Notes: generated from the sequence alone by a model not told the origin. Shown: positions 1-64,000, numbered from the stretch's first letter. The stretch is 64,000 nt of DNA from Pectinatus brassicae (GCF_014201835.1 NZ_JACHFH010000007.1:1-64000), one strand, 5' to 3'. A program made the numbers and translations.

Positions 1-30
1 GTAGATTGTTGTTTAGCGATTACATTCTAA

Positions 31-1287
31 CACAAGGTTCATCATTATGGATTTTATTTATTTGTTCAATTTCATTTTACAACTGACCAATTAAAAGAAG
101 ACATTATTATTGATATAAATAAAAATAGAGAATTAAATAGTAAACAAGTACTTAATCAGGTTTTTGAAACAATATTTGATTTTATAATCAAGGAATATGT
201 CGGATTTAATATATTTCCTAAAAATATAAGTATCTATAAGCATATTTTTGAAGCATGTTTTTTTACTACATTATGTATTTTTATTAATACAACTAAACGT
301 ATTAAAGGTATATCACTTAGAAGATTTTTATATGATACTTCACCAAATAAATACAATTTTAAGGGTTCTTATAATGAAGAAAGATCAAAATATTATTTTG
401 ACTATGATTATCCAGAAAAAGACTCGTTGGGATTTAAGATTATTGAGCAAGAAGCAATAAAATTAAGGAAAATAAGAAATAGATTGTTATCAAAAAGGCA
501 AACTTATATAAAAAGATCTGAAGGGTCAGTAATGAGCATAGATTTAAAATTCGAATGGTCATTTATGTATGTTTTGGAAAAATTAGCAAATTCTAATGAG
601 GATTTATTTGATACATATAAGAGAATTGGCAATTTATATAATGATGTAGGTAAAGTACTGAGCTGGAATACCTCAGTGAATTTAGATAAAGCTCACCATC
701 GTGAATTAGTAGATGCATATAATAAATTTTTGAGTAAATTAAAAAAAATAGAATATAAAAACTTAGTAGATCTTCAAAAAGAAATACTGTTGCATATATG
801 TAAAGATAAATTGTATTATGGTATTAATATGTATAGATTTGAGCGGCAATTAAGATTATTCACTATTAGGAATGAAATAGGATATTTACTTAAGGCTAAA
901 GATGATGAAGAAGAACGTTATTTTATAAAAAAATCAATTATTTTAAATGATCTTCACTTTCCTAAGCTGTATAATGATTTTAGTGCATTTAATGAGATTG
1001 ATACTGTATTATCATATATGCAGCAATTTTCATCGCTTAAGAGTTGTGTTATAGGACCAAGTTGCCTAATTCTTGATAAATTAATAGAATTAAATATTTT
1101 TGGACAAAACTGGGAACAGCTTTTTCTTGATAATATAAATAATTTGACTGAAAAAGTTTTTTATAATCCTGATAAAATCGATTATAATGTTATAATAAGC
1201 TCACAGGAAAAATTTGAAAAAATTTTGAAGGCACCAGTAGAGTTTATGATTCATCAAATAGCGAAAATGTTTAAAGAGGAAATATGA
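31..1287 (+). CDS. Unknown protein, left-edge partial or frameshifted
   Basis: No family recognised. One frame is open from base 31, just after an in-frame TAA at 28-30, to the TGA at 1285-1287, about 418 codons. I find no in-frame ATG near its beginning; the first conventional start I see is TTG at 427, which would discard some 130 codons with the same Lys/Ile/Asn-rich character. Bases 3-83 are open in a different frame, so the gene probably enters from the left and changes frame near 40-80, which would make it damaged. The product looks soluble and helical with no evident motif. It ends just before a strong terminator. An annotator requiring a start codon would report 427-1287. Confidence 0.5.
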   Translation, partial: HKVHHYGFYLFVQFHFTTDQLKEDIIIDINKNRELNSKQVLNQVFETIFDFIIKEYVGFNIFPKNISIYKHIFEACFFTTLCIFINTTKRIKGISLRRFLYDTSPNKYNFKGSYNEERSKYYFDYDYPEKDSLGFKIIEQEAIKLRKIRNRLLSKRQTYIKRSEGSVMSIDLKFEWSFMYVLEKLANSNEDLFDTYKRIGNLYNDVGKVLSWNTSVNLDKAHHRELVDAYNKFLSKLKKIEYKNLVDLQKEILLHICKDKLYYGINMYRFERQLRLFTIRNEIGYLLKAKDDEEERYFIKKSIILNDLHFPKLYNDFSAFNEIDTVLSYMQQFSSLKSCVIGPSCLILDKLIELNIFGQNWEQLFLDNINNLTEKVFYNPDKIDYNVIISSQEKFEKILKAPVEFMIHQIAKMFKEEI

Positions 1288-1340
1288 ATTATCAAATAAG
1301 CTCTGTATATAACTATATATTCTTAATATGACCTTAGAAG

Positions 1341-1380
1341 AATCCCCATGCCAATTTATGGCATGGGGATTAATTTTATT
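1341..1380 (+). terminator. Intrinsic terminator
   Basis: A 12-bp perfect stem (AATCCCCATGCC, 1341-1352, with 1360-1371) has a 7-base loop and a T-rich tail. It closes the unknown gene at the left edge. Confidence 0.85.
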
Positions 1381-1588
1381 TAAGGGAGCTGAAAAATGTA
1401 TATTATGAAATTACTAACGTGATATTGTTAACTTCTAAAATCATAATTTTCAGTAGAATAAATATTACCCTATTTGTATTCGTAAAAGGAAGTGTTTTAC
1501 GGAGCTGAAAAAAAGCATGGTTAGTATTTGATTTGGGGATTTTTGCATTGTTATAATTTTAGTGGTTTTATGAAGGGAGGACAGTCAG
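1381..1588. other. Intergenic stretch with small hairpin
   Basis: No gene is supported here. CGTAAAA (1481-1487) pairs with TTTTACG (1495-1501). The 12-mer GGAGCTGAAAAA occurs twice, near 1385 and 1501, the first copy just upstream of an eight-codon ORF. I see no proven function; they could be leader features of the downstream regulator gene. Confidence 0.3.
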
Positions 1589-1921
1589 TTGATTAATATT
1601 GATTTTGATAATATCAATGATGACATTGTATATGAAGCATTTGAAGTTGAGGGTAATGAAGTTAATGCCTTTAATGATAGCTACCTAGAATTATTTGAGC
1701 TTATTGGTAAGGAGGCGATGCTTAAACTATTTAAGCATTTTCGTGGTGATAAGATAGATTGTCCTATGCGTTTATATCGTCCCGAATATATTGCGGATAT
1801 TGCTAAGTCGATATCAAATAGACGAGATCGTGCTAAAATTGCGAGGGCTGGTGGGTATTCGGCTAAGGTGATCGAAGGAATATTAAATAAACGCAGGAAA
1901 GAAAATGATGCTAAATCATAA
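1589..1921 (+). CDS. Mor-like transcriptional regulator
   Basis: A 110-residue acidic-then-basic protein. The N-terminal half is acidic. The middle region (about 45-70) resembles the segment before the helix-turn-helix in Mor/C middle-operon activators of Mu-like phages. The C-terminal half (about 70-105) is Arg/Lys-rich with a plausible helix-turn-helix around ARAGGYSAKVIEGIL. The start is TTG at 1589, chosen because GGGAGG lies 8 bases upstream. It is the only regulator-like gene at the left of the element and may control the following small genes. The family assignment is by resemblance only; it could be another small HTH protein. Confidence 0.45.
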   Translation: MINIDFDNINDDIVYEAFEVEGNEVNAFNDSYLELFELIGKEAMLKLFKHFRGDKIDCPMRLYRPEYIADIAKSISNRRDRAKIARAGGYSAKVIEGILNKRRKENDAKS

Positions 1922-1938
1922 ATAAGAGAGGTGTTGTA

Positions 1939-2136
1939 ATGGAAACAATAGCATTTTTAATTTATTTTGCAGTAGCTTGGAATGCAATAAACTATTTGCA
2001 AAATAGAATAGGATTAACATTCTTTATGAATTTACGAGGTTTTGCACAATTAATGCTTTATAAAGTATTTGCAGCTGTTTTATTTGGTTGGATAATAATT
2101 CCTATTACATTAGTTCATAGACTAATTAAAAGATAA
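1939..2136 (+). CDS. Small hydrophobic membrane protein
   Basis: A 65-residue protein with two hydrophobic stretches, about residues 3-17 and 38-60, and a short basic C-terminus, so most likely a small inner-membrane protein. A good ribosome site (AGAGGTG) precedes ATG 1939. It follows the Mor-like gene by 17 bases and may share its transcript. No family or function recognised. Confidence 0.5.
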   Translation: METIAFLIYFAVAWNAINYLQNRIGLTFFMNLRGFAQLMLYKVFAAVLFGWIIIPITLVHRLIKR

Positions 2137-2221
2137 GTAAAATTTCATAAAATAATTATTGACTAGATGCCAAATGCTTGATACCAGAAAAATAAATTTT
2201 ATATAATATGGAGGCGTTAAT

Positions 2222-2737
2222 ATGTTTGGTTCAAAAAAAATAGAAAATATCGAAAAAGAAAATGCAGAATTCAGCAATAATATACAAAAAAAGAAAAAAA
2301 GTAACAAATTAAAATACGTGCTATACAGTATAGTTGCTTTAGTGGTCGTGTTTATCGTTATAGCAAATTGGGAAGGAAGTACAAATTATGTATCTACAGT
2401 AGAAAAGCATAAACCTTTAACTAGCCAAGGAATGATGCTTACATATGCTGATGTATTAAATAAATATATTGAATCGCCAAAATGGGAATCAAGTGAATCG
2501 GGCGACATTGGGTATGTTGATATAAGCGGAATAATAAAAGGTTCAAATAAAAAGATAGATGTAAAAATTAAAGTAGCGCCCATGGCTAATGACTCAAAGC
2601 ATGTTTCAATAAGGCCAGAGTCTATAACACTTAATAGCAATTCACCTTCTACGCAAGCAGCTGCTGAACAAATATTATTATATATGTTTTCAGCTTGTCA
2701 GCGAGGAGAGACAGACATTGGCTATTATTTCAATTAA
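2222..2737 (+). CDS. Membrane-anchored protein of unknown function
   Basis: A 171-residue protein with a charged cytoplasmic N-terminus (1-32, Lys-rich), one transmembrane helix (about 33-52) and an extracytoplasmic domain of about 115 residues. A GGAGGCG site lies just upstream of ATG 2222. The soluble part has beta-rich character and only a late single cysteine (CQRGETDIG). No family recognised. The next gene also encodes an exported protein, so this part of the element is devoted to surface-exposed products. Confidence 0.55.
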   Translation: MFGSKKIENIEKENAEFSNNIQKKKKSNKLKYVLYSIVALVVVFIVIANWEGSTNYVSTVEKHKPLTSQGMMLTYADVLNKYIESPKWESSESGDIGYVDISGIIKGSNKKIDVKIKVAPMANDSKHVSIRPESITLNSNSPSTQAAAEQILLYMFSACQRGETDIGYYFN

Positions 2738-2774
2738 GTAATGAATTTCTAAAAAATATATAAGTAATTAGATT

Positions 2775-2819
2775 AATGCGTATGGGAGTGCAATATAATT
2801 TCCATGCGCATATTATTTA
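2775..2819 (+). terminator. Probable terminator
   Basis: AATGCGTATGG (2775-2785) pairs with CCATGCGCATA (2802-2812) apart from one wobble pair, followed by a short AT-rich tail. It is weaker than other terminators in the window. Confidence 0.4.
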
Positions 2820-2887
2820 TCAGGGTAGTTTTATAATAGTGAACAGCAAAACTTGATTAATACATTAAAATACAGGGGGGGCTAATT

Positions 2888-4006
2888 TTGAAAGAATTAT
2901 TTATGATACTATTTGCAGTTATTTTATTCTTATGCACTGCATGTTCAAGTGATAAAGAAACTAATAGTGACAATAAGCCAGTTCAACTTTCGCAAACTTA
3001 TAAAAATGAAACAGAAGGGTTTAGTTTTAAATATCCAAAAGACTGGCAGGTAAAAAAAGGTAATATATCATCTGAACTTATTAAAATTCAATCACCTGAT
3101 GGAATGGCAAAAATTATGGTTTTTAAAATAGTAACAAACCCATTTGGGATTTTAACAGATGATCAGGAAGCAGTTAAGAACGCTGTTAATGAGATGCATG
3201 AGTTTGTTTCAACTAGTAATATAAAATTTGGTGATATACCTGTGAAAGAGCTAGTCTATCAGACAAATGGACTAAAAGGTGATTATATATCAAAAAATTA
3301 TTTCTATGTGTTAGGTGGAAATAGCTATCAAGTTATTTGTTCATTTAAAATAAGTGAACGAGAAAAATATGAACCAATAATAGAAGCAATTGTAAAAAGC
3401 TATACTGTCACTGGCGCACATAGTGAGCTAAGTGGACATTCAACTATAAATATAGCTGAAGCTAAAACAATTATTCAAACATGGGTTAATATGCATAAAT
3501 TTCCTTCATCGGTTTCTATTACTGATGGTGATGAAAAGCCGCATAAATTACCTAGCTCAAATGAAGAATACTATATGTTTCAATTACAAGGTCTGCATCG
3601 AGTGTATGATATTCTTGTAGATGTAAAAACTAAAGAATTATTTGTGTATGAAACGGGAAAACCTGAAAAATTAGAACCGTGGTATCACAAATATATTGAG
3701 CCATATGTTAATACTAATAATGCTGATAGTAGTAAAGAGAGTAATTATATTGATAAAAACTTTGAATGGGTTGAAAGGCCTCATGTTAATAATGAAAATA
3801 TTATTGGTAAAATAAAAAATATATCTACTGGGGAACGACGTAAAATTTCTATTAGTTTTCTTTTATATGACTATCAAGGTAACCAAATCGGCACGACCGT
3901 CGATATTACGCCAATATTAAAAGAGGGGATAGTTTGGAGTTTTAAAGCTCCAGTACATGATGCAAAGGTTACTGATTATGAATTGGGAGAAATAAACTAC
4001 CAATAA
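2888..4006 (+). CDS. PsbP-like / FxLYD-like lipoprotein
   Basis: A 372-residue predicted lipoprotein. A hydrophobic signal (4-15) runs into CTAC, with the lipid cysteine probably Cys19; Cys at -3 is atypical for a lipobox. Residues about 37-175 resemble PsbP-type domains (YKNETEGFSFKYPKDWQV). The C-terminal part, about 290-372, resembles FxLYD domains (ISFLLYDYQGNQIGTT). The middle section is unassigned. Start is TTG 2888 with a G-rich ribosome site ending at 2881. Such proteins sit on the outer face of the membrane; their substrate or partner is unknown. No enzymatic motif is seen. Confidence 0.6.
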   Translation: MKELFMILFAVILFLCTACSSDKETNSDNKPVQLSQTYKNETEGFSFKYPKDWQVKKGNISSELIKIQSPDGMAKIMVFKIVTNPFGILTDDQEAVKNAVNEMHEFVSTSNIKFGDIPVKELVYQTNGLKGDYISKNYFYVLGGNSYQVICSFKISEREKYEPIIEAIVKSYTVTGAHSELSGHSTINIAEAKTIIQTWVNMHKFPSSVSITDGDEKPHKLPSSNEEYYMFQLQGLHRVYDILVDVKTKELFVYETGKPEKLEPWYHKYIEPYVNTNNADSSKESNYIDKNFEWVERPHVNNENIIGKIKNISTGERRKISISFLLYDYQGNQIGTTVDITPILKEGIVWSFKAPVHDAKVTDYELGEINYQ

Positions 4007-4093
4007 AACAGGTCGTTATAATTAAGTTGATCGAAGATGTACATCTTTCAATTATATATTATTAATTAAATATATATAGAAGGAGGTAATTTA

Positions 4094-4207
4094 ATGTCTA
4101 GGGAAAAAATTAGTGAGTATATATTATTTGCAGCTTCTGTGGTAATTACTACTTTAAAAGCTATTATCGAACAAAAAGATTCACAGGAGAATAATAAGCA
4201 AAAGTAA
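4094..4207 (+). CDS. 37-residue small protein
   Basis: A short ORF with a near-perfect ribosome site (AAGGAGGT, about 6 bases before ATG 4094) followed directly by a terminator, so it is likely expressed. The product has a hydrophobic core (about 9-25) flanked by charged ends, consistent with a membrane-associated microprotein. No relative recognised. Confidence 0.5.
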   Translation: MSREKISEYILFAASVVITTLKAIIEQKDSQENNKQK

Positions 4208-4221
4208 TACTGATTTAAAAG

Positions 4222-4250
4222 AAGGGCTTCCAATGCGGAAGCCCTTTTAG
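4222..4250 (+). terminator. Intrinsic terminator
   Basis: AAGGGCTTCC (4222-4231), loop AATGC, then GGAAGCCCTT (4237-4246) and TTAG. Ends the small-protein transcript. Confidence 0.85.
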
Positions 4251-4314
4251 TATTTTAGGAGTTATTTATTTTAGCTAACAATAAAATTATATAGATTTTA
4301 AGGGAGAGATTATT

Positions 4315-5253
4315 ATGTCAGCAAATGTAGAAACAATGTTTTATACGAGAGTAGCACCATGGCATGGACTTGGTGTTCGTGTAGAATCAGCTTTAAATTC
4401 AACGGAAGCTATTGAACAATCAGGGCTTAACTGGAATGTAATTCAGCGTCCCATTATGACGGATACTTATACTACAATTCCAGGTTATAAAGCTAATATT
4501 AGGGATATTGATGAAAAAGTTCTTGGTGTAGTTACTGACCGCTATAAGGTTGTCCAAAATTCAGAAGCATTTGCATTTACAGATGCTTTATTAGGCGAAG
4601 GGGTACGTTATGAAACAGCAGGGGCTTTGCAAGGTGGTCGTAAGATTTGGCTACTTGCTAAACTTCCAGATAAATACATTATTGAGGGAGAACAAATTGA
4701 GCCATATCTTGTATTTAGCAGCTCGCATGATGGTAATGGTGCTATTAAAGTAGCAATGACTCCTGTAAGGGTAGTTTGTCAAAATACACTTAATATGGCA
4801 TTGTCTTCAGCTAGACGTATGTGGTCAACTGTGCATGTAGGTAATTTGGTTAATAAAATGGATGATGCACATAATACGCTATTATTAGCAGAGAAATACA
4901 TGGGTAAACTTGGAGCCGAAATTTCGCACCTATCTAAAATAAAACTGACTGATACTAAAGTCATGGAGTATATTGATATGCTGCTTCCAATGAATGATAA
5001 TCCTACTGATATTCATAAGAAAAATATAATACGGGTTAGGGAAGATATGAAGTTAAGATATTTCGATGCGCCAGATCTTAAGGGATATGTTGGCAAAAAT
5101 GCTTATCGTTTTATCTGCGCAGTATCAGATTTTGCTACACATAGCCAACCGCTTCGGGAAACTGCAAATTATAGGGAGAATGTATTTGCAAAAACGGTTG
5201 AAGGTAATCCGTTGATTGATAAAGCCTATGAACTTGTGCGCTCAGCAGGATAA
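4315..5253 (+). CDS. DUF932 phage/plasmid-like protein
   Basis: A 312-residue protein whose N-terminus (METMFYTR-type start followed by WHGLG and LNWNVIQRP) is characteristic of the DUF932 / TIGR03299 phage-plasmid family. The family is common on plasmids and prophages and is suspected to act in DNA metabolism, but its biochemistry is not settled. Start ATG 4315 follows AAGGGAGAG. It has its own terminators on either side. The next two genes form a recombination set, so the three are best read as one plasmid-like DNA-processing module. Confidence 0.8.
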   Translation: MSANVETMFYTRVAPWHGLGVRVESALNSTEAIEQSGLNWNVIQRPIMTDTYTTIPGYKANIRDIDEKVLGVVTDRYKVVQNSEAFAFTDALLGEGVRYETAGALQGGRKIWLLAKLPDKYIIEGEQIEPYLVFSSSHDGNGAIKVAMTPVRVVCQNTLNMALSSARRMWSTVHVGNLVNKMDDAHNTLLLAEKYMGKLGAEISHLSKIKLTDTKVMEYIDMLLPMNDNPTDIHKKNIIRVREDMKLRYFDAPDLKGYVGKNAYRFICAVSDFATHSQPLRETANYRENVFAKTVEGNPLIDKAYELVRSAG

Positions 5254-5275
5254 TTATATCTATAGAATCAGATTA

Positions 5276-5316
5276 AATACGGGTATGTGATAAATTGTCA
5301 CATACCCGTATTTTAT
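5276..5316 (+). terminator. Intrinsic terminator
   Basis: A perfect 15-bp stem, AATACGGGTATGTGA (5276-5290) with 5298-5312, 7-base loop, then a T-run. Ends the DUF932 gene. Confidence 0.85.
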
Positions 5317-5338
5317 TATATAAAACGAGGTGTAGCAA

Positions 5339-6280
5339 ATGACAATTATTTTAGCGTCAACTGAAAACATGCCCTATGATGAGTGGCTTAATTGGCGGAA
5401 AAAGGGGATTGGCGGGTCAGATGCTTCTGTAGTATGTGGCGTTAACCGTTATAAATCGCCTGTAGAACTTTGGATGGATAAAACAAATCAAATACCTTAT
5501 CAAGAAGCAGGAGAAGCCGCTTATTGGGGAAATCAGCTTGAATCCTTAGTTAGGACAGAATTTACCAAGAGAACTGGGATTGAAGTTAATTTAACTAAAA
5601 AGCTTTTGCAAAGTGAAGCTCATCCATTTATGTTAGCAAATTTAGATGGTGAGTGCATTCATCCAATTCATGGGAAATGTGTATTTGAAGCAAAAACAGC
5701 ATCAGCTTATAAAGTAAGTGAATGGGATGATGCCATACCAGATGAATATATGTTACAAGTTCAACATTATATGGCTGTTACTGGATATATGGGGACATAT
5801 ATTGCTGTCTTAATTGGTGGAAATACTTTTCGCTGGAAATTTATTGAACGTGATGAAGCATTAATTTCAATGTTAATTCAATTAGAATCGGACTTTTGGA
5901 AACATGTCCAAGATATTATTCCTCTGCCATTGGATGGATCAAAAGCAGCAGCTAAATTTCTTGGTGAACGATTTCCTAATAGTATATCTGCATCTAAAAC
6001 AAAATTACCAGATACAGCTATTAAATTTATACAACAATATGAAAATGCCTGTACCAATGTCAATAAATATTCAGAACAAAAGCAAGAAGCAGAAAATCAG
6101 CTAAAAAATATGTTAGGCGATAATGAAATTGGTACTGTGGACGATCGAGTTGTTGCGTGGAAAAGCATATCTCAGGAACGTTTAGATGGAAAGACCTTAA
6201 AGACTGAACATCCAAGACTTTATAAAAAATATGCAAATAAAACATCATACCGACGCTTTTCCATAAAAGCGGCTATGTAA
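5339..6280 (+). CDS. YqaJ-family phage-type exonuclease
   Basis: A 313-residue member of the lambda-exonuclease-like YqaJ family, which resects double-stranded DNA 5'-3' to load a recombinase. Visible motifs in order: WLNWRKKGIGGSDA near residue 15-30, GNQLESLVR, Asp103 in NLDGE, the E-x-K pair Glu117/Lys119 in FEAKTA, and QVQHYMAVTG. These are the expected PD-(D/E)xK metal ligands, so the enzyme should be active. The C-terminal 90 residues include a coiled segment. AGGTG precedes ATG 5339. The next gene starts 14 bases later and probably encodes the functional partner. Confidence 0.85.
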   Translation: MTIILASTENMPYDEWLNWRKKGIGGSDASVVCGVNRYKSPVELWMDKTNQIPYQEAGEAAYWGNQLESLVRTEFTKRTGIEVNLTKKLLQSEAHPFMLANLDGECIHPIHGKCVFEAKTASAYKVSEWDDAIPDEYMLQVQHYMAVTGYMGTYIAVLIGGNTFRWKFIERDEALISMLIQLESDFWKHVQDIIPLPLDGSKAAAKFLGERFPNSISASKTKLPDTAIKFIQQYENACTNVNKYSEQKQEAENQLKNMLGDNEIGTVDDRVVAWKSISQERLDGKTLKTEHPRLYKKYANKTSYRRFSIKAAM

Positions 6281-6294
6281 AAGGGAGAATTATT

Positions 6295-7071
6295 ATGAAT
6301 ACGGAAAAATTAAAAGATAAACTAGGGGATAAATTACAGGCTTTGCAGGAACCTAAGCAAGAAATAGCTAGTTTAACTAAGCCAAATACGACAATAGTTC
6401 CGATTGATTCTAACTATATAGCATTAACAAATAATGCGTTAGATATTATCAAGGAGAATTTAAAGAATCAACCATTATCAGTTCAACTCTTTGATATTGT
6501 TAAGTCCCCGTCTGGTGGTGCAACTTCATTTACTGTACCGGGGTTATCTGGAGATGAAATATATAAAGAATTAACAGGTATTGTACTTGATTATGCTACA
6601 CCTCGTGCTTATTGGGATACTCCTGATCCAGTAGAAGGTACGCCACCAGTATGCTATAGCCACGATAGCTTGATGTCATATGAAGGGAAACCTTGTAAGC
6701 ATTGCCCGTTTAATGATTTTGGTTCAAAAGATGGCGAGTCCAATGCTAAGGCTTGCAAGGAATTTGTAATGATATTCCTTTTACGCCCAGATAATATAAT
6801 GCCAATTATTATTAGGGTTCCAGTAACAAGTAAATTGATTTTCCAGCGTTATATGACAAGGTTAATTGGAAAAATGATGCCATTATCTGGAGTGGTTACA
6901 AAAATAACATTAGATAAAACAACCAATAAAACAGGGCAGCCCTATTCGCTATATAATTTTGAGGCCGTTAGCATCCTTAGTTCAGAAGAAAGTGCGAAAG
7001 CTAGAACTTTTGGTAAACAATTTATGGATATAGTTAACGCTGCTGAACTTAATATTCAGGAAGCTAGTTAA
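6295..7071 (+). CDS. Unknown four-cysteine partner of YqaJ exonuclease
   Basis: A 258-residue protein in the same transcript as the exonuclease, in the slot where a RecT or Erf annealing protein is often found. I do not recognise it as RecT. It has a possible zinc site, Cys120, Cys134, Cys137 and Cys154 (C-x13-C-x2-C-x16-C), between two folded halves. The C-terminal half carries a beta-strand pattern that could be an OB-like fold. By position it could bind single-stranded DNA or anneal strands; this is inference. Start ATG 6295 follows AAGGGAGAA. Confidence 0.65.
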   Translation: MNTEKLKDKLGDKLQALQEPKQEIASLTKPNTTIVPIDSNYIALTNNALDIIKENLKNQPLSVQLFDIVKSPSGGATSFTVPGLSGDEIYKELTGIVLDYATPRAYWDTPDPVEGTPPVCYSHDSLMSYEGKPCKHCPFNDFGSKDGESNAKACKEFVMIFLLRPDNIMPIIIRVPVTSKLIFQRYMTRLIGKMMPLSGVVTKITLDKTTNKTGQPYSLYNFEAVSILSSEESAKARTFGKQFMDIVNAAELNIQEAS

Positions 7072-7088
7072 TGTGATAGTTGAATAGA

Positions 7089-7122
7089 AAATAGATGGGG
7101 GTTATCCTGTCTATTTTTTTAT
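7089..7122 (+). terminator. Probable intrinsic terminator
   Basis: AAATAGA (7089-7095) pairs with TCTATTT (7110-7116) across a 14-base loop, followed by TTTT. It would end the exonuclease transcript. Confidence 0.5.
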
Positions 7123-7567
7123 ATATTTATTAGCAATAAATGGTGATCTAAATGAATTTTATTGAGGTGTACAATATAGAATTATTACTTAAAAAGTAAT
7201 TAAATCTTTTAAATATGATGGGTAAAAGTTCTAGTTGCTCATAGCATAATATTTAATATATCTATAGTAATAATATATCCTTTTAATAGTAGAAGATATG
7301 AAATAGATAAAGTGGTAATATTATTTATATTATTAGAGTGAAAATTTGGCTTTATAAATTAATATTAGTGTAACAAGAAAGGATTTGTCATGTAGGAATT
7401 ATTATTTATTATATAAAGCATATACATATAAGTAAAAAAGAATAGATCAATAAAAGTTTACTGGGAATAGTAATAAGTAGCTATGCAATGAGAATAACAC
7501 GATGATAATAGAAAATATGATAGAAAAAATACAAGAAATAGTTGTAATATAGATTGGAGGAATTAAA
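7123..7567. other. AT-rich non-coding gap before rep-like gene
   Basis: About 445 bases, extremely AT-rich, with no supported ORF. I saw no clear iterons or direct repeats. Its position directly upstream of the candidate Rep gene makes it a possible replication or control region, but nothing in the sequence proves this. Confidence 0.3.
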
Positions 7568-8560
7568 ATGATTTATGCACCACATACATTCGAGCTTTCG
7601 CTTATACTTAATACAAGTGATTTTGGCAAATGGAAAAATAATGCATATAAAAATGCAGAAGGAAATTATCGGTTATATAGGAAAAATAATATTATTCGTG
7701 ATGATGCTTTTAAAGATAAAGGTGTTAAAATTGAATATCATGACAATACTTTCAAGAAAAAAATTAAACTTATAGTAAATCCCACTAAGTTGCTTGGAGG
7801 TAATGATATAAAAAAATTATGGAAACCTAATAACGGTAATATATTGGAGCTTTTACGTAAAGTGAAAATATATGTTAAGGCATATTTTGACGCTGAATAT
7901 AAATTGGGCGATTTTAAATTAACCCGTATAGATTTTACTGTGAATATTAATGTTGGCGATAAAAAAAGCGTGTCTGCCTATATAAAAGTATTACATAACA
8001 TTGGAAAAGTTAAAGGTTTCAAACCGAAGTATGACAAAAATGATAAAAAGATTGATAATGATTTGAGTTTTGATTTGGACGGCAATTCCAATGGAATTGA
8101 ATTTACAGCGTACGATAAAGAGGCTGCATCTGAGAAAAAAGAAGCAAAAGGAATTTTACGTGCAGAAGTACGGTTAAAAAAACAGAAAGCTATTTGCAAG
8201 TATACGGATGAAACCGCTACAGCAAAACAAATAAAACAATTGGCAAAAAATAGTGAAAAAATATTTTTAGAGATTTTTTCGCATATAGTTCCATATGGGA
8301 ATTATTATAAAAAAAATAAAGCTGTGCAACTAATTGAGGATAATATTTCCAAACAAAAGTCTAGAACAAAGATGATTCAATTGATAGAACTTATACCGAA
8401 AAAGAAATCACTATATCTTGCCCAAAAAGAAATGAACGATAGAAATATTGATAAAATAATGATAATGTTTGCAGAAATCAACGTATCACCCGTGACTATT
8501 AGTAAGAGGCAGAAAATAAGTTCCCTTAAAAATTTATATTCGTATTTAATTGAAGAATAA
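7568..8560 (+). CDS. Candidate rolling-circle replication initiator
   Basis: A 330-residue basic protein. The spaced blocks LTRIDFTVNI (about residue 119-128) and IEFTAYDK followed by GILRAEVRLKK (about 178-205) recall the Rep_trans-type (pT181/RepC-like) initiation factors, where an R-x-D strand and a Y-D-K...R-x-E pattern form the catalytic core. I cannot name the nicking tyrosine with certainty; Tyr184 in AYDK is the obvious candidate. TTGGAGGAATT precedes ATG 7568. A strong hairpin starts 10 bases after its stop, as expected if the origin lies beside rep. It could instead be an unrelated phage protein. Confidence 0.45.
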   Translation: MIYAPHTFELSLILNTSDFGKWKNNAYKNAEGNYRLYRKNNIIRDDAFKDKGVKIEYHDNTFKKKIKLIVNPTKLLGGNDIKKLWKPNNGNILELLRKVKIYVKAYFDAEYKLGDFKLTRIDFTVNINVGDKKSVSAYIKVLHNIGKVKGFKPKYDKNDKKIDNDLSFDLDGNSNGIEFTAYDKEAASEKKEAKGILRAEVRLKKQKAICKYTDETATAKQIKQLAKNSEKIFLEIFSHIVPYGNYYKKNKAVQLIEDNISKQKSRTKMIQLIELIPKKKSLYLAQKEMNDRNIDKIMIMFAEINVSPVTISKRQKISSLKNLYSYLIEE

Positions 8561-8569
8561 TAAAGCTTT

Positions 8570-8606
8570 GGCAGACAGGAGGCTCTTAGAAGCCTACTGT
8601 CTATGC
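8570..8606. repeat. Strong hairpin after rep-like gene
   Basis: GGCA-GACAG-G-AGGCT (8570-8584) pairs with AGCCT-A-CTGTC-TA-TGCC (8591-8606) around a 6-base loop. There is no T-run after it, so it is not a standard terminator. A nick-site hairpin (double-strand origin) for the preceding Rep is one reading. Confidence 0.5.
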
Positions 8607-8658
8607 CATGAAAATTATCAATATTGATAATATATTTCGGTTATAACCATAAAAACTA

Positions 8659-8687
8659 TTGATTTTTTATGTTGTTTAGACTATATT
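8659..8687 (+). promoter_or_regulatory. Promoter of DUF4143 ATPase gene
   Basis: TTGATT, 17-base spacer, TATATT, ending 21 bases before the start codon. Confidence 0.55.
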
Positions 8688-8708
8688 ACTTGCAAGGGGG
8701 TGGTGACT

Positions 8709-9917
8709 ATGATTATAAGGCAATCTTATATTGATCAAATTACACCATTTATTGATATGCCGTTAGTAAAGATTCTAACTGGGGTTCGCCGTTGTGGAAA
8801 GTCAACCATTATGCTGCTGCTCATGGAAGAACTTAAACAAAGAGGGATATCTGAAAACTGTATAGTACGTTTTAACTTTGATACCTTGGAATGGCAGAAT
8901 GCTGATGCGAAACAAGTATTTGAGGTTATCAAAGGTAAACTTGTTACAGATGAACGCACATATTTGTTTTTGGATGAGATTCAAGAAATAGAACATTGGG
9001 AACGGCTGGTCAATACCTTCATGGAGGAAGGTGAATACAATGTTGATATTTTTGTCACCGGGTCTAATTCTAAAATGATGTCCTCGGAAATATCGACTTA
9101 TTTGACCGGACGGTATGTTTCGTTTCGCGTATATCCGCTTTCTTTTGCTGAGTATTTAGATTTTAGGAAAGCATATGGTGAGATGCAAGACCTCTCCAAG
9201 GAATTTTTACGTTATATTGAATATGGCGGCTTTCCTGCCGTTCATATTAAACAGCTTACGCCAGACGAAGCTTATACCATCGTGAAAGATATTTATAACA
9301 CTACTATTTTTACTGATATTGTTAAGCGCAACCAAATTCGGAAGGTTGACCAGTTAGAGCGTATAGTGAAGTATGCTTTTGATAACATTGGCAATACCTT
9401 TTCGGCGAATTCTATAAAAGGTTTTTTGACAAGCCAGAGCCGGAGTATAGATGTAGAGACGGTCTATAATTATCTTTCGAAGCTAGAAAGCGCCTATATC
9501 TTGAATCGGTGCTCACGTCAGGATTTACAAGGTAGAGAGATTTTGAAAACGCAAGAGAAGTTCTATTTGGCGGATAATGCATTTAAGCATGCAGTATTAG
9601 GATATAAGCAGGCTGATATATCGCAAACTCTTGAAAATATTGTATACTTAGAGCTTCGGCGGCGCGGGTATGATGTTTATGTAGGTAAACTTGACACCAA
9701 AGAGATTGATTTTGTTGCTGAAAAGCAAGGTAAGAATATCTATGTTCAGGTTGCCTATCTTTTAACCGATAAAAAAACACAGGAACGGGAATTTGGTAAT
9801 CTGCTTCAAATCGAAGATAATTTCCCTAAGTTTGTGGTCAGCATGGATGAGGTGGATATGTCTCAAAAGGGAATTATCCATTTGAATATCAAAGATTTCT
9901 TGTTGAATAATTGGTGA
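8709..9917 (+). CDS. AAA_14 / DUF4143 ATP-binding protein
   Basis: A 402-residue STAND/AAA-like ATPase of the widespread family with an N-terminal AAA_14 domain and C-terminal DUF4143. Walker A is GVRRCGKST (25-33), Walker B YLFLDEIQEIEHWE (near 80), and a sensor-like VTGSNSKM follows. The C-terminal region has the nuclease-like core EIDFVAEKQGKNIYVQV, in which the usual E-x-K is Q-V-A, so cleavage is doubtful. ATG 8709 is preferred over the GTG at 8700 because the ribosome site AAGGGGG ends at 8700. The family is common in anaerobes with no settled role. It is a single-gene unit beside the defence-like operon. Confidence 0.85.
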   Translation: MIIRQSYIDQITPFIDMPLVKILTGVRRCGKSTIMLLLMEELKQRGISENCIVRFNFDTLEWQNADAKQVFEVIKGKLVTDERTYLFLDEIQEIEHWERLVNTFMEEGEYNVDIFVTGSNSKMMSSEISTYLTGRYVSFRVYPLSFAEYLDFRKAYGEMQDLSKEFLRYIEYGGFPAVHIKQLTPDEAYTIVKDIYNTTIFTDIVKRNQIRKVDQLERIVKYAFDNIGNTFSANSIKGFLTSQSRSIDVETVYNYLSKLESAYILNRCSRQDLQGREILKTQEKFYLADNAFKHAVLGYKQADISQTLENIVYLELRRRGYDVYVGKLDTKEIDFVAEKQGKNIYVQVAYLLTDKKTQEREFGNLLQIEDNFPKFVVSMDEVDMSQKGIIHLNIKDFLLNNW

Positions 9918-10314
9918 AGATCAGTTGCTATCTTAATGTTAGGATTAGCGGCTGATCTCTATTCATATGTACTACACTTTAAGGGGGAGATGTTTGCTTT
10001 TAGGGAATGTTTTCATAAAATACTATTATAAAAGTATTTTATGCCACTTTATCCTAGTGTAGTGGCACATTGATATTTAACTTTTTACTTTTTGTCTCAC
10101 TTGATATTCTGGCGATGTATGGAAATTCAATTTACTAAAAGTCGATATGTCAATACACTAGAGAAGGAAAATAGCGATAAATATTGAAGTGTTAAATTAT
10201 TGTATATGAGGTATACATTGAATTGAGGCCACGGCAATGCAGTTTGCAAATGAGGTTTAGTACAAAAATGAAGAGTTAAAATATTTCATTCTAGTTGGAA
10301 AGGAACGTTGTGAA
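9918..10314. other. Non-coding gap with hairpins before the helicase operon
   Basis: No gene is supported. AGATCAG (9919-9925) and CTGATCT near 9952-9958 form an imperfect stem after the ATPase stop. CATAAAATACT (10014-10024) pairs perfectly with AGTATTTTATG (10033-10043). TGCCAC then pairs with GTGGCA near 10042-10067. These adjoining hairpins could end one transcript and shape the leader of the next. A 22-codon ORF starts at 10119 but has no support. The promoter of the downstream operon should lie here; I see no good -35/-10 pair. Confidence 0.4.
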
Positions 10315-11760
10315 ATGCAAAAAAAAGCGTACGATACAATTTTATCGGACTATGTTGATGCGGAATCTGCGGCTAAAGGCAGTGGTTTTGAACCATACCG
10401 TTATAAATGCGCTTGCTGTTGGGAAGAAGTGCATTTGTGTGCTGCAGACAGTCGTAATCAAGCTACTCACTTCAGACATCGTAATGGTAACAATAATGTT
10501 GAATGTGAGAATTATCTTGGCAATCGCAACGCTATTATTAACAGTGCACTTTTTCATCGTAATGTCAGGGATAAAATTGAGTTCTACTTTTCGAACTCTA
10601 CGAAACTGTTCAGTATTGGTGTAAAGTTTGATGCTGATGAGATTTCGACTTATGAACAAGACGAAGCAAGTCTTCAGGTTAAGACTTCGTATACAGCAAA
10701 GCCGTTGATTTCCATTCCTATTAGAAGTAGCAGGTTTTACCCGAATATTTCAGAACTTATTCCTATTAGTAAGTTTTCATGGGAGTACTATGTTTCTTCT
10801 TCGAATGATTCCAAACCACACAAATGTGAACTATTTAGGAAAGATAAGCGTGGGTATTTATACCCATCTTTCTTTAAAATTCAAGCTCAAGGTGATGGTG
10901 GTGATTTCAAAGCAAAGCTTATCCGTAGTGACACCTTATATACGAACACTCCATATTTGATAGTATTTACGCACTTGTATCATCCTATGAGTTTTCAGCA
11001 AGATGTGAAAGTAGGAGAAGTAATTAGCTTTAAGACTATGGACAGGGATTTTGCTGGTGTAGTTGTAGCTTTTACTCGGAAAACAGCAAGCGTAGAACAC
11101 CAACTTGGATTGTGGAAATACAAACTGGAAACAAATGAGACACTAACGTTGGTATGGCCTCCTTCTTCACTGGTTAATGAATCAATGCTGATTTGTACTG
11201 ATTACGCGTATCTGTTCTCAACGTTTGAACTGCAAGCACATGGCAATATAAACGTGCCTTCTGATAACATTGAAAGGTTTGAAAATGGAATTTCAAAGGT
11301 TTCAATAAACGGTCGAACCAAAATATACAAGAAAAACGCAGAGCTTGTGCTTGAAAAGTGCAAAGAAACATCGTATGAATACGATGTCATTTCAGTTGCA
11401 CAAGAGACAGCAAAAAACTATGTTGCGTCAGATGTCAGTGCATTTCTCTTTAATCGTTCGGGTGTATCTCCAATGAGCAAGGGAATGTCTGTCTTACTGA
11501 CACACTGTAGTGAAGTGCGGCATTATTCATATGGATATCTTGATAGTATTGTCACTGTAGCAAACGATACGGTTACTTTGACTGGTAACCGTCTTCTTCA
11601 GGATATACTCATGTATTATAAAAGGACGGAAGCATTCAACTGGGCTGGCTATGAATCGCTCGAACTTAGTCATACCGCTTTTCAGTATATTGAAAGTTGC
11701 GAAAAAACAGGGTTGATAAACTCTGTGGCAAAACACTTTATTGAGGAGGGGTGGATATGA
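10315..11760 (+). CDS. Unknown protein with CoiA-like zinc finger
   Basis: First gene of the helicase-methylase operon, 481 residues. The N-terminus has Cys32-x2-Cys35, then HFRH (His52, His55) and Cys64, the pattern of the zinc finger at the front of CoiA-like proteins, some of which are nucleases. The remaining 400 residues look beta-rich and I recognise no catalytic motif. AAAGGA lies about 10 bases before ATG 10315; the upstream frame is closed by TAG at 10258. Its stop overlaps the next start (ATGA), showing translational coupling. In the operon it may recognise DNA or sense infection; this is inference only. Confidence 0.7.
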   Translation: MQKKAYDTILSDYVDAESAAKGSGFEPYRYKCACCWEEVHLCAADSRNQATHFRHRNGNNNVECENYLGNRNAIINSALFHRNVRDKIEFYFSNSTKLFSIGVKFDADEISTYEQDEASLQVKTSYTAKPLISIPIRSSRFYPNISELIPISKFSWEYYVSSSNDSKPHKCELFRKDKRGYLYPSFFKIQAQGDGGDFKAKLIRSDTLYTNTPYLIVFTHLYHPMSFQQDVKVGEVISFKTMDRDFAGVVVAFTRKTASVEHQLGLWKYKLETNETLTLVWPPSSLVNESMLICTDYAYLFSTFELQAHGNINVPSDNIERFENGISKVSINGRTKIYKKNAELVLEKCKETSYEYDVISVAQETAKNYVASDVSAFLFNRSGVSPMSKGMSVLLTHCSEVRHYSYGYLDSIVTVANDTVTLTGNRLLQDILMYYKRTEAFNWAGYESLELSHTAFQYIESCEKTGLINSVAKHFIEEGWI

Positions 11761-13343
11761 ATTATCTTCCAATACTAACCGAAGCTGAAATCAAGTATAT
11801 TTGTTCGGTCATCTACATCCAAGATTCGGTATGGTATTTTAAGCGTTATCCCAAAGACTTTGCAAAAATCATGCCGGGTTTTAGACCAACAAGTCTAAAA
11901 AATCAGGAGCAAGTAAGTGCGTTGCTGTATAGAAGCCGTAATCAGGCTTTTATTTCCTCGTTTATCGAAAAGCACATAAGCCGTTGGCTTGACGAAATAC
12001 AAGATGAAATAACTCTGAAAACTGATAAAGGTGAAAGTAAAGAGTCAGCTTGGATGCAGACTTTACCATTTTGCTTTTTTGTGGACAACATCAGTATATT
12101 TTTTAAGCTGATTGGCGACGAACAACCAGAACAGTATGTTTCTCTTATTAGTGCAAGTATAAAAAGAATTAGAGATTTAGATATCTCGCACAAAAGGATT
12201 AAGACAACGCTGAGCAACAAGAAATCCGAAGTAATGCGGCTTGAGGATGATATCAGGTGTGTTCAATCTGAGTTAGATAAATCCAGCAAGAAGCTTATTG
12301 AACATTCATCCGAGATAAAAGCACTCAAACGCACCTGTGCTGATATTGAAAAGCTAGAAGGTATTGTTTGCGCCCGCGAGCAAGAACTTGATATCTTGAA
12401 AAAGAAGGCTCAAGAGCGCGATGAATATATACAAAAGCTGAATGACGAACTGTCCGCTTCCAAAGATGCGCAGCTACAACTTGAAATAAAAATAAAAGAA
12501 GAAATCAAGCAGCAACGAATAGCCGAATCGATAGAACAAGCAGCCTCTTTAAAGCCAAGAGGCCCAAAGGACATCGAAGAGTTTAAAGAGTTTTTAGAGT
12601 ATAATTTAGAGAGCCTTGGAGTGGCTACGAACGCTGAGTATTATTTTCTGTTAAAAGAGCATATATGCAAAATTTTGTTTCAAGGAAAGCCCATTATTAT
12701 TTGTAGGGCTGCAGGTATGGTGCTAATGAGGTGTGTTGCAAACACGCTGGTTGGTTCGGCAAATGTGGATACTCTTTCGTTTGTAACGGACATCTCGGAG
12801 CAGCAAATACACGGGTTTTTATCCACTAAAAACCGTATAGTTTGCTTAGATAACTTCATTGGAAATTATAATGAGACGACCTTGCTAACAATTTGTGATA
12901 AGCATAGAAATAAGATTATTTTCTTAACTACCGTCTATGAAAGAACGCTCTTTTATATTCCAGAAGAGCTTTTAAAATATTGTATTTACCTTAATCTTAA
13001 CCGGATTGAGGGATTTACCCATGACCATGCTTTGACAGAAGCCCCGTCCACTATAGATGAAATCGACGCTTCATACCCTACAATTACTCCCGATATTCGT
13101 TGGTCATCGCTTCTTAAAGAGATACTCGACGAATTGGGCGTGTGCAGTGCTTTGTCTACATATAAGAGTTCGTTAATCTCAAACGAAGCAAGTTTATGCT
13201 GTTTATTAGCATTCGATGTCCTTCCTTTCTGCGTGGATGTTCTTAAGATTTCTCCATTCAGCGTCTCGGAGCGTCTGAACAAGTATGCGGGAGATAAAGG
13301 TAGATGTTCACATAAGGGATTATTCAAGAGGTGGTTTGTGTGA
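11757..13343 (+). CDS. Coiled-coil protein with degenerate ATPase-like domain
   Basis: A 528-residue second gene of the operon. Order: helical N-terminus (1-125), long coiled coil (about 128-262, heptads rich in Lys/Glu/Leu), then a C-terminal domain resembling a P-loop fold: GKPIIICRAAG (about 310-320) stands where Walker A would be but lacks the GK(S/T) signature, IVCLDNF with Asp365 fits Walker B, and KIIFLTTVYERT fits sensor 1. It is probably a nucleotide-binding relic or a structural subunit. ATG 11757 is chosen over GTG 11751 because GAGGAGGGG lies just upstream and ATGA overlaps the previous stop. No family recognised. Confidence 0.7.
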   Translation: MNYLPILTEAEIKYICSVIYIQDSVWYFKRYPKDFAKIMPGFRPTSLKNQEQVSALLYRSRNQAFISSFIEKHISRWLDEIQDEITLKTDKGESKESAWMQTLPFCFFVDNISIFFKLIGDEQPEQYVSLISASIKRIRDLDISHKRIKTTLSNKKSEVMRLEDDIRCVQSELDKSSKKLIEHSSEIKALKRTCADIEKLEGIVCAREQELDILKKKAQERDEYIQKLNDELSASKDAQLQLEIKIKEEIKQQRIAESIEQAASLKPRGPKDIEEFKEFLEYNLESLGVATNAEYYFLLKEHICKILFQGKPIIICRAAGMVLMRCVANTLVGSANVDTLSFVTDISEQQIHGFLSTKNRIVCLDNFIGNYNETTLLTICDKHRNKIIFLTTVYERTLFYIPEELLKYCIYLNLNRIEGFTHDHALTEAPSTIDEIDASYPTITPDIRWSSLLKEILDELGVCSALSTYKSSLISNEASLCCLLAFDVLPFCVDVLKISPFSVSERLNKYAGDKGRCSHKGLFKRWFV

Positions 13344-14359
13344 AAAACGATCTCATACAAGCCATGTCAGTCGACATGAATATTCCTCGTTTTCAAAACG
13401 AGTCTGATGAGTCGTTCGTATACAGGCTATGCTACTCTGCATTAGGACAATGGTGTTTAAGCATCGCAAAAAATGTAAAGGGAATCAGTATAGGGACAAC
13501 AAAGAATAATCAGACAATAGTACTTAACGATTTATTGGCAAGGTACACAGAACTATTCCCTGATATCTCCAAAAAATTTGTTGATACGAGCAATCAACAG
13601 CGTAATATTTCAGTTTCTATGCGAAGAGTTTACGAAGAAACTGGTTATTTACTGACTGATGAGGACAAACACAATAGATTAGCTAACTTTGGAAGGAGCA
13701 TAAAAATTGGACAGCAGGCATTGTTTTTTGGTCTTCCACAAAAGCCCTATACTGTTAACGGATTAGGTGTGTTTTCGTCACCGTCAGAATATGTGATAGC
13801 AGTAAATAACTTTCTCATTAGGGATAGTCTGACCTGTGAAGAATACTTCCAAGCACAATTTGACGCGATAGACTTTTATGACAGGGACATTGATGTTCAA
13901 GAATTGGAGTTCTTCAATCCACTATCGAAGAATGTTCCATCTTTGTCATGGAATAAGAATCTGGAAACAGATTGCTCTGTTGCTCGAAAAACGGAAACGG
14001 GTCCCTTCTATCGGATGATGAGAACATCCGAAGGAATACTATTTGCGGATGAACCCGTAGAGGTTCATCCTGACAGTTTTATTTCGCACGAATATAGGCG
14101 TCTTTATTTCGCAATGAAAGCGCACTATGGAAACTCGGTGAAAGCAACGATTTCAAAGCTTGATAACAAATATTCGAGAATACGGGTAGGTGGACACTTA
14201 CCTTACCGAGAATACTATTTCTTGCTGCTTTTAGCTTGGCCTGAGAGTACGGCTTTTGATAAAGTTAACTTCATTATACCAAACAGTTTATTAGGAGAAA
14301 CATATACTATGTTAGAACACATCGGTATCGAAGTAAAAGGAGGTCGCATCCATGAATAG
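13340..14359 (+). CDS. Unknown protein of helicase-methylase operon
   Basis: A 339-residue protein with no domain I can name. GTG 13340 is chosen because it overlaps the previous stop (GTGA) with AGAGGTGG placed 6 bases upstream; an upstream GTG at 13331 lies within the ribosome site. The protein looks soluble, mixed alpha/beta, with a Tyr/Phe-rich C-terminal third. Its stop overlaps the helicase start by eight bases, so it should be made in step with the helicase. Its presence between the coiled-coil protein and the helicase suggests an accessory subunit. Confidence 0.7.
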
Positions 14360-17300
14360 CGTAAATGGAGTTCAACAGTACTATCAAGCAATTCGTGATA
14401 GGCTTAGAAACTACATAAAATCAGATTATCTGGCTAACAGTGAAACTTTACTGCTATATGTTGATGATTTGTTGGGAGAATTTTGCTCGGAGTATACAAA
14501 CATTGCTCGTGAGCCATATATTGAAACATCAGCCTCGTATAAGAAAGTTACGGATGGGATAAAAAACTCTTCACTCATTGAGCAGGGAGTGAAGGATTCG
14601 TTGCTCAAGCTCATCCAAGAGAAGCTTGGAATTTTTTCTGACCCGTTTGAGCATCAGGTTTGTGCTCTGGAATGTGCTATGGCAGGACGAGACCTATTTG
14701 TTTCCACCGGTACTGGCTCAGGTAAGACCGAGTGCTTCTTGTGGCCAATAATAGCAAAGTGTTTTGATGAAGCGAAAAATCGTCCAGCGCAATTCCAGCA
14801 AGAGGCGGTTCGAACGCTGATTATATATCCGATGAATGCCCTTGTTTCCGATCAATTGGCGCGTTTTAGAAAAATCATTGGTGGGGAAAATTTCAGGAAG
14901 ATATTTACCACGGATACTCACGCAACCCGTATTCCTCATTTTGGTATGTATACTGGAAGAACACCCTACTCGGGAGATGCGAAAACGGCAAGTAGTAAAG
15001 AACTGGCAATGACTTTCCGTAAAAACTATCTCGTAGATGCAAATGCAGATGCCGAAACTCAACGTAGGCAACTAAACAATGTTAATGGTCTGAAGAGCAT
15101 CAATAAGTATCCAGCTAGATTCGGAGAAACCGGACTTGAGTCATTTATCAAAAATCTGGATCAGAATATTCATAAGCCATCGCCATATGACGCTGAGTTC
15201 ATAACAAGATTTGAGATGCAAAATTGCCCTCCGGACATCCTGATTACTAACTACTCAATGTTAGAGTATATGCTTATGAGGCAACGCGAAGCTAAAATCT
15301 GGAATAAAACGAAGGAATGGATTGATGCTTCAACAGACAACAGATTGCAAATAGTGCTGGATGAAGCCCATATGTATCGAGGTTCTGCTGGTGGAGAGAT
15401 TGCGCTGTTGTTGGAGCGTCTATTTTATCGCTTGGGAATCACTAAGGATAGGGTGCAGTTTATTCTTACAACTGCAAGTATGCCGCAAGGTAAACAAGAA
15501 GCAATAAATGATTTTTACTTTGGATTGACGGGAAAAGATGCTTCGGATTGCGAATTCTTGTTCGGTACCAAAGAGCCTGTTCCAGATAAACTAGAAATAA
15601 AAACGGACATTGAAGCATTGGCTTCTATAAGTACAGCCCAAGTGCAAGGTGAAATTGCTTTAGCCACCAGAATCAGGACATTTGCGAAGGTGGTATTTAA
15701 GTATAACATACCCGACTATTACACCCCACTACAGACACAAGAATGGCTATACGACAACCTTCCCAAATATGAGGCGTTTGTTGTTTTGAACAAGTTGTGT
15801 CGTGATGGAGCGAAATCCTATAGTAAAATTAAAGAAGCCTTATTTGGTAATGCAGAGAACGGAGAGAAAGCTCTTGATGCACTCTTGGTAGTGGTTTCAC
15901 TTGCCGCAAAAGACGGAAATATTCTGTTTCCCGTGAGGTTGCATATGTTCCTTCGCGGTTTGCAAGGCTTGTACGCATGCTCCAATCCAAAGTGTACGTG
16001 TGCAAAACATTCTGAAAGCGAGAAGTTGCCGCTTGGAAAGGTTATATCCATACCCAAGGATAAATGTAAATGCGGAGGAAAAGTTTACGAACTTTTCAAC
16101 CACATTAAGTGTGGTGCTTTGTACTTTCGGGTATATGTTCAAAAAACTGAGGGACAACCTTACTGGTATGTTTTTCCTCAGAGAGGCTTAGATGGTGATG
16201 CAAATTCTCTACAAGAATTGTTACTATACGTTGTTCCCCAAAAATATCAGAAAGGCAAGAATGACAAGATTGGTTCCCTTGACCCATTTACAGGTAAACT
16301 ATATTTATCTCAACAGGAAGATGAGACTTTACTTGATGTTGTATACTACAGTAAAAGCGAAAAAGGAAAAAAGACAGATGCTAAGGGAAAACCTTTTAAT
16401 TTTGGCGTCTGCCCAAAATGCAAGAAGCCAATGTCCTTGAAGAAGCCTGTTGATTTATCCACCAAGGGGAATATACCATTCTATAATCTCACTAAAGCGC
16501 AGTTTGAACTACAACCGCCCAAATCCGATTTGATAAACCAAGGGAGGAAGGTCTTACTTTTTTCTGACTCGCGCCAGAATGCTGCAAAGTTAGCGTTAGA
16601 CTTATCTAAATCATCTGATGCTGACGCGTTTCGTCAGGCAGTTATGCTTGCATCGCTTTTACTGGAGGTTGATGGTAAAGAGCATTCTTTGGCAGACCTT
16701 TATCCAGCGTTTTTGGATGTATGCACTCAGAATAGTCTTACGTTCTTTAGCGGGAAGAGTAAAGTGAAATTCATCGATGATTTACGCACATTTGCAATAA
16801 AGAAGAAAAGAGCAGCAGATCATAACCGTATTTTTGATTATTCGTCAGTTGCTCGCGACTACCAGTCAATGCCTGATGACTATTACGAACAAATACTAAC
16901 TTTCTTTACAGAAAGCCCCCGTTCTTTTAAGGACATTGGTATTGGGTTTTTAGCACCGATATCCGAATTGCTTGAAAACTGCATTTTTGACCTAGAAGAT
17001 GAAGGGATTGAGCTTCATCAAGAGGATGTGTTCAGACTATTGGTTCTTCTCTTCTGGGATGTCATGGATGATACAGCAGCGCTTGGAGAAACTATTCCGG
17101 ATGATGTGCGTAAAGGATTACCCGGACGTAGCAAAACGCAAGATTTTGGGCTTGGGTTTGAGTTTTCTGCTAATTTAGATAAAGGGCTGATGCAACGAAT
17201 TCAAGAGTTGTTTTGCCTTGATGACATAAGCACGGAAAAAATCGTAGGTAAGATACGTGATGAGTTCTTTGGTGCTGCCTCTAATAATCATTACTATATC

Positions 17301-19571
17301 AAACTTAGTGCCGTGAAAATACAATTGACTGGCACTGACTTTACGTGGTATCGGTGTGTAAAGTGCGGAAAGCTGTCACCATATAAAATCGGTGATTATT
17401 GTGGGGCGTGCTTTGTTTCAACGGATTTAAAGCCAATTACTAATTTAGAATTGACTCGCTTTGATTTTTGGAGAATTCCAGTTCTGAATGCTCTTAATAA
17501 AATTGAAAGCATTCACACGATAGATACAGAAGAACATACAGCGCAACTATCTCATAAAGAAATTCGTAGTGACACTTGGAGCCGTACTGAAAGGTATGAA
17601 ATGAGATTCCAAGACATCAATGCAGGTGAACACGGCGAAGATGCGATTGATGTCTTAAGCTGCACAACCACAATGGAAGTAGGTATTGATATCGGATCGT
17701 TGACTGCGGTTGGGCTTCGCAATATACCGCCTATGCGTGAAAACTATCAGCAGAGAGCAGGGCGTGCGGGACGTAAAAATGCAGGCATTTCAACAATCGT
17801 CACTTATGCTTCTGGAGGTATTCATGATAGCCATTATTTTTTGCATCCAGATGAAATGATTTCCGGTTCGCCGCGCAAACCTTGGATTGACCGTGATAAT
17901 CCGAAGATAAAGCAACGTCATATCAATATGCTTGCTCTCAACGGATTCATGTCTACGCCAATAATGAATGGACAGTATGATGGCATTGTCGATATCGGGA
18001 TAATAACATTTTGTGAACAGTATGGAGAGAATTTCATAGAGTATTCCCATTCATTCGAGAAAGAGTCAGGACTATCAACGGTAGCCACAATTACACACTT
18101 TCGTGAAATTAGCCTTAATGTATTAGCCGAAGGAAAGCGTGACGAATACATCAACAACGATAAAGAAACGTCTGCGTTTGATGTCTTTTATCGTGAAGGG
18201 TTCATACCTTCTTACTCTTTCCCAAAGAATGTTGTGAGATTCTTTGTCGAAAAGGAATCGGAGCGCGGCAAGAATGCTCCTCGTGATATTCAATACGCAC
18301 CTGAACGAGATATAGCTATTGCTCTGAGTGAATATGCCCCAGGTAGGTTTGTTACCATAGATAAGAAGATATTCAAAAGTGGAGGTATTTACGCGAATCC
18401 TCGTCCGAGGGGATTTGAAGCTAATCAGGCTGAGTTCTACTTTAAGAACACTGATTATTACAAGGATATTTATATATGTTCTGAGTGTAACTGGTTCGGA
18501 CTTGAAAAAGCGGATGAGAAACGCACGACTTGTCCTTATTGCGGTGCAGCAATTGTTAAAAACAAGACACTGCGGCCATGGGGATTCTCACCGGTTAAGG
18601 GAGATGAAGTTAAGTATGAGGATGAGGATGAGCAATACACCTATGCTGAAGCCCCTTACTATTCCTATGTTCCTGAAGACACGCAGATGAGAACCTTTAA
18701 AAGGAGTCGTATTCGTTTTGTTAATCTTCCGGATAGAAAAGTATTGACCGTTAACATGGGAAAAAGTAAGAATGGCTTTAATATTTGTAGAAAATGTGGA
18801 GGAGCAGAGGTAGCTAACCCGAATGGAAATGGGACATTTTCGTTTTCACAACCTTACCATGATAATCATCCTGTTTGTCACCACGATGGGACTGTTGATA
18901 CAAACATATTTTTGGGATATGAGTTCTTAACAGATATGTTTATGCTTGATATCTCATATGATTCAGTAAGATTGGTGGGTAGTAATGGTGAGGAAGAAAA
19001 GAGCATCTTACGGGCAGCAGTAACTACTTTGCACGAGGCACTCAAAAAGGCTGTATCATTAGTTTTGGATATTGATTACAACGAAATCAGTGGTGGATGG
19101 CGGCCAAGGAAAATAAACAGCAGTGACCCACACATAGAGATGTTTTTTTACGATAACCTAACAAGTGGCGCAGGATACTCATCGCTAATTGGCTCTATTC
19201 TTGATAAGGTTTTCGTTAGTGCAAGAAGCATTCTTTCCGAATGCGAATGCTCTCGTTCTTGCAAGAACTGTCTTGACAACTATTGGAATCAACGATATCA
19301 TCAGTTGTTTGATAGAAACTTAGGACTACAGTTGCTTGATTTTGCTCAATTTGGCAAGTTGCCAGACGAATACGATATGAGGAAGCAAGCAGGATTACTT
19401 GTGCCACTACAAAAGTTAATTTCAGAAGATGGAACTCCGAAACAGATAACGTTCGAAGTTGTCCCTGCTCTTCTGAAAAAAACGGACAACACGAGGTCAA
19501 AAATCTACCTTAATCCTTATGATTTGAACGATTGGTTGCCAAACACATTTATGACATATAGAAATTTATAA
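14352..19571 (+). CDS. Giant DEAH helicase with DUF1998-type C-terminus
   Basis: A 1739-residue superfamily 2 helicase. Motifs: Walker A GTGSGKT with Lys125; [35 protein letters not shown] 337-340 followed by [32 protein letters not shown]; and QQRAGRAGR at 1133-1141. Cysteine pairs suggest zinc ribbons near 543-574, 1002-1005 and 1376-1400. The C-terminal cluster Cys1631, 1633, 1637 and 1640 ([10 protein letters not shown]) is the MZB/DUF1998 hallmark. Helicase and DUF1998 in one giant chain, and the DEAH context, are closest to DruE of Druantia; DISARM splits them into DrmA and DrmB. AGGAGG precedes ATG 14352. Likely the motor of an anti-phage system. Confidence 0.85.
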
Positions 19572-19584
19572 GCAGAGGTATTGT

Positions 19585-20427
19585 ATGGCTAAGTCATTTT
19601 CGCCGCTTCGGTATCCAGGTGGCAAATTTAAAATATACAAGAAGGTCAAGAATCTAATTATTGCAAAAGGCTTTGACAATAGAATGTATGTGGAGCCTTT
19701 TGCTGGTGGTTTTGGGATAGGCATTAGCTTGTTGTGCGAAAAAGTCGTTCCGTCGGTTATATTGAACGACTTTGACTCACATATTTATCATTTTTGGCAT
19801 TCTGTATTGAATGACACGGATAGCTTGCTACGTTTAATTAAGGACACACCGATAACTATAGAAGAACGAGAAAAGCAAAAGCAGAACTATAGAGATTTAG
19901 ACGCTGACACTTTAACCGATGGGTTTGCCACGTTGTTTCTAAACAGGGTGAATTTCTCTGGAGTACTTAAAGGCGGGCCCATTGGTGGGTTAGACCAGTC
20001 GGGAACTTATAAGATTGATTGCAGATTTAATAAAGAGGATATAAGCCGCAGAATCGAGGTTATCGCACAACTAAAAAACAAGATTAAGCTATACAACAAA
20101 GATGCAGGTTATCTGATTAGAATGCATCTGATGAAAATGAAAACACCTATGTTTCTTAACATTGACCCTCCATACGTTATTAAAGGTAGTCAACTGTACA
20201 CTAACTTTTTTACAGAAGGAGACCATCTCAATTTGCAGAGAATTATTGTTAAGTATCTAGATGCTGCCTATCCGTGGATAATGACATATGATAATTGCTC
20301 TCTTGTTAGGGACTTATATAGGCGCTTTCATATGCAGGAATATGGCATTAACCATAACGCAGGGGGAACTGTACTGGGGAAGGAGATCGTAATTACGAAC
20401 ATTCTTTCTGATGGATTTTTATGGTAA
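19585..20427 (+). CDS. D12-class adenine-N6 DNA methyltransferase
   Basis: A 280-residue Dam-type (alpha, D12 class) methylase. RYPGGK near the N-terminus and EPFAGGFG (37-44) form the S-adenosylmethionine site; DPPY (194-197) is the catalytic motif for adenine N6. The protein is complete in length for the class. It starts 13 bases after the helicase stop and ends the operon. Its recognition site cannot be read from sequence; GATC is common in the class but not assured. In this setting it most likely marks host DNA so that the helicase machinery spares it. Confidence 0.9.
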   Translation: MAKSFSPLRYPGGKFKIYKKVKNLIIAKGFDNRMYVEPFAGGFGIGISLLCEKVVPSVILNDFDSHIYHFWHSVLNDTDSLLRLIKDTPITIEEREKQKQNYRDLDADTLTDGFATLFLNRVNFSGVLKGGPIGGLDQSGTYKIDCRFNKEDISRRIEVIAQLKNKIKLYNKDAGYLIRMHLMKMKTPMFLNIDPPYVIKGSQLYTNFFTEGDHLNLQRIIVKYLDAAYPWIMTYDNCSLVRDLYRRFHMQEYGINHNAGGTVLGKEIVITNILSDGFLW

Positions 20428-20664
20428 GTGAGTAAAATCAAAACTTTATGTAATTACTGTGATCACTTTGATGACAAGTGACAAAAGGATACAGAGTTAC
20501 TGCAATATTCGATAATAGTAATCTATTAAAATCGCTGTATGTTAAAATTGATATAATGGTTAAATAGCTAGATGAATTTTTCGATTTATAAATTGGGGGA
20601 GAGTTAATGTATGAGTAAGTGGAGAGATAGAGTACAAGTAAGTTCGCAAAAGTAAAAAAAGGAA

Positions 20665-20801
20665 AAGCCATCGAAACTCCGAAACAGGTAAGTGTCTAGC
20701 AAACCAATAAGGAGTGAAAATCGATGGCTTACCAAAATTCTACCGTATCTTTTGAAAAAATGCTATTGAAATTTATAACCGATGAAGATCCAATACGATA
20801 A
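20665..20801 (+). pseudogene. Transposase N-terminal remnant
   Basis: A 25-codon ORF (20724-20801) follows GGAGTGAAAATCG and starts MAYQNSTVSFEKMLLKF, which I read as the N-terminus of an IS256/mutator-type transposase cut off after about 23 residues. Upstream, AAGCCATCGA (20665-20674) is repeated inverted at 20721-20730. The coding part runs straight into recombinase sequence, so the insertion was lost by deletion. The family is a recollection, not a search result. Confidence 0.4.
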
Positions 20802-21022
20802 ACGATATGCGTGTAGAACAAAAACGCGCCGTCTTACGCACCTTTGTAAAAAAGATGGTTTGGGACGGCGAGAATGTGCATGTATGTTTATTTGGTTCTG
20901 ATGATAGCGGTGATATTGAATTACTGCCAGAAGAATTCGGACAGCGTGACGGCATTGAATTTACTGAAGCTAATGGGAATACTACCAAGCCGTTATGTGA
21001 GAATAGCAAATACTATGCGTAA
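20789..21022 (+). pseudogene. Large serine recombinase, C-terminal remnant
   Basis: About 78 codons in the frame that reads SNTINDMRVEQKRAVLRTF, then VKKMVWDGENVHVCLFG and finally ENSKYYA before TAA 21020. This is the typical tail of large serine site-specific recombinases. The catalytic resolvase domain and the zinc/recombinase domains are missing; the preceding sequence belongs to a transposase remnant in another frame. This was probably the integrase of the element to its left, now inactive. Its attachment site would be expected just beyond the stop. Confidence 0.65.
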
Positions 21023-21125
21023 TGATAAAAAGGAGGCATTCCTAACATAAACGCATGTTTTATGGGGTTCTGTTTAAGGTATTAGTAACGTTTCCACCCT
21101 CTCCGCCATATAATTAGAAACTTTT

Positions 21126-21153
21126 AGGTCTGCCGAGGGGCAGGCCTTTTTTG
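21126..21153 (+). terminator. Intrinsic terminator
   Basis: AGGTCTGCC (21126-21134), loop GAGG, GGCAGGCCT (21139-21147) and six T. Follows the recombinase remnant. Confidence 0.8.
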
Positions 21154-21159
21154 TTATAA

Positions 21160-21214
21160 AAAACTGATCTCCACAAGTTAGGGGTATTTAGCCGAACTTG
21201 TGGAGATCAGTTTT
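21160..21214. terminator. Perfect 20-bp inverted repeat, bidirectional terminator
   Basis: Arms 21160-21179 and 21195-21214 match perfectly with a 15-base loop. Read on the minus strand the stem is followed by a T-run, so it should end the MFS transcript. It sits at the edge of the element. Confidence 0.75.
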
Positions 21215-21262
21215 ATTACTGTGGTTGTATTTAAATTTAAGGATTATATTTACAAGGAATGA

Positions 21263-22453
21263 TTAGTGTGTAGCTTGGCAAAGCAATTTTTTCTTTTGTG
21301 TGGAAGGTAAAAATAAACCAGCAAGTGCAGCAAAAATTGCTATTACTGCTAAAAGTTCCATGGTCATCGGCAAGCCATAAGAATCAGCAAAATAACCAAG
21401 CAGTGGTATCAATACGCCGCCGACGCTGAAGGAAAGTCCTAATGTAACACCAGAGGCGAAACCTATATTACGGGCTAAATAGGTCTGCCCTAATACAACG
21501 ATTGAGCTAAATGGTGCAAACATGGCAAAGCCCATAGGTAAAAGCAATAAAAAACCAAGCCATACAGTTTTTGTCTGTGATAGAAGTACTACGGATATAG
21601 CTAATAATGCATAGCTTATGCGGATTATTTTTAAATAACCAAATTTATCTGCCAGTAAGCCGCCGAGCAAAGTCATTATTACACCAAACATAAATAATAA
21701 GGTTAATGATGAACCAGCAGCTGCATTGGACAAACCCATGACTTTAACCCAATAAATAGGGATAAAACTGCGCAGACCACAAATGGTAATTGAACTAAAT
21801 ATTAGTAGTAAAACTAAATGGGAAAAAGCACGCCAATCATTTTTGGCAGGGGCATCAGCTGTTGCAGCAGGTTTTGCGGAATTATTATCTGTTTTTTCTG
21901 CAATTGCTTGTTTCATTTTAGGGACGAACAGCATAAGCAGCAGGGCTGTTGCTAGACCTAAAAAACAGAAAATAGAAATCCCTTTTAGTCCCCACATGCT
22001 GATTGCAGCTACAGCAAGTACAGGTCCCACAGCAAAACCACCATTGCCGCCAACTGAAAAAATACTAAGCGCAGTGCCGCGTTTACTGCCGGCAACTTTA
22101 TTTACCATACAGGCGGCCTCAGGATGAAAAATAGCACTTCCTATGCCGCTAAGGGTAATGACGAAAAATATCAGCCAATAATCAGTAATGATACCGGTGA
22201 GTCCCATCGCTGTTCCTGATAAAAATATTCCAGCAGACATAAACCAGTTTTTTGATTTTTTATCTGCTAACCAGCCAAATGCTGGCTGCACAACGGATGA
22301 TAAAAAACATGAGGCAAACATAAGTCCGGCTATAGATTTATAATCCATACCATATTGTGATATGAAAAACGGCAAAATGGCAGGTAAGGCACCCATAGCA
22401 ATGTCACAGGAAAAATGTCCTATGGCCAGTAGATAAATATATTTTTTGTCCAA
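21263..22453 (-). CDS. Fosmidomycin-resistance-type MFS exporter
   Basis: A 396-residue, 12-helix major facilitator of the Fsr family. The N-terminus (GHFSCDIAMGALPAILPFF) and the segment SGIGSAIFHPEAACMVNKVAG are characteristic; the motif A region is FGWLADKKSKNW. A hydrophilic Ala/Lys/Asp-rich loop (about 190-212) separates the two halves. Homologues expel fosmidomycin or small compounds by proton antiport; the substrate here is unknown. It is divergent from an AraC-type regulator with about 160 bases between, which suggests that the regulator controls it. Confidence 0.85.
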   Translation of the reverse strand: MDKKYIYLLAIGHFSCDIAMGALPAILPFFISQYGMDYKSIAGLMFASCFLSSVVQPAFGWLADKKSKNWFMSAGIFLSGTAMGLTGIITDYWLIFFVITLSGIGSAIFHPEAACMVNKVAGSKRGTALSIFSVGGNGGFAVGPVLAVAAISMWGLKGISIFCFLGLATALLLMLFVPKMKQAIAEKTDNNSAKPAATADAPAKNDWRAFSHLVLLLIFSSITICGLRSFIPIYWVKVMGLSNAAAGSSLTLLFMFGVIMTLLGGLLADKFGYLKIIRISYALLAISVVLLSQTKTVWLGFLLLLPMGFAMFAPFSSIVVLGQTYLARNIGFASGVTLGLSFSVGGVLIPLLGYFADSYGLPMTMELLAVIAIFAALAGLFLPSTQKKKLLCQATH

Positions 22454-22614
22454 GTAAGTACCTCCTCGATAATTAGCACGAATTTAGCAAATTATTTTAA
22501 TCACTGCTGGAAAAATATAATTTGTATGATAATATTATTATAAATGTTTAATAATAATAAAGCATGGATAATATGAACTGATATTAGCATAATATGAATG
22601 AGAGGAGTTAGCTT

Positions 22615-23544
22615 GTGTCAGAAAAAAATATCTTATTACAACAATTGCAATGTCAAAATTGTACTTTTATATGTAAGGATCGTACCCAAGGAAATGCTCG
22701 TAAATGTTCCCGATTTTCTTGCGATACAGTGTCTTTAAGGGTTGCTCGTATACAATCGGGTGTAAAGGGACCGATGTTTGGTGAGCATTGGCATGAGCAG
22801 ATGCAGTTGCTTTATTTTAAAAAAGGGGCGGCAGCTATTCATTGTAATGGCGAGAGTCATAAACTTGCACCTAATGATATTCTTATTATTAATAGTAATG
22901 AAATACACTATGGAACAAATTTCAGCACTGATACATTGTACTATATTTTGAAAATTGATTTTCGCGAACTTTTTTATCAGAAAAAATTATATGATAAAAT
23001 TCCTTATATTGAAGCCTTACTGGAAAATCGATTGTTATTCCAATATAAAATTCACAACGATGTTGTATTGAATAGACTGATTGAAGTAATATTAAAAGAA
23101 ATAGAAAATCCGATAATTGGTTCTGAAATTGAGATACAAGCAAATCTTTTTCATATTGCTGCTCATTTGCTGAGGCACTATCAACAAAAAGTTTTGCCAA
23201 TTAATCATGCTTTGCAAAATGCAGATAAATTACGTGCAGCTTTGTCTTACTTAGAAACACATTATCAGGAAAATATATCACTTGATTTTTTAGCGGCAAT
23301 TGCAGTTATGAGTCCCCAGCATTTTTGCCGATTATTTAAAAAACTTACAGGACGAAGGCCGATGGATTATATTAATTTTTTACGTGTGAATAAGGCCATT
23401 TTTCTGCTTAATGATAAAAAGCTTAATGTCAGTGAAATTGCTGCTGTTGTAGGATTTAATGATATCAATTATTTTAGCAGGGTTTTTAAGAAATATCAGA
23501 TGGTATCACCAACTCAGTTTCAAAAAAATAATGCAGATTTTTGA
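22615..23544 (+). CDS. AraC-family regulator with cupin and Cys-rich N-terminus
   Basis: A 309-residue regulator. Residues about 57-140 form a cupin-like sensor (HWHEQMQLLYF, PNDILIINSNEIHYG). The C-terminal 100 residues form the double helix-turn-helix (LAAIAVMSPQHFCRLFKKLTG and VSEIAAVVGFNDINYFSRVFKK). Odd for the family is an N-terminal extension with five cysteines at 13, 16, 20, 31 and 36, possibly a metal or redox site. Start GTG 22615, 9 bases after AGAGGAG. Divergent from the Fsr-type exporter, its likely target. Confidence 0.85.
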   Translation: MSEKNILLQQLQCQNCTFICKDRTQGNARKCSRFSCDTVSLRVARIQSGVKGPMFGEHWHEQMQLLYFKKGAAAIHCNGESHKLAPNDILIINSNEIHYGTNFSTDTLYYILKIDFRELFYQKKLYDKIPYIEALLENRLLFQYKIHNDVVLNRLIEVILKEIENPIIGSEIEIQANLFHIAAHLLRHYQQKVLPINHALQNADKLRAALSYLETHYQENISLDFLAAIAVMSPQHFCRLFKKLTGRRPMDYINFLRVNKAIFLLNDKKLNVSEIAAVVGFNDINYFSRVFKKYQMVSPTQFQKNNADF

Positions 23545-23580
23545 TGGAAATAAACTGAATATAGTAATTGATATTATAGG

Positions 23581-23620
23581 AACAGCCCCAGACCGTGGTT
23601 ACTGCCTGGGGCTGTTTGTC
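23581..23620 (+). terminator. Intrinsic terminator
   Basis: AACAGCCCCAG (23581-23591) pairs with CTGGGGCTGTT (23606-23616), then T-rich. Ends the AraC gene; it lies directly beside the stop of the converging ATPase gene. Confidence 0.8.
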
Positions 23621-23623
23621 GTT

Positions 23624-25612
23624 TTATTTTTTCATATATAATATGCGCATGGAATTTAGAACGCACAGCATAGCAACACCAGTATCGGCAAATACGGCAC
23701 TCCATAAGGAGGCATAGCCGGTAACGCCTAAAAGCATTACCGCAAATTTTATACCTAATGCCATTACAATATTTTGTATGGCAATATTGTTGGTAGTGTA
23801 TGCTATCTGCAGGGCATCTGCAACAGCTTCAATTTTTGAAGTCATGAAGACAACGTCAGCAGCTTCGATAGCTGCATCAGCGCCTGATCCCATGGCACAG
23901 CCTACATTGGCATTGGCAAGTACTGGGGCATCGTTGATACCATCACCAACAAACATTACAGCACCGTCGTTTTGACGGATTTTTTGCAGTGCAGATAGTT
24001 TTTCTGTTGGTAAAAGTTTGGCAAATATATTTTTTATGCCCAGCTTTTTGGCGAGGAGCACTGTATTTTTCTCGGCATCACCGGTTAATATAGCTGTTGA
24101 AATATCATACTTATGCAATCTATCGATTGTTGCACGGGCATTAGCTTTTAATTCGTCAGTTAAAAGTATACTGCCGGCATAAATACCATCAATAGCTGTG
24201 TAAACAGTAGTGACAGTTTCAACAAATGGAATATGGATGTTATTTTCCTGCATAAGATTGATATTGCCAACTGTAATTTTTTTATTATCAATAATACATT
24301 CTATGCCTTTACCAGATAATTCGTTTATTTGTGCAGCAGCAGCTAAGGTAATATTTTCTTCCTGAGCATTTTTTATAATGCTTAGGGCTAGAGGATGGGA
24401 AGAAGCTTGCTCGGCACTGGCACAAAAATACAGTAAATCATTTGGGGAAAAACCATCAGCGGGTTTTATTTCCTGTATGGCAAAATTTCCTGTGGTAAGT
24501 GTACCGGTTTTATCCAGCGCGGCAGCTTTTACTTTGCTTAAAGCTTCAATGGCTGCACCACCTTTAAATAAAATACCATAACGTGATGCCCTGCCGATAC
24601 CAGAGAAAAAAGCTAAGGGAACACTGAGTACTAGAGCGCAGGGACAGCTAATGACCAAAAATGTTAATGCGGCATAAATATATTTTTCCCATTGCCCAGT
24701 TATTAGTGACGGAATGATTGCTACTAATATGGCAGCAATAACAACAAAGGGCGTGTAATACTTAGCAAAGCGGGAAATAAAACGTTCAATAGTTGGTTTA
24801 TTGGCTGAGGCATCCTGAACAGAAGCTAAAATGCGTGAAACCATTGATTGGGCTAATACTTTTTCAACCTGCATTTTAATAGCGCTGGTTTTATTTATAC
24901 AGCCTGATAAAATATTATCACCTGTTTTTACTGTACGTGGCAATGATTCGCCAGTTAACGGTGACGTATCAAGTTCGCTGCTGCCAGAAATAATAATGCC
25001 GTCAAGCGGTACTCTGTCACCGGGACGAATTAATAATATATCACCAACTTCGGCAAGTTTTGCAGGAATTTCTGTTGTTTTTTCGTCGAATATTTTTAAA
25101 ACTGTTTCAGGTCGCATATCAATGGCGGCAATGATTTCCTGCTGACTTTTGTTTGATGCTTGTTCTTCGAATAACTCACCAATGCGGAAAAACAGCATTA
25201 CGCCGGCAGCTTCAGGATATTGCCCAATAATAAAGGCACCGATGGTTGCTATGCTCATAAGAAAATTTTCGTCAAAAATATGACCTTTTATAATATTGCG
25301 CATAGCATGGCTTAAAACATGACGGCCCAATATTATATAAGATATAATTAATAGTATGAGTTCTAAGGTTGAATTATAAGTGCCTAATAATTGGGCAATT
25401 ATAAAAAATATACTGCCAACGATAATTTCGTAAAAATCAGTACCCTTATACCAAACTAGTGCTTTGGTGTGATGGGAGCTGGTGCTTTCATGGGAACAGC
25501 AGCTGCAGGTGGATAATGGAGTTAAATTTTGTAAATCAGAGTGGTCATTATGATAGCAGGTATTGCCTAATGATTTTGCCTTGTCATGGATATGGGATAT
25601 ATCTTGGGACAT
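23624..25612 (-). CDS. Zn/Cd/Co-exporting P1B-type ATPase
   Basis: A 662-residue heavy-metal ATPase of the CadA/ZntA type. The CPC metal site is Cys323-Pro-Cys325, the phosphorylated aspartate Asp367 in DKTGTLTTG, TGES lies in the actuator domain, HPLA in the nucleotide domain, and GDGINDAPVLA in the hinge. The N-terminus lacks a folded HMA domain; instead the first 50 residues are rich in His and Cys (CSCCSHESTSSHH), a loose metal-binding tail. ATG 25612 is preferred to GTG 25621 because the ribosome site GAGG overlaps the latter. It exports divalent soft metals at the cytoplasmic membrane. An ArsR/SmtB-like operator lies upstream. Confidence 0.9.
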   Translation of the reverse strand: MSQDISHIHDKAKSLGNTCYHNDHSDLQNLTPLSTCSCCSHESTSSHHTKALVWYKGTDFYEIIVGSIFFIIAQLLGTYNSTLELILLIISYIILGRHVLSHAMRNIIKGHIFDENFLMSIATIGAFIIGQYPEAAGVMLFFRIGELFEEQASNKSQQEIIAAIDMRPETVLKIFDEKTTEIPAKLAEVGDILLIRPGDRVPLDGIIISGSSELDTSPLTGESLPRTVKTGDNILSGCINKTSAIKMQVEKVLAQSMVSRILASVQDASANKPTIERFISRFAKYYTPFVVIAAILVAIIPSLITGQWEKYIYAALTFLVISCPCALVLSVPLAFFSGIGRASRYGILFKGGAAIEALSKVKAAALDKTGTLTTGNFAIQEIKPADGFSPNDLLYFCASAEQASSHPLALSIIKNAQEENITLAAAAQINELSGKGIECIIDNKKITVGNINLMQENNIHIPFVETVTTVYTAIDGIYAGSILLTDELKANARATIDRLHKYDISTAILTGDAEKNTVLLAKKLGIKNIFAKLLPTEKLSALQKIRQNDGAVMFVGDGINDAPVLANANVGCAMGSGADAAIEAADVVFMTSKIEAVADALQIAYTTNNIAIQNIVMALGIKFAVMLLGVTGYASLWSAVFADTGVAMLCVLNSMRILYMKK

Positions 25613-25654
25613 AACACTCACCTCAAATTAAGTTTTTGCAAATATTAAATAAAT

Positions 25655-25674
25655 ATATGAACATTTATTCATAC
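25655..25674. promoter_or_regulatory. ArsR/SmtB-type operator
   Basis: The core ATGAACATTTATTCAT (25657-25672) matches the imperfect palindrome bound by ArsR/SmtB zinc or cadmium sensors (TGAA-N-A...TTCA). It lies just downstream of the -10 box of the ATPase promoter, where binding would block transcription. No arsR gene is seen nearby. Confidence 0.6.
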
Positions 25675-25678
25675 GTTT

Positions 25679-25707
25679 ATTATAGCATCGATAAAATTTG
25701 TACGCAA
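25679..25707 (-). promoter_or_regulatory. Promoter of metal ATPase gene
   Basis: On the minus strand TTGCGT (25702-25707), 17-base spacer, TATAAT (25679-25684). Confidence 0.65.
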
Positions 25708-25783
25708 GAAACTTTTATTGATTATTATATTGATTAATTTATGATAAAATAAAAATATAATAATTTGCCAAGAGGGGGATAAA

Positions 25784-27109
25784 ATGAAGAATTTTATAGT
25801 TGTTGTGACGATAATAATCACTTGTGTATTTACCAATATGTCTAGTGTCAAAGCAAGTGATGTAAATGATTATAAACAGCAATATTTTGCCTCGTTATTA
25901 TCAATGGCTGCTTATAATGATAAGTATAGTACAGCAGTAAAAGCAGCGTTGACCGCATATGGCTGGGACTTTTTAGACAATACGAGTGATAATAAAAAAT
26001 TAAAGGATGTATTATTAGCACATGCAGTTGATTTTAAGGCGGCAGAAGATTCTTATTTTCTGGCATTTAAGGGTACCAGTGATTATGCTGATGTCAAAAA
26101 TGATATAAATATAAAATTAATCCCCTTTGCTGCTGAAAATAGCAGCAAAGCAGTAATTACTGAAAACACGCCTTTAGTGCATAGCGGCTTTTATAGTAAT
26201 TGTTTAAAATTATTGGCACAGCCAATTGGTAAGGAAGATTTAACGCAATATTTAATAAAAATTTTAGCGCAAAAACCAGCAGCACATCTTTATATAACGG
26301 GACATAGTTTGGGTGGAGCAGAGGCTGTGCTGACAGCAGCAAGATTAATCGAGCTGGGGGTTCTGCCGCAGCAGATAAGCGTAATTTCTTTTGGGGCGCC
26401 GGCAGTTGGCAATGAGCAGTTTGCCCAAGAATATGGCAGTAAAATAAATTTGCAACGGATTATTATGAAGGGTGATCCTGTTCGTAATCTAGCACAGATT
26501 GTTGATGCCCGTTATAGACTATTTGGGCAGGAGATAAAATATTCACAGGTCAGTTCTGATGATGATAAGATTTCCCATAAAATAATACTATATGTGGATA
26601 GAGCCTTGCGTCAGTATTATGATAAAAAAACTGACCCGCTAGATGAAAGAACAGCAAACGTATCAGTAATATTTACTGAGCCGGTTTTTCATATCCCTGA
26701 GGAGCAGCAAAGAGAAAATATAAATGTTTATTTACAAAAAGCCTTAGCGGATATTACAAAGCATAATATAAAAGAATCAGTAGAAAAAAATACAGCGGAT
26801 ACATTAGCTGAAAATTGCAAATATGTAGTAAGGACAGATATTACAATAAAACGGCAGCAAAAAGTGCAAAATAGTTTTTATACGGCTATTAATTATACAA
26901 TTTATAAAGCCGAGCCGCAGATAACTAACCTGCCCCTTTTTGTTCAAGAAAAATATGAACAATATAAACCACCTGCTGACGGCAAGAAGCAATTGAAAAT
27001 TATTACTGTTTTGTCAGCTTCAACTAATACTGTGGAGCTGACACCAATAGAGGCAGTACTATATAATAGCAGCAAACTCCAGCCACAGCTGAAAAACATT
27101 CTTAAATAA
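25784..27109 (+). CDS. Secreted class-3-like lipase
   Basis: A 441-residue exported alpha/beta hydrolase. A signal peptide covers about 1-25, with cleavage likely after VKA. The N-terminal half (30-270) resembles lipase class 3: FKGTSDYADVKNDI around the oxyanion region, GHSLGG with nucleophile Ser175, and ISFGAPAVGN after it. Asp and His of the triad are plausible (GDPVRNL, and SHK near 265) but not certain. The C-terminal 150 residues are unassigned and Lys/Gln-rich. It should hydrolyse esters outside the cell. It is monocistronic, ending at a strong shared terminator. Confidence 0.75.
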   Translation: MKNFIVVVTIIITCVFTNMSSVKASDVNDYKQQYFASLLSMAAYNDKYSTAVKAALTAYGWDFLDNTSDNKKLKDVLLAHAVDFKAAEDSYFLAFKGTSDYADVKNDINIKLIPFAAENSSKAVITENTPLVHSGFYSNCLKLLAQPIGKEDLTQYLIKILAQKPAAHLYITGHSLGGAEAVLTAARLIELGVLPQQISVISFGAPAVGNEQFAQEYGSKINLQRIIMKGDPVRNLAQIVDARYRLFGQEIKYSQVSSDDDKISHKIILYVDRALRQYYDKKTDPLDERTANVSVIFTEPVFHIPEEQQRENINVYLQKALADITKHNIKESVEKNTADTLAENCKYVVRTDITIKRQQKVQNSFYTAINYTIYKAEPQITNLPLFVQEKYEQYKPPADGKKQLKIITVLSASTNTVELTPIEAVLYNSSKLQPQLKNILK

Positions 27110-27144
27110 CAAATGGTCACGGCATTTTTGCCGTGACCATTTGT
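27109..27144. terminator. Bidirectional terminator
   Basis: Perfect 16-bp stem ACAAATGGTCACGGCA (27109-27124) with 27129-27144, TTTT loop, between the convergent lipase and cobO genes. Confidence 0.85.
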
Positions 27145-27145
27145 T

Positions 27146-27715
27146 TTAATCCTCAATACCTTTGCGACCCATAAGCCCTTTATCAAAATAGTGTTTTATA
27201 AGTTTCATTTCAGTCACTAAATCAGCTCGGTCAATTAGCCAGTCAGGTGCATTGCGCCCAGTGCAGATTATTTCACTATTAGTAGGAATGAGATTTAAAA
27301 GATGCTCCACCTGTTCTTTTTTTATTAAGCCGAAAAATAAGGCTACATTTATTTCATCCAGTACAATAATATCATAGTGCTGATTATTTAAGGCTGCTTC
27401 CAATTTTTGCAGACCTTGTTCAATCAATTCAATATAATCTGCCGGAGGGTTGCCTTTAGGGAAAACAACGACATCTGTATCGAATTTAGCGATACTTTCT
27501 TTATCAATAGTACCTTCCTCAGCGATAAAGAACGGCTTGCCAGTAGTTTGCAATACTATTTGCGGCATGGCTTGTAAAATTTTTTGTTCACTATAGGCTA
27601 AGCTTTTCATAAATTGGGCAAAGTATATTCTTAGATCGGCACCGGCAGCTCTTATAGCTAAACCAATAGCTGCTGTGGTTTTGCCTTTGCCGTTTCCAGT
27701 GTATACATGTAACAT
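27146..27715 (-). CDS. cobO: Corrinoid adenosyltransferase CobO/BtuR
   Basis: A 189-residue enzyme that transfers the adenosyl group from ATP to cob(I)alamin or cobyrinic acid diamide. The N-terminus is the family signature P-loop YTGNGKGKTTAAIGLAIRA, and IIVLDEINVALFFGL and TGRNAP are also typical. It is slightly shorter than enterobacterial BtuR because it lacks their N-terminal extension. It stands alone, so it more likely serves salvage or a distant cob cluster. Adenosylcobalamin would be used by methylmalonyl-CoA mutase, which fits the methylmalonyl-CoA decarboxylase elsewhere in the window. Confidence 0.9.
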   Translation of the reverse strand: MLHVYTGNGKGKTTAAIGLAIRAAGADLRIYFAQFMKSLAYSEQKILQAMPQIVLQTTGKPFFIAEEGTIDKESIAKFDTDVVVFPKGNPPADYIELIEQGLQKLEAALNNQHYDIIVLDEINVALFFGLIKKEQVEHLLNLIPTNSEIICTGRNAPDWLIDRADLVTEMKLIKHYFDKGLMGRKGIED

Positions 27716-27831
27716 ATTAACAACTCACTTTCTTGAATAAAAATAATTAATTTTTTAAAAGTAGGACTTTTAACTAAGTATAAAGAATATATATATTTAG
27801 TTTATTCATGACCATATGAGGAGGCAGAAAT

Positions 27832-28905
27832 GTGAAAGAGATTAATATTGAGAAATTGGTGCCAGGGATGGCACTGGGCCGAACGATTCTCAATGATAAA
27901 ATGGTCGTAATTTTATCAGCTGGGACTTTATTGACACATGCCCATATAACTCGTCTAAAATATTTGAATATTCCTTCGGCCTATATAAAAGACGGTTTTG
28001 ATTTCAGCCAAAATTATCGTGCAGTAGAAATAATTTTTAATAAGGAAAATGCTTTTGTAAAAAAATATAACGATATAGTAGCGGAAGCCAGTGACCTTTT
28101 TGTGAATGTAGCAAAAGGCAAAGGGGAAGTGGTTGAAACTGTTGGAGAGGCAGTGAAAGAATCATTGGCACCAACTGTACGCGAAAGTGGTGTTATTGAT
28201 TATTTATATACCCTTAGTAATATAAGTGACAATATATATCATCATTCTGTGCGGATAGCTGTAATGTCTGGCGTTATTGGTAAGTGGCTGCATTTTAGTG
28301 ATAAAAAAATTAATGATCTTATATTGGCAGGATTTTTACATGATATAGGAAAAACGATGATGCCTAAAAATCTGATTAGTCGTCGTCCAGGAAAATTAAA
28401 ACCTGAAGAATACGAAATCTACATACAGCATACAATAAATGGACAGGACATTTTATCAGATAAAAATAATATTTCGGCTGGTGTAAGGGCAGCGGCTTTG
28501 CAGCATCATGAAACTATGGATGGCGCTGGTGAGCCCTTCGGTGTTAGCGGCGACGAGATAAATGAATATGCGCGTATTGTATCAGTGGCTAATTTATATG
28601 ATAATATAACCACTGAGCGTGAAGGTGAAGTAAAGCAGACACCTTTTGACGCAGTTGAATTTATAGGTAAAAATATGTTTTCGACGCTTGATGCCAGAAT
28701 TTGTGTACCGTTTATTTCCAATATACAAAATTCATTTTTAGGTTCTAAGGTTGGATTAACCGATGGACGACAAGGGATAATTGTATATTATCCAGATGGA
28801 TATTCATCTTTGCCAATGATTAGGATTGATGATGATACGATACTTGATCTAAACGATGAACGACGGGAACATGATATAAGAATAATGGAGTATAATCCCC
28901 GTTAA
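27832..28905 (+). CDS. HD-GYP-type phosphodiesterase with altered GYP
   Basis: A 357-residue protein. An N-terminal 50-residue segment (LVPGMALGRTI...SAGTLLTHAHITRLKYLNI) is the domain usually preceding HD-GYP. The HD-GYP domain (about 125-270) has HSVRIAVMSG, HDIGK and HHETMDGAGEPFG. The GYP signature, normally HHERxDGxGYP, reads GEP, so cyclic-di-GMP hydrolysis may be altered while the metal-binding HD residues remain. A C-terminal beta domain (300-357) follows. Start GTG 27832 after GAGGAGG. Likely role is c-di-GMP or related nucleotide signalling. Confidence 0.8.
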   Translation: MKEINIEKLVPGMALGRTILNDKMVVILSAGTLLTHAHITRLKYLNIPSAYIKDGFDFSQNYRAVEIIFNKENAFVKKYNDIVAEASDLFVNVAKGKGEVVETVGEAVKESLAPTVRESGVIDYLYTLSNISDNIYHHSVRIAVMSGVIGKWLHFSDKKINDLILAGFLHDIGKTMMPKNLISRRPGKLKPEEYEIYIQHTINGQDILSDKNNISAGVRAAALQHHETMDGAGEPFGVSGDEINEYARIVSVANLYDNITTEREGEVKQTPFDAVEFIGKNMFSTLDARICVPFISNIQNSFLGSKVGLTDGRQGIIVYYPDGYSSLPMIRIDDDTILDLNDERREHDIRIMEYNPR

Positions 28906-28912
28906 GTATGAT

Positions 28913-28947
28913 AAATGCGTATTTCACAGAAATACGCATTTTTTTTT
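28913..28947 (+). terminator. Intrinsic terminator
   Basis: AAATGCGTATTTC (28913-28925), loop ACA, GAAATACGCATTT (28929-28941), then a long T-run. Confidence 0.85.
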
Positions 28948-29440
28948 ATCTGTTATCAATTTTGTCCATGCCGGCTAAATCGTGTTGAATAAAACGTTGT
29001 TCAGCAATTTTTTCATATTTACTGTCAGGACGGCCGTAATTGACATAAGGATCAATTGAGATACCACCGCGTGGCAGGAATTTACCCCATATTTCTATGT
29101 AACGGGGATTCATTAATTTTATTAAATCATCCATGATAATGTTAATGACATCTTCGTGAAAATCGCCATGATTACGAAAACTAACTAAATATAACTTGAG
29201 TGATTTGCTTTCAACCATGAGCTCATCAGGGATATAAGAAATATAAATAGTAGCAAAATCAGGCTGTCCGGTTATCGGACAGAGACTTGTAAATTCAGGA
29301 CAATTGAATTTGACCCAATAGTCACGCTGCGGATGTTTATTGACAAATGTTTCCAGGATTGCTGGTGTATATTCATAACCGTATTGTACATTTTTTTGAC
29401 CTAATAATGTTATTGAATCGGTCTCTTGTTGTGTGCGCAT
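28946..29440 (-). CDS. queF: NADPH-dependent preQ0 reductase QueF
   Basis: A 164-residue short-type QueF, which reduces 7-cyano-7-deazaguanine to preQ1 in queuosine synthesis. The catalytic cysteine lies in [16 protein letters not shown] and the NADPH-binding SKSLKLYL segment follows; [11 protein letters not shown] is the substrate glutamate region. ATG 29440 is preferred over GTG 29452 because the ribosome site GTGAGGT overlaps the latter. I saw no other queuosine gene and no preQ1 riboswitch beside it. Confidence 0.93.
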
Positions 29441-29571
29441 AAAATACCTCACTGATAATTAATATTTTCTATTATTATAATATTTTTTTCATAAAAATGC
29501 GATAATATAAGGTATTTTATTTATTTGCAGATGAATTGAAAAATATTTATCGTTACATAATAGGCTTTTTC

Positions 29572-29600
29572 TTGACGATGTTACTTTATTAGCGTAAAAT
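29572..29600 (+). promoter_or_regulatory. Promoter of serC
   Basis: TTGACG (29572-29577), 17-base spacer, TAAAAT (29595-29600), about 70 bases before the start codon. Confidence 0.6.
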
Positions 29601-29668
29601 TAAGTATTGTTAAATTCGTAAATTTAAACACTTAGTTTTTTCTAGATGTAATTTTGGAGGTTTTTATA

Positions 29669-30760
29669 ATGAAAGCAAATCGTGTATATAATTTTAATCC
29701 CGGTCCGGCAATATTACCATTAGAAGTATTAAAAGAAGCTCAAAGTGAATTATTAAATTTTAATAATAGCGGCATGTCTGTTATGGAAATCAGCCATCGT
29801 TCTCCAGAATATGATGAAGTGCATAATAAAGCTAAAGCTGATATAAAAGAGCTTATGGGCTTAGGTGACGATTATGAAGTATTATTTATACAAGGCGGTG
29901 CCAGCACAGAATTTGCGATGATACCGATGAATTTCGCTCTCGATGGCAAAAAAGGTAATTATGTATTATCAGGCAGTTTTTCCACTAAAGCATATCAAGA
30001 AGCCGAAATACAAGGAGTAGGAGTTGTAGCTGGCTCCAGCAAGGAAAATAATTTCCGTAATATCCCTAAACAAGATGAAATTAAATTAAGTGCTGATGCT
30101 GCTTATTTACATATATGCTACAATAATACTATATATGGTACAGAGTATCATTATATTCCAGAAACACATGGTGTTCCATTGATTGCTGATATGTCATCAG
30201 ATATGTTGTCACGACCATTGGATTTTAGCAGGTTTTCCTTAATTTATGCCGGTGTCCAGAAAAACTTGGGACCAGCAGGTGTTACCCTTGTTGTTGTAAA
30301 AAAATCATTTATAGAAAATAGCCCGGAAAATATTCCCACTATGCTTAGATATAATACATACAGTAAGAAAAATTCATTGTATAATACACCACCAGCATTT
30401 GGAATTTATATGGTGGGAAAAGTTGCTGCATGGATAAAAAAACAGGGCGGATTACAGGCTATGGCCGAAAAAAATGCCCAAAAAGCAGCACTATTATATG
30501 ATGCAATTGATAACAGCAATGGTTTTTACAAGGGCCATGCCGATAAAGACAGCCGTTCTTTCATGAATGTGACTTTCCGTTTAGCTAATGAGGAATTGGA
30601 AGCTAAATTTGTGGCAGAAGCAAAAAAACAACAGTTGTGTGGCATAAAGGGTCACCGTTCAGTTGGTGGGATGCGGGCTTCTATTTATAATGCAATGCCA
30701 TATGAAGGTGTAAAAGCATTAGCTGATTTTATGCTTAAATTTAAAGAAGAAAATTTATAA
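29669..30760 (+). CDS. serC: Phosphoserine aminotransferase
   Basis: A 363-residue PLP enzyme converting 3-phosphohydroxypyruvate and glutamate to phosphoserine; family length is about 360. FNPGPAILPLEVL opens the protein and SHRSPEY is the substrate loop. The PLP lysine lies in YAGVQKNLGPAG, and GHRSVGGMRASIYNA closes the active site. ATG 29669 is correct rather than the upstream TTG because TTGGAGG is the ribosome site. It has its own promoter; no serA is adjacent in the window. The following gene may be cotranscribed. Confidence 0.95.
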   Translation: MKANRVYNFNPGPAILPLEVLKEAQSELLNFNNSGMSVMEISHRSPEYDEVHNKAKADIKELMGLGDDYEVLFIQGGASTEFAMIPMNFALDGKKGNYVLSGSFSTKAYQEAEIQGVGVVAGSSKENNFRNIPKQDEIKLSADAAYLHICYNNTIYGTEYHYIPETHGVPLIADMSSDMLSRPLDFSRFSLIYAGVQKNLGPAGVTLVVVKKSFIENSPENIPTMLRYNTYSKKNSLYNTPPAFGIYMVGKVAAWIKKQGGLQAMAEKNAQKAALLYDAIDNSNGFYKGHADKDSRSFMNVTFRLANEELEAKFVAEAKKQQLCGIKGHRSVGGMRASIYNAMPYEGVKALADFMLKFKEENL

Positions 30761-30813
30761 TTATTCTTTGATAAGTTTATTATAAATTTTCTAAAAGAGA
30801 AAGGATGATAAAC

Positions 30814-31314
30814 TTGAAAAATATAGATGCATTGGCAATTGGTGATAAAATTGTGCAGTCACTTAAACCAAGTGTGTTTTTGACAACAGCCGCCGAAGGC
30901 AAAATAAACACAATGGTTATTGGCTGGGGTGCTATTGGTGTAATGTGGGGGAAACCTGTATTTACGGCAATGGTTAGAAAATCACGTTATTCGTGGGAAC
31001 TATTGGAAAAAAGCAACGAATTTACCGTTAGCATACCTACGCATGATATGAAGGAAGCACTGAAAATTTGCGGTACGAAATCTGGCCGTGATATTGATAA
31101 ATTTACTGCAGCAGCATTAATGCCGCAGGCAGGACAAAAAATAAAGACACCAGTACTTGCTGGTGCCGGTATCCATTTGGAATGCAAGGTGCTGTATAAA
31201 CAGGATATGCAGCCGGAAAACATGGATAAAGCAGAAAAAGAACGTTGGTATGGTGACGGCGGAGATTGGCATACTATGTATTTTGCTGAAATTGTCGCAT
31301 CCTATGAAGATTAA
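30814..31314 (+). CDS. Flavin reductase-like FMN-binding protein
   Basis: A 166-residue protein of the flavoredoxin / flavin-reductase-like family. The FMN-binding region NTMVIGWGAIGVMWGKPVFTAMVR and the following SRYSWELLEKSNEFTVSIP are typical. It probably carries or reduces FMN in cytoplasmic redox reactions; the partner is unknown. TTG 30814 is preferred, since AAAGGA lies 8 bases upstream, while ATG 30805 overlaps that site. It lies about 50 bases after serC. Confidence 0.8.
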   Translation: MKNIDALAIGDKIVQSLKPSVFLTTAAEGKINTMVIGWGAIGVMWGKPVFTAMVRKSRYSWELLEKSNEFTVSIPTHDMKEALKICGTKSGRDIDKFTAAALMPQAGQKIKTPVLAGAGIHLECKVLYKQDMQPENMDKAEKERWYGDGGDWHTMYFAEIVASYED

Positions 31315-31320
31315 ATAATA

Positions 31321-31360
31321 GCAATAAAAAAACTGCCACTAAAGGCAGTTTTTTTATTGC
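31321..31360. terminator. Bidirectional terminator
   Basis: Perfect 17-bp stem (31321-31337 with 31344-31360), A-run on one side and T-run on the other, between convergent genes. Confidence 0.85.
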
Positions 31361-31362
31361 TA

Positions 31363-31998
31363 TTATTTGTGTATAGGTACATCAAAATAAATATCTTCGG
31401 AGTTGGAAAATAGACAATTAGCTGAAGATAATTCAGTGATTTGATTGTGAATAGTATCATAATTCTGAGCGCATACTAAGATCGTAAAGCATATATTATT
31501 GCTGAAATCTTTATCTAAAATACGAATATTGTTTTTATGCAGATAGTTTTCAATGCTGCCAACGAGTGGATAAGAAAAAGTAAGATGAATTTTTTTAAAC
31601 GGAGTTCTTTCAACTATTACAGCGTTATTTAAAGCCACGGAAACACTATGACCATATGCTCTGATAAGTCCGCCTGAGCCAAGTTTTGTTCCGCCAAAAT
31701 AACGTGTTACAACAACTGTTATATCAGATAGTTTCTGTTTTTGCAATACGTCCAAAATAGGTTTGCCAGCTGTTCCCGAAGGTTCACCATTATCATCGGC
31801 TTTTTGTTTTTCGCCTTGGCTGCCAATAATATAAGCAGAACAGTTATGGGTTGCATCCCAATATTTTTTCTTAAGAGATTCGATAAATTCTATAGCTTCT
31901 TCTTCGGTAGCAGTTCTTTTGACATGGGTAATAAAGCGTGATTTATTGATTTCATAATCGGTAACCATAGAATTATCAATAGTTTTGTACGTTAGCAT
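31363..31998 (-). CDS. YigZ/IMPACT family protein
   Basis: A 211-residue UPF0029 protein. The N-terminal domain has EINKSRFITHVKR, ATHNCSAYIIG, ADDNGEPSGTAGKPIL and TRYFGGTKLGSGGLIRAYG, all hallmarks of the family; the C-terminal 70 residues form the DUF1949 ferredoxin-like domain. Bacterial members are thought to bind nucleic acid or affect translation and stress response; the exact role is not established. ATG 31998 is chosen because GGAGATA lies just upstream; the longer form from 32010 lacks good spacing. Confidence 0.9.
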   Translation of the reverse strand: MLTYKTIDNSMVTDYEINKSRFITHVKRTATEEEAIEFIESLKKKYWDATHNCSAYIIGSQGEKQKADDNGEPSGTAGKPILDVLQKQKLSDITVVVTRYFGGTKLGSGGLIRAYGHSVSVALNNAVIVERTPFKKIHLTFSYPLVGSIENYLHKNNIRILDKDFSNNICFTILVCAQNYDTIHNQITELSSANCLFSNSEDIYFDVPIHK

Positions 31999-32216
31999 CA
32001 TTATCTCCATTTCCTTTGATAATATTAAATTTTATTATAAAACCTACTAAACATATTATTAATACATTTTATACTACAAAAATTAATTATAACTAAATTT
32101 GCGATTAAAATAAAGTGACTTGTATGATGTTTTATCGATGAAAAATATAGTTAAATTGATTTTTTTGTGGTATTATCACTATATATCTTTAATAATTAAG
32201 GGTTGTGATAAAAATA

Positions 32217-33602
32217 ATGGATAAGTTTATGATGAAGCGCAGCCTGAAAAATAGACATATACAATTAATTTCACTGGGTGGGATTATTGGCAGTGGCTAT
32301 TTTTTAGGGACAGGTTATATTTTGGAAAAAGCTGGACCAGCAGCGATATTAGCTTATTTACTTGGTGGCTTAATTGTGTTTTGTGTAATGCTGTGTTTAG
32401 CAGAATTGGCAGTGGCAAAACCAATATCAGGATCATTTGTAAGTTATGCAGGAGAATATATTTCTCCTGCCTGGGCCTGCGGTGTAGGCTGGGCTTATTG
32501 GCTTAATTGGATTGCCTATGTTCCCTCAGAAATGATTGCTGCAGGTATAATTATGAATAATTTTGTACCGATGGTAAGTCAGGTTATATGGGCGATTATA
32601 TTTGGCTTGATAATAACGGGGATAAACGTTTTTAGTGTAGGTAAATTTGGCGAAATGGAATTTTGGCTGTCATTGGTAAAGATAATAGCCCTTATTGCAT
32701 TTTCCTTTATTGCTATAGGAATTTGTCTTGGTTTTATTGGCAAAGGCGGATATTTGGGTACAAGTATTTTGCTGCAAAATGGTGGGTTTGCACCACATGG
32801 ATATTGGTCAGTATTTATTACTATGATTATTATTCTGGTTAATTTTCAAGGCTCAGAAATAATTGGCCTAGCAGCAGGTGAATGTGAAAATCCACAAAAA
32901 AGCATACCAATAGCTGTGCGTAATGTCAGTTGGCGTATAATTGCTTTGTATATAATACCAGTATCACTGCTGATATCAATACTGCCTTGGTCACATGCAG
33001 GGCTGCAGGAAAGCCCGTTTGCCGCAGCTTTAGCAGAATATGGTTTTAGTAATGTCGCAGCGGTTTTTGCATTTGTTATATTAACGGCAGCGATTTCTTG
33101 TTCCAATTCTGGTCTTTATGGCAGTGGACGAGCACTACAGGCTTTGGCACAAATGGGGATGGCGCCTAAGTGGCTGGGTAAAATAAATAATCATGGTATG
33201 CCGCAAAATTCAATATTTGTATCGATTGTTGGCTGTTGGCTGATTATACTGCTTTATACTTATGATAAGAGTTCATTGGCTTATACGTATTTATTGGCCG
33301 TATCTGGTTTTACTGGGGCCCTTGCCTGGATTTCAATTTGCTGGAGCCAATATAATTTTCGACGCAAGCTGCAAAAAGAAAATCTTGTCCATACATTGAA
33401 ATATAAAACACCTTTTTTCCCGTATTTAACATTGTTTGGCATAGTAATACAGATATTGTGTCTTGTCGTTATGGCCTTTACGTCCGATTTGCGTATGGCA
33501 CTATATACTGGTATTCCGATGATGGTTATACCTATGGTTTGGTATAAAATAACACATAGGGAAGATGTTAAAGAACATAAAACAGTGAAATTATATCACT
33601 AA
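32217..33602 (+). CDS. APC-family amino-acid permease
   Basis: A 461-residue, 12-helix amino-acid transporter. LKNRHIQLISLGGIIGSGYFLGTG at the N-terminus is the unwound helix-1 substrate site of the APC family (amino-acid transporter subfamily), and NFQGSEIIGLAAGECENPQKSIP is the other signature. The substrate is not readable from sequence. The start is uncertain: AAGGG at 32198-32202 is too close to GTG 32205 and rather far from ATG 32217. It is a single-gene unit facing enolase. Confidence 0.88.
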   Translation: MDKFMMKRSLKNRHIQLISLGGIIGSGYFLGTGYILEKAGPAAILAYLLGGLIVFCVMLCLAELAVAKPISGSFVSYAGEYISPAWACGVGWAYWLNWIAYVPSEMIAAGIIMNNFVPMVSQVIWAIIFGLIITGINVFSVGKFGEMEFWLSLVKIIALIAFSFIAIGICLGFIGKGGYLGTSILLQNGGFAPHGYWSVFITMIIILVNFQGSEIIGLAAGECENPQKSIPIAVRNVSWRIIALYIIPVSLLISILPWSHAGLQESPFAAALAEYGFSNVAAVFAFVILTAAISCSNSGLYGSGRALQALAQMGMAPKWLGKINNHGMPQNSIFVSIVGCWLIILLYTYDKSSLAYTYLLAVSGFTGALAWISICWSQYNFRRKLQKENLVHTLKYKTPFFPYLTLFGIVIQILCLVVMAFTSDLRMALYTGIPMMVIPMVWYKITHREDVKEHKTVKLYH

Positions 33603-33640
33603 GTGAAAAGACATTAAAATAAATATATATATGCATAATA

Positions 33641-33676
33641 AAAAGCTTGAATTAAATTTTTTTAATTCAAGCTTTT
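33641..33676. terminator. Bidirectional terminator
   Basis: Perfect 16-bp stem AAAAGCTTGAATTAAA (33641-33656) with 33661-33676, between convergent permease and enolase genes. Confidence 0.85.
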
Positions 33677-33689
33677 GGCTTATTGTAAA

Positions 33690-35021
<1,332 letters not shown>

Positions 35022-35154
35022 TTATCTATTAAGTTGGAATTTTTATCTATTCACAATATAACACAAATGATAATAATTATCAACATGATTGTGCTTAATA
35101 ATTATAAAATAATATTTGTTATATTCAATAAATTAATACATTTTCCTGTAAAAA

Positions 35155-35191
35155 TATAAAAAAATAATGGCTCCCTTAAAAAAAGGGAGCC
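35155..35191 (-). terminator. Intrinsic terminator
   Basis: GGCTCCCTT (35169-35177) with AAGGGAGCC (35183-35191); on the minus strand a T-rich tract follows. Ends the binding-protein gene. Confidence 0.8.
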
Positions 35192-35215
35192 GAGGAAATA
35201 TTTAGCAGCAGAAAA

Positions 35216-36391
35216 TTATTCTGGTGAAACAGCTTGTTTAAATGTTTGTTTACCATCTTTAAACTCAATGATAACAGCCTGTTTTACAGGGTTATGGGAT
35301 TTATCGATGCTTATTGTACCAGTTACAAGTTTCAAATCTTTTATAGAAGCAAGAGCTTCTTTGATTTTTTCTGGTTTAGTACTGCCTGCTTTTTTAATGG
35401 CATCTATTATCATGGATGCTGCATCATAACCTAAAACTGCGGCAGCATCAGGTGTTTGCTGATATTTTTCTTTATATTTTTTAATGAATGCAGCTGTTTC
35501 AGGTGATTTATTTTCAACAGAGTAGTGATTGGTGAAATAAGTATTGTTAAGTGCGTCTGGACCAGCAATTGCAACTAATTTGCTACTGTCCCAGCCATCA
35601 CCACCGCAAATTGGTACAGTGATGCCGAGGTCACGAGCTTGTTTTATGATTTTGCCAACTTCTTCATAATATCCAGGAATATATATCATGTCAGGATTAG
35701 AAGCAGCAATTTTAGTTAAAGTGGCTTTGAAATCAGTATCTTTTTGCAGATATGCTTCAGTATCAACAATAGTTCCGCCGTTTTTGGTAAAGCTTTCCTG
35801 GAAGAAGTGGGCTAAACCTTTGGAATAATCAGAGCTGTTATCAATATAAAGTGCCACTTTTTTAACTTTTAATGTTTTTGTGGCGAAATTCCCCATTACG
35901 GTACCCTGGAAAGGATCTATGAAGCAGGCGCGGAACATATAGTCATTTACTTTTCCGTCATCGCCAACAGTAACTTTAGGATTTGTAGCAAATGGACTTA
36001 CTACAGGCACTTTTTGGTCATCGGCAATTTGTGTCATGGCTATTGTATTAGAAGAGGTACAAGCTCCAAATATTACAGATGCTTTATCTGTGGATATCAA
36101 TTTAGTTATAGCGTTGGCCGCTTCAGCCGGTTCGGATTTATTATCAGCTTTGATAAATTCAATTTTTTTACCATTAATGCCGCCAGCAGCATTAACATCA
36201 TCAAAGGCTATTTGGGCACCATTTCCAGCCGATGTACCATATGAAGCATTATTACCGGTTAATTCAAGGTCACCACCAATTTTTATTGTATCAGAAGAGC
36301 CACTGCCATTACCGCATCCGGCTGCACCTAATACAGCAAAGGCTAAGCCGATAGAAACTGCGGTAGCTTTAAAAATATTCTTTTTTAACAT
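35216..36391 (-). CDS. Branched-chain amino-acid ABC binding lipoprotein
   Basis: A 391-residue LivJ-type periplasmic-binding protein (type 1 fold). The signal (about 3-24) ends in GAAGC, giving a lipid-anchored or exported product. Family segments: IKIGGDLELTGNNASYGTS, GAQIAFDDVNAAGGINGKKIEF, SSNTIAMTQIADDQKVPVVSP and PICGGDGWDSSKL. ATG 36391 is used; a longer frame reaching 36478 only reads through the leader palindrome. No LivHMGF permease or ATPase gene is adjacent, so its transporter is elsewhere. The leader holds a 50-bp palindrome that may act as an attenuator. Confidence 0.88.
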   Translation of the reverse strand: MLKKNIFKATAVSIGLAFAVLGAAGCGNGSGSSDTIKIGGDLELTGNNASYGTSAGNGAQIAFDDVNAAGGINGKKIEFIKADNKSEPAEAANAITKLISTDKASVIFGACTSSNTIAMTQIADDQKVPVVSPFATNPKVTVGDDGKVNDYMFRACFIDPFQGTVMGNFATKTLKVKKVALYIDNSSDYSKGLAHFFQESFTKNGGTIVDTEAYLQKDTDFKATLTKIAASNPDMIYIPGYYEEVGKIIKQARDLGITVPICGGDGWDSSKLVAIAGPDALNNTYFTNHYSVENKSPETAAFIKKYKEKYQQTPDAAAVLGYDAASMIIDAIKKAGSTKPEKIKEALASIKDLKLVTGTISIDKSHNPVKQAVIIEFKDGKQTFKQAVSPE

Positions 36392-36425
36392 ATATACCAT
36401 TCCCCCTTTTTTCCGAAAAAGACAA

Positions 36426-36475
36426 AAGCCTGTTAACAAAGAAACAATATATATTGTTTCTTTGTTAACAGGCTT
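36426..36475 (-). promoter_or_regulatory. 50-bp perfect palindrome in binding-protein leader
   Basis: Arms 36426-36450 and 36451-36475 are exact reverse complements with no spacer. On the minus strand it is followed by a T-rich run (TTTTGTCTTTTT) and then the ribosome site, so transcribed RNA would form an intrinsic-terminator-like hairpin ahead of the gene. It may be an attenuator or protein-binding site. Confidence 0.6.
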
Positions 36476-36649
36476 CATTGCACAAAAACATTTATTCTAT
36501 TTCGGTAAGCAAAGTATAGCATTATACTTTATAAAATGCAATAAAAATATTTATAAACATTATAAAGTTAGGATAGTAGTTAATATATACAATTAAATAT
36601 TATTAGTAAATAATGTTTAATTATTAAAAAATATGTATTAAAACACAAA

Positions 36650-36673
36650 AAAACCTGCATAAATGCAGGTTTT
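36650..36673 (-). terminator. Terminator after tRNA-Ser
   Basis: AAAACCTGCAT (36650-36660) pairs with ATGCAGGTTTT (36663-36673); T-run on the minus strand. Confidence 0.75.
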
Positions 36674-36697
36674 TATAACAAATAAATTTTTAAATTA

Positions 36698-36787
36698 TGG
36701 CGGAGAGTGAGGGATTCGAACCCTCGGTACAGTTTCCCGCACACACGCTTTCCAGGCGTGCTCCTTCAACCACTCGGACAACTCTCC
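36698..36787 (-). tRNA. tRNA-Ser (anticodon GGA)
   Basis: A 90-base class II tRNA. The acceptor stem GGAGAGT pairs with ACTCTCC, followed by G and an encoded CCA. The anticodon arm CACGC-CTGGAAA-GCGTG gives anticodon GGA, reading UCC and UCU. A long variable arm typical of serine tRNA and a T arm with GTTCGAATC are present. It has its own promoter and terminator. Confidence 0.97.
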
Positions 36788-36830
36788 AAATGCTCTCAAA
36801 TATGCTGTATATCTATCAGCAACGATACAT

Positions 36831-36859
36831 ATGATACCATCTTTTATTTCCTTTGTCAA
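36831..36859 (-). promoter_or_regulatory. Promoter of tRNA-Ser
   Basis: Minus strand TTGACA (36854-36859), 17-base spacer, TATCAT (36831-36836). The -35 box lies inside a long inverted repeat. Confidence 0.75.
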
Positions 36860-36897
36860 TGATATTATGGAAATTAATATCATTGACAAAGGAAATA
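36845..36897. repeat. 23-bp inverted repeat over the tRNA promoter
   Basis: Arms 36845-36867 and 36875-36897 are exact reverse complements around a 7-base loop. Each arm contains TTGACA, one facing the tRNA and one facing perR. The flanking genes are divergent, so it is not a terminator. Confidence 0.7.
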
Positions 36898-36972
36898 TGA
36901 TATTAGCTTATCATATAACTAATATATATTAAACAATAATGCTTACTTGTTACAAAAAATTACAGATAAATA

Positions 36973-37001
36973 TTGACATAAAGCAATCTTTTTATTATTA
37001 T
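36973..37001 (+). promoter_or_regulatory. Promoter of perR-like gene
   Basis: TTGACA (36973-36978), 17-base spacer, TATTAT (36996-37001); a TATAAT overlaps at 36999-37004. Confidence 0.55.
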
Positions 37002-37077
37002 AATATCATAGTGTTAGTTTGTTGATAATAACTATTAATTAAAAATGATTTTGATATATGGAAAGGATAGTACTATT

Positions 37078-37518
37078 ATGATGGATGCAAAAAAGGTAAC
37101 GGCTTTACTGCGAAAAAAGGGGTTTAAGGTGACGCCGCAACGATTGGCAATATACAATGCACTTTGTAATACAAAAGCTCATCCTAATGCAGAAATGCTC
37201 TTTAATAAATTACAACCTTATTATCCAACTATGAGTTTGGCTACAATATATAAAACTATCGATATTTTAAGAGAAATAGGTCTTATTCAAGTTATTAATG
37301 TTGGCGAAGATAGCCTGCGTTATGATGCTACTGTTGAGCTTCATCCCCATATACGCTGTACGGTGTGTAATCGTGTTGATGATATTATGGATTTTGATTT
37401 TTCACCAGCAATTAAAAATGTTGCCGAAAAGACTTCTTATGATTTGTCGGGACAACAGTTTTATTTTTATGGAGTATGTCCTGAATGTCAGGCTAAAATG
37501 AGTAAAAAAATAAGCTAA
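37078..37518 (+). CDS. perR: PerR-like Fur-family regulator
   Basis: A 146-residue Fur-family repressor. The N-terminal winged helix contains LRKKGFKVTPQRLAIYNAL and SLATIYKTIDIL. The structural zinc site is CTVC plus CPEC. The regulatory site matches PerR: a histidine in KAHPNAE, then RYDATVELHPHIRC and VDDIMDFD supply the Asp-His-His-Asp spacing of B. subtilis PerR (85, 91, 93, 104). This fits a peroxide sensor better than an iron sensor, which is useful to an anaerobe. ATG 37078 follows GAAAGGA; an in-frame ATG at 37045 lies before that site. Ends at a strong terminator. Confidence 0.85.
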   Translation: MMDAKKVTALLRKKGFKVTPQRLAIYNALCNTKAHPNAEMLFNKLQPYYPTMSLATIYKTIDILREIGLIQVINVGEDSLRYDATVELHPHIRCTVCNRVDDIMDFDFSPAIKNVAEKTSYDLSGQQFYFYGVCPECQAKMSKKIS

Positions 37519-37568
37519 TCTATTAATAAAGCCTCTGCTTGTAATTTAGCAGAGGCTTTATTAATAGA
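37519..37568 (+). terminator. Intrinsic terminator
   Basis: Perfect 21-bp arms (37519-37539 with 37548-37568) directly after perR. Confidence 0.8.
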
Positions 37569-37572
37569 AAAC

Positions 37573-37612
37573 AGCTCAGTTTTTATAAGTAATTCTTAAT
37601 AAAAACTGAGCT
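37573..37612 (-). terminator. Intrinsic terminator
   Basis: AGCTCAGTTTTTAT (37573-37586) with ATAAAAACTGAGCT (37599-37612); minus-strand tail GTTTTCTATT. Ends the DUF1858 gene. Confidence 0.75.
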
Positions 37613-37627
37613 TTATGCCAATAAGTA

Positions 37628-37837
37628 TTATTGCTGTGCTTGAGCAGCAACTACTTTGTTGAGGTCGGCCATTAGACGCTCAATATCAATACCATGGGCC
37701 ATAGCGCCTTGTTCGATATTTTCAAAATGAGCAGCGGCACAGCCAATACAGCCCATGCCGGACATAGCAAATACATCAACAGTTTCAGGGTATTGTTGAA
37801 CGACTTCCATAATACCCATCTCTTTTGTAATTGTCAT
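37628..37837 (-). CDS. DUF1858 redox-disulfide protein
   Basis: A 69-residue protein of the DUF1858 / hybrid-cluster-associated redox disulfide family. MGIMEVVQQYPETVDVFAMSG then GMGCIGC, whose cysteine pair is the family hallmark. It is probably a cytosolic redox or sulfur-handling protein. ATG 37837 is chosen because AAGGAGGT is 8 bases upstream; the 17 residues before it in the same frame would read through the ribosome site. No hybrid-cluster protein gene is adjacent. Confidence 0.85.
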   Translation of the reverse strand: MTITKEMGIMEVVQQYPETVDVFAMSGMGCIGCAAAHFENIEQGAMAHGIDIERLMADLNKVVAAQAQQ

Positions 37838-38070
37838 ATTCATTACCTCCTTAATAAGTAATAAAACTACGACTCTATTATAACACATTTTATAAATTTG
37901 TTTGCTAAATTTTTATATTCGGGTTAAAATAATATGTAAATTAGAGAGTGTATTAAGAGCATAATGCTAGTTGATTATAATAAATATTATTTATTATCTC
38001 TGAAAATACAGAAGATGTATAAATAAAATTATATAGGGAATTATACCCTTGATAGGAGAGAAAAAAACAA

Positions 38071-38415
38071 ATGATGGCATTGAATTTCCAGGCACCAAAA
38101 CATGAAAAATTATTAATGGGACGCAAAAAAAATTGTACAGTACGATTGGGTGATGTAAGTAAACAATATCCAGAGAGTTCATTGGTATGGGTTACTACTG
38201 GTGCTAAATTTGAACCAAAAAAGAAATTGTTTATTGCCTATTTAGATAAGGTACAGGTAAAAAGCATGATGGAACTTACCTCGGAAGATCTTGATCATCA
38301 AAATCCTGATATCAATACGCGTGAAGATTTAATAGCTGATTTTGAAAATATATATAAAAAAAGAATTACAATGGAAGATACTGTAACTGTTATTTATTTT
38401 TCCGAAGTATTATAA
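38071..38415 (+). CDS. ASCH-like domain protein
   Basis: A 114-residue basic protein. FQAPKHEKLLMGRKKNCTVRLGD near the start resembles the opening of ASCH-superfamily domains (a lysine-glycine-arginine-threonine pattern lining an RNA or modified-nucleoside cleft), and KLFIAYLDKVQVKSMMELT fits its beta barrel. Possible roles are RNA binding or amidohydrolysis of modified cytidines; neither is proven. GGAGAG precedes ATG 38071, with a second ATG directly after. It is monocistronic. Confidence 0.6.
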   Translation: MMALNFQAPKHEKLLMGRKKNCTVRLGDVSKQYPESSLVWVTTGAKFEPKKKLFIAYLDKVQVKSMMELTSEDLDHQNPDINTREDLIADFENIYKKRITMEDTVTVIYFSEVL

Positions 38416-38425
38416 TATAAAAAGT

Positions 38426-38467
38426 GAGGTCTTAAGCTATTTTAATAGCCTAAGACCTCATTTTTTG
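38426..38467. terminator. Bidirectional terminator
   Basis: GAGGTCTTA (38426-38434) pairs with TAAGACCTC (38451-38459) with an inner AGCTAT/ATAGCC stem, then a T-run. Confidence 0.8.
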
Positions 38468-38474
38468 TTTAAAA

Positions 38475-38741
38475 TTATTCTAAATCTTTTTTTATACGGT
38501 GATATTCTTCACTGGTTATTTCGCCTTTGGCATAGCGTTGTTTTAATATATCAATTGCATTATTTTGTTCGATTGAATTGTTGCGGATGCTGTTGCGAAA
38601 GACAGTTTTGTAAAACCAGATAATAGCCATAATTAGAAGAATGATAAAAGCCAAATGTGTAATCATGGAAAAACCGGCAAATATTCCCCAGGAACCATCA
38701 CCAGCAAAATGTCCGTAACCACCATAACCATATCCCATCAT
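38475..38741 (-). CDS. SHOCT-domain membrane protein
   Basis: An 88-residue protein. A Gly/Tyr-rich N-terminus (MMGYGYGGYGHF) is followed by one transmembrane helix (about 24-43). The C-terminus IDILKQRYAKGEITSEEYHRIKKDL is a SHOCT motif, a short helical-hairpin oligomerisation or tethering element. GGGGG lies 7 bases before ATG 38741. Function unknown. Confidence 0.85.
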   Translation of the reverse strand: MMGYGYGGYGHFAGDGSWGIFAGFSMITHLAFIILLIMAIIWFYKTVFRNSIRNNSIEQNNAIDILKQRYAKGEITSEEYHRIKKDLE

Positions 38742-38857
38742 AATAAAACCCCCTTTACAAGAAAATTATAATATAATAATATGACTTTTTTGTGAAGAAT
38801 TTATGATTTTTTAATGAATAGTACAAAGGTATGAATTATTGTTAATTTAATGATAGC

Positions 38858-38907
38858 ATAAAAAGAACGCATAGTAAATTATATTTGCTTAATTTACTAT
38901 GCGTTCT
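38858..38907 (-). terminator. Intrinsic terminator
   Basis: Perfect 17-bp arms AGAACGCATAGTAAATT (38864-38880) and 38891-38907; T-run on the minus strand. Ends rodA. Confidence 0.8.
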
Positions 38908-38908
38908 G

Positions 38909-40018
38909 CTAAAACATGAGCTTTTTTCTATTGTTATAAATATTTAGGAGTAAGCCCATTGATAGGATGTTGGTAATAAGGGCACTGACACCATAACTGA
39001 TAAATGGAAGCGGGATACCAGTTACAGGCATGATGCCGATAGTCATGCCGACATTTACAAGCAGATGAAAGGCCAGCATGGAATTGACACCGACTGCCAA
39101 AAGCATACCGAGATTATCACTGGCTTCACGGGCAATTCGTATACCGCGCCAAAGCAGAAATAGGAATAACAGAAGAATTATAGTGGCTCCAATAAAACCA
39201 AGTTCTTCACCAATTACAGCGAAAATAAAGTCAGTATGATTTTCGGGCAGAAAGTTAAGCTGGCTCTGCGTTCCTTGAAATAAGCCTTTGCCGAATAATA
39301 GACCGGAGCCAATGGCTATTTTTGATTGAATAATATGGTAGCCGGAGCCTAAGGGATCAATATCAGGATTGATAAAAACCATGATGCGCATTTTTTGGTA
39401 ATCTTTTAGAAAATGCCAAAAAATTGGCAGACAGGCTAAACCTGAACCAAAGATAATGCCGATTATCTTCATGTTGACACCGGCAGCAAATATCATACCG
39501 AAAAAGATGGACAGAAAAACCAAGGCTGTTCCCAAATCAGGCTGTGTTACAACAAGGAAAAAGGGGAAAATCAGATATAAAGCTACAGGTAGTAATTCCT
39601 TAAAGGTATTTAGTTTGCCGACACGGTTTTCTAGTAGAACTGCCAGCGAAATTATCATTATTATCTTAGAAAATTCAGATGGTTGAAAGCTTATAGGGCC
39701 AATTTGAATCCAGCGCTGGGCTCCTAGTGCTGAATGACCGGCAACATCAACAGCCAGCAACAATAAGGCATTAAAGATATATAATTTATTGCCTAATGGC
39801 TGTAGCATATGATAATCAAATTTCATCATTATAAATACGAGAAGCGCTCCAACTAAAGCAAAAATAGTCTGGCGCTGAACATACCAATAACGATCACTGC
39901 TGGGGGTATTTATGTGGGTTGCGCTGCCAATGATGACAATTCCAATTGTAACAAGTAGAATAATAGCAACTATGAGTGGAATGTCAATACGGCGAAAAAG
40001 CCTGCTGTTATTAAACAT
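38909..40018 (-). CDS. rodA: Rod-shape SEDS glycosyltransferase RodA
   Basis: A 369-residue, about 10-helix SEDS protein that polymerises lipid II for side-wall growth with a class B PBP. Signatures: RWIQIGPISFQPSEFSKI, TQPDLGTALVF, LGSGYHIIQSKIAIGSG, FLPENHTDFIFAVIGEELGF (catalytic Asp and conserved Glu) and TGIPLPFISYG. The short N-terminus and this set fit RodA better than FtsW. AGGAGGAT lies 12 bases before ATG 40018. No mre genes or PBP2 are adjacent. Confidence 0.92.
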   Translation of the reverse strand: MFNNSRLFRRIDIPLIVAIILLVTIGIVIIGSATHINTPSSDRYWYVQRQTIFALVGALLVFIMMKFDYHMLQPLGNKLYIFNALLLLAVDVAGHSALGAQRWIQIGPISFQPSEFSKIIMIISLAVLLENRVGKLNTFKELLPVALYLIFPFFLVVTQPDLGTALVFLSIFFGMIFAAGVNMKIIGIIFGSGLACLPIFWHFLKDYQKMRIMVFINPDIDPLGSGYHIIQSKIAIGSGLLFGKGLFQGTQSQLNFLPENHTDFIFAVIGEELGFIGATIILLLFLFLLWRGIRIAREASDNLGMLLAVGVNSMLAFHLLVNVGMTIGIMPVTGIPLPFISYGVSALITNILSMGLLLNIYNNRKKLMF

Positions 40019-40066
40019 TTTTATATAAAGATCCTCCTAGATGGCATGAATGTAATAATCTATATT

Positions 40067-40115
40067 CTAAGATAAAAGCAGTGGAAAGTAAATATTTCCA
40101 CTGCTTTTATCTTAG
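40067..40115 (-). terminator. Terminator after yfcE
   Basis: Perfect 21-bp arms (40067-40087 with 40095-40115), 7-base loop. Directly follows the yfcE stop on the minus strand. Confidence 0.8.
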
Positions 40116-40119
40116 AAAA

Positions 40120-40677
40120 TTATCTATCAAGTGACATGATAACTTCATCGGTATCAATGTCAATAATTTCAATTTTTTTATCAGTGAGAACAGCTGCTGT
40201 CTGTTTTCCATCAGACCGTTTACTTAATGCTGGTGAGCCGGGATTTAAAAATATCGTATCACCACGTTTTTCAAGAACATTTATATGGACATGACCGCTG
40301 ATGAATAAATCAGCTTTTAAGTGATTGGCCATATTATCTTTTTCCTTATCACTCATGACATAATGACCATGGGTCGTGACTATTTTAAATCCGTCAATGA
40401 CTACATAAGTATAGGGCGATTGAATAGGAGTGTTTAGAACAAGTGTATCAACTTCACTGTCACAATTGCCTTTAGCAACAACAACAGGAATGGGCAGATT
40501 ATTAATTTTTTCGGCAAGCTTAGCCGGATTATAATCAGCAAGCATGGGATTTCTTGGACCATGGTATAAAACATCACCAGCATGGATTATCATATCAGCA
40601 TCTTGAAATAATTTTTCATAGGCGAGCGTAAATCTGTCTACACAGCCATGAGTATCGCTTATTATACCGACTTTCAT
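40120..40677 (-). CDS. yfcE: YfcE-type metallophosphodiesterase
   Basis: A 185-residue calcineurin-like phosphoesterase. Metal-ligand motifs in order: SDTHG (residues 7-11), HAGDVLYHG, AKGNCD, THGH and SGHVHI, matching YfcE of E. coli (184 residues). The enzyme hydrolyses phosphodiesters in vitro; its natural substrate is not established. Monocistronic. Confidence 0.9.
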   Translation of the reverse strand: MKVGIISDTHGCVDRFTLAYEKLFQDADMIIHAGDVLYHGPRNPMLADYNPAKLAEKINNLPIPVVVAKGNCDSEVDTLVLNTPIQSPYTYVVIDGFKIVTTHGHYVMSDKEKDNMANHLKADLFISGHVHINVLEKRGDTIFLNPGSPALSKRSDGKQTAAVLTDKKIEIIDIDTDEVIMSLDR

Positions 40678-40786
40678 AAAAGTATCATCCCTTCAAATAT
40701 ATTATAAGTAGATTTTCATTATTTTTATTAAAATACTATAGTAGTAACTATACCATGAAAAATTTTAAAAATAAAGCGTTACTGAT

Positions 40787-40829
40787 AATACAAAAAGACT
40801 ATCCAGCTAGAATCAGTTGGATAGTCTTT
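40787..40829 (-). terminator. Terminator of rib operon
   Basis: AAAGACTATCCA (40794-40805) pairs with TGGATAGTCTTT (40818-40829); T-rich on the minus strand. Confidence 0.75.
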
Positions 40830-40841
40830 GAGGGATATAAA

Positions 40842-41306
40842 TTATAGTTTTCTTAGTAAATCAGCCATTTCAATAGCGCTCATAGCTGCATCAGATCCTT
40901 TATTACCAGCCTTAGTACCAGCACGTTCTACAGCCTGTTCAATATTTTCGGTGGTTACTACGCCGAAAATTGTAGGAACGCCTGTGGAAAGGCCAACTGC
41001 AGCGACACCTTTTGATACTTCACTGCAGACATAATCATAATGAGTTGTCGATCCACGAATAACAGCACCTAGACAGATAACAGCATCAAAGTTATTGCTT
41101 TGGGCCATTTTTTTGGCAACCATAGGTATTTCAAAAGCACCTGGAACCCAAGCTACAGTTACATCATCTTCTGCAGTGTCATGACGTTTTAATGTATCAA
41201 GAGCACCAGATAATAATTTATTGGTAATAAATTCATTGAAACGGGCTACGACTATGCCAAATTTTAGACCTTTTGCGGATAAATGACCTTCAATAATTTT
41301 TGCCAT
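40842..41306 (-). CDS. ribH: Lumazine synthase
   Basis: A 154-residue 6,7-dimethyl-8-ribityllumazine synthase, condensing the ribityl-uracil intermediate with dihydroxybutanone phosphate. [54 protein letters not shown] and [27 protein letters not shown] are all diagnostic, including the catalytic His in THYDY. Last gene of the operon, with GGGAGG 9 bases upstream. Confidence 0.97.
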
Positions 41307-41373
41307 GGAATAAAGCCTCCCAAATATTGTTTTAATAATATATTTTAATTATTTTAAATAAAGTAATAGCGGA

Positions 41374-42579
41374 TTAAGCGTCTTTTAATAAATGACCCAT
41401 TTTTTCTTTTTTTGTTTCTAAATATTTAGCATCAAAATCGTTAGCAGGAATTTCAATAGCAACTCTTTCGGTTATTTTTACGCCGTATTCTTCTAAAGCA
41501 GCTTTTTTAGCAGGATTATTAGTCATTAGTCGGATGCTTTTTAGGCCAAGCTCAGATAATATCTGTGAAGCGGAGCCATATTCACGCATATCAGCGTCAA
41601 AACCAAGCATAAGATTTGCTTCTACAGTATCTTTGCCAGTATCCTGCAGGGCATAAGCACGGATTTTATTATTAAGACCAATGCCGCGGCCTTCCTGTCG
41701 CATATAAAGAACAACACCTTCACCTTCAGCTTCGATACGACGAAGAGCTGTAGCCAGCTGGTCGCCACAGTCACAGCGCATAGAACCTAGGACATCACCA
41801 GTAAGACATTCGGAATGAACGCGAGTCAAAACATTTTCTTTGCCTTTGATATCACCTTTAATAATTGCAAGGTGGCATTTACCATCAATAGCACTTTCAA
41901 AAGAAGCAACAGTAAAGGTACCATATTTGCTTGGGAATTTTGCCTGAGCTGTTTTAGTAACGAGTAATTCAGTGCGTTTGCGATATTCAATTAATGAAGC
42001 TACTGTTATAAATGAAAGATCATGTTCTTGGGCAAATTGATATAATTCTGGTGTACGGGCCATATGACCGTCAGCACTCATTATTTCACAGCAAAGACCA
42101 GCAGGTTTAAAACCGGCTAATTTGGCTAAATCAACAGTGGCTTCGGTGTGACCAGTACGTTTTAAAACACCGCCTTCAACAGCGCGTAATGGGAAAATAT
42201 GACCGGGACGGCGTAAATCGGATGGTTTTATATCAGGCTCAATCATTTTTTGTACGGTCAAAGCGCGTTCAAAAGCTGAAATACCAGTAGTAGTATCAAC
42301 ATGATCAACAGAAACAGTAAATGCAGTTTCATGGTTATCAGTATTATTGGCAACCATAGGATTTAATTCCATTTTATCGATAAGTTCACCATCCATTGGC
42401 ATGCAGATAAGACCTTTAGCATGAATGGCCATGAAATTTATTATTTCCGGAGTTACTTTATCAGCTGGGGCGATGAGGTCACCTTCATTTTCACGGTCTT
42501 CATCATCAACGACAAGAACCATTTTGCCATTTTTAAAATCTTCGATAGCTTTTTCTACAGAATCAAATTTTATATCCAT
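41374..42579 (-). CDS. ribBA: Bifunctional RibBA
   Basis: A 401-residue fusion. Residues 1-200 are dihydroxybutanone-phosphate synthase ([39 protein letters not shown]). Residues 205-401 are GTP cyclohydrolase II, with zinc cysteines in [17 protein letters not shown], catalytic [10 protein letters not shown] and LTNNP. It thus feeds both branches of riboflavin synthesis. ATG 42579 is used because AAGAGGA lies upstream; the longer frame to 42612 overlaps the ribE end. Confidence 0.97.
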
Positions 42580-42601
42580 TATAAGTCCTCTTTTCTTTTT
42601 A

Positions 42602-43249
42602 TTAAAATCCATTTTGCTGAAAAAATGCTGCAGTTAATGGTGAAGTTTTTGTTTCTTTGTCATTTCCAGCAAGTAATTTTTCTACATATTTTCCTAAAAT
42701 ATCAGTTTCAATATTAACCAGTGAGCTTGGTCCTTTACTGCCAATAGTTGTTATGGATGCAGTATGAGGGATAAGCGATACAGAAAATTTATTATCATCA
42801 ACGTCAACAACAGTAAGGCTGATACCATCAATTGTTACTGAACCTTTTTTTACAATATAGCGCAATATACTTTTGTCGGCATTGATAGATACAATAATAG
42901 CATTATCTTCCGGTGTTTTTTTGAGAATTTTACCAGTGCCGTCAATATGGCCGCTGACAATATGACCGCCCAAACGGGAGGTTAATTTCAAAGCACGCTC
43001 TAAGTTTACCGGACTGCCTGTTTTTAATTCACTAAGAGAGGTTTTACGTACCGATTCGGGCATAACATCAGCGGTGAAGCTATTATTTGTATAGTGGGTG
43101 ACAGTAAGGCAGGTACCGTTTACAGCTATGCTGTCGCCAAGATTAACATCCTGTAATACAGTGCTGGCAGAGATGGTAAGCTTGACTGATGCTGTGCCAA
43201 AATCCAGTTTTTTGATATGACCGACTTCTTCAATGATTCCAGTAAACAT
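42602..43249 (-). CDS. ribE: Riboflavin synthase alpha
   Basis: A 215-residue riboflavin synthase. [12 protein letters not shown] opens the first of two homologous lumazine-binding barrels (1-96 and 97-190). [15 protein letters not shown] and its repeat [11 protein letters not shown] are diagnostic, and [11 protein letters not shown] lies at the domain junction. It dismutates two lumazines into riboflavin. GAGGTG precedes the start. Second gene of the rib operon, 16 bases after ribD. Confidence 0.95.
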
Positions 43250-43265
43250 TTTGTCACCTCATTAA

Positions 43266-44363
43266 TTATTTAAGATAGCCTTTAATTAGAATATCGCTGC
43301 CTTCTAAAATTTCTACTGATGGTTCAGATAATAAGGCTGCATTACTTAGGTCGGCAATACCTATGCCTTCAACAGCAGACTTTGCCGTCTTGCCGCCGAT
43401 TAGCTTAGGCGCAATAAAGAAGTAAGCCTTGTCGGCTAACTTTTGGCAGATAAGGCTGCCAAGAAGAGTGGCACCACCTTCTACAAGAATGCTGCAAATA
43501 TCTTTTTGTCCCAGTATATGTAAAAGTTCTTTTAGATTAACCTGATTATTTTCGTCAGCAGCGGTTTGAATGATTTCAATGCCCTTATTTTTTAAGGCGG
43601 TTATTTTTTCACTCGCAGCTTTTTCAGTAACAGCAACGATGACGGGAGCGGCATTATCATTTAAAATTTTGGCAGTTAGTGGGACTTTTCCGGTACTATC
43701 GACAATAATACGGATAGGATTTTTACCGCCATTTGGCAAGCGTGTAGTTAATGAAGGATCATCACTAATTATTGTGTTTATGCCCACCATAATAGCATCA
43801 TTGATATCGCGTAGTTTATGACCGTATTGACGGGAATGTTCATTAGTTATCCACTGTGACTGTCCGGAAACAGTCGATATTTTACCATCAAGGGTCATAG
43901 CACTTTTGATGGTAATAAATGGTGATTTTGTTTCAATCCATTTAAAGAAAACATCATTTAATTTCCGTGCTTCATTTTCTAAAACGCCCGTAATGACTTC
44001 GATACCGGCATCACGCATTTTTTTTATGCCGCGGCCGGCTACTTTGGGATTAGTATCGGTCATAGCAACAACTACTCGTTTAAGACCAGCTTTTATTATA
44101 GCATCGCAGCAGGGCGGTGTGCGCCCATAGTGTGAGCAGGGTTCAAGACTGACATAAATATCAGCACCCTTGGCCAGTTCACCAGCGGCTCGTAGTGCAT
44201 GTACTTCAGCATGTTCTGTACCGGCTTTTCTATGCCAGCCGCAGCCAACAATGCGGTTATTTTTTACGATTACAGCTCCAACCATAGGATTAGGGCTGGT
44301 GCGCCCAATGGCATTTTTAGCAAGGTCAATAGCCATTTGCATATATTTTTCATCGCGATTCAT
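43266..44363 (-). CDS. ribD: Bifunctional deaminase-reductase RibD
   Basis: A 365-residue fusion. Residues 1-145 are the zinc deaminase (GRTSPNPMVGAVIV, GTEHAEVHAL, EPCSHYGRTPPCCDAI giving His/Cys/Cys ligands). Residues 146-365 are the NADPH reductase (KSAMTLDGKIST, DDPSLTTRLPNG, ILVEGGATL). First gene of the operon, preceded by an FMN riboswitch and a terminator, so expression should fall when FMN is plentiful. Confidence 0.96.
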   Translation of the reverse strand: MNRDEKYMQMAIDLAKNAIGRTSPNPMVGAVIVKNNRIVGCGWHRKAGTEHAEVHALRAAGELAKGADIYVSLEPCSHYGRTPPCCDAIIKAGLKRVVVAMTDTNPKVAGRGIKKMRDAGIEVITGVLENEARKLNDVFFKWIETKSPFITIKSAMTLDGKISTVSGQSQWITNEHSRQYGHKLRDINDAIMVGINTIISDDPSLTTRLPNGGKNPIRIIVDSTGKVPLTAKILNDNAAPVIVAVTEKAASEKITALKNKGIEIIQTAADENNQVNLKELLHILGQKDICSILVEGGATLLGSLICQKLADKAYFFIAPKLIGGKTAKSAVEGIGIADLSNAALLSEPSVEILEGSDILIKGYLK

Positions 44364-44403
44364 AAATAAGACCTCCGAAGAAAAAGATTAAGGACAAAAC
44401 AAA

Positions 44404-44437
44404 AAAGCTGTTAAATGCAATTGCATTTAACAGCTTT
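44404..44437 (-). terminator. Riboswitch-controlled terminator
   Basis: A 34-base perfect palindrome (17-bp arms centred at AATT), followed on the minus strand by TTTTTTGTTTTG. It lies between the FMN aptamer and ribD and should be the expression platform. Confidence 0.85.
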
Positions 44438-44514
44438 GGGAAGCGAATAACACTCATTTTTATATGGAACGGACTTGTATTGTCTTATTATAATTACAAA
44501 AATAAAACGCCACA

Positions 44515-44625
44515 ATCTTTTTCCATCCAGACTATAACTGTCGGCTTCGGAATTACACCGAATCTGCCAAAAAGGCTCGCGGGCTTTACCGCCGGTAGGG
44601 AATCACACCCTGCCCCAAAGACTGC
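44515..44625 (-). promoter_or_regulatory. FMN riboswitch (RFN element)
   Basis: On the minus strand the conserved RFN pieces appear in order: GGGGCAGGGTG, ATTCCCTACCGGCGGTAAA, GCCCGCGAGC, a variable stem, ATTCCGAAGCCGACAG and TAGTCTGGATGGAAAAAGAT. It controls ribD-ribE-ribBA-ribH, most likely by transcription termination. Confidence 0.95.
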
Positions 44626-44744
44626 TAATCAATCACTTTCTTTAATTATACAATATTATAAAAAAAAATCAAGACCAAATTTATTAGTAAAAAGATAATG
44701 ATTTATTATATAATATATTTGCGTCTATATTGTATTAATTATAA

Positions 44745-44773
44745 TTGACAAATATATATATAATAATTATACT
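44745..44773 (+). promoter_or_regulatory. Promoter of ribose operon
   Basis: TTGACA (44745-44750), 17-base spacer, TATACT (44768-44773). About 250 bases upstream of rbsK, giving a long leader. Confidence 0.7.
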
Positions 44774-44810
44774 ATATATGTTTTTGTGAACAAATTATAA
44801 ATTAATATAA

Positions 44811-44822
44811 TAAAACGTTTTA
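44811..44822. promoter_or_regulatory. LacI-type operator, upstream copy
   Basis: TAAAACGTTTTA with near-matching flanks (ATAA before, CTATT after). It has the same core as the stronger copy 170 bases downstream and lies about 30 bases past the likely start of transcription. Confidence 0.6.
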
Positions 44823-44982
44823 CTATTTTTATTGATATTTAAGATACTGATAAAAAATTCTTAATAGTTTATAAATTTTAAAATAACAGTAAATGTATGA
44901 TAATTAATTAAAGATTATCTAGTTGTATGACTTTTAATGATTATGATATTTTAAATTGGAAAATAGATTAAAAATATGTTTT

Positions 44983-45002
44983 TTAGTAAAACGTTTTACT
45001 AA
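44983..45002. promoter_or_regulatory. LacI-type operator, perfect copy
   Basis: The 20-bp perfect palindrome TTAGTAAAACGTTTTACTAA, with the central CG of LacI/RbsR operators, 20 bases before the rbsK start. The convergent LacI-family gene of this locus is the likely ligand. Confidence 0.75.
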
Positions 45003-45021
45003 GAAGAAAGCGGTGTTTATT

Positions 45022-45948
45022 ATGGCAAATAAAATTGTTATCATGGGCAGTTTAAATTTAGATACGATTATAAAGATTAATCGTATGCCGGTTCCCGGTG
45101 AAACCTTATCAACAGATTACAAAGCTAATTCACCAGGCGGAAAAGGAGCAAATCAAGCAGTAGCAGCAGCGCGAGCTGGTTCTCAAACAAGTTTTATTGG
45201 TAAGATTGGCAAAGACCAAAGCGGTGACTATATGCTTAATTGCCTTAAACAAGAAAATATTGATACTGCAGCTGTAGTATATGATGACAATGTTGGAACA
45301 GGTGCAGCGGAAATTTTCCTTTATCCTGATGGACAAAATAGTATTCTTGTTTATGGTGGTTCCAATCAAACATTATCAGTGGATGAAGTAGATGCCAATG
45401 CAGAAAAAATTGCTGCTGCTGATTTTCTAATAGCTCAGTTTGAAATTCCGCAGGAAGCAATACTTGCTGGGTTTAAGATTGCCAAACAGAATAATGTAAA
45501 AACTGTACTTAATCCGGCACCCGCACAGAATATTAATCCAGAAATTATAAAATTGACCGATATATTAATTCCTAATGAAACAGAAAGCGAAACTCTTACT
45601 GGGATAAAAATTACGGATATAGATTCAATGTCTCAGACTAGAAAAGCTTTTGCTAAAATGGGTGTTGATAATATTATTGTCACAGTGGGCAGTCGTGGTG
45701 CTTATTATGCGACGAAGAATGCAGATGGATTTCAGGCAGCAAATAAGGTGCAGGCAGTTGATACGACCGCAGCCGGTGATACATTTATCGGAGCGTTGAC
45801 TGCTAAATTAGACAAGAGTTTCAATAATTTAGCAGAAGCGATAAGTTTTGCTCAAAAAGCCAGTGCCATTACAGTGCAGAGAGTCGGTGCCCAACCATCT
45901 ATTCCTACACTCAAGGAAATTACTGATTATATAGCACAAAGCAAATAG
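45022..45948 (+). CDS. rbsK: Ribokinase
   Basis: A 308-residue PfkB-family sugar kinase making ribose 5-phosphate from ribose and ATP. GSLNLDTIIKINRMPVPGET, NSPGGKGANQAVAAARAG (signature 1), IPNETESETLTG, TVGSRGAYY and VDTTAAGDTFIGAL (signature 2, catalytic Asp) are all present. ATG 45022 follows GAAAGCGGTG; the longer frame from 44956 would read through the operator. Pairing with rbsD and a LacI regulator supports ribose as the substrate. Confidence 0.93.
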   Translation: MANKIVIMGSLNLDTIIKINRMPVPGETLSTDYKANSPGGKGANQAVAAARAGSQTSFIGKIGKDQSGDYMLNCLKQENIDTAAVVYDDNVGTGAAEIFLYPDGQNSILVYGGSNQTLSVDEVDANAEKIAAADFLIAQFEIPQEAILAGFKIAKQNNVKTVLNPAPAQNINPEIIKLTDILIPNETESETLTGIKITDIDSMSQTRKAFAKMGVDNIIVTVGSRGAYYATKNADGFQAANKVQAVDTTAAGDTFIGALTAKLDKSFNNLAEAISFAQKASAITVQRVGAQPSIPTLKEITDYIAQSK

Positions 45949-45993
45949 AATTTTATTATTAAAATATAAGTTGATTTAATTGGAGGAATAAAT

Positions 45994-46389
45994 GTGAAAA
46001 AGACAGGTGTAATCAATTCAGAATTAGCAGCAGTCATTGCTGGAATGGGTCATATGGACTGGTTATCTGTAGGTGATGCTGGTATGCCGGTACCAATGGG
46101 AGTAAAAAAGATAGATTTGGCTTTAGCACAGCAGCTGCCAAGCTTTATTGATGTATTAAAAAACATATTAACAGAGCTTAAAGTGCAAAAAATATATTTG
46201 GCGGAAGAAATAAAGACAGAAAACAAAGAACAGCTGGCAGCGGTAAAAGCATTGATGCCTGATGTAGAAGTTGTGTTTGTACCACATACACAGTTAAAGA
46301 AAGATTTAGCAAAAACACATGCTTTTGTTCGCACCGGTGAAATGACGCCATTTGCTAATGTGATTTTAGAATCAGGTGTAACTTTTTAA
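45994..46389 (+). CDS. rbsD: D-ribose pyranase
   Basis: A 131-residue RbsD, which converts beta-ribopyranose to the furanose form used by ribokinase. The N-terminus [22 protein letters not shown] has the catalytic His, and the C-terminus reads [21 protein letters not shown], both diagnostic. Start GTG 45994, with TTGGAGGAA upstream. Middle gene of the ribose operon. Confidence 0.96.
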
Positions 46390-46523
46390 AAATGTTAAAA
46401 AATGGCTGCTGTATGAAAGCTTATTTTAAAATAGTGTATATATATTGATACAATTTTTTATTAATGTGCGGCAGCCATATTATATATATTCATAAGTAAA
46501 ATATTTAATATGGGAGAGTAATA

Positions 46524-47843
46524 ATGAATTTTTTTTCCAAACGTAATTGGGTACAGCTTTCTGATGGTTATTTGGACAGAACCCCGATATTCCAATTTAT
46601 TTTAGTATCGCTGATTTTTCCTTTATGGGGAGCTGCGGCCAGTTTAAATGATATTTTAATTACGCAGTTTAAGACAGTATTTATGCTAAATGATGCAGCA
46701 ACAGCTTTTGTGCAGAGTGCTTTTTATGGCGGCTATTTTTTAATAGCAATTCCGGCATCGCTGGTCATAAAAAAGAGCAGCTATAAATTTGCTATCATGT
46801 TAGGTCTTATATTTTATATTGTTGGCTGCAGCCTGTTTTTCCCTGCGTCCCAGATAGCGACATACAGTATGTTCCTGGTAGCAATTTTTGCTATTGCTGT
46901 AGGACTTAGTTTTTTGGAAACTTCTTGTGATACATATAGTTCGATGCTTGGACCAAAAAAATCAGCTAATATTCGTTTAAATATTTCCCAAACGTTAGTG
47001 CCGCTTGGTGATATTGCCGGGATTGTACTTGGTAAATTTCTTATCTTTGGTTCCGTAGGTAATTTGGCTGCCGAAATGAGTAATTTGCATGGGGCTGAAC
47101 GCATTGCTTATGGTGAACAAATGCTGCAGCTTACTTTACAGCCTTATAAATACATATTAGTTATTTTATTAGTTATTTTAATTATTTTAGCATTGACACC
47201 AATGCCTGCTTCTAAAGCAATTAATAAGGATAATCAAGAAAAAAGACCAAGTCTTAAAGAAACACTGCAGTATTTAATGAAAAATGCTCGCTTTAAAAAA
47301 GGTGTTATGGCTCAATTCTTTTATGTAGGAATGCAGACAGCGGTATGGTCGTTTACAATCCGTTTGGCATTAAATCTCAATAACTCAATAAGTGACAGCG
47401 ATGCCGCCACTTTCATGATATATAGCTATATTGCATGGTTTATCGGCAAATTATTTGCCAATTATTTTATGCATAAATTCTCGGTAACAAAGGTATTGAC
47501 GATTTATTCGGCATTAGGAACAATAACATTGTTGCTTACGGCTACTATTCCTAATATGACAGCAGTGTATATGGCTATACTTACCAGTTTCTTCTTTGGG
47601 CCGGAATGGCCTACTATTTATGCCCATACCCTCGATACTGTTGCTGATAAAAAGTATACAGAAACAGCCGGTGCTTTTATTGTTATGGCGATTGTCGGCG
47701 GTGCCTTTATTCCGGCAATTCAAGGGTTTGTTTCTGATTTAAGCGGCTCAATGCAGATTTCTTTCTTAGTACCAATGATTTGTTATATTATAGTAACATC
47801 ATATTTCTATTTTGAACATAAATATGAATTAAAAAATAACTAA
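46524..47843 (+). CDS. FucP-family sugar:proton symporter (likely ribose)
   Basis: A 439-residue, 12-helix MFS permease of the fucose-permease family: FPLWGAAASLNDILITQFK, QSAFYGGYFLIAIPASLVIKK and GLSFLETSCDTYSSMLG (the family's E-T-x-x-[DN] motif), and FGPEWPTIYAHTLD near the end. In this locus it replaces an RbsABC transporter, so ribose is the likely substrate although the family is named for fucose. It follows rbsD by 134 bases in which ATGGCTGC (46402) and GCAGCCAT (46471) are inverted. Confidence 0.85.
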   Translation: MNFFSKRNWVQLSDGYLDRTPIFQFILVSLIFPLWGAAASLNDILITQFKTVFMLNDAATAFVQSAFYGGYFLIAIPASLVIKKSSYKFAIMLGLIFYIVGCSLFFPASQIATYSMFLVAIFAIAVGLSFLETSCDTYSSMLGPKKSANIRLNISQTLVPLGDIAGIVLGKFLIFGSVGNLAAEMSNLHGAERIAYGEQMLQLTLQPYKYILVILLVILIILALTPMPASKAINKDNQEKRPSLKETLQYLMKNARFKKGVMAQFFYVGMQTAVWSFTIRLALNLNNSISDSDAATFMIYSYIAWFIGKLFANYFMHKFSVTKVLTIYSALGTITLLLTATIPNMTAVYMAILTSFFFGPEWPTIYAHTLDTVADKKYTETAGAFIVMAIVGGAFIPAIQGFVSDLSGSMQISFLVPMICYIIVTSYFYFEHKYELKNN

Positions 47844-47855
47844 TATAAATTAAAG

Positions 47856-47902
47856 AAAATTGACCACTTATATGTTGTAAGTACATATAAGTGGTCAATT
47901 TT
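47856..47902. terminator. Bidirectional terminator
   Basis: Perfect 19-bp arms (47856-47874 with 47884-47902) between the convergent permease and LacI-family genes. Confidence 0.85.
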
Positions 47903-48922
47903 TTAATTATTTATTTTAGCGGTGCTCTGTCTTATTTTTAGAGTATGTTCAAGGACAAGATGCTGTGTTTTTTGCTTAGTAGTAAGTTCGGTAATTAAAA
48001 TTTGGGCGGCTTTTTCGCCAAGTTTATATATAGGCTGGCTAACTGTACTTAATGGGACTTCAACCATTTGGGAAAAAAAGATATTATCAAACCCAATCAC
48101 GGATATATCATCAGGTACACGCAATCCCTGTTTTTTTAAAGCTTTGACAGCACCATAAGCCATCTGGTCATTTAAGCAAAATATAGCAGTTGGTTTATTG
48201 GCAAGTAGTACAGCAACAGCATCATAGCCACTTTGATAATGGTAGTCACCATGAAAAACCATATTTTCATTATAGCTGATATTATGTTTTTTTAGAGAAT
48301 ATTTGTAGCCGTTTAAACGGTTTTCTGTTGTTTTTGGGCCGATAGGACCAGTAATACAGGCAATGCGTTTATGTCCCAATGATATCAAATATTCTACCGC
48401 AGAGCAGGCAGCCTGAAAATTATCAATGGAAACTGTGCTGAATTGATTTATTTCATTGAAAGAATCAACTATTACTGCATGTAGACCAAGTGATTTTAAA
48501 GCATTAAGACTAAGTTGTTCTTTTGCCCCAAAGCTTTCTGGAGACATGGTGATAATAAGGCCGTCAACACTGCTGTCGGCCAGCATATTAATACATTCTA
48601 ACTCCAAATTATTTCGGCCATTGGAATTGCATAGCAATAGATTATACTTATTACTGCGGACGATATCTTCAACACCTTTTGTCATTTCGGCAAAAAAAGC
48701 ATTGCTAATATCAGGCACAATTAGGCCAATGTTCTTGCTTTGTTTTTTTATTAGACCTACAGCTAGACGGTTGGGGCGGTAATTCATTTTTATGGCGAGA
48801 TCTTTTACTAATTGACATTTTTTTTTGGAAATATGATGCGGTTTATCGTTTAGAACAAGAGAAACAGTTGTTGTTGAGAGCCCGGCAGCTTGAGCAATAT
48901 TCTTTAGTGTTGTACGCGGCAT
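47903..48922 (-). CDS. rbsR: LacI-family repressor, probable RbsR
   Basis: A 339-residue regulator. The N-terminal HTH is TTLKNIAQAAGLSTTTVSLVLN, followed by a hinge helix (NYRPNRLAVGL) and a periplasmic-binding-like ligand domain (IGLIVPDISNAFFAEMTKGVED, GLIITMSPES, RIACITGP, FCLNDQMAYGAVKAL, VIGFDNI). The hinge and HTH are of the kind that bind CG-centred palindromes like those before rbsK. It is convergent with the ribose operon and most likely represses it until ribose is present. Confidence 0.88.
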   Translation of the reverse strand: MPRTTLKNIAQAAGLSTTTVSLVLNDKPHHISKKKCQLVKDLAIKMNYRPNRLAVGLIKKQSKNIGLIVPDISNAFFAEMTKGVEDIVRSNKYNLLLCNSNGRNNLELECINMLADSSVDGLIITMSPESFGAKEQLSLNALKSLGLHAVIVDSFNEINQFSTVSIDNFQAACSAVEYLISLGHKRIACITGPIGPKTTENRLNGYKYSLKKHNISYNENMVFHGDYHYQSGYDAVAVLLANKPTAIFCLNDQMAYGAVKALKKQGLRVPDDISVIGFDNIFFSQMVEVPLSTVSQPIYKLGEKAAQILITELTTKQKTQHLVLEHTLKIRQSTAKINN

Positions 48923-49070
48923 ATGTAAATATCCTTTGCAAATAAAGCAGTTAGTAGTGTTAATTATAACATAATTTTATTTAAAATAAGCAATAATTAA
49001 TATTTACAATAAATATTAACAGATCTAAAATAAACAATTGCAATACAATTTTTTATTGGAGAGATTATAA

Positions 49071-49190
49071 ATGAAAAAATTTTAATCTTATATAGCTTAG
49101 AGGTGGTGCTGTTGTAGTTGCTGGAGCAATATTGTGTAATATAAAATTAAAAAAGATACAGAAATAAAAGAAAGAGTTTCAATTATCTAG
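49071..49190 (+). pseudogene. Possible decayed small membrane protein
   Basis: A ribosome site (GGAGAG) and ATGAAAAAATTT open a short frame broken by TAA. In other frames the bases read GGAVVVAGAILCNIKLKK and then DTEIKERVSII, as though one 40-residue protein with a hydrophobic segment had suffered two or three single-base shifts. A terminator follows. The reading is tentative. Confidence 0.25.
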
Positions 49191-49216
49191 GTTGATATAT
49201 TGAAACTTTTTTTATT
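49175..49216 (+). terminator. Intrinsic terminator
   Basis: AGTTTCAAT (49175-49183) pairs with ATTGAAACT (49199-49207), then a T-run. It lies just before the next promoter. Confidence 0.75.
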
Positions 49217-49243
49217 GCAAAAAGTGAAATTTAATTATATAAT
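49215..49243 (+). promoter_or_regulatory. Promoter of rpiR-type operon
   Basis: TTGCAA (49215-49220), 17-base spacer, TATAAT (49238-49243). Confidence 0.7.
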
Positions 49244-49246
49244 AAA

Positions 49247-49295
49247 GTCGTAAAAAAGTTTCGCCATAATTAAATAGACGAAATAAATTTACGAC
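49247..49295. promoter_or_regulatory. Candidate RpiR operator
   Basis: GTCGTAAAAAAGTTTCG (49247-49263) and CGAAATAAATTTACGAC (49279-49295) are inverted repeats matching at 13 of 17 positions, placed directly after the -10 box. This suits autoregulation by the regulator that follows. Confidence 0.6.
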
Positions 49296-49306
49296 AAGGA
49301 GAATAT

Positions 49307-50143
49307 ATGCAAACTATTAATAACATATATGCAATTTACCCTGAATTATTTGAGGCAGAAAAAAAAGTGGCAGATTTTGTTATAGCTAACCAAAATGATG
49401 TTCTGGAGCAGACCGTATCTGAATTGGCTGCTGCAACTGGAACAAGTGTGGCTACTGTAGTACGTTTTTGTAAAAAATGCGGCTGTACAGGTTTTCATCA
49501 GCTGAAGATACAAATTGCGCGTGAGATGCTTGATGAAGCAAAAGAACCATTAAAAGGTGAATTGTCCGTGAATAATATGGACAATTCATTGCAGATAATC
49601 ATGAAAAATAAAATAGAAGAGATTGAGCAGACATTTAAACAGATTGAAGGAAAAGTTGTAGCAGATGTAATAAAAAAAATATTAACAGCCAAAACAGTAC
49701 TGTTTGCGGCAATGGGAAATACTATTCCAGCGGCTATGGATGGTGCTTATAAATTTAATCAGCTGGGAATTACTGCTCTTAGTGCGCCAATTTGGGAAAC
49801 ACAGCTGGCTTTGGGACGAACATTAAAAGAAAATGATGTCATTATAGCAATATCGGCATCAGGTGCATCACGACATTTGTTGGAATTGGCAGATATTGCC
49901 ATTAGCAAAGGTGCTATAGTTGTGGCAATAACCAATCATAATAAATCACCGTTGGCACAAAAGGGTGACTATCATTTGACAACAGCGACTAGGGAGATAC
50001 TTTTTATTGAAAAAGTAAGTTTTACAAGAATTCCGGCATTGGCAATAATTGAAGCATTATTTCTGTTACTGCTTACCGAAAAACAGGATGCTGCCAGCAA
50101 TATTAATGGGCATGAACAATTAGTTGCACCAGATAAAATATAA
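49307..50143 (+). CDS. RpiR/MurR-family regulator
   Basis: A 278-residue regulator. The N-terminal HTH_6 domain includes PELFEAEKKVADFVIAN and TVSELAAATGTSVATVVRFCKKCGCTGFHQLK; the C-terminal SIS domain (about 115-255) has VLFAAMGNTIPAAMD and IAISASGASRHLLELADIA, which binds a phosphosugar. ACAAGGAGA precedes ATG 49307. It controls, and probably belongs to, an operon with the UPF0303 and reductase genes. The effector is unknown. Confidence 0.88.
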   Translation: MQTINNIYAIYPELFEAEKKVADFVIANQNDVLEQTVSELAAATGTSVATVVRFCKKCGCTGFHQLKIQIAREMLDEAKEPLKGELSVNNMDNSLQIIMKNKIEEIEQTFKQIEGKVVADVIKKILTAKTVLFAAMGNTIPAAMDGAYKFNQLGITALSAPIWETQLALGRTLKENDVIIAISASGASRHLLELADIAISKGAIVVAITNHNKSPLAQKGDYHLTTATREILFIEKVSFTRIPALAIIEALFLLLLTEKQDAASNINGHEQLVAPDKI

Positions 50144-50156
50144 TGGGGGAAAATAA

Positions 50157-50618
50157 ATGACAGAGGTAGAAAAAATTTACGAAATGGAAAAAAATACTGG
50201 TATTAAATCTTTTAATGCCAAAGATGCTTGGAATCTGGGTAATTTATTAGTTAAATGGGCAATGAATAATGATAAGATATTGGTAATACGTATATCGGTA
50301 AATCATCATGTTTTATTTCAATATGCTTGTGACGGAACGGCAGTTGAAAATGATAATTGGGTATTGCGCAAGGAAAATCTTGTATACTATACAGGTCATT
50401 CGTCTTATGCAACGGCACTTTATCTTGAACAAAAACAACAAAGTCCGGCAGAACGGTATGGTTTGCCGGTAGATAAATTTACGGCAGCGGGTGGAGCGGT
50501 GCCTATTTATCTGCAAGGGACAGGCGTAGTTGGTGTTGTTACTGTATCGGGGATGTCACAGCAAGAAGATCATGAACTTGTTATGACAATGCTCAAAAAT
50601 TATCGGACAGAAAATTAA
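50157..50618 (+). CDS. UPF0303 / heme-degrading-like domain protein
   Basis: A 153-residue member of the UPF0303 branch of the GlcG/HbpS-like (PF03928) fold. NDKILVIRISVNHHVLFQYACDG, ENDNWVLRKENLVYYTGHSSY and AAGGAVPIYLQGTGVVGVVTVSG are typical. The branch has no firmly established reaction; the fold binds small ligands or heme. ATG 50157, after TGGGGG. It follows the regulator by 13 bases and precedes a reductase, an arrangement that suggests a carbohydrate-linked role. Confidence 0.8.
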   Translation: MTEVEKIYEMEKNTGIKSFNAKDAWNLGNLLVKWAMNNDKILVIRISVNHHVLFQYACDGTAVENDNWVLRKENLVYYTGHSSYATALYLEQKQQSPAERYGLPVDKFTAAGGAVPIYLQGTGVVGVVTVSGMSQQEDHELVMTMLKNYRTEN

Positions 50619-50651
50619 TAAAATTATTATTAAAGATGAAAGGTGATTAGC

Positions 50652-51515
50652 ATGAAAATATTGATTACTGGCGGACAGGGTTTTTTTGCATCGAGATTTG
50701 TAGATTTTTATAAAAACAAATATGAAATATTTGCGCCGGGGCATAAAGAACTGGATGTAACAGATGAAGCATCAGTGAATAAAGTGATTGCGGCATTTGT
50801 TCCCGATATAATTATTCATACGGCTGCTGTAGCCTCCACGGATTATTGTAATGAACATCCTGATATTGCTCATAAAATAAATGTAGATGGCACGGTATAT
50901 TTGGCACATGCAGCTAAAGAAATAGATGCACAAATGGTTTTTATCAGCAGCGAGCAGGTATTTAATGGCAATGATGAAGCTGGACCATATAGTGAAAATC
51001 ACAGGGCAGTTCCTGATACAGTTTATGGACAAACTAAACTTAAGGCAGAAAAATTATTGCAGGAAATATTGCCGGAACTATGGATACTTAGGTTTACCTG
51101 GCTGTTTGGCCTGCCGCAGCGCAATTGTGGGATGTCAGATAATATAATTTGGGGTACAATAAAATCCATATTACAGAATAAGCCGGTTAAAGCCTCTAAA
51201 AATGAATTTCGCGGGATGACCTATGTGCAGGAGGTAATAGAAAATATGGAAAAAATATTTAAAATTCCTTATGGAACTTATAACATTGGCGCACAAAATA
51301 ATAAGAGTCGTTATGAAATTACAGCTGAAATAATAAAAGAATTGGGATTAGAGCAGCGTTTACCTGAACTATTGTCAGAAGACACTGTTAAATATGCGCA
51401 AAAAGCTCGTGATATTAGAATAAATACCGATAAAGCAGCCAGAGCTGGTGTGATTTTTAGTGATACAACAGCGGCAATAAAAAAATGTTTGGCAGAATAT
51501 AAATTTTATATTTGA
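50652..51515 (+). CDS. RmlD-like NAD(P)-dependent sugar reductase
   Basis: A 287-residue extended short-chain dehydrogenase. KILITGGQGFFASRFVDFY is the nucleotide site (GGxGxxxxR variant of RmlD), DIIIHTAAVASTDYCNEHPDIAHKINVDGT is characteristic, the catalytic serine lies in VFISSEQVFNG, and YGQTKLKAE provides Tyr and Lys. Closest to dTDP-4-dehydrorhamnose reductase, but no other rml gene is nearby, so the substrate is open. ATG 50652 is used since AAAGGTG is the ribosome site. Last gene of the RpiR operon. Confidence 0.82.
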   Translation: MKILITGGQGFFASRFVDFYKNKYEIFAPGHKELDVTDEASVNKVIAAFVPDIIIHTAAVASTDYCNEHPDIAHKINVDGTVYLAHAAKEIDAQMVFISSEQVFNGNDEAGPYSENHRAVPDTVYGQTKLKAEKLLQEILPELWILRFTWLFGLPQRNCGMSDNIIWGTIKSILQNKPVKASKNEFRGMTYVQEVIENMEKIFKIPYGTYNIGAQNNKSRYEITAEIIKELGLEQRLPELLSEDTVKYAQKARDIRINTDKAARAGVIFSDTTAAIKKCLAEYKFYI

Positions 51516-51535
51516 TTAAATTATTGTAGTAAAAC

Positions 51536-51585
51536 AAAAAAGTAGTAGAGCACTTATTTTTAGTGCTCTACTACTTTTTTTGTAA
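51536..51585. terminator. Bidirectional terminator
   Basis: Perfect 19-bp arms (51536-51554 with 51562-51580), A-run before and T-run after, between convergent genes. Confidence 0.85.
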
Positions 51586-51633
51586 ACATACAGATCTAAA
51601 ATGTTGATATTATCCAATGTAAATGATGCTGAT

Positions 51634-52518
51634 TTAGTTGATAATTTGTGCTTTGATATTGTTAATAAAATTTTTAACAATATCACTTAAGTAAATGTCT
51701 TTTTTTACAATCATATAAATATCCCAGGTACAAGTCTTGTCGCTGAAGGGCAGGGCTTTTATTTTATCAAATTGCAGATCCTGAATTATGTAATCGACAG
51801 TAACCGCAATGCCGTAATTTAAATTGCAGTATTTATGGGCCATACTGATTTCCGATACTGACATGCAGATATTAGGTTCATAATTTGCCGCATGGCATCG
51901 GTTGAGTATATTTTGATGAGTCTTAAATTTATTGTTAACTAAAATAAATTTTTCATTTTTTAAATCGCTAAAGTCAATGCTCTTTTTTCTACCTAAAGGA
52001 TTTTTTTGATTTACGAGTAGTTTTAAGTCATGTTTTTTTATGAGAAAGGCATCGAACTTGTTCTCATCGACAGGACCGATAGTAAAACCAATAGTAGCTT
52101 TTTCTTCCCAAACAGCGTTTTCTACTAATAAATCAGGATATTCATGTATATTTAGTTCGATAGCAGGATTAATTTGTTTATATTCAAGCAGGTATTCTGG
52201 GGATAAGGCACTGATTACACCATAGGCACAGGCAATAGGAATTTGATTATAGGTAGTGTTTTTTAATCTATCGAGGTCAGTTTGCATATGGTTGACATTA
52301 TCTAGTATGATTTCAGCATATTTTTTTACAACTTTACCAAAATCAGTAACGACTATACCACTGGAATTTCGGTAAAAAAGCGGCGTTTGCAGCTCATGTT
52401 CCAGTTTTTTTATTTCTTTGCTCAGACCTTGCGGAGTAATAAAAAGCGTTTTGGCAGCTTTACGAATGCTGTGTTTTTGGCAGACAGCCAGAAAAAATGT
52501 TAAATCGCGTATGGTCAA
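51634..52518 (-). CDS. LysR-family regulator of the fix operon
   Basis: A 294-residue LysR-type regulator. The N-terminal HTH reads LTFFLAVCQKHSIRKAAKTLFITPQGLSKEIKKLEHEL; the ligand domain occupies 90-294 and contains several cysteines. It is divergent from the fixA-led operon with a palindrome in the gap, so it probably controls that operon in response to a small molecule related to the substrate of the flavoprotein reductase. Confidence 0.88.
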   Translation of the reverse strand: MTIRDLTFFLAVCQKHSIRKAAKTLFITPQGLSKEIKKLEHELQTPLFYRNSSGIVVTDFGKVVKKYAEIILDNVNHMQTDLDRLKNTTYNQIPIACAYGVISALSPEYLLEYKQINPAIELNIHEYPDLLVENAVWEEKATIGFTIGPVDENKFDAFLIKKHDLKLLVNQKNPLGRKKSIDFSDLKNEKFILVNNKFKTHQNILNRCHAANYEPNICMSVSEISMAHKYCNLNYGIAVTVDYIIQDLQFDKIKALPFSDKTCTWDIYMIVKKDIYLSDIVKNFINNIKAQIIN

Positions 52519-52909
52519 TATTATTCCTCCTGTAGATATTAGTTTAATTTATAATAGATTTATTAAAATTTATAAAAAAAATTATAAGAATTGTATATAT
52601 TTTTATTATATATTGAAATTTATTCTATGTGAAGAAAAGTATTGATAAGTTTTAATAATCGAGCAATAGAAATAGTTTATATAAAATAATAATTATCTTA
52701 TCATTAATTAAATTAATGATTGGTACTGATGGTGTAAATAGTTAGTTTACTCTCGGTAAAAAATAGTTGTTATCTATGCAGCTATAAAGCGACATATAAT
52801 AAATATATAATCTAAAGTTGAAAATAAGGATGTGAAGGATATGTAGGAAAATCCGGTAGATGCCGGACAGACAGCACATTGATTACGACAATAAGGGAGA
52901 TAATAATAG
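52519..52909. other. LysR-fix divergent control region
   Basis: No gene. ATCATTAATT (52700-52709) and AATTAATGAT (52711-52720) form a 21-bp palindrome around a central A, a good candidate regulator site. TTTAC...GTAAA near 52744-52758 is a second, shorter one. A TATAAT near 52797 may be the -10 of the fix operon, but no -35 is convincing. Confidence 0.5.
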
Positions 52910-53641
52910 ATGAAGATAGTTACAGTTTTTAAATGGCAGAAGAATCCACAGGATGCTCGTGTAAGTAATGATGGGAAAGTAAACTGGCAGGGTGTAAAAA
53001 TGTCGGTAAATGATGATGATCCGGCAGTTATGGAAACAGCTGCAACTATAGCACAAGGTGGGGAAGTTATTGCTCTGACAATAGGTGATGGCGATAATAC
53101 CTGGTCGGCAGCCAGAGGTGCAGCACATACCATAGTTGTTACCGATGCAACAGTTGATTCAGACAGTGCCGCAACAGCGGCTGTTTTATCAGCTGAAATA
53201 AAAAAATTAGCTGCTGTTGATGTGGTTATTATTGGCGATTCTGACTGGGATTACGGCGCTGTTGCAGCATTAGCAGGTCAGCTTGATATGCTTTGCCTGG
53301 CTGGTATAACTTCAGTGGAAAATAATGGGGATACCTTAAAAGTAACACAAAAATCAGGTAATACAGCACAAGTGATAGAAGTAAAAGTTCCTGTTTTACT
53401 GGCGGTATCAGCAACGCATTCTGAAAAAAATGCACCAGGTTTAAAGGATGTAATTGCTGCCCGTAAAAAACCAGTTGATAAAATTACGATCGCCGATTTA
53501 ACAGTGGAACATAGTTCAAAAGCAGTTTCGCAGGGAACAAGATTACCTGATACACCACCTGCACAGATTATTGATGGCAGTGATGCAGTTGCAGCCTGTC
53601 AGCAGTTGATGACAGCTTTGCATACGGACGGAGTACTATAA
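52910..53641 (+). CDS. fixA: Electron-transfer flavoprotein beta subunit (FixA)
   Basis: A 243-residue ETF beta. MKIVTVFKWQKNPQDARV opens it, DDPAVMETAATIA and the AMP/FAD region VVIIGDSDWDYGAVAALAGQL correspond to the family, and PVLLAVSATHSEKNAPGLKDVIAARKK is the recognition loop area. With FixB it carries electrons from acyl-CoA or NADH oxidation; Fix-type pairs can bifurcate. First gene of a six-gene operon divergent from a LysR regulator. Confidence 0.9.
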   Translation: MKIVTVFKWQKNPQDARVSNDGKVNWQGVKMSVNDDDPAVMETAATIAQGGEVIALTIGDGDNTWSAARGAAHTIVVTDATVDSDSAATAAVLSAEIKKLAAVDVVIIGDSDWDYGAVAALAGQLDMLCLAGITSVENNGDTLKVTQKSGNTAQVIEVKVPVLLAVSATHSEKNAPGLKDVIAARKKPVDKITIADLTVEHSSKAVSQGTRLPDTPPAQIIDGSDAVAACQQLMTALHTDGVL

Positions 53642-53678
53642 GAAATATACATCATGAGAAATTGAAGGAGATAGATAT

Positions 53679-54593
53679 ATGAATAGCTGGATTATTATTG
53701 TTGATGAACGTCGTATAGGCGGTATGCTTAATGCAGTCCGTAATTTGGAAGGACAAGCAGTAGCTGTAGTAATAGGTTCACAGGCATTAGCGCAAACAGC
53801 AGCTAAATATAGTTTTGATAAAATAATGTTTTTTGCTGCTGCTGAAAATGTTCCCCGTGAAGTTTATGCCCGCCAAATTGCAATTAAAGCCAAAGAAGAA
53901 GCACCGGATGTTGTAATAGCTACCGATGCACCAACAGCACGTGTTATTCTCGGTACTATTGCCCGGCAGCTTGATGCGGCTGTAGTCAGCAATGTTCGGG
54001 CATTAAGTAAAAATGGCAATGTATTAACAGCAGTAAGAAGTGCAGTAGAAGGTAAAGTGTTGGAAGATATAGAAATTTCCGGTAAAATAAGTGCTGTTTT
54101 TGATGGTGATGATGAAGATATGTCAGCTGAAGCAGCACCAGCTATAGAAAATATAGTACTTGATGCGCCAACTGCAGATGCAAAAATAGTAGAAAAGGCT
54201 GGCAGCAGTAATGAAGCTGGTATAGAAAATGCCGACAGAGTTATCGGTGTTGGCATGGGCGTAACAGCTAAAGATGATTTAAAAATGATAGAAGATCTGG
54301 TAGCTGCAGCAGATGCCGAAATAGCTTGTACATTACCAATTTGTGATGATATGCGCTGGTTCCCATCACAACGGGTTATTGGATCTTCGCATCATCAGAT
54401 TGCACCACAGCTTTATATTGCTATGGGAATATCGGGGCAGCCGCAGCACATGTCGGGCATACGCGATGCCCAGGTGATTGTTGCAGTAAATAATGATCCT
54501 GATGCCAGAATATTTAAGAACTGTGATTATGGAATTGTGGGTGATTTTCATAAAATTGCCCCAGCTTTGATGGAAGCTTTTAAACATGCTTAA
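53679..54593 (+). CDS. fixB: Electron-transfer flavoprotein alpha subunit (FixB)
   Basis: A 304-residue ETF alpha. The C-terminal FAD domain contains RVIGSSHHQIAPQLYIAMGISGQPQHMSG-like sequence (about 230-258) and VIVAVNNDPDARIFKNCDYGIVGD, both diagnostic. The residues GSSHHQ differ from the usual GQTGK near the flavin. It has no ferredoxin extension. Cotranscribed with fixA (37-base gap). Confidence 0.9.
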   Translation: MNSWIIIVDERRIGGMLNAVRNLEGQAVAVVIGSQALAQTAAKYSFDKIMFFAAAENVPREVYARQIAIKAKEEAPDVVIATDAPTARVILGTIARQLDAAVVSNVRALSKNGNVLTAVRSAVEGKVLEDIEISGKISAVFDGDDEDMSAEAAPAIENIVLDAPTADAKIVEKAGSSNEAGIENADRVIGVGMGVTAKDDLKMIEDLVAAADAEIACTLPICDDMRWFPSQRVIGSSHHQIAPQLYIAMGISGQPQHMSGIRDAQVIVAVNNDPDARIFKNCDYGIVGDFHKIAPALMEAFKHA

Positions 54594-54624
54594 TTAAAAT
54601 TACTTAAAGAAAGTGGGAGAAAAT

Positions 54625-56097
54625 ATGGCTGAAAAAGACATGACTTTTGATATTGAATATGATGTGGTAGTTATTGGCGGGGGTGGTTCTGGTAAATCAG
54701 CAGCCCTTACCGCAGCTAAAGGCGGACTTAGTGTAGCATTGCTGGAAAAAATGGAACATACTGGTGGTACATCTATTTATGCTGAAGGACAGGCCGCTTT
54801 TGAATCGAGTGAACAAAAAACTCGTAAACTGCCGGAAGGAAAGCAGTTTCCCAGTAAGGAAGAGGGTTTCAAACGTTATATAGATTACAGCCATCATCGT
54901 GCTAATACTGATGTTGTACGTATGCAGGTAAGTAATACAGCAGAAACAATCGATCTTATGAAAAAATTAGGCATAGAATATACAGATGTAAATATTTATG
55001 CTTATGATCAGCCGCATGAATTATATACATTCCACCGACCAGAAGGTTTAGGTGAACATATGCAGGAAGTATTATTGCGTGCCTGCGTTAATGCTGGCGT
55101 AGATATCTTTACATCAACACCGGCTAAAAAATTATTGATGAAAGATAATGCTGTAGTTGGTGTGCAGGCTCTTGATTCCAAGGGTAACAGAATTAATATC
55201 GGCTGTAAAGATGTTGTTTTGGCATCGGGCGGCTATGGTAATAGTCCGGAACTTGTAAAAAAATATTCCTGGTTGTATCGTTCAGCAGACTATACATATC
55301 AGTGTGTACCTACAGAAAATACCGGCGATGGTTTAAATATGGCTTTGGAAATTGGTGCTGATACCGATAATATCGGACCAATAATGATTATTCCCTGTGC
55401 CCGTACCAAAACGCTTACGTCACATGTAAGCGGTGCTGGTTCACAACCAGTATTGTGGGTAAATAAAACTGGTAAGCGTTTTGCCAGTGAAGAAGTAGCC
55501 ATGAGTTTTGCTGATGCTGGTAATACTATTGCTATGCAGCCGCAGGGAACTGTCTATGCCATTATTGACAGTGATACAATTCAGCATCTTATGAACGATG
55601 GTTCAGATATTGGCCTTGGCGATTTTATTGAATACCATATGAAACTTACCCGTCTGCAGACCGAACTAGATCAGGATGTTGAAGCCGGTATTGCATGGAA
55701 GGGTAATAGTATTGAAGAATTAGCTAAATCAATGGGACTTGATGCACAGGTATTAGCTGATACTGTAAAAGAATATAATGAAGCTTGTGACAATCATTAT
55801 GATTCATTGTTCTTTAAGCCGAGTAAATTCCTGCGTCATGTGCGCAAAGGCCCATTTTATGCCATAAATATGGCACCAAGTGTTCTTGTATCCGATGGTG
55901 GTATTCGTGTAAATGGCAATATGCAGGTAACTGATGAAAAATATAAACCTATCACTGGTTTATATGCAGTTGGTAATGATGCCAGCGGTCTTTATGGTGA
56001 TACTTATAATCTTGATGTTCCGGGGACAGCTAATGGTTTTGCCCATGCATCAGGACGTGTAGCAGCCCGTCATATCATAAAAACTCTTGGTGCTTGA
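54625..56097 (+). CDS. Fumarate-reductase-like FAD oxidoreductase
   Basis: A 490-residue soluble flavoprotein of the fumarate/urocanate reductase (FAD_binding_2) superfamily. YDVVVIGGGGSGKSAALTAAKGG binds FAD, EKMEHTGGTSIYAEG follows, GKRFASEEVA lies in the cap, and GLYAVGNDASGLYGDTYNLDVPGTANGFAHASGR closes the flavin site in variant form. The histidine and arginine expected for fumarate reduction (in HHTMGGI-like and NRLGGNSL-like motifs) are replaced by VLVSDGGI and NLDVPGTAN, so it should act on a different unsaturated substrate. It has no signal peptide or FMN domain. It sits between fixB and fixC. Confidence 0.82.
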   Translation: MAEKDMTFDIEYDVVVIGGGGSGKSAALTAAKGGLSVALLEKMEHTGGTSIYAEGQAAFESSEQKTRKLPEGKQFPSKEEGFKRYIDYSHHRANTDVVRMQVSNTAETIDLMKKLGIEYTDVNIYAYDQPHELYTFHRPEGLGEHMQEVLLRACVNAGVDIFTSTPAKKLLMKDNAVVGVQALDSKGNRINIGCKDVVLASGGYGNSPELVKKYSWLYRSADYTYQCVPTENTGDGLNMALEIGADTDNIGPIMIIPCARTKTLTSHVSGAGSQPVLWVNKTGKRFASEEVAMSFADAGNTIAMQPQGTVYAIIDSDTIQHLMNDGSDIGLGDFIEYHMKLTRLQTELDQDVEAGIAWKGNSIEELAKSMGLDAQVLADTVKEYNEACDNHYDSLFFKPSKFLRHVRKGPFYAINMAPSVLVSDGGIRVNGNMQVTDEKYKPITGLYAVGNDASGLYGDTYNLDVPGTANGFAHASGRVAARHIIKTLGA

Positions 56098-56150
56098 TTT
56101 TTAATCAGATTTTATAGCAAAGTACTGAGAATAAAAAGGAGGATGCCCAA

Positions 56151-57458
56151 ATGGAAAATAATGTTAATAATGAAGTAGATTTTGAAGTCATCATTGTTGG
56201 CGCGGGCATAGCTGGTTGTGTTGCAGCATTAAAACTGGCTGATAAAGGATATTCAGTTTTATTAGCTGAACGTGGACAAAGTGCCGGCAGTAAAAATTTA
56301 TCAGGTGGAGTTTTTTACTGCCGTGTTATGGAGGATGTTATTCCTGATTTTGTAAAAAAAGCTCCTATAGAAAGATATATTACCCGCAATTGCATTAGCT
56401 TTCTTAATGAATCATCTTTTGTAAATATCAACTATGGTGATGCGCGGTTGGAAAATTCTGTTACAGCAGTTTCGGTAAAACGGGCTAAGCTTGATGAATG
56501 GCTGGCTCAGCAATGTGAAGATGCCGGAGTTACATTTATGCCAGGAATAAGAGTAGATGAACTTCTTATGGATGGCGATAAAGTTGTTGGTATACAGGCA
56601 GGCGATGATAAATTATATTCACATGTAGTAATTGCGGCGGATGGAGTAAATTCAATGCTTTGTCGTAATGCTGGAATTCGAACCAGAGAACTTCTGGAAA
56701 ATTTAGCCGTTGGTATAAAATCTGTTATTGGATTACCAAAAGATACTATTGAAGAACGATTCCATTTAAAAGAAAATGAAGGGGCAGCCTACGCAGTGGT
56801 TGGTGATTGTACCAATGGACTTAATGGCGGTGGATTTATTTACACCAATAGTGATTCAATATCTATTGGTGTAGTTGTAAAAATTGATGCTTTGGCAGAA
56901 AGTAGTGAAAGTGCCTCGGATTTACATGACAGATTTTTATCACATCCGGCCATTGAGCCATTACTGCGCGGGGGTGAATTACTCGAATATGGTTGCCATA
57001 TGGTACCGGAAGGCGGTCAAGCCATGCTGCATGATTTAACTCGTGCTGGTTTGATTGTAATAGGCGATGCTGCCGGACTCGCATTAAATACCGGCAGTAC
57101 TGTACGGGGAATGGATTTGGCAGCAGGTTCAGGTATTGCCGCAGCCAAAGTAGTTGATGAGGTACTAAGCAAGAAGGATTTTTCTCAGGCAGCAATGGAT
57201 GCCTATTATACAGAACTTAATAATATAGTTGTCGGTAAAGACATGAAAACATATGCTAAAATGCCAGTATTTTTAGAAAATCCGCGCATGTATAAAAATT
57301 ATGGACCGCTTCTTGGTGATATTATGTATAATATTTATAATCTTGATACAACACCAAGACAGCATATGATGTCCGAGGGACTTAAGATAATAAAGAAAAA
57401 TCAGCTTAGTGCATTTCAACTGATAAAAGATATGTATACCGGGGTGAGGGCATTATGA
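56151..57458 (+). CDS. fixC: FixC-type flavoprotein dehydrogenase
   Basis: A 435-residue ETF-quinone-oxidoreductase-like protein (FixC). VDFEVIIVGAGIAGCVAALKLADKGY binds FAD; SAGSKNLSGGVFY, VVIAADGVNSMLCRNAGI and GLIVIGDAAGLALNTGSTVRGMDLAAGSG follow. It passes electrons from ETF toward a quinone or a bifurcation partner together with FixX. Its stop overlaps fixX by four bases. Confidence 0.92.
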   Translation: MENNVNNEVDFEVIIVGAGIAGCVAALKLADKGYSVLLAERGQSAGSKNLSGGVFYCRVMEDVIPDFVKKAPIERYITRNCISFLNESSFVNINYGDARLENSVTAVSVKRAKLDEWLAQQCEDAGVTFMPGIRVDELLMDGDKVVGIQAGDDKLYSHVVIAADGVNSMLCRNAGIRTRELLENLAVGIKSVIGLPKDTIEERFHLKENEGAAYAVVGDCTNGLNGGGFIYTNSDSISIGVVVKIDALAESSESASDLHDRFLSHPAIEPLLRGGELLEYGCHMVPEGGQAMLHDLTRAGLIVIGDAAGLALNTGSTVRGMDLAAGSGIAAAKVVDEVLSKKDFSQAAMDAYYTELNNIVVGKDMKTYAKMPVFLENPRMYKNYGPLLGDIMYNIYNLDTTPRQHMMSEGLKIIKKNQLSAFQLIKDMYTGVRAL

Positions 57459-57751
57459 ATAAAAATCCATTTGGTGATGTTACAGAACGGCTGGATAAAG
57501 ACCGCTATGAAACAGATATAGAGGAATCTCATATCAAAGTTAATCAGGAAGCAGCTGCTAAGAGTAATGCTGTTGATTTACTGATACGGATATGTCCGGC
57601 ACATGTTTATTCCAAACAGCCTGATGGCAGTATCAATGTTATGTATGCGGCCTGTTTGGAATGTGGCACATGTTTGGCAGCAGCTCCGGTCGGTGTATTA
57701 TCATGGCAGTACCCACGCAGTGGCATGGGCATAATTTTTCGCGAAAGTTAA
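57455..57751 (+). CDS. fixX: Ferredoxin-like protein FixX
   Basis: A 98-residue FixX. A cysteine in RICPAHVY and three in AACLECGTCLAAAP supply four ligands for one cluster, as in E. coli FixX. The C-terminus SWQYPRSGMGIIFRES is also typical. ATG 57455 overlaps the fixC stop, so the two are translationally coupled and should form a complex at the membrane. Confidence 0.92.
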   Translation: MNKNPFGDVTERLDKDRYETDIEESHIKVNQEAAAKSNAVDLLIRICPAHVYSKQPDGSINVMYAACLECGTCLAAAPVGVLSWQYPRSGMGIIFRES

Positions 57752-57805
57752 ATACTAAATTATTTTGTTGGAAATTAAATGTTTTATAGAAAAGAGTGTT
57801 ATTAT

Positions 57806-58669
57806 ATGAGTAAATTAAATACAAAAGTATTCATAAGCAGTGATCAATATGGCGGTTTTGGTGTATCATCAACCATTATTTATGGCGAACATGAAGCACT
57901 TTTATTTGATGCCCAATTCAGCTGTTCCAACGCTCATCGGTTAGTAGCAGAAATCTTAGAAACAGGCCGTGAATTAAAACAAATTTTTATCAGTCATCTT
58001 CATCCCGACCATTATTTAGGGTTAAGTGTTGTAAAACAAGCATTTCCTGCTGCCCGTGTAATTGCCTATAGAGAAACAGCCGAGCAGATAAATGACGCGT
58101 TTGCCATGAAAGTGCATTACTGGGGAGATGAAGTATTAGGCAGTAATGGCTGCAAAGAAGTTATTAATGTAGAACGTGTTGATGATAAGTATTTAACCAT
58201 CGAAGGCGAGAAAGTTGAAATAATTGGGTTGTTAAGAGGCGATTGTCCGGATTTAACAGCATTGTGGATACCGGAAACTAAAACACTCGTTGCCGGTGAT
58301 GCCGTATTTTCCGATGCTCATCTTTGGGTAGCTGATGCCAGAACACCAGAGGAACGGCAGCAGTGGTTAACTAATCTTGATAAACTGGAAGCTTTGAAGC
58401 CACAAACTATTATTCCGGGGCATGCTCCGAATAATAGGGCATATACTGCTGATGGTATTGAATTTTCCCGTAAATATTTGAAAAATTTTATAAGAGAATT
58501 AAAGGCATCGGTTAATTCTGATGATTTAATTAGCAGAATGAAAAAAATATATCCTGATGCGGTGGTACCAATTTGTCTTAAATACAGTGCCAAGATATTA
58601 AGAGATAATTATAAATGGGAAGGTGATTGGCCGCTTTCACTTAAAAACAGGGATGCAGTAATTGGTTAA
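57806..58669 (+). CDS. MBL-fold metallohydrolase
   Basis: A 287-residue metallo-beta-lactamase-fold enzyme. The HxHxDH motif is HLHPDH, with further ligands in PETKTLVAGDAVF and IIPGHAP. It starts 54 bases after fixX and is probably the last gene of that operon; thioester or ester hydrolysis would suit a pathway on acyl compounds, but this is inference. ATG 57806 is preferred over 57779, which lacks a ribosome site. Confidence 0.82.
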   Translation: MSKLNTKVFISSDQYGGFGVSSTIIYGEHEALLFDAQFSCSNAHRLVAEILETGRELKQIFISHLHPDHYLGLSVVKQAFPAARVIAYRETAEQINDAFAMKVHYWGDEVLGSNGCKEVINVERVDDKYLTIEGEKVEIIGLLRGDCPDLTALWIPETKTLVAGDAVFSDAHLWVADARTPEERQQWLTNLDKLEALKPQTIIPGHAPNNRAYTADGIEFSRKYLKNFIRELKASVNSDDLISRMKKIYPDAVVPICLKYSAKILRDNYKWEGDWPLSLKNRDAVIG

Positions 58670-58710
58670 AGATTAAACTGTTTTAAATTATTATTAACTA
58701 AAATAAATAT

Positions 58711-58755
58711 ATAAAAAACCGCAACATAAATAATTTTAGTTGCGGTTTTTTATAT
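58711..58755. terminator. Bidirectional terminator
   Basis: 15-bp perfect arms (58711-58725 with 58739-58753) with an A-run and a T-run, between convergent MBL hydrolase and scpB genes. Confidence 0.85.
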
Positions 58756-58764
58756 ACTGGGATA

Positions 58765-59547
58765 TTATTGACCATTAAAATGTGGCGGTCTTTTTTCTAA
58801 GAAAGCTGTAATGGCTTCTTCATAATCATGGCTGTCATATACTTTTCGTCTGAGTCCCTGCACCCGTTCGAAATCAGCGGGACTGATAGGAAAAGCCTTG
58901 GAAAGAATACGGAATTGTTCTTTTATGACTTCTACTGATAATTGGGAACGTGACATTATTGTTTTGGCAATATCAAGCGTAAAATCCAGCAGTTCTTTTT
59001 CTGGCACAAGATGGTTGATAATGCCGAGTTCCTGAGCTCTTTTAGCCAGCAGAGGTGATGCAGTAAAAAACATTTCTTTAGCAATATTTAACGGCAGGCG
59101 GTTCATAAAATGCAAAATACCGGTAAGATTATACGGTACGCCCATTTTTGCCGGAGTCATGGCAAAACTGGCGGTATCATCGGCAATCACCATATCGCAG
59201 GTCATTGTTAAATCACAGGCACCGCCCCAAACGCTGCCGTGCACTACGGCTATTACTGGACCTAAGTATTGCTCAACTGCGCGTAAGACTCTTTCCAATG
59301 AATCGTAATAGCTTAATGGATCGCGCATTTTACGTGGCAGTTCTTTTACATCATGTCCGGCCGACCATACTTTTACGCCGTCAGTTGCTTTTAAAACAAC
59401 AACGGGGAGTCTTTTGGCACTAAATTCATCAAGGGCCTTAATAATATCGTTTACCATTTCTTCACTGAGTGTGTTTAATTTTTTAGGATTGTCCAAGGTA
59501 ATAATGCCTACATTATTGCGAATTTCTTTTTGTATTAATGCCATCAT
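58765..59547 (-). CDS. scpB: Methylmalonyl-CoA decarboxylase
   Basis: A 260-residue crotonase-fold protein closest to E. coli ScpB/YgfG (261 residues). Shared blocks: VWSAGHDVKELP, RDPLSYYDSLERVLR, VHGSVWGGACDLTMTCDMVIA (oxyanion region), SFAMTPAKMGVPYNLTGI, FTASPLLAKRAQELGIINHLV and FERVQGLRRKVYDSHDYEEAI. It decarboxylates methylmalonyl-CoA to propionyl-CoA. The ATG at 59547 follows GGAGG by 6 bases; the longer frame to 59655 has no support. It is convergent with the fix operon. Confidence 0.85.
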   Translation of the reverse strand: MMALIQKEIRNNVGIITLDNPKKLNTLSEEMVNDIIKALDEFSAKRLPVVVLKATDGVKVWSAGHDVKELPRKMRDPLSYYDSLERVLRAVEQYLGPVIAVVHGSVWGGACDLTMTCDMVIADDTASFAMTPAKMGVPYNLTGILHFMNRLPLNIAKEMFFTASPLLAKRAQELGIINHLVPEKELLDFTLDIAKTIMSRSQLSVEVIKEQFRILSKAFPISPADFERVQGLRRKVYDSHDYEEAITAFLEKRPPHFNGQ

Positions 59548-59835
59548 TTTCAGCCTCCAAATAATTTTGTAAGTATTAATATATACTAGAGATACTGCGT
59601 TATTCCCTATAAGGTGTTTTTGCAATTTTCTATAGTATATACCTAAATGAGGCAAATAATAGTATTTGTCTTATGTGTTTAGGGAATGAAATATATTTAG
59701 TAGATGCATTGTCTATCAGTATTATAGAAATAACATGTATTTATTTGAGCTGTATAGGCAGAAAAATCATATTTATTATTCAAAAAAGTAATGAGTAAGT
59801 TGTAAATCAAACGTTTAAGATGATAAAAAATACAT
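59548..59835. other. AT-rich gap upstream of scpB
   Basis: No ORF or RNA recognised. It must hold the scpB promoter on the minus strand, but no -35/-10 pair stands out. Confidence 0.3.
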
Positions 59836-59873
59836 TAAAAAACTCTGCCACTTATATGACAGAGCTTTTTTGA
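59836..59873 (-). terminator. Intrinsic terminator
   Basis: AAAACTCTG pairs with CAGAG-C-TTTT around a small loop (59838-59870); T-run on the minus strand. Ends the Gln-rich protein gene. Confidence 0.65.
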
Positions 59874-59880
59874 TATAATT

Positions 59881-60366
59881 TTAGCGTGCATTTATTTGAG
59901 TATTATGTGAAATGCTTTGCGGCAATTCATTGTCTGAGGGAGTGTTTTGTCGAGTAGTAATTTTTTTATGCGTATCACCATCTCTGATATCCTGTTGATT
60001 CATACTTTGGTGAGATTCCTGCTGATGAGAATCTTTAAGTTGGGCAGTTTGAGGTTTTATATTTTCTTGATGATTAGATTGATTATTGAACCCATTGTCA
60101 GGTATATGCTGTTTATTCTGCTGCTGATTATTGTTTAAATGAGCGTTTTGAATTTTTTTGTTGTGGGATGAATTATCCTGTGGCTGGGATTGCTTATTAA
60201 CATTATGTAAAGGTGTGTTCTGTTCATTTTGCTGTTGTTCAGTCTGTATTGGCGGCAATTGTCTGTCGTTGGAATGTGCTGAGACAACAGCGGTTCCTAA
60301 TATACTTGCAGCCATAGATGCAGATAGCATAAGTGTCATGATTTTTTTCTTTTTTAAATTTAACAT
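59881..60366 (-). CDS. Secreted Gln/Asn/His-rich low-complexity protein
   Basis: A 161-residue exported protein. A basic start (MLNLKKKK) and hydrophobic core lead to a probable cleavage after VVSA, near residue 29. The rest is disordered and strongly enriched in Gln, Asn, His and Ser, without cysteines or a cell-wall anchor. No family recognised. ATG 60366 is used because CGGAGA lies 11 bases upstream. Composition suggests metal or surface binding, but that is inference. Confidence 0.65.
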   Translation of the reverse strand: MLNLKKKKIMTLMLSASMAASILGTAVVSAHSNDRQLPPIQTEQQQNEQNTPLHNVNKQSQPQDNSSHNKKIQNAHLNNNQQQNKQHIPDNGFNNQSNHQENIKPQTAQLKDSHQQESHQSMNQQDIRDGDTHKKITTRQNTPSDNELPQSISHNTQINAR

Positions 60367-60637
60367 ATTGTTTTGTTCTCCGTTTTTCATTGTTTTACTG
60401 AGTACGTATTTATAATAACACAGCAAAATAATTCATGTGTGACAGTTCTATGATATTTTTATGGCATTTACTAACACAAAGAGTATGTATTTTGAAGTTA
60501 ATATTAAATTAACTTATGAGATTTTTATAAACGATATGAGATAGAAATATGGTAAAATATAGCTGAAACCACAAAATTTATAGAAAATAGATATTTATTT
60601 CTGTTAAATAATATAGGCTGAAAAATGAGGTGAAAGC

Positions 60638-61252
60638 ATGAAGAAAAATATATATGGAAAATATGAGCCAATCTTAGAGAATATTTTAGGTGATTTAATA
60701 AAATATATCCAGGCTTATAGTGAACAGGAAAAAGCTAAAACTAATGAAATGGCTTACGAGCATTTAATATATCGGGTGAAATCAACTCAAAGCATGATAG
60801 AAAAATGTCAGCGTAAAGGGTTGCCGATTACTGCTGAAGCGGCACTGTCGGATATGCATGATGCTATAGGTATACGTATTGTCTGCCGTTTTATTAAGGA
60901 TATATATTTAAATATTAATTATATAAAAGCTATGCCAGGCTGTCATGTCATTGAAGAAAAAGATTACATAAAGAATGTTAAGCCCAATGGATATCGCAGT
61001 TATCATATGATTGTTGAATTGACAGAACCTTATGAAGACGTAAAGGGAAGAACGCCAGGCCGTTTTTTTGCAGAGATACAAATACGTACTATTGCCATGG
61101 ATTCGTGGGCTAGTTTGGAGCATCAGATGAAGTATAAGCATGATATAAAAAATCCTAAGATGATAGAACGTGAATTAAAGCGCTGTGCAGATGAATTGGC
61201 AGCATGTGATGTATCGATGCAGACAATACGAGACTTGATTAATGCTGAATAG
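60638..61252 (+). CDS. Small alarmone synthetase, RelA/SpoT-type
   Basis: A 204-residue single-domain (p)ppGpp synthetase of the YjbM/YwaC class. YEHLIYRVKSTQSMIEKCQRKGLP contains the pyrophosphate-donor site, DAIGIRIVCRF the Mg-binding Asp, VKPNGYRSYHMIVEL the acceptor-GTP loop, and AEIQIRTIAMDSWASLEHQMKYK the second acidic site. No hydrolase, TGS or ACT domain. AAATGAGGTG precedes ATG 60638. It is followed after 16 bases by a two-component system, probably cotranscribed, which links alarmone output with that signal. Confidence 0.92.
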   Translation: MKKNIYGKYEPILENILGDLIKYIQAYSEQEKAKTNEMAYEHLIYRVKSTQSMIEKCQRKGLPITAEAALSDMHDAIGIRIVCRFIKDIYLNINYIKAMPGCHVIEEKDYIKNVKPNGYRSYHMIVELTEPYEDVKGRTPGRFFAEIQIRTIAMDSWASLEHQMKYKHDIKNPKMIERELKRCADELAACDVSMQTIRDLINAE

Positions 61253-61268
61253 TAAAGGAGCGCAGAAA

Positions 61269-61937
61269 ATGAAAATATTATTGGCGGAAGATGAACATGA
61301 TATGTCAGCTGCATTAGCGGCAATATTGGCTCATTCTGGTTATGAAGTGGATGCTGTATATGATGGGCAGGCAGCTGTAGAAAAAGCCCAGAGTAATGTA
61401 TATGATTGTTTTATTCTCGACGTTATGATGCCTAAACTCAGTGGGGTTGATGCATTAAAATATTTGCGTGATAGTGGTGATATAACACCAGCTATTATGT
61501 TGACGGCTAAAGCCGAAATTGATGACAGAATTACAGGTCTTGATGCCGGTGCGGATGATTATTTGACTAAGCCGTTTGCCATGGGAGAATTGTTGGCACG
61601 CATCCGTTCTATGACAAGACGTAATGATTCATATACACCAGCAAAGCTTTCTGTTAGCTCAGTGGAATTAGATATAGAAGAACAAGAATTATCCTGTAAA
61701 AATACAATTCGTTTATCAAGCAAAGAAACAAAATTAATGAAATTTTTTATGCTTAATGAAGGGAAAAAATTGCCAACAGAGATTATCTTTGCACATGTTT
61801 GGAAAGATGATAAAGAGGTAGATGAATCGATAGTCTGGGTTTATATATCGTATTTACGGGAAAAAATGGCTGCTATAGGTGCTAATATTAAAATTGAAGG
61901 CAATAAAGGTCAGGAATTTTTGTTAGCAGTAAAGTAA
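61269..61937 (+). CDS. OmpR-family response regulator
   Basis: A 222-residue regulator. Receiver domain 1-115 with acidic pocket LLAEDEHDM, phosphoacceptor Asp in DCFILDVMMPKLSG, and LTAKAEI and KPF later; winged-helix DNA-binding domain about 130-222 (SSKETKLMKFFMLNEGK, ESIVWVYISYLREKM). ATG 61269 follows AAAGGAG; the frame from 61242 overlaps the alarmone gene. Partner of the kinase that follows. Confidence 0.93.
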   Translation: MKILLAEDEHDMSAALAAILAHSGYEVDAVYDGQAAVEKAQSNVYDCFILDVMMPKLSGVDALKYLRDSGDITPAIMLTAKAEIDDRITGLDAGADDYLTKPFAMGELLARIRSMTRRNDSYTPAKLSVSSVELDIEEQELSCKNTIRLSSKETKLMKFFMLNEGKKLPTEIIFAHVWKDDKEVDESIVWVYISYLREKMAAIGANIKIEGNKGQEFLLAVK

Positions 61938-61982
61938 AAAAAGTTATTCAAGTTATTGCGCTTAATGAGGAGATGATAATTG

Positions 61983-63269
61983 ATGAATATGATAAAAAGT
62001 CTGCGCTGGAAATTTGTTTTAATTGCTACAGCGGCAGTTGTTATCATTGTTGCAGTAGTATTGGGGCTCATTAACACAATTACTTACGTGCGTATGACAA
62101 ATCAAGTAGAATCAGTGCTTTCGTATATTTCCCAAAATAGTGGTAAATTGCCTAAAAAAATACCAACTACAGATAATAGTTGGTTCAATAATACAAATTG
62201 GTTTGGTGATACAAACTGGTCGGATGATACGCCAGAATTTTCTTATCAAACACGTTTTTTTAGTGTGTTGGTTGCTCCAGATGGCTATGTACGGGAAATT
62301 AACATAAAAAATATAGCAGCTTTTACAGAAAGGGAAGCAATTGAATATGCGCAGACTACAGTACAAAAAGGCCAAAGTGTAGGTTTTTTTAAAAAAGATA
62401 GGGCCAGTTATGCTTATATGATTACCAAGAAAAATGATGGCGATTTTTTTATTGTTATTATGGATTGTACGCACGATGTTGATGCAGTAGATTCATTTAT
62501 GCGTTATTCTCTTTTGGTAGGAATAGCCTGTGTAATATTATATATAATGATATTAACAGCACTATCGAAAGCACCTTTAAAACCATTTATTCGTAATATG
62601 GAAAATCAAAAAAGATTTATTACTAATGCAGGGCATGAACTTAAAACACCAATTGCCATAATTTCAACTAATACTGAAGCGATAGAACTGATTAATGGGA
62701 AAAGCCAATGGACGGAAAGCATATTAAAGCAAGTTAAGCGGTTATCTAATTTAATAAATGATCTGGTTGTGCTGTCAAAAATGGGGGAACGTTCGGCAGC
62801 AGACCTTAATATAGTGAAGTTTGATCTATCAGAGACGGTGACAGCAGTGGTTTCTTCATTTGAGCAGATAGCAAAAGACCAAGGAAAAAATCTTTATTCC
62901 AATATTAAATCACAGCTTTATGTACAATCTGATAACAAGTGTGTATATGAGCTTGTTAATATTCTTGTGGATAATGCTGTTAAATATTGTGATGATGAGG
63001 GAACTGTTGATGTAGTACTTAGCAAGAATAAAAAGAAAACAGTAACAATATCAGTTATTAATGATTATGCTGCTGGTGCTAATATTGATTACAGTCGTTT
63101 TTTTGAAAGATTTTATCGTGGTGATGAATCACACAATAGTCAAAAAAAAGGCTATGGTATTGGACTATCCATAGCAGAAGAATTAACACAGATTATTAAT
63201 GGAAAAATTAGTGTGGCATATAAAAAAGGAAAAATTGCCTTTATAGTAAAGATGACTACTGGAATATAA
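61983..63269 (+). CDS. Sensor histidine kinase
   Basis: A 428-residue membrane kinase. Two transmembrane helices (about 9-33 and 173-195) enclose an extracytoplasmic sensor domain of about 140 residues carrying an Asn/Asp/Trp-rich stretch (WFNNTNWFGDTNWSDDT). The H box is FITNAGHELKTPIA, the N box NILVDNAVKYC and the G box GYGIGLSIAEEL. There is no HAMP region between helix 2 and the H box that I can see. The stimulus is unknown. GAGGAG precedes ATG 61983. Confidence 0.92.
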   Translation: MNMIKSLRWKFVLIATAAVVIIVAVVLGLINTITYVRMTNQVESVLSYISQNSGKLPKKIPTTDNSWFNNTNWFGDTNWSDDTPEFSYQTRFFSVLVAPDGYVREINIKNIAAFTEREAIEYAQTTVQKGQSVGFFKKDRASYAYMITKKNDGDFFIVIMDCTHDVDAVDSFMRYSLLVGIACVILYIMILTALSKAPLKPFIRNMENQKRFITNAGHELKTPIAIISTNTEAIELINGKSQWTESILKQVKRLSNLINDLVVLSKMGERSAADLNIVKFDLSETVTAVVSSFEQIAKDQGKNLYSNIKSQLYVQSDNKCVYELVNILVDNAVKYCDDEGTVDVVLSKNKKKTVTISVINDYAAGANIDYSRFFERFYRGDESHNSQKKGYGIGLSIAEELTQIINGKISVAYKKGKIAFIVKMTTGI

Positions 63270-63275
63270 AAAGGA

Positions 63276-63992
63276 GTGTTTAAAATTATTTATACAATAC
63301 CATTATTTTTTGAAAAGGGCGATATTAAAGTTGAAATAAATCCTGTCTTGATTGAAGATAAGGATAAAATGTATTTGGTGGATGCAGGCTATCCAGGTTT
63401 TTTACAGGATATTGAAAAGTTTTTTGCCCAAAAAGGGTTAAATATGAGTGCTTTAACAGGTGTAATAATTACCCATCAGGATCATGACCATATGGGGGCA
63501 TCCGCTGAGCTGGAAAAAAAATATCCGGCAGTCACTATATATTCATCAGAAAAAGAACTTCCCTATGTTCTTGGTAAAGAAAAGTCATTGCGTCTTTGTC
63601 AGGCTGAAGAACAGCAGTTTGAGCAGGCATTTATTGATACATTAAAAGAGGTGCCTCATCCCGTTGATGCAGTTGCTATTACGCCAGATAGTTTTTCTGG
63701 TACAGCCATTGAAATAATAGAAACACCGGGACATACGCCAGGACATATTTCTGTATATATTGGATCAGAAAAAACATTAATTAGCGGTGATTTGCTTGTT
63801 GTAAAAGATGGAAAATTATGCATTGCCAATGAAATTTTTGCCTTAGATAAACCTACAATAATAGAATCAATAAAAAAACTGCTTGATTATAATATTGATA
63901 CGATAATCTGTTATCATGGCGGAATATACAAAAGTGCTAATATAAAGAATGAATTACAAGAAATAATAAAAAAAGGCTATATTAAATTATAA
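63276..63992 (+). CDS. MBL-fold metallohydrolase
   Basis: A 238-residue metallo-beta-lactamase-fold protein. Motifs: VDAGYPG, THQDHDHMG (HxDxDH-type variant), ETPGHTPGHISVY, ISGDLLV and CYHGG. Cys and His content fit a binuclear zinc hydrolase; substrate unknown. The start is unusual: GTG 63276 overlaps AAGGAG, while ATT at 63285 sits 8 bases after it. It lies 6 bases after the kinase stop and is cotranscribed with the two-component system. Confidence 0.8.
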   Translation: MFKIIYTIPLFFEKGDIKVEINPVLIEDKDKMYLVDAGYPGFLQDIEKFFAQKGLNMSALTGVIITHQDHDHMGASAELEKKYPAVTIYSSEKELPYVLGKEKSLRLCQAEEQQFEQAFIDTLKEVPHPVDAVAITPDSFSGTAIEIIETPGHTPGHISVYIGSEKTLISGDLLVVKDGKLCIANEIFALDKPTIIESIKKLLDYNIDTIICYHGGIYKSANIKNELQEIIKKGYIKL

Positions 63993-64000
63993 AATAACAA

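Follow-up and report, generated by a model that had tools for sequence, protein, structure and literature searches.

A Druantia type I-like operon of Pectinatus brassicae that lacks DruA and carries a D12 adenine methylase gene after druE

Type I Druantia is described in the literature as DruABCDE. In E. coli FREC5 and on P. putida pKF715A, druA lies directly before druB, and no methylase is annotated after druE. The DruE of type I is reported to have a C-terminal Vsr nuclease domain that is inactivated (PMC12458937). The DruE of type III prefers long DNA with exposed single-stranded DNA, and partner proteins were proposed, from the work on type III, to set the activation of DruE (PMC13192584). 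Type II Druantia is DruMFGE, and DruM is a methylase according to the literature.

We analyzed a stretch of 64,000 nucleotides from Pectinatus brassicae (NZ_JACHFH010000007.1:1-64000), which we call the window. It contains five consecutive genes on one strand:

10315..11760, + strand: druB-like gene, 481 amino acids, identified by PADLOC's DruB1, profile comparison, and a zinc ribbon
11757..13343, + strand (ORF from 11751, ATG at 11757): putative druC-like gene, about 528 amino acids, identified by position, architecture, and profile comparison
13340..14359, + strand (ORF from 13331, GTG at 13340): druD-like gene, about 339 amino acids, identified by PADLOC's DruD1
14352..19571, + strand: druE-like gene, 1739 amino acids, identified by PADLOC's DruE1, Pfam, and motifs
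19585..20427, + strand: M, predicted D12 adenine methylase, 280 amino acids, PF02086 with an intact DPPY motif

The genes are tightly packed. druB and druC overlap at ATGA (11757-11760), druC and druD overlap at GTGA (13340-13343), druD and druE overlap by 8 bases (14352-14359), and a gap of 13 bases (19572-19584) separates druE from M. The ORFs, the overlaps, and the gap agree with the initial annotation, which had described a five-gene operon with exactly these junctions. That annotation named a lack of conservation of the gene set in other genomes as a refutation, and our survey of gene neighborhoods found the five genes, in the same order, in other genomes. Because the identical five genes in the identical order recur in related loci, a chance arrangement is excluded. 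That the operon is a Druantia system resembling type I, with the layout B-C-D-E-M, is well supported. Given its family membership, the operon would be expected to protect against phages.

PADLOC's model for DruE1 (PDLC00013) matches the helicase with 1961 bits across residues 4-1736, which is the full length. In Pfam it matches PF00270, PF00271, and, at the C terminus, PF09369 (the MrfA Zn-binding/DUF1998 domain MZB, E = 1.2e-12). The Walker A motif GTGSGKT (at 120), DEAH (at 337), and motif VI, QRAGRAGR (at 1134), are intact, and there are seven CxxC pairs; the initial annotation had described a 1739-residue DEAH helicase with a DUF1998-type cysteine cluster. The closest solved chains are 9tu7, 9wae, and YprA (6znp). 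By its motifs, DruE is predicted to be a YprA/MrfA-family SF2 helicase that is competent for ATPase activity. No nuclease domain was found above Pfam's cut-off in the five proteins, which fits with the inactivated Vsr domain in the DruE of type I (PMC12458937); the part of DruB past the zinc ribbon could hold a cryptic one.

The three genes before druE had been proposed to encode an accessory trio that might define a new type. This is not supported, as they correspond to the DruB, the DruD, and, putatively, the DruC of type I. In PADLOC, the first protein matches DruB1 (PDLC00003, E = 2.9e-168) and the third matches DruD1 (PDLC00008, E = 1.9e-156). The DruB and DruD of E. coli are matched by other DruB1 and DruD1 models, so we also checked the relationship to DruA-bearing type I systems separately, with profile comparisons of the window's clade to the proteins from E. 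coli, P. putida, and a DruA-bearing locus (L056). These comparisons gave pairwise E-values of 1.8e-8 over 284 columns for DruB, 1.1e-5 over 477 columns for DruC, and 1.3e-6 over 276 columns for DruD.

The signal for DruB comes mainly from an N-terminal, CoiA-like zinc ribbon of Cys and His residues, in which C32, C35, H52, H55, and C64 are invariant or nearly so; the part after the zinc ribbon gives no match by itself (E = 0.13). The corresponding Pfam family, CoiA_N (PF25164), is found in the DruB of E. coli (E = 1.9e-8). For the product of druC, PADLOC's DruC1 gives a weak hit (E = 0.0015) that is confined to the coiled coil, and the C-terminal domain by itself reaches E = 0.08 in the profile comparison. 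So, while the assignments of DruB, DruD, and DruE are firm, the putative assignment of DruC rests on its position, its layout, and a moderate full-length profile match.

Sequence searches of the PDB found no matches for DruB, only coiled coils for DruC, and nothing convincing for DruD. The AlphaFold2 model of DruC (pLDDT 87, pTM 0.53) has N-terminal helices, a single long coiled-coil helix (127-262), and a C-terminal alpha/beta domain. When we searched the PDB with this fold, the best matches were mostly AAA+ proteins (RuvB, RavA, RFC, and Bcs1), none better than E = 0.02. The position of the Walker A lysine is not conserved in the alignment of DruC, so the C-terminal domain appears to be an AAA+-like domain that lacks the Walker A motif and is probably inactive. 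For DruD, the AlphaFold2 model is confident (pTM 0.87), and a fold search against the PDB gave no hits at E ≤ 0.001. Relatives of DruD were not confirmed in viral contigs (0 of 48 pattern matches), and plasmids gave no match to DruD.

DruA is missing. The initial annotation reported no DUF4338 protein in the operon, and a search with PF14236 extends this to the whole genome, with no match at E ≤ 10. This also excludes a hidden or displaced druA elsewhere in the genome. Similarly, DruA is absent from 26 of the 27 genomes that encode a close relative of this DruE; in the remaining genome, it lies on contigs other than the operon's. Because DruA is missing, we consider the operon to be a DruA-less variant rather than a standard type I system.

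In place of DruA at the front, the operon has M at its end. As the initial annotation had it, the last gene encodes a D12 adenine methylase (PF02086, MethyltransfD12, E = 4.1e-19). Its best match in PADLOC is PD-Lambda-5_B (E = 4.4e-99), and it matches MTase_II as well. The catalytic motif DPPY is intact, and PGGK, EPFAGG, and DPPY are invariant among 23 aligned D12 proteins. We predict that M is a D12-class (Dam-like) N6-adenine DNA methylase.

To see how often M accompanies the other genes, we scanned genomes for DruE, with one genome per species, and obtained 27 loci; the scan used peptide patterns from the window's protein and is biased towards its near relatives. One locus (L006) ends inside druE, and the other 26 could be assessed past the stop codon of druE. 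An intact M directly follows druE, in the same orientation, in 22 of these 26. The window and L057, which came to light separately in a sample of 398 genomes from the phylum, bring the number of loci with intact M to 24, and the gap between druE and M has a median of 13.5 nt (range 3-131). When we clustered the flanking ORFs, the five genes of the operon were common to 25-28 loci, and every other cluster was found in at most 4 loci. Because none of the other flanking genes is common to many loci, B-C-D-E-M is the cassette. The M-bearing clade of DruE has members that are labeled as Bacillota, Bacteroidota, Thermotogota, and Thermodesulfobacteriota.

Shortly before the operon (8700-9917, + strand) is a gene for an AAA_14/DUF4143 ATPase, which matches PADLOC's candidate family PDC-S01 (E = 2e-155). 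We considered it as a member of the system and rejected it, as just one other locus (L009) has a relative. Further upstream (4315-8560, + strand) lie genes of phage type, namely DUF932, an exonuclease resembling YqaJ/RecE, a protein from a PHROG with no assigned function, and a weak match to a replication protein. These suggest that a mobile element lies beside the operon. Downstream, about 170 bases (20626-20794) recur at several places in genomes of the same genus, with up to 97% identity; by eye, this looks like a transposase remnant. A search for empty sites in four genomes of the same genus found only short repeat-like and partial matches. Across 116 neighboring proteins, 109 PADLOC families matched at E = 1e-20; this is a raw count in which one protein may match many families, the listed families have at most 3 members each, and we do not take it as a sign of an enriched defense island. 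The window also contains an FMN riboswitch (44511-44626, - strand) and a tRNA-Ser(gga) (36701-36787, - strand), both unrelated to the operon.

Some relatives of the operon have no methylase. Four BCDE operons (L046, L048, L049, and L051), all from the class to which the window's genome belongs, have neither DruA nor an adjacent D12 gene. Three other BCDE operons are partial (L044, L045, and L047), and the observation that M is missing covers the four loci with a complete druE. In another locus (L050), druE is interrupted by a transposase-like ORF. The bare operons are related to the window's clade by profile comparison (E = 2.9e-8 for B, 2.6e-12 for C, and 1.6e-17 for D) and likewise lack DruA, which is not found elsewhere in their genomes either, but they differ in that no D12 methylase adjoins druE. 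On the DruA-bearing branch, a PD-(D/E)XK nuclease (PF12705) directly follows druE in three relatives (L030:17369-18328, L031:15403-16548, and L056:16549-17724). This nuclease has DruA nearby in L031 and L056; in L030, an ORF resembling DruA is about 8 kb away. Another BCDE operon lies beside an EcoO109I-like restriction enzyme (PF14511) and a C5-cytosine methylase (L043:15100-17057, - strand). We do not consider this methylase to be a swapped M, as it is paired with the EcoO109I-like enzyme, and we read the two as an adjacent type II system.

DruA and M were not found together in the loci that we examined. This would allow a functional exchange, in which M, instead of marking self, would act on the infection, for example through changes to phage DNA or recruitment of the complex, and so would take over the role of DruA. 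But in E. coli and P. putida DruA comes ahead of druB, while M follows druE, no relationship of sequence or fold between the two is known, and the bare operons have neither, which implies that neither is obligatory. We consider such a takeover to be very improbable.

Does the core depend on M for the safety of its host? M is a pseudogene in two of the surveyed loci (L005 and L012) and is absent from two others (L010 and L018); in all four, the reading frames of BCDE and the helicase motifs are intact. If M were a strict antidote, as in restriction-modification, then BCDE would attack every unmethylated motif and the loss of M would be lethal. The general logic of methylase-bearing defense systems is in keeping with this, as is the replacement of M in situ, which is described below. 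Also, both of the loci with a decayed M retain an intact and unrelated D12 gene, of another lineage, upstream of druB (L005:3003-3902, + strand; L012:2565-3428, - strand), and it is possible that these substitute in trans. But BCDE is intact in L010, whose genome gave no D12 match at E ≤ 1e-5, bare BCDE operons exist, and no nuclease domain was recognized in the five proteins. M-less BCDE would be difficult to explain if M were strictly protective, unless these copies are silent, a D12 protein acts in trans, or a methylase of another class protects the DNA. A strict antidote therefore seems distinctly unlikely to us.

The phylogenies of DruE and M tell different stories. A quick tree of 36 DruE proteins places the 26 rows of the M-bearing clade, M-less L005, L006, L010, L012, and L018 among them, in a single group with full support. 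This clade adjoins the M-less BCDE clade from the window's class, and the DruA-bearing systems are on another branch; a warning about long branches makes the deep joins provisional. In the tree of D12 proteins, the window-type M proteins and that of L014 form one clade (100/100), those of L015, L020, L022, and L028 group near two viral D12 proteins, and a third group consists of that of L007 with its kin. A single clade of all M proteins is rejected (p-AU = 0.0002). Because the M proteins are not one lineage although the DruE proteins are, M was replaced in the same slot at least twice while DruE remained one clade, as counted by hand on the DruE tree. Replacement in place suggests a selected function, and it fits with a change of the target motif. 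This favors a functional role for M, possibly in setting the specificity of the system.

These trees also bear on the idea that BCDE is the defense system by itself and that M is a separate, ordinary orphan or phage-type adenine methylase that repeatedly landed, or persisted, behind druE and does not work with it. The M-less and pseudogene loci and the bare sister clade are what this idea would lead us to expect. Furthermore, relatives of the D12 proteins are common in viral contigs (348 were confirmed among 600 pattern matches), and some of the M proteins nest among them. But M keeps its side, its orientation, and its short distance to druE in 22 of the 26 loci, in a DruE clade with members from several phyla, and no other neighbor is as conserved. 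Two different D12 lineages in the identical slot would also be surprising if no selection kept a methylase at that position. Overall, we think that an orphan M is unlikely.

The explanation that we favor, with slightly more confidence than doubt, is that a type I-like BCDE core is combined with an M that provides self-marking and tuning, and that B, C, and D gate DruE. DruE would be the motor, which would load onto intermediates of phage DNA with an exposed single strand and unwind or block them, as for the DruE of type III. DruB (with its zinc ribbon), DruC (as a coiled-coil scaffold), and DruD may act together, as a complex, to activate and gate DruE. M would methylate adenines at a host-specific motif, which would make the core less likely to act on the cell's own DNA, and unmodified incoming DNA would thereby be preferred. 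Because no nuclease was recognized in the five proteins, any loss of DNA would result from blocked replication or from host nucleases. In this way, M may let the system tell its own DNA from phage DNA. M would tune the core rather than being its sole safeguard; given the genomes that lack M, most notably that of L010, where no D12 gene was detected, and the clade of bare BCDE operons, M is probably a self-mark and not a strict antidote. More tentatively, and short of an even chance, the operon might represent a methylation-gated branch of Druantia, in which a self-marking D12 methylase, swapped in situ for D12 methylases with other specificities, tells a nuclease-less helicase complex what to spare, in lineages without DruA.

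How does this system compare to those that have been named? Restriction-modification systems pair a methylase with a nuclease, and no nuclease domain was recognized in the operon at Pfam's cut-off. M's best match in PADLOC is PD-Lambda-5_B, and PD-Lambda-5_A was unmatched among the six proteins that we scanned. The initial annotation had linked the operon to both Druantia and DISARM, and the link to Druantia is supported, while the link to DISARM is not. There is some likeness to DISARM (DrmA/DrmB/methylase) and to ARMADA, in that a YprA-family helicase, of the same helicase superfamily, is found with a methylase (PMC12458937). But DrmA matches only local helicase motifs (best E = 1.4e-11, against 1961 bits for DruE1), NCBIfam's DISARM_DrmAL is far below its cut-off (E = 0.076), and the scans of the operon gave no DrmB, no BrxHII/RapA-like helicase, and no PglX-like methylase.

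Within Druantia, type II resembles the operon in that the gene for a DruE-family helicase has a methylase gene next to it. For the six proteins that were scanned, DruF, DruG, and DruM are not among the PADLOC families listed at E = 0.1. Type I, as found in E. coli and on P. putida pKF715A, has homologs of DruB, DruD, and DruE, and a putative homolog of DruC, with the gene order unchanged. The operon differs from it by lacking DruA, in the operon and in the genome, by having a D12 methylase after druE, and by a DruE that belongs to a separate, fully supported clade. So four of the five genes can be assigned, druC putatively, to a named subtype, type I, and the methylase lies outside the descriptions of type I that we found. 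Within the open literature, which was the scope of our search, no Druantia is described that lacks DruA and bears a D12 methylase. What is known, then, is the BCDE core of type I, and what appears to be new is the missing DruA together with the D12 methylase after druE. Annotation that demands DruA could miss the B-C-D-E-M branch. Nature has here removed DruA, added a methylase, and kept BCDE, and in the sister clade BCDE is retained without either of them. A comparison of the three arrangements, A-BCDE, BCDE-M, and bare BCDE, can therefore tell the core apart from what is added to it and opens the role of each part to testing.
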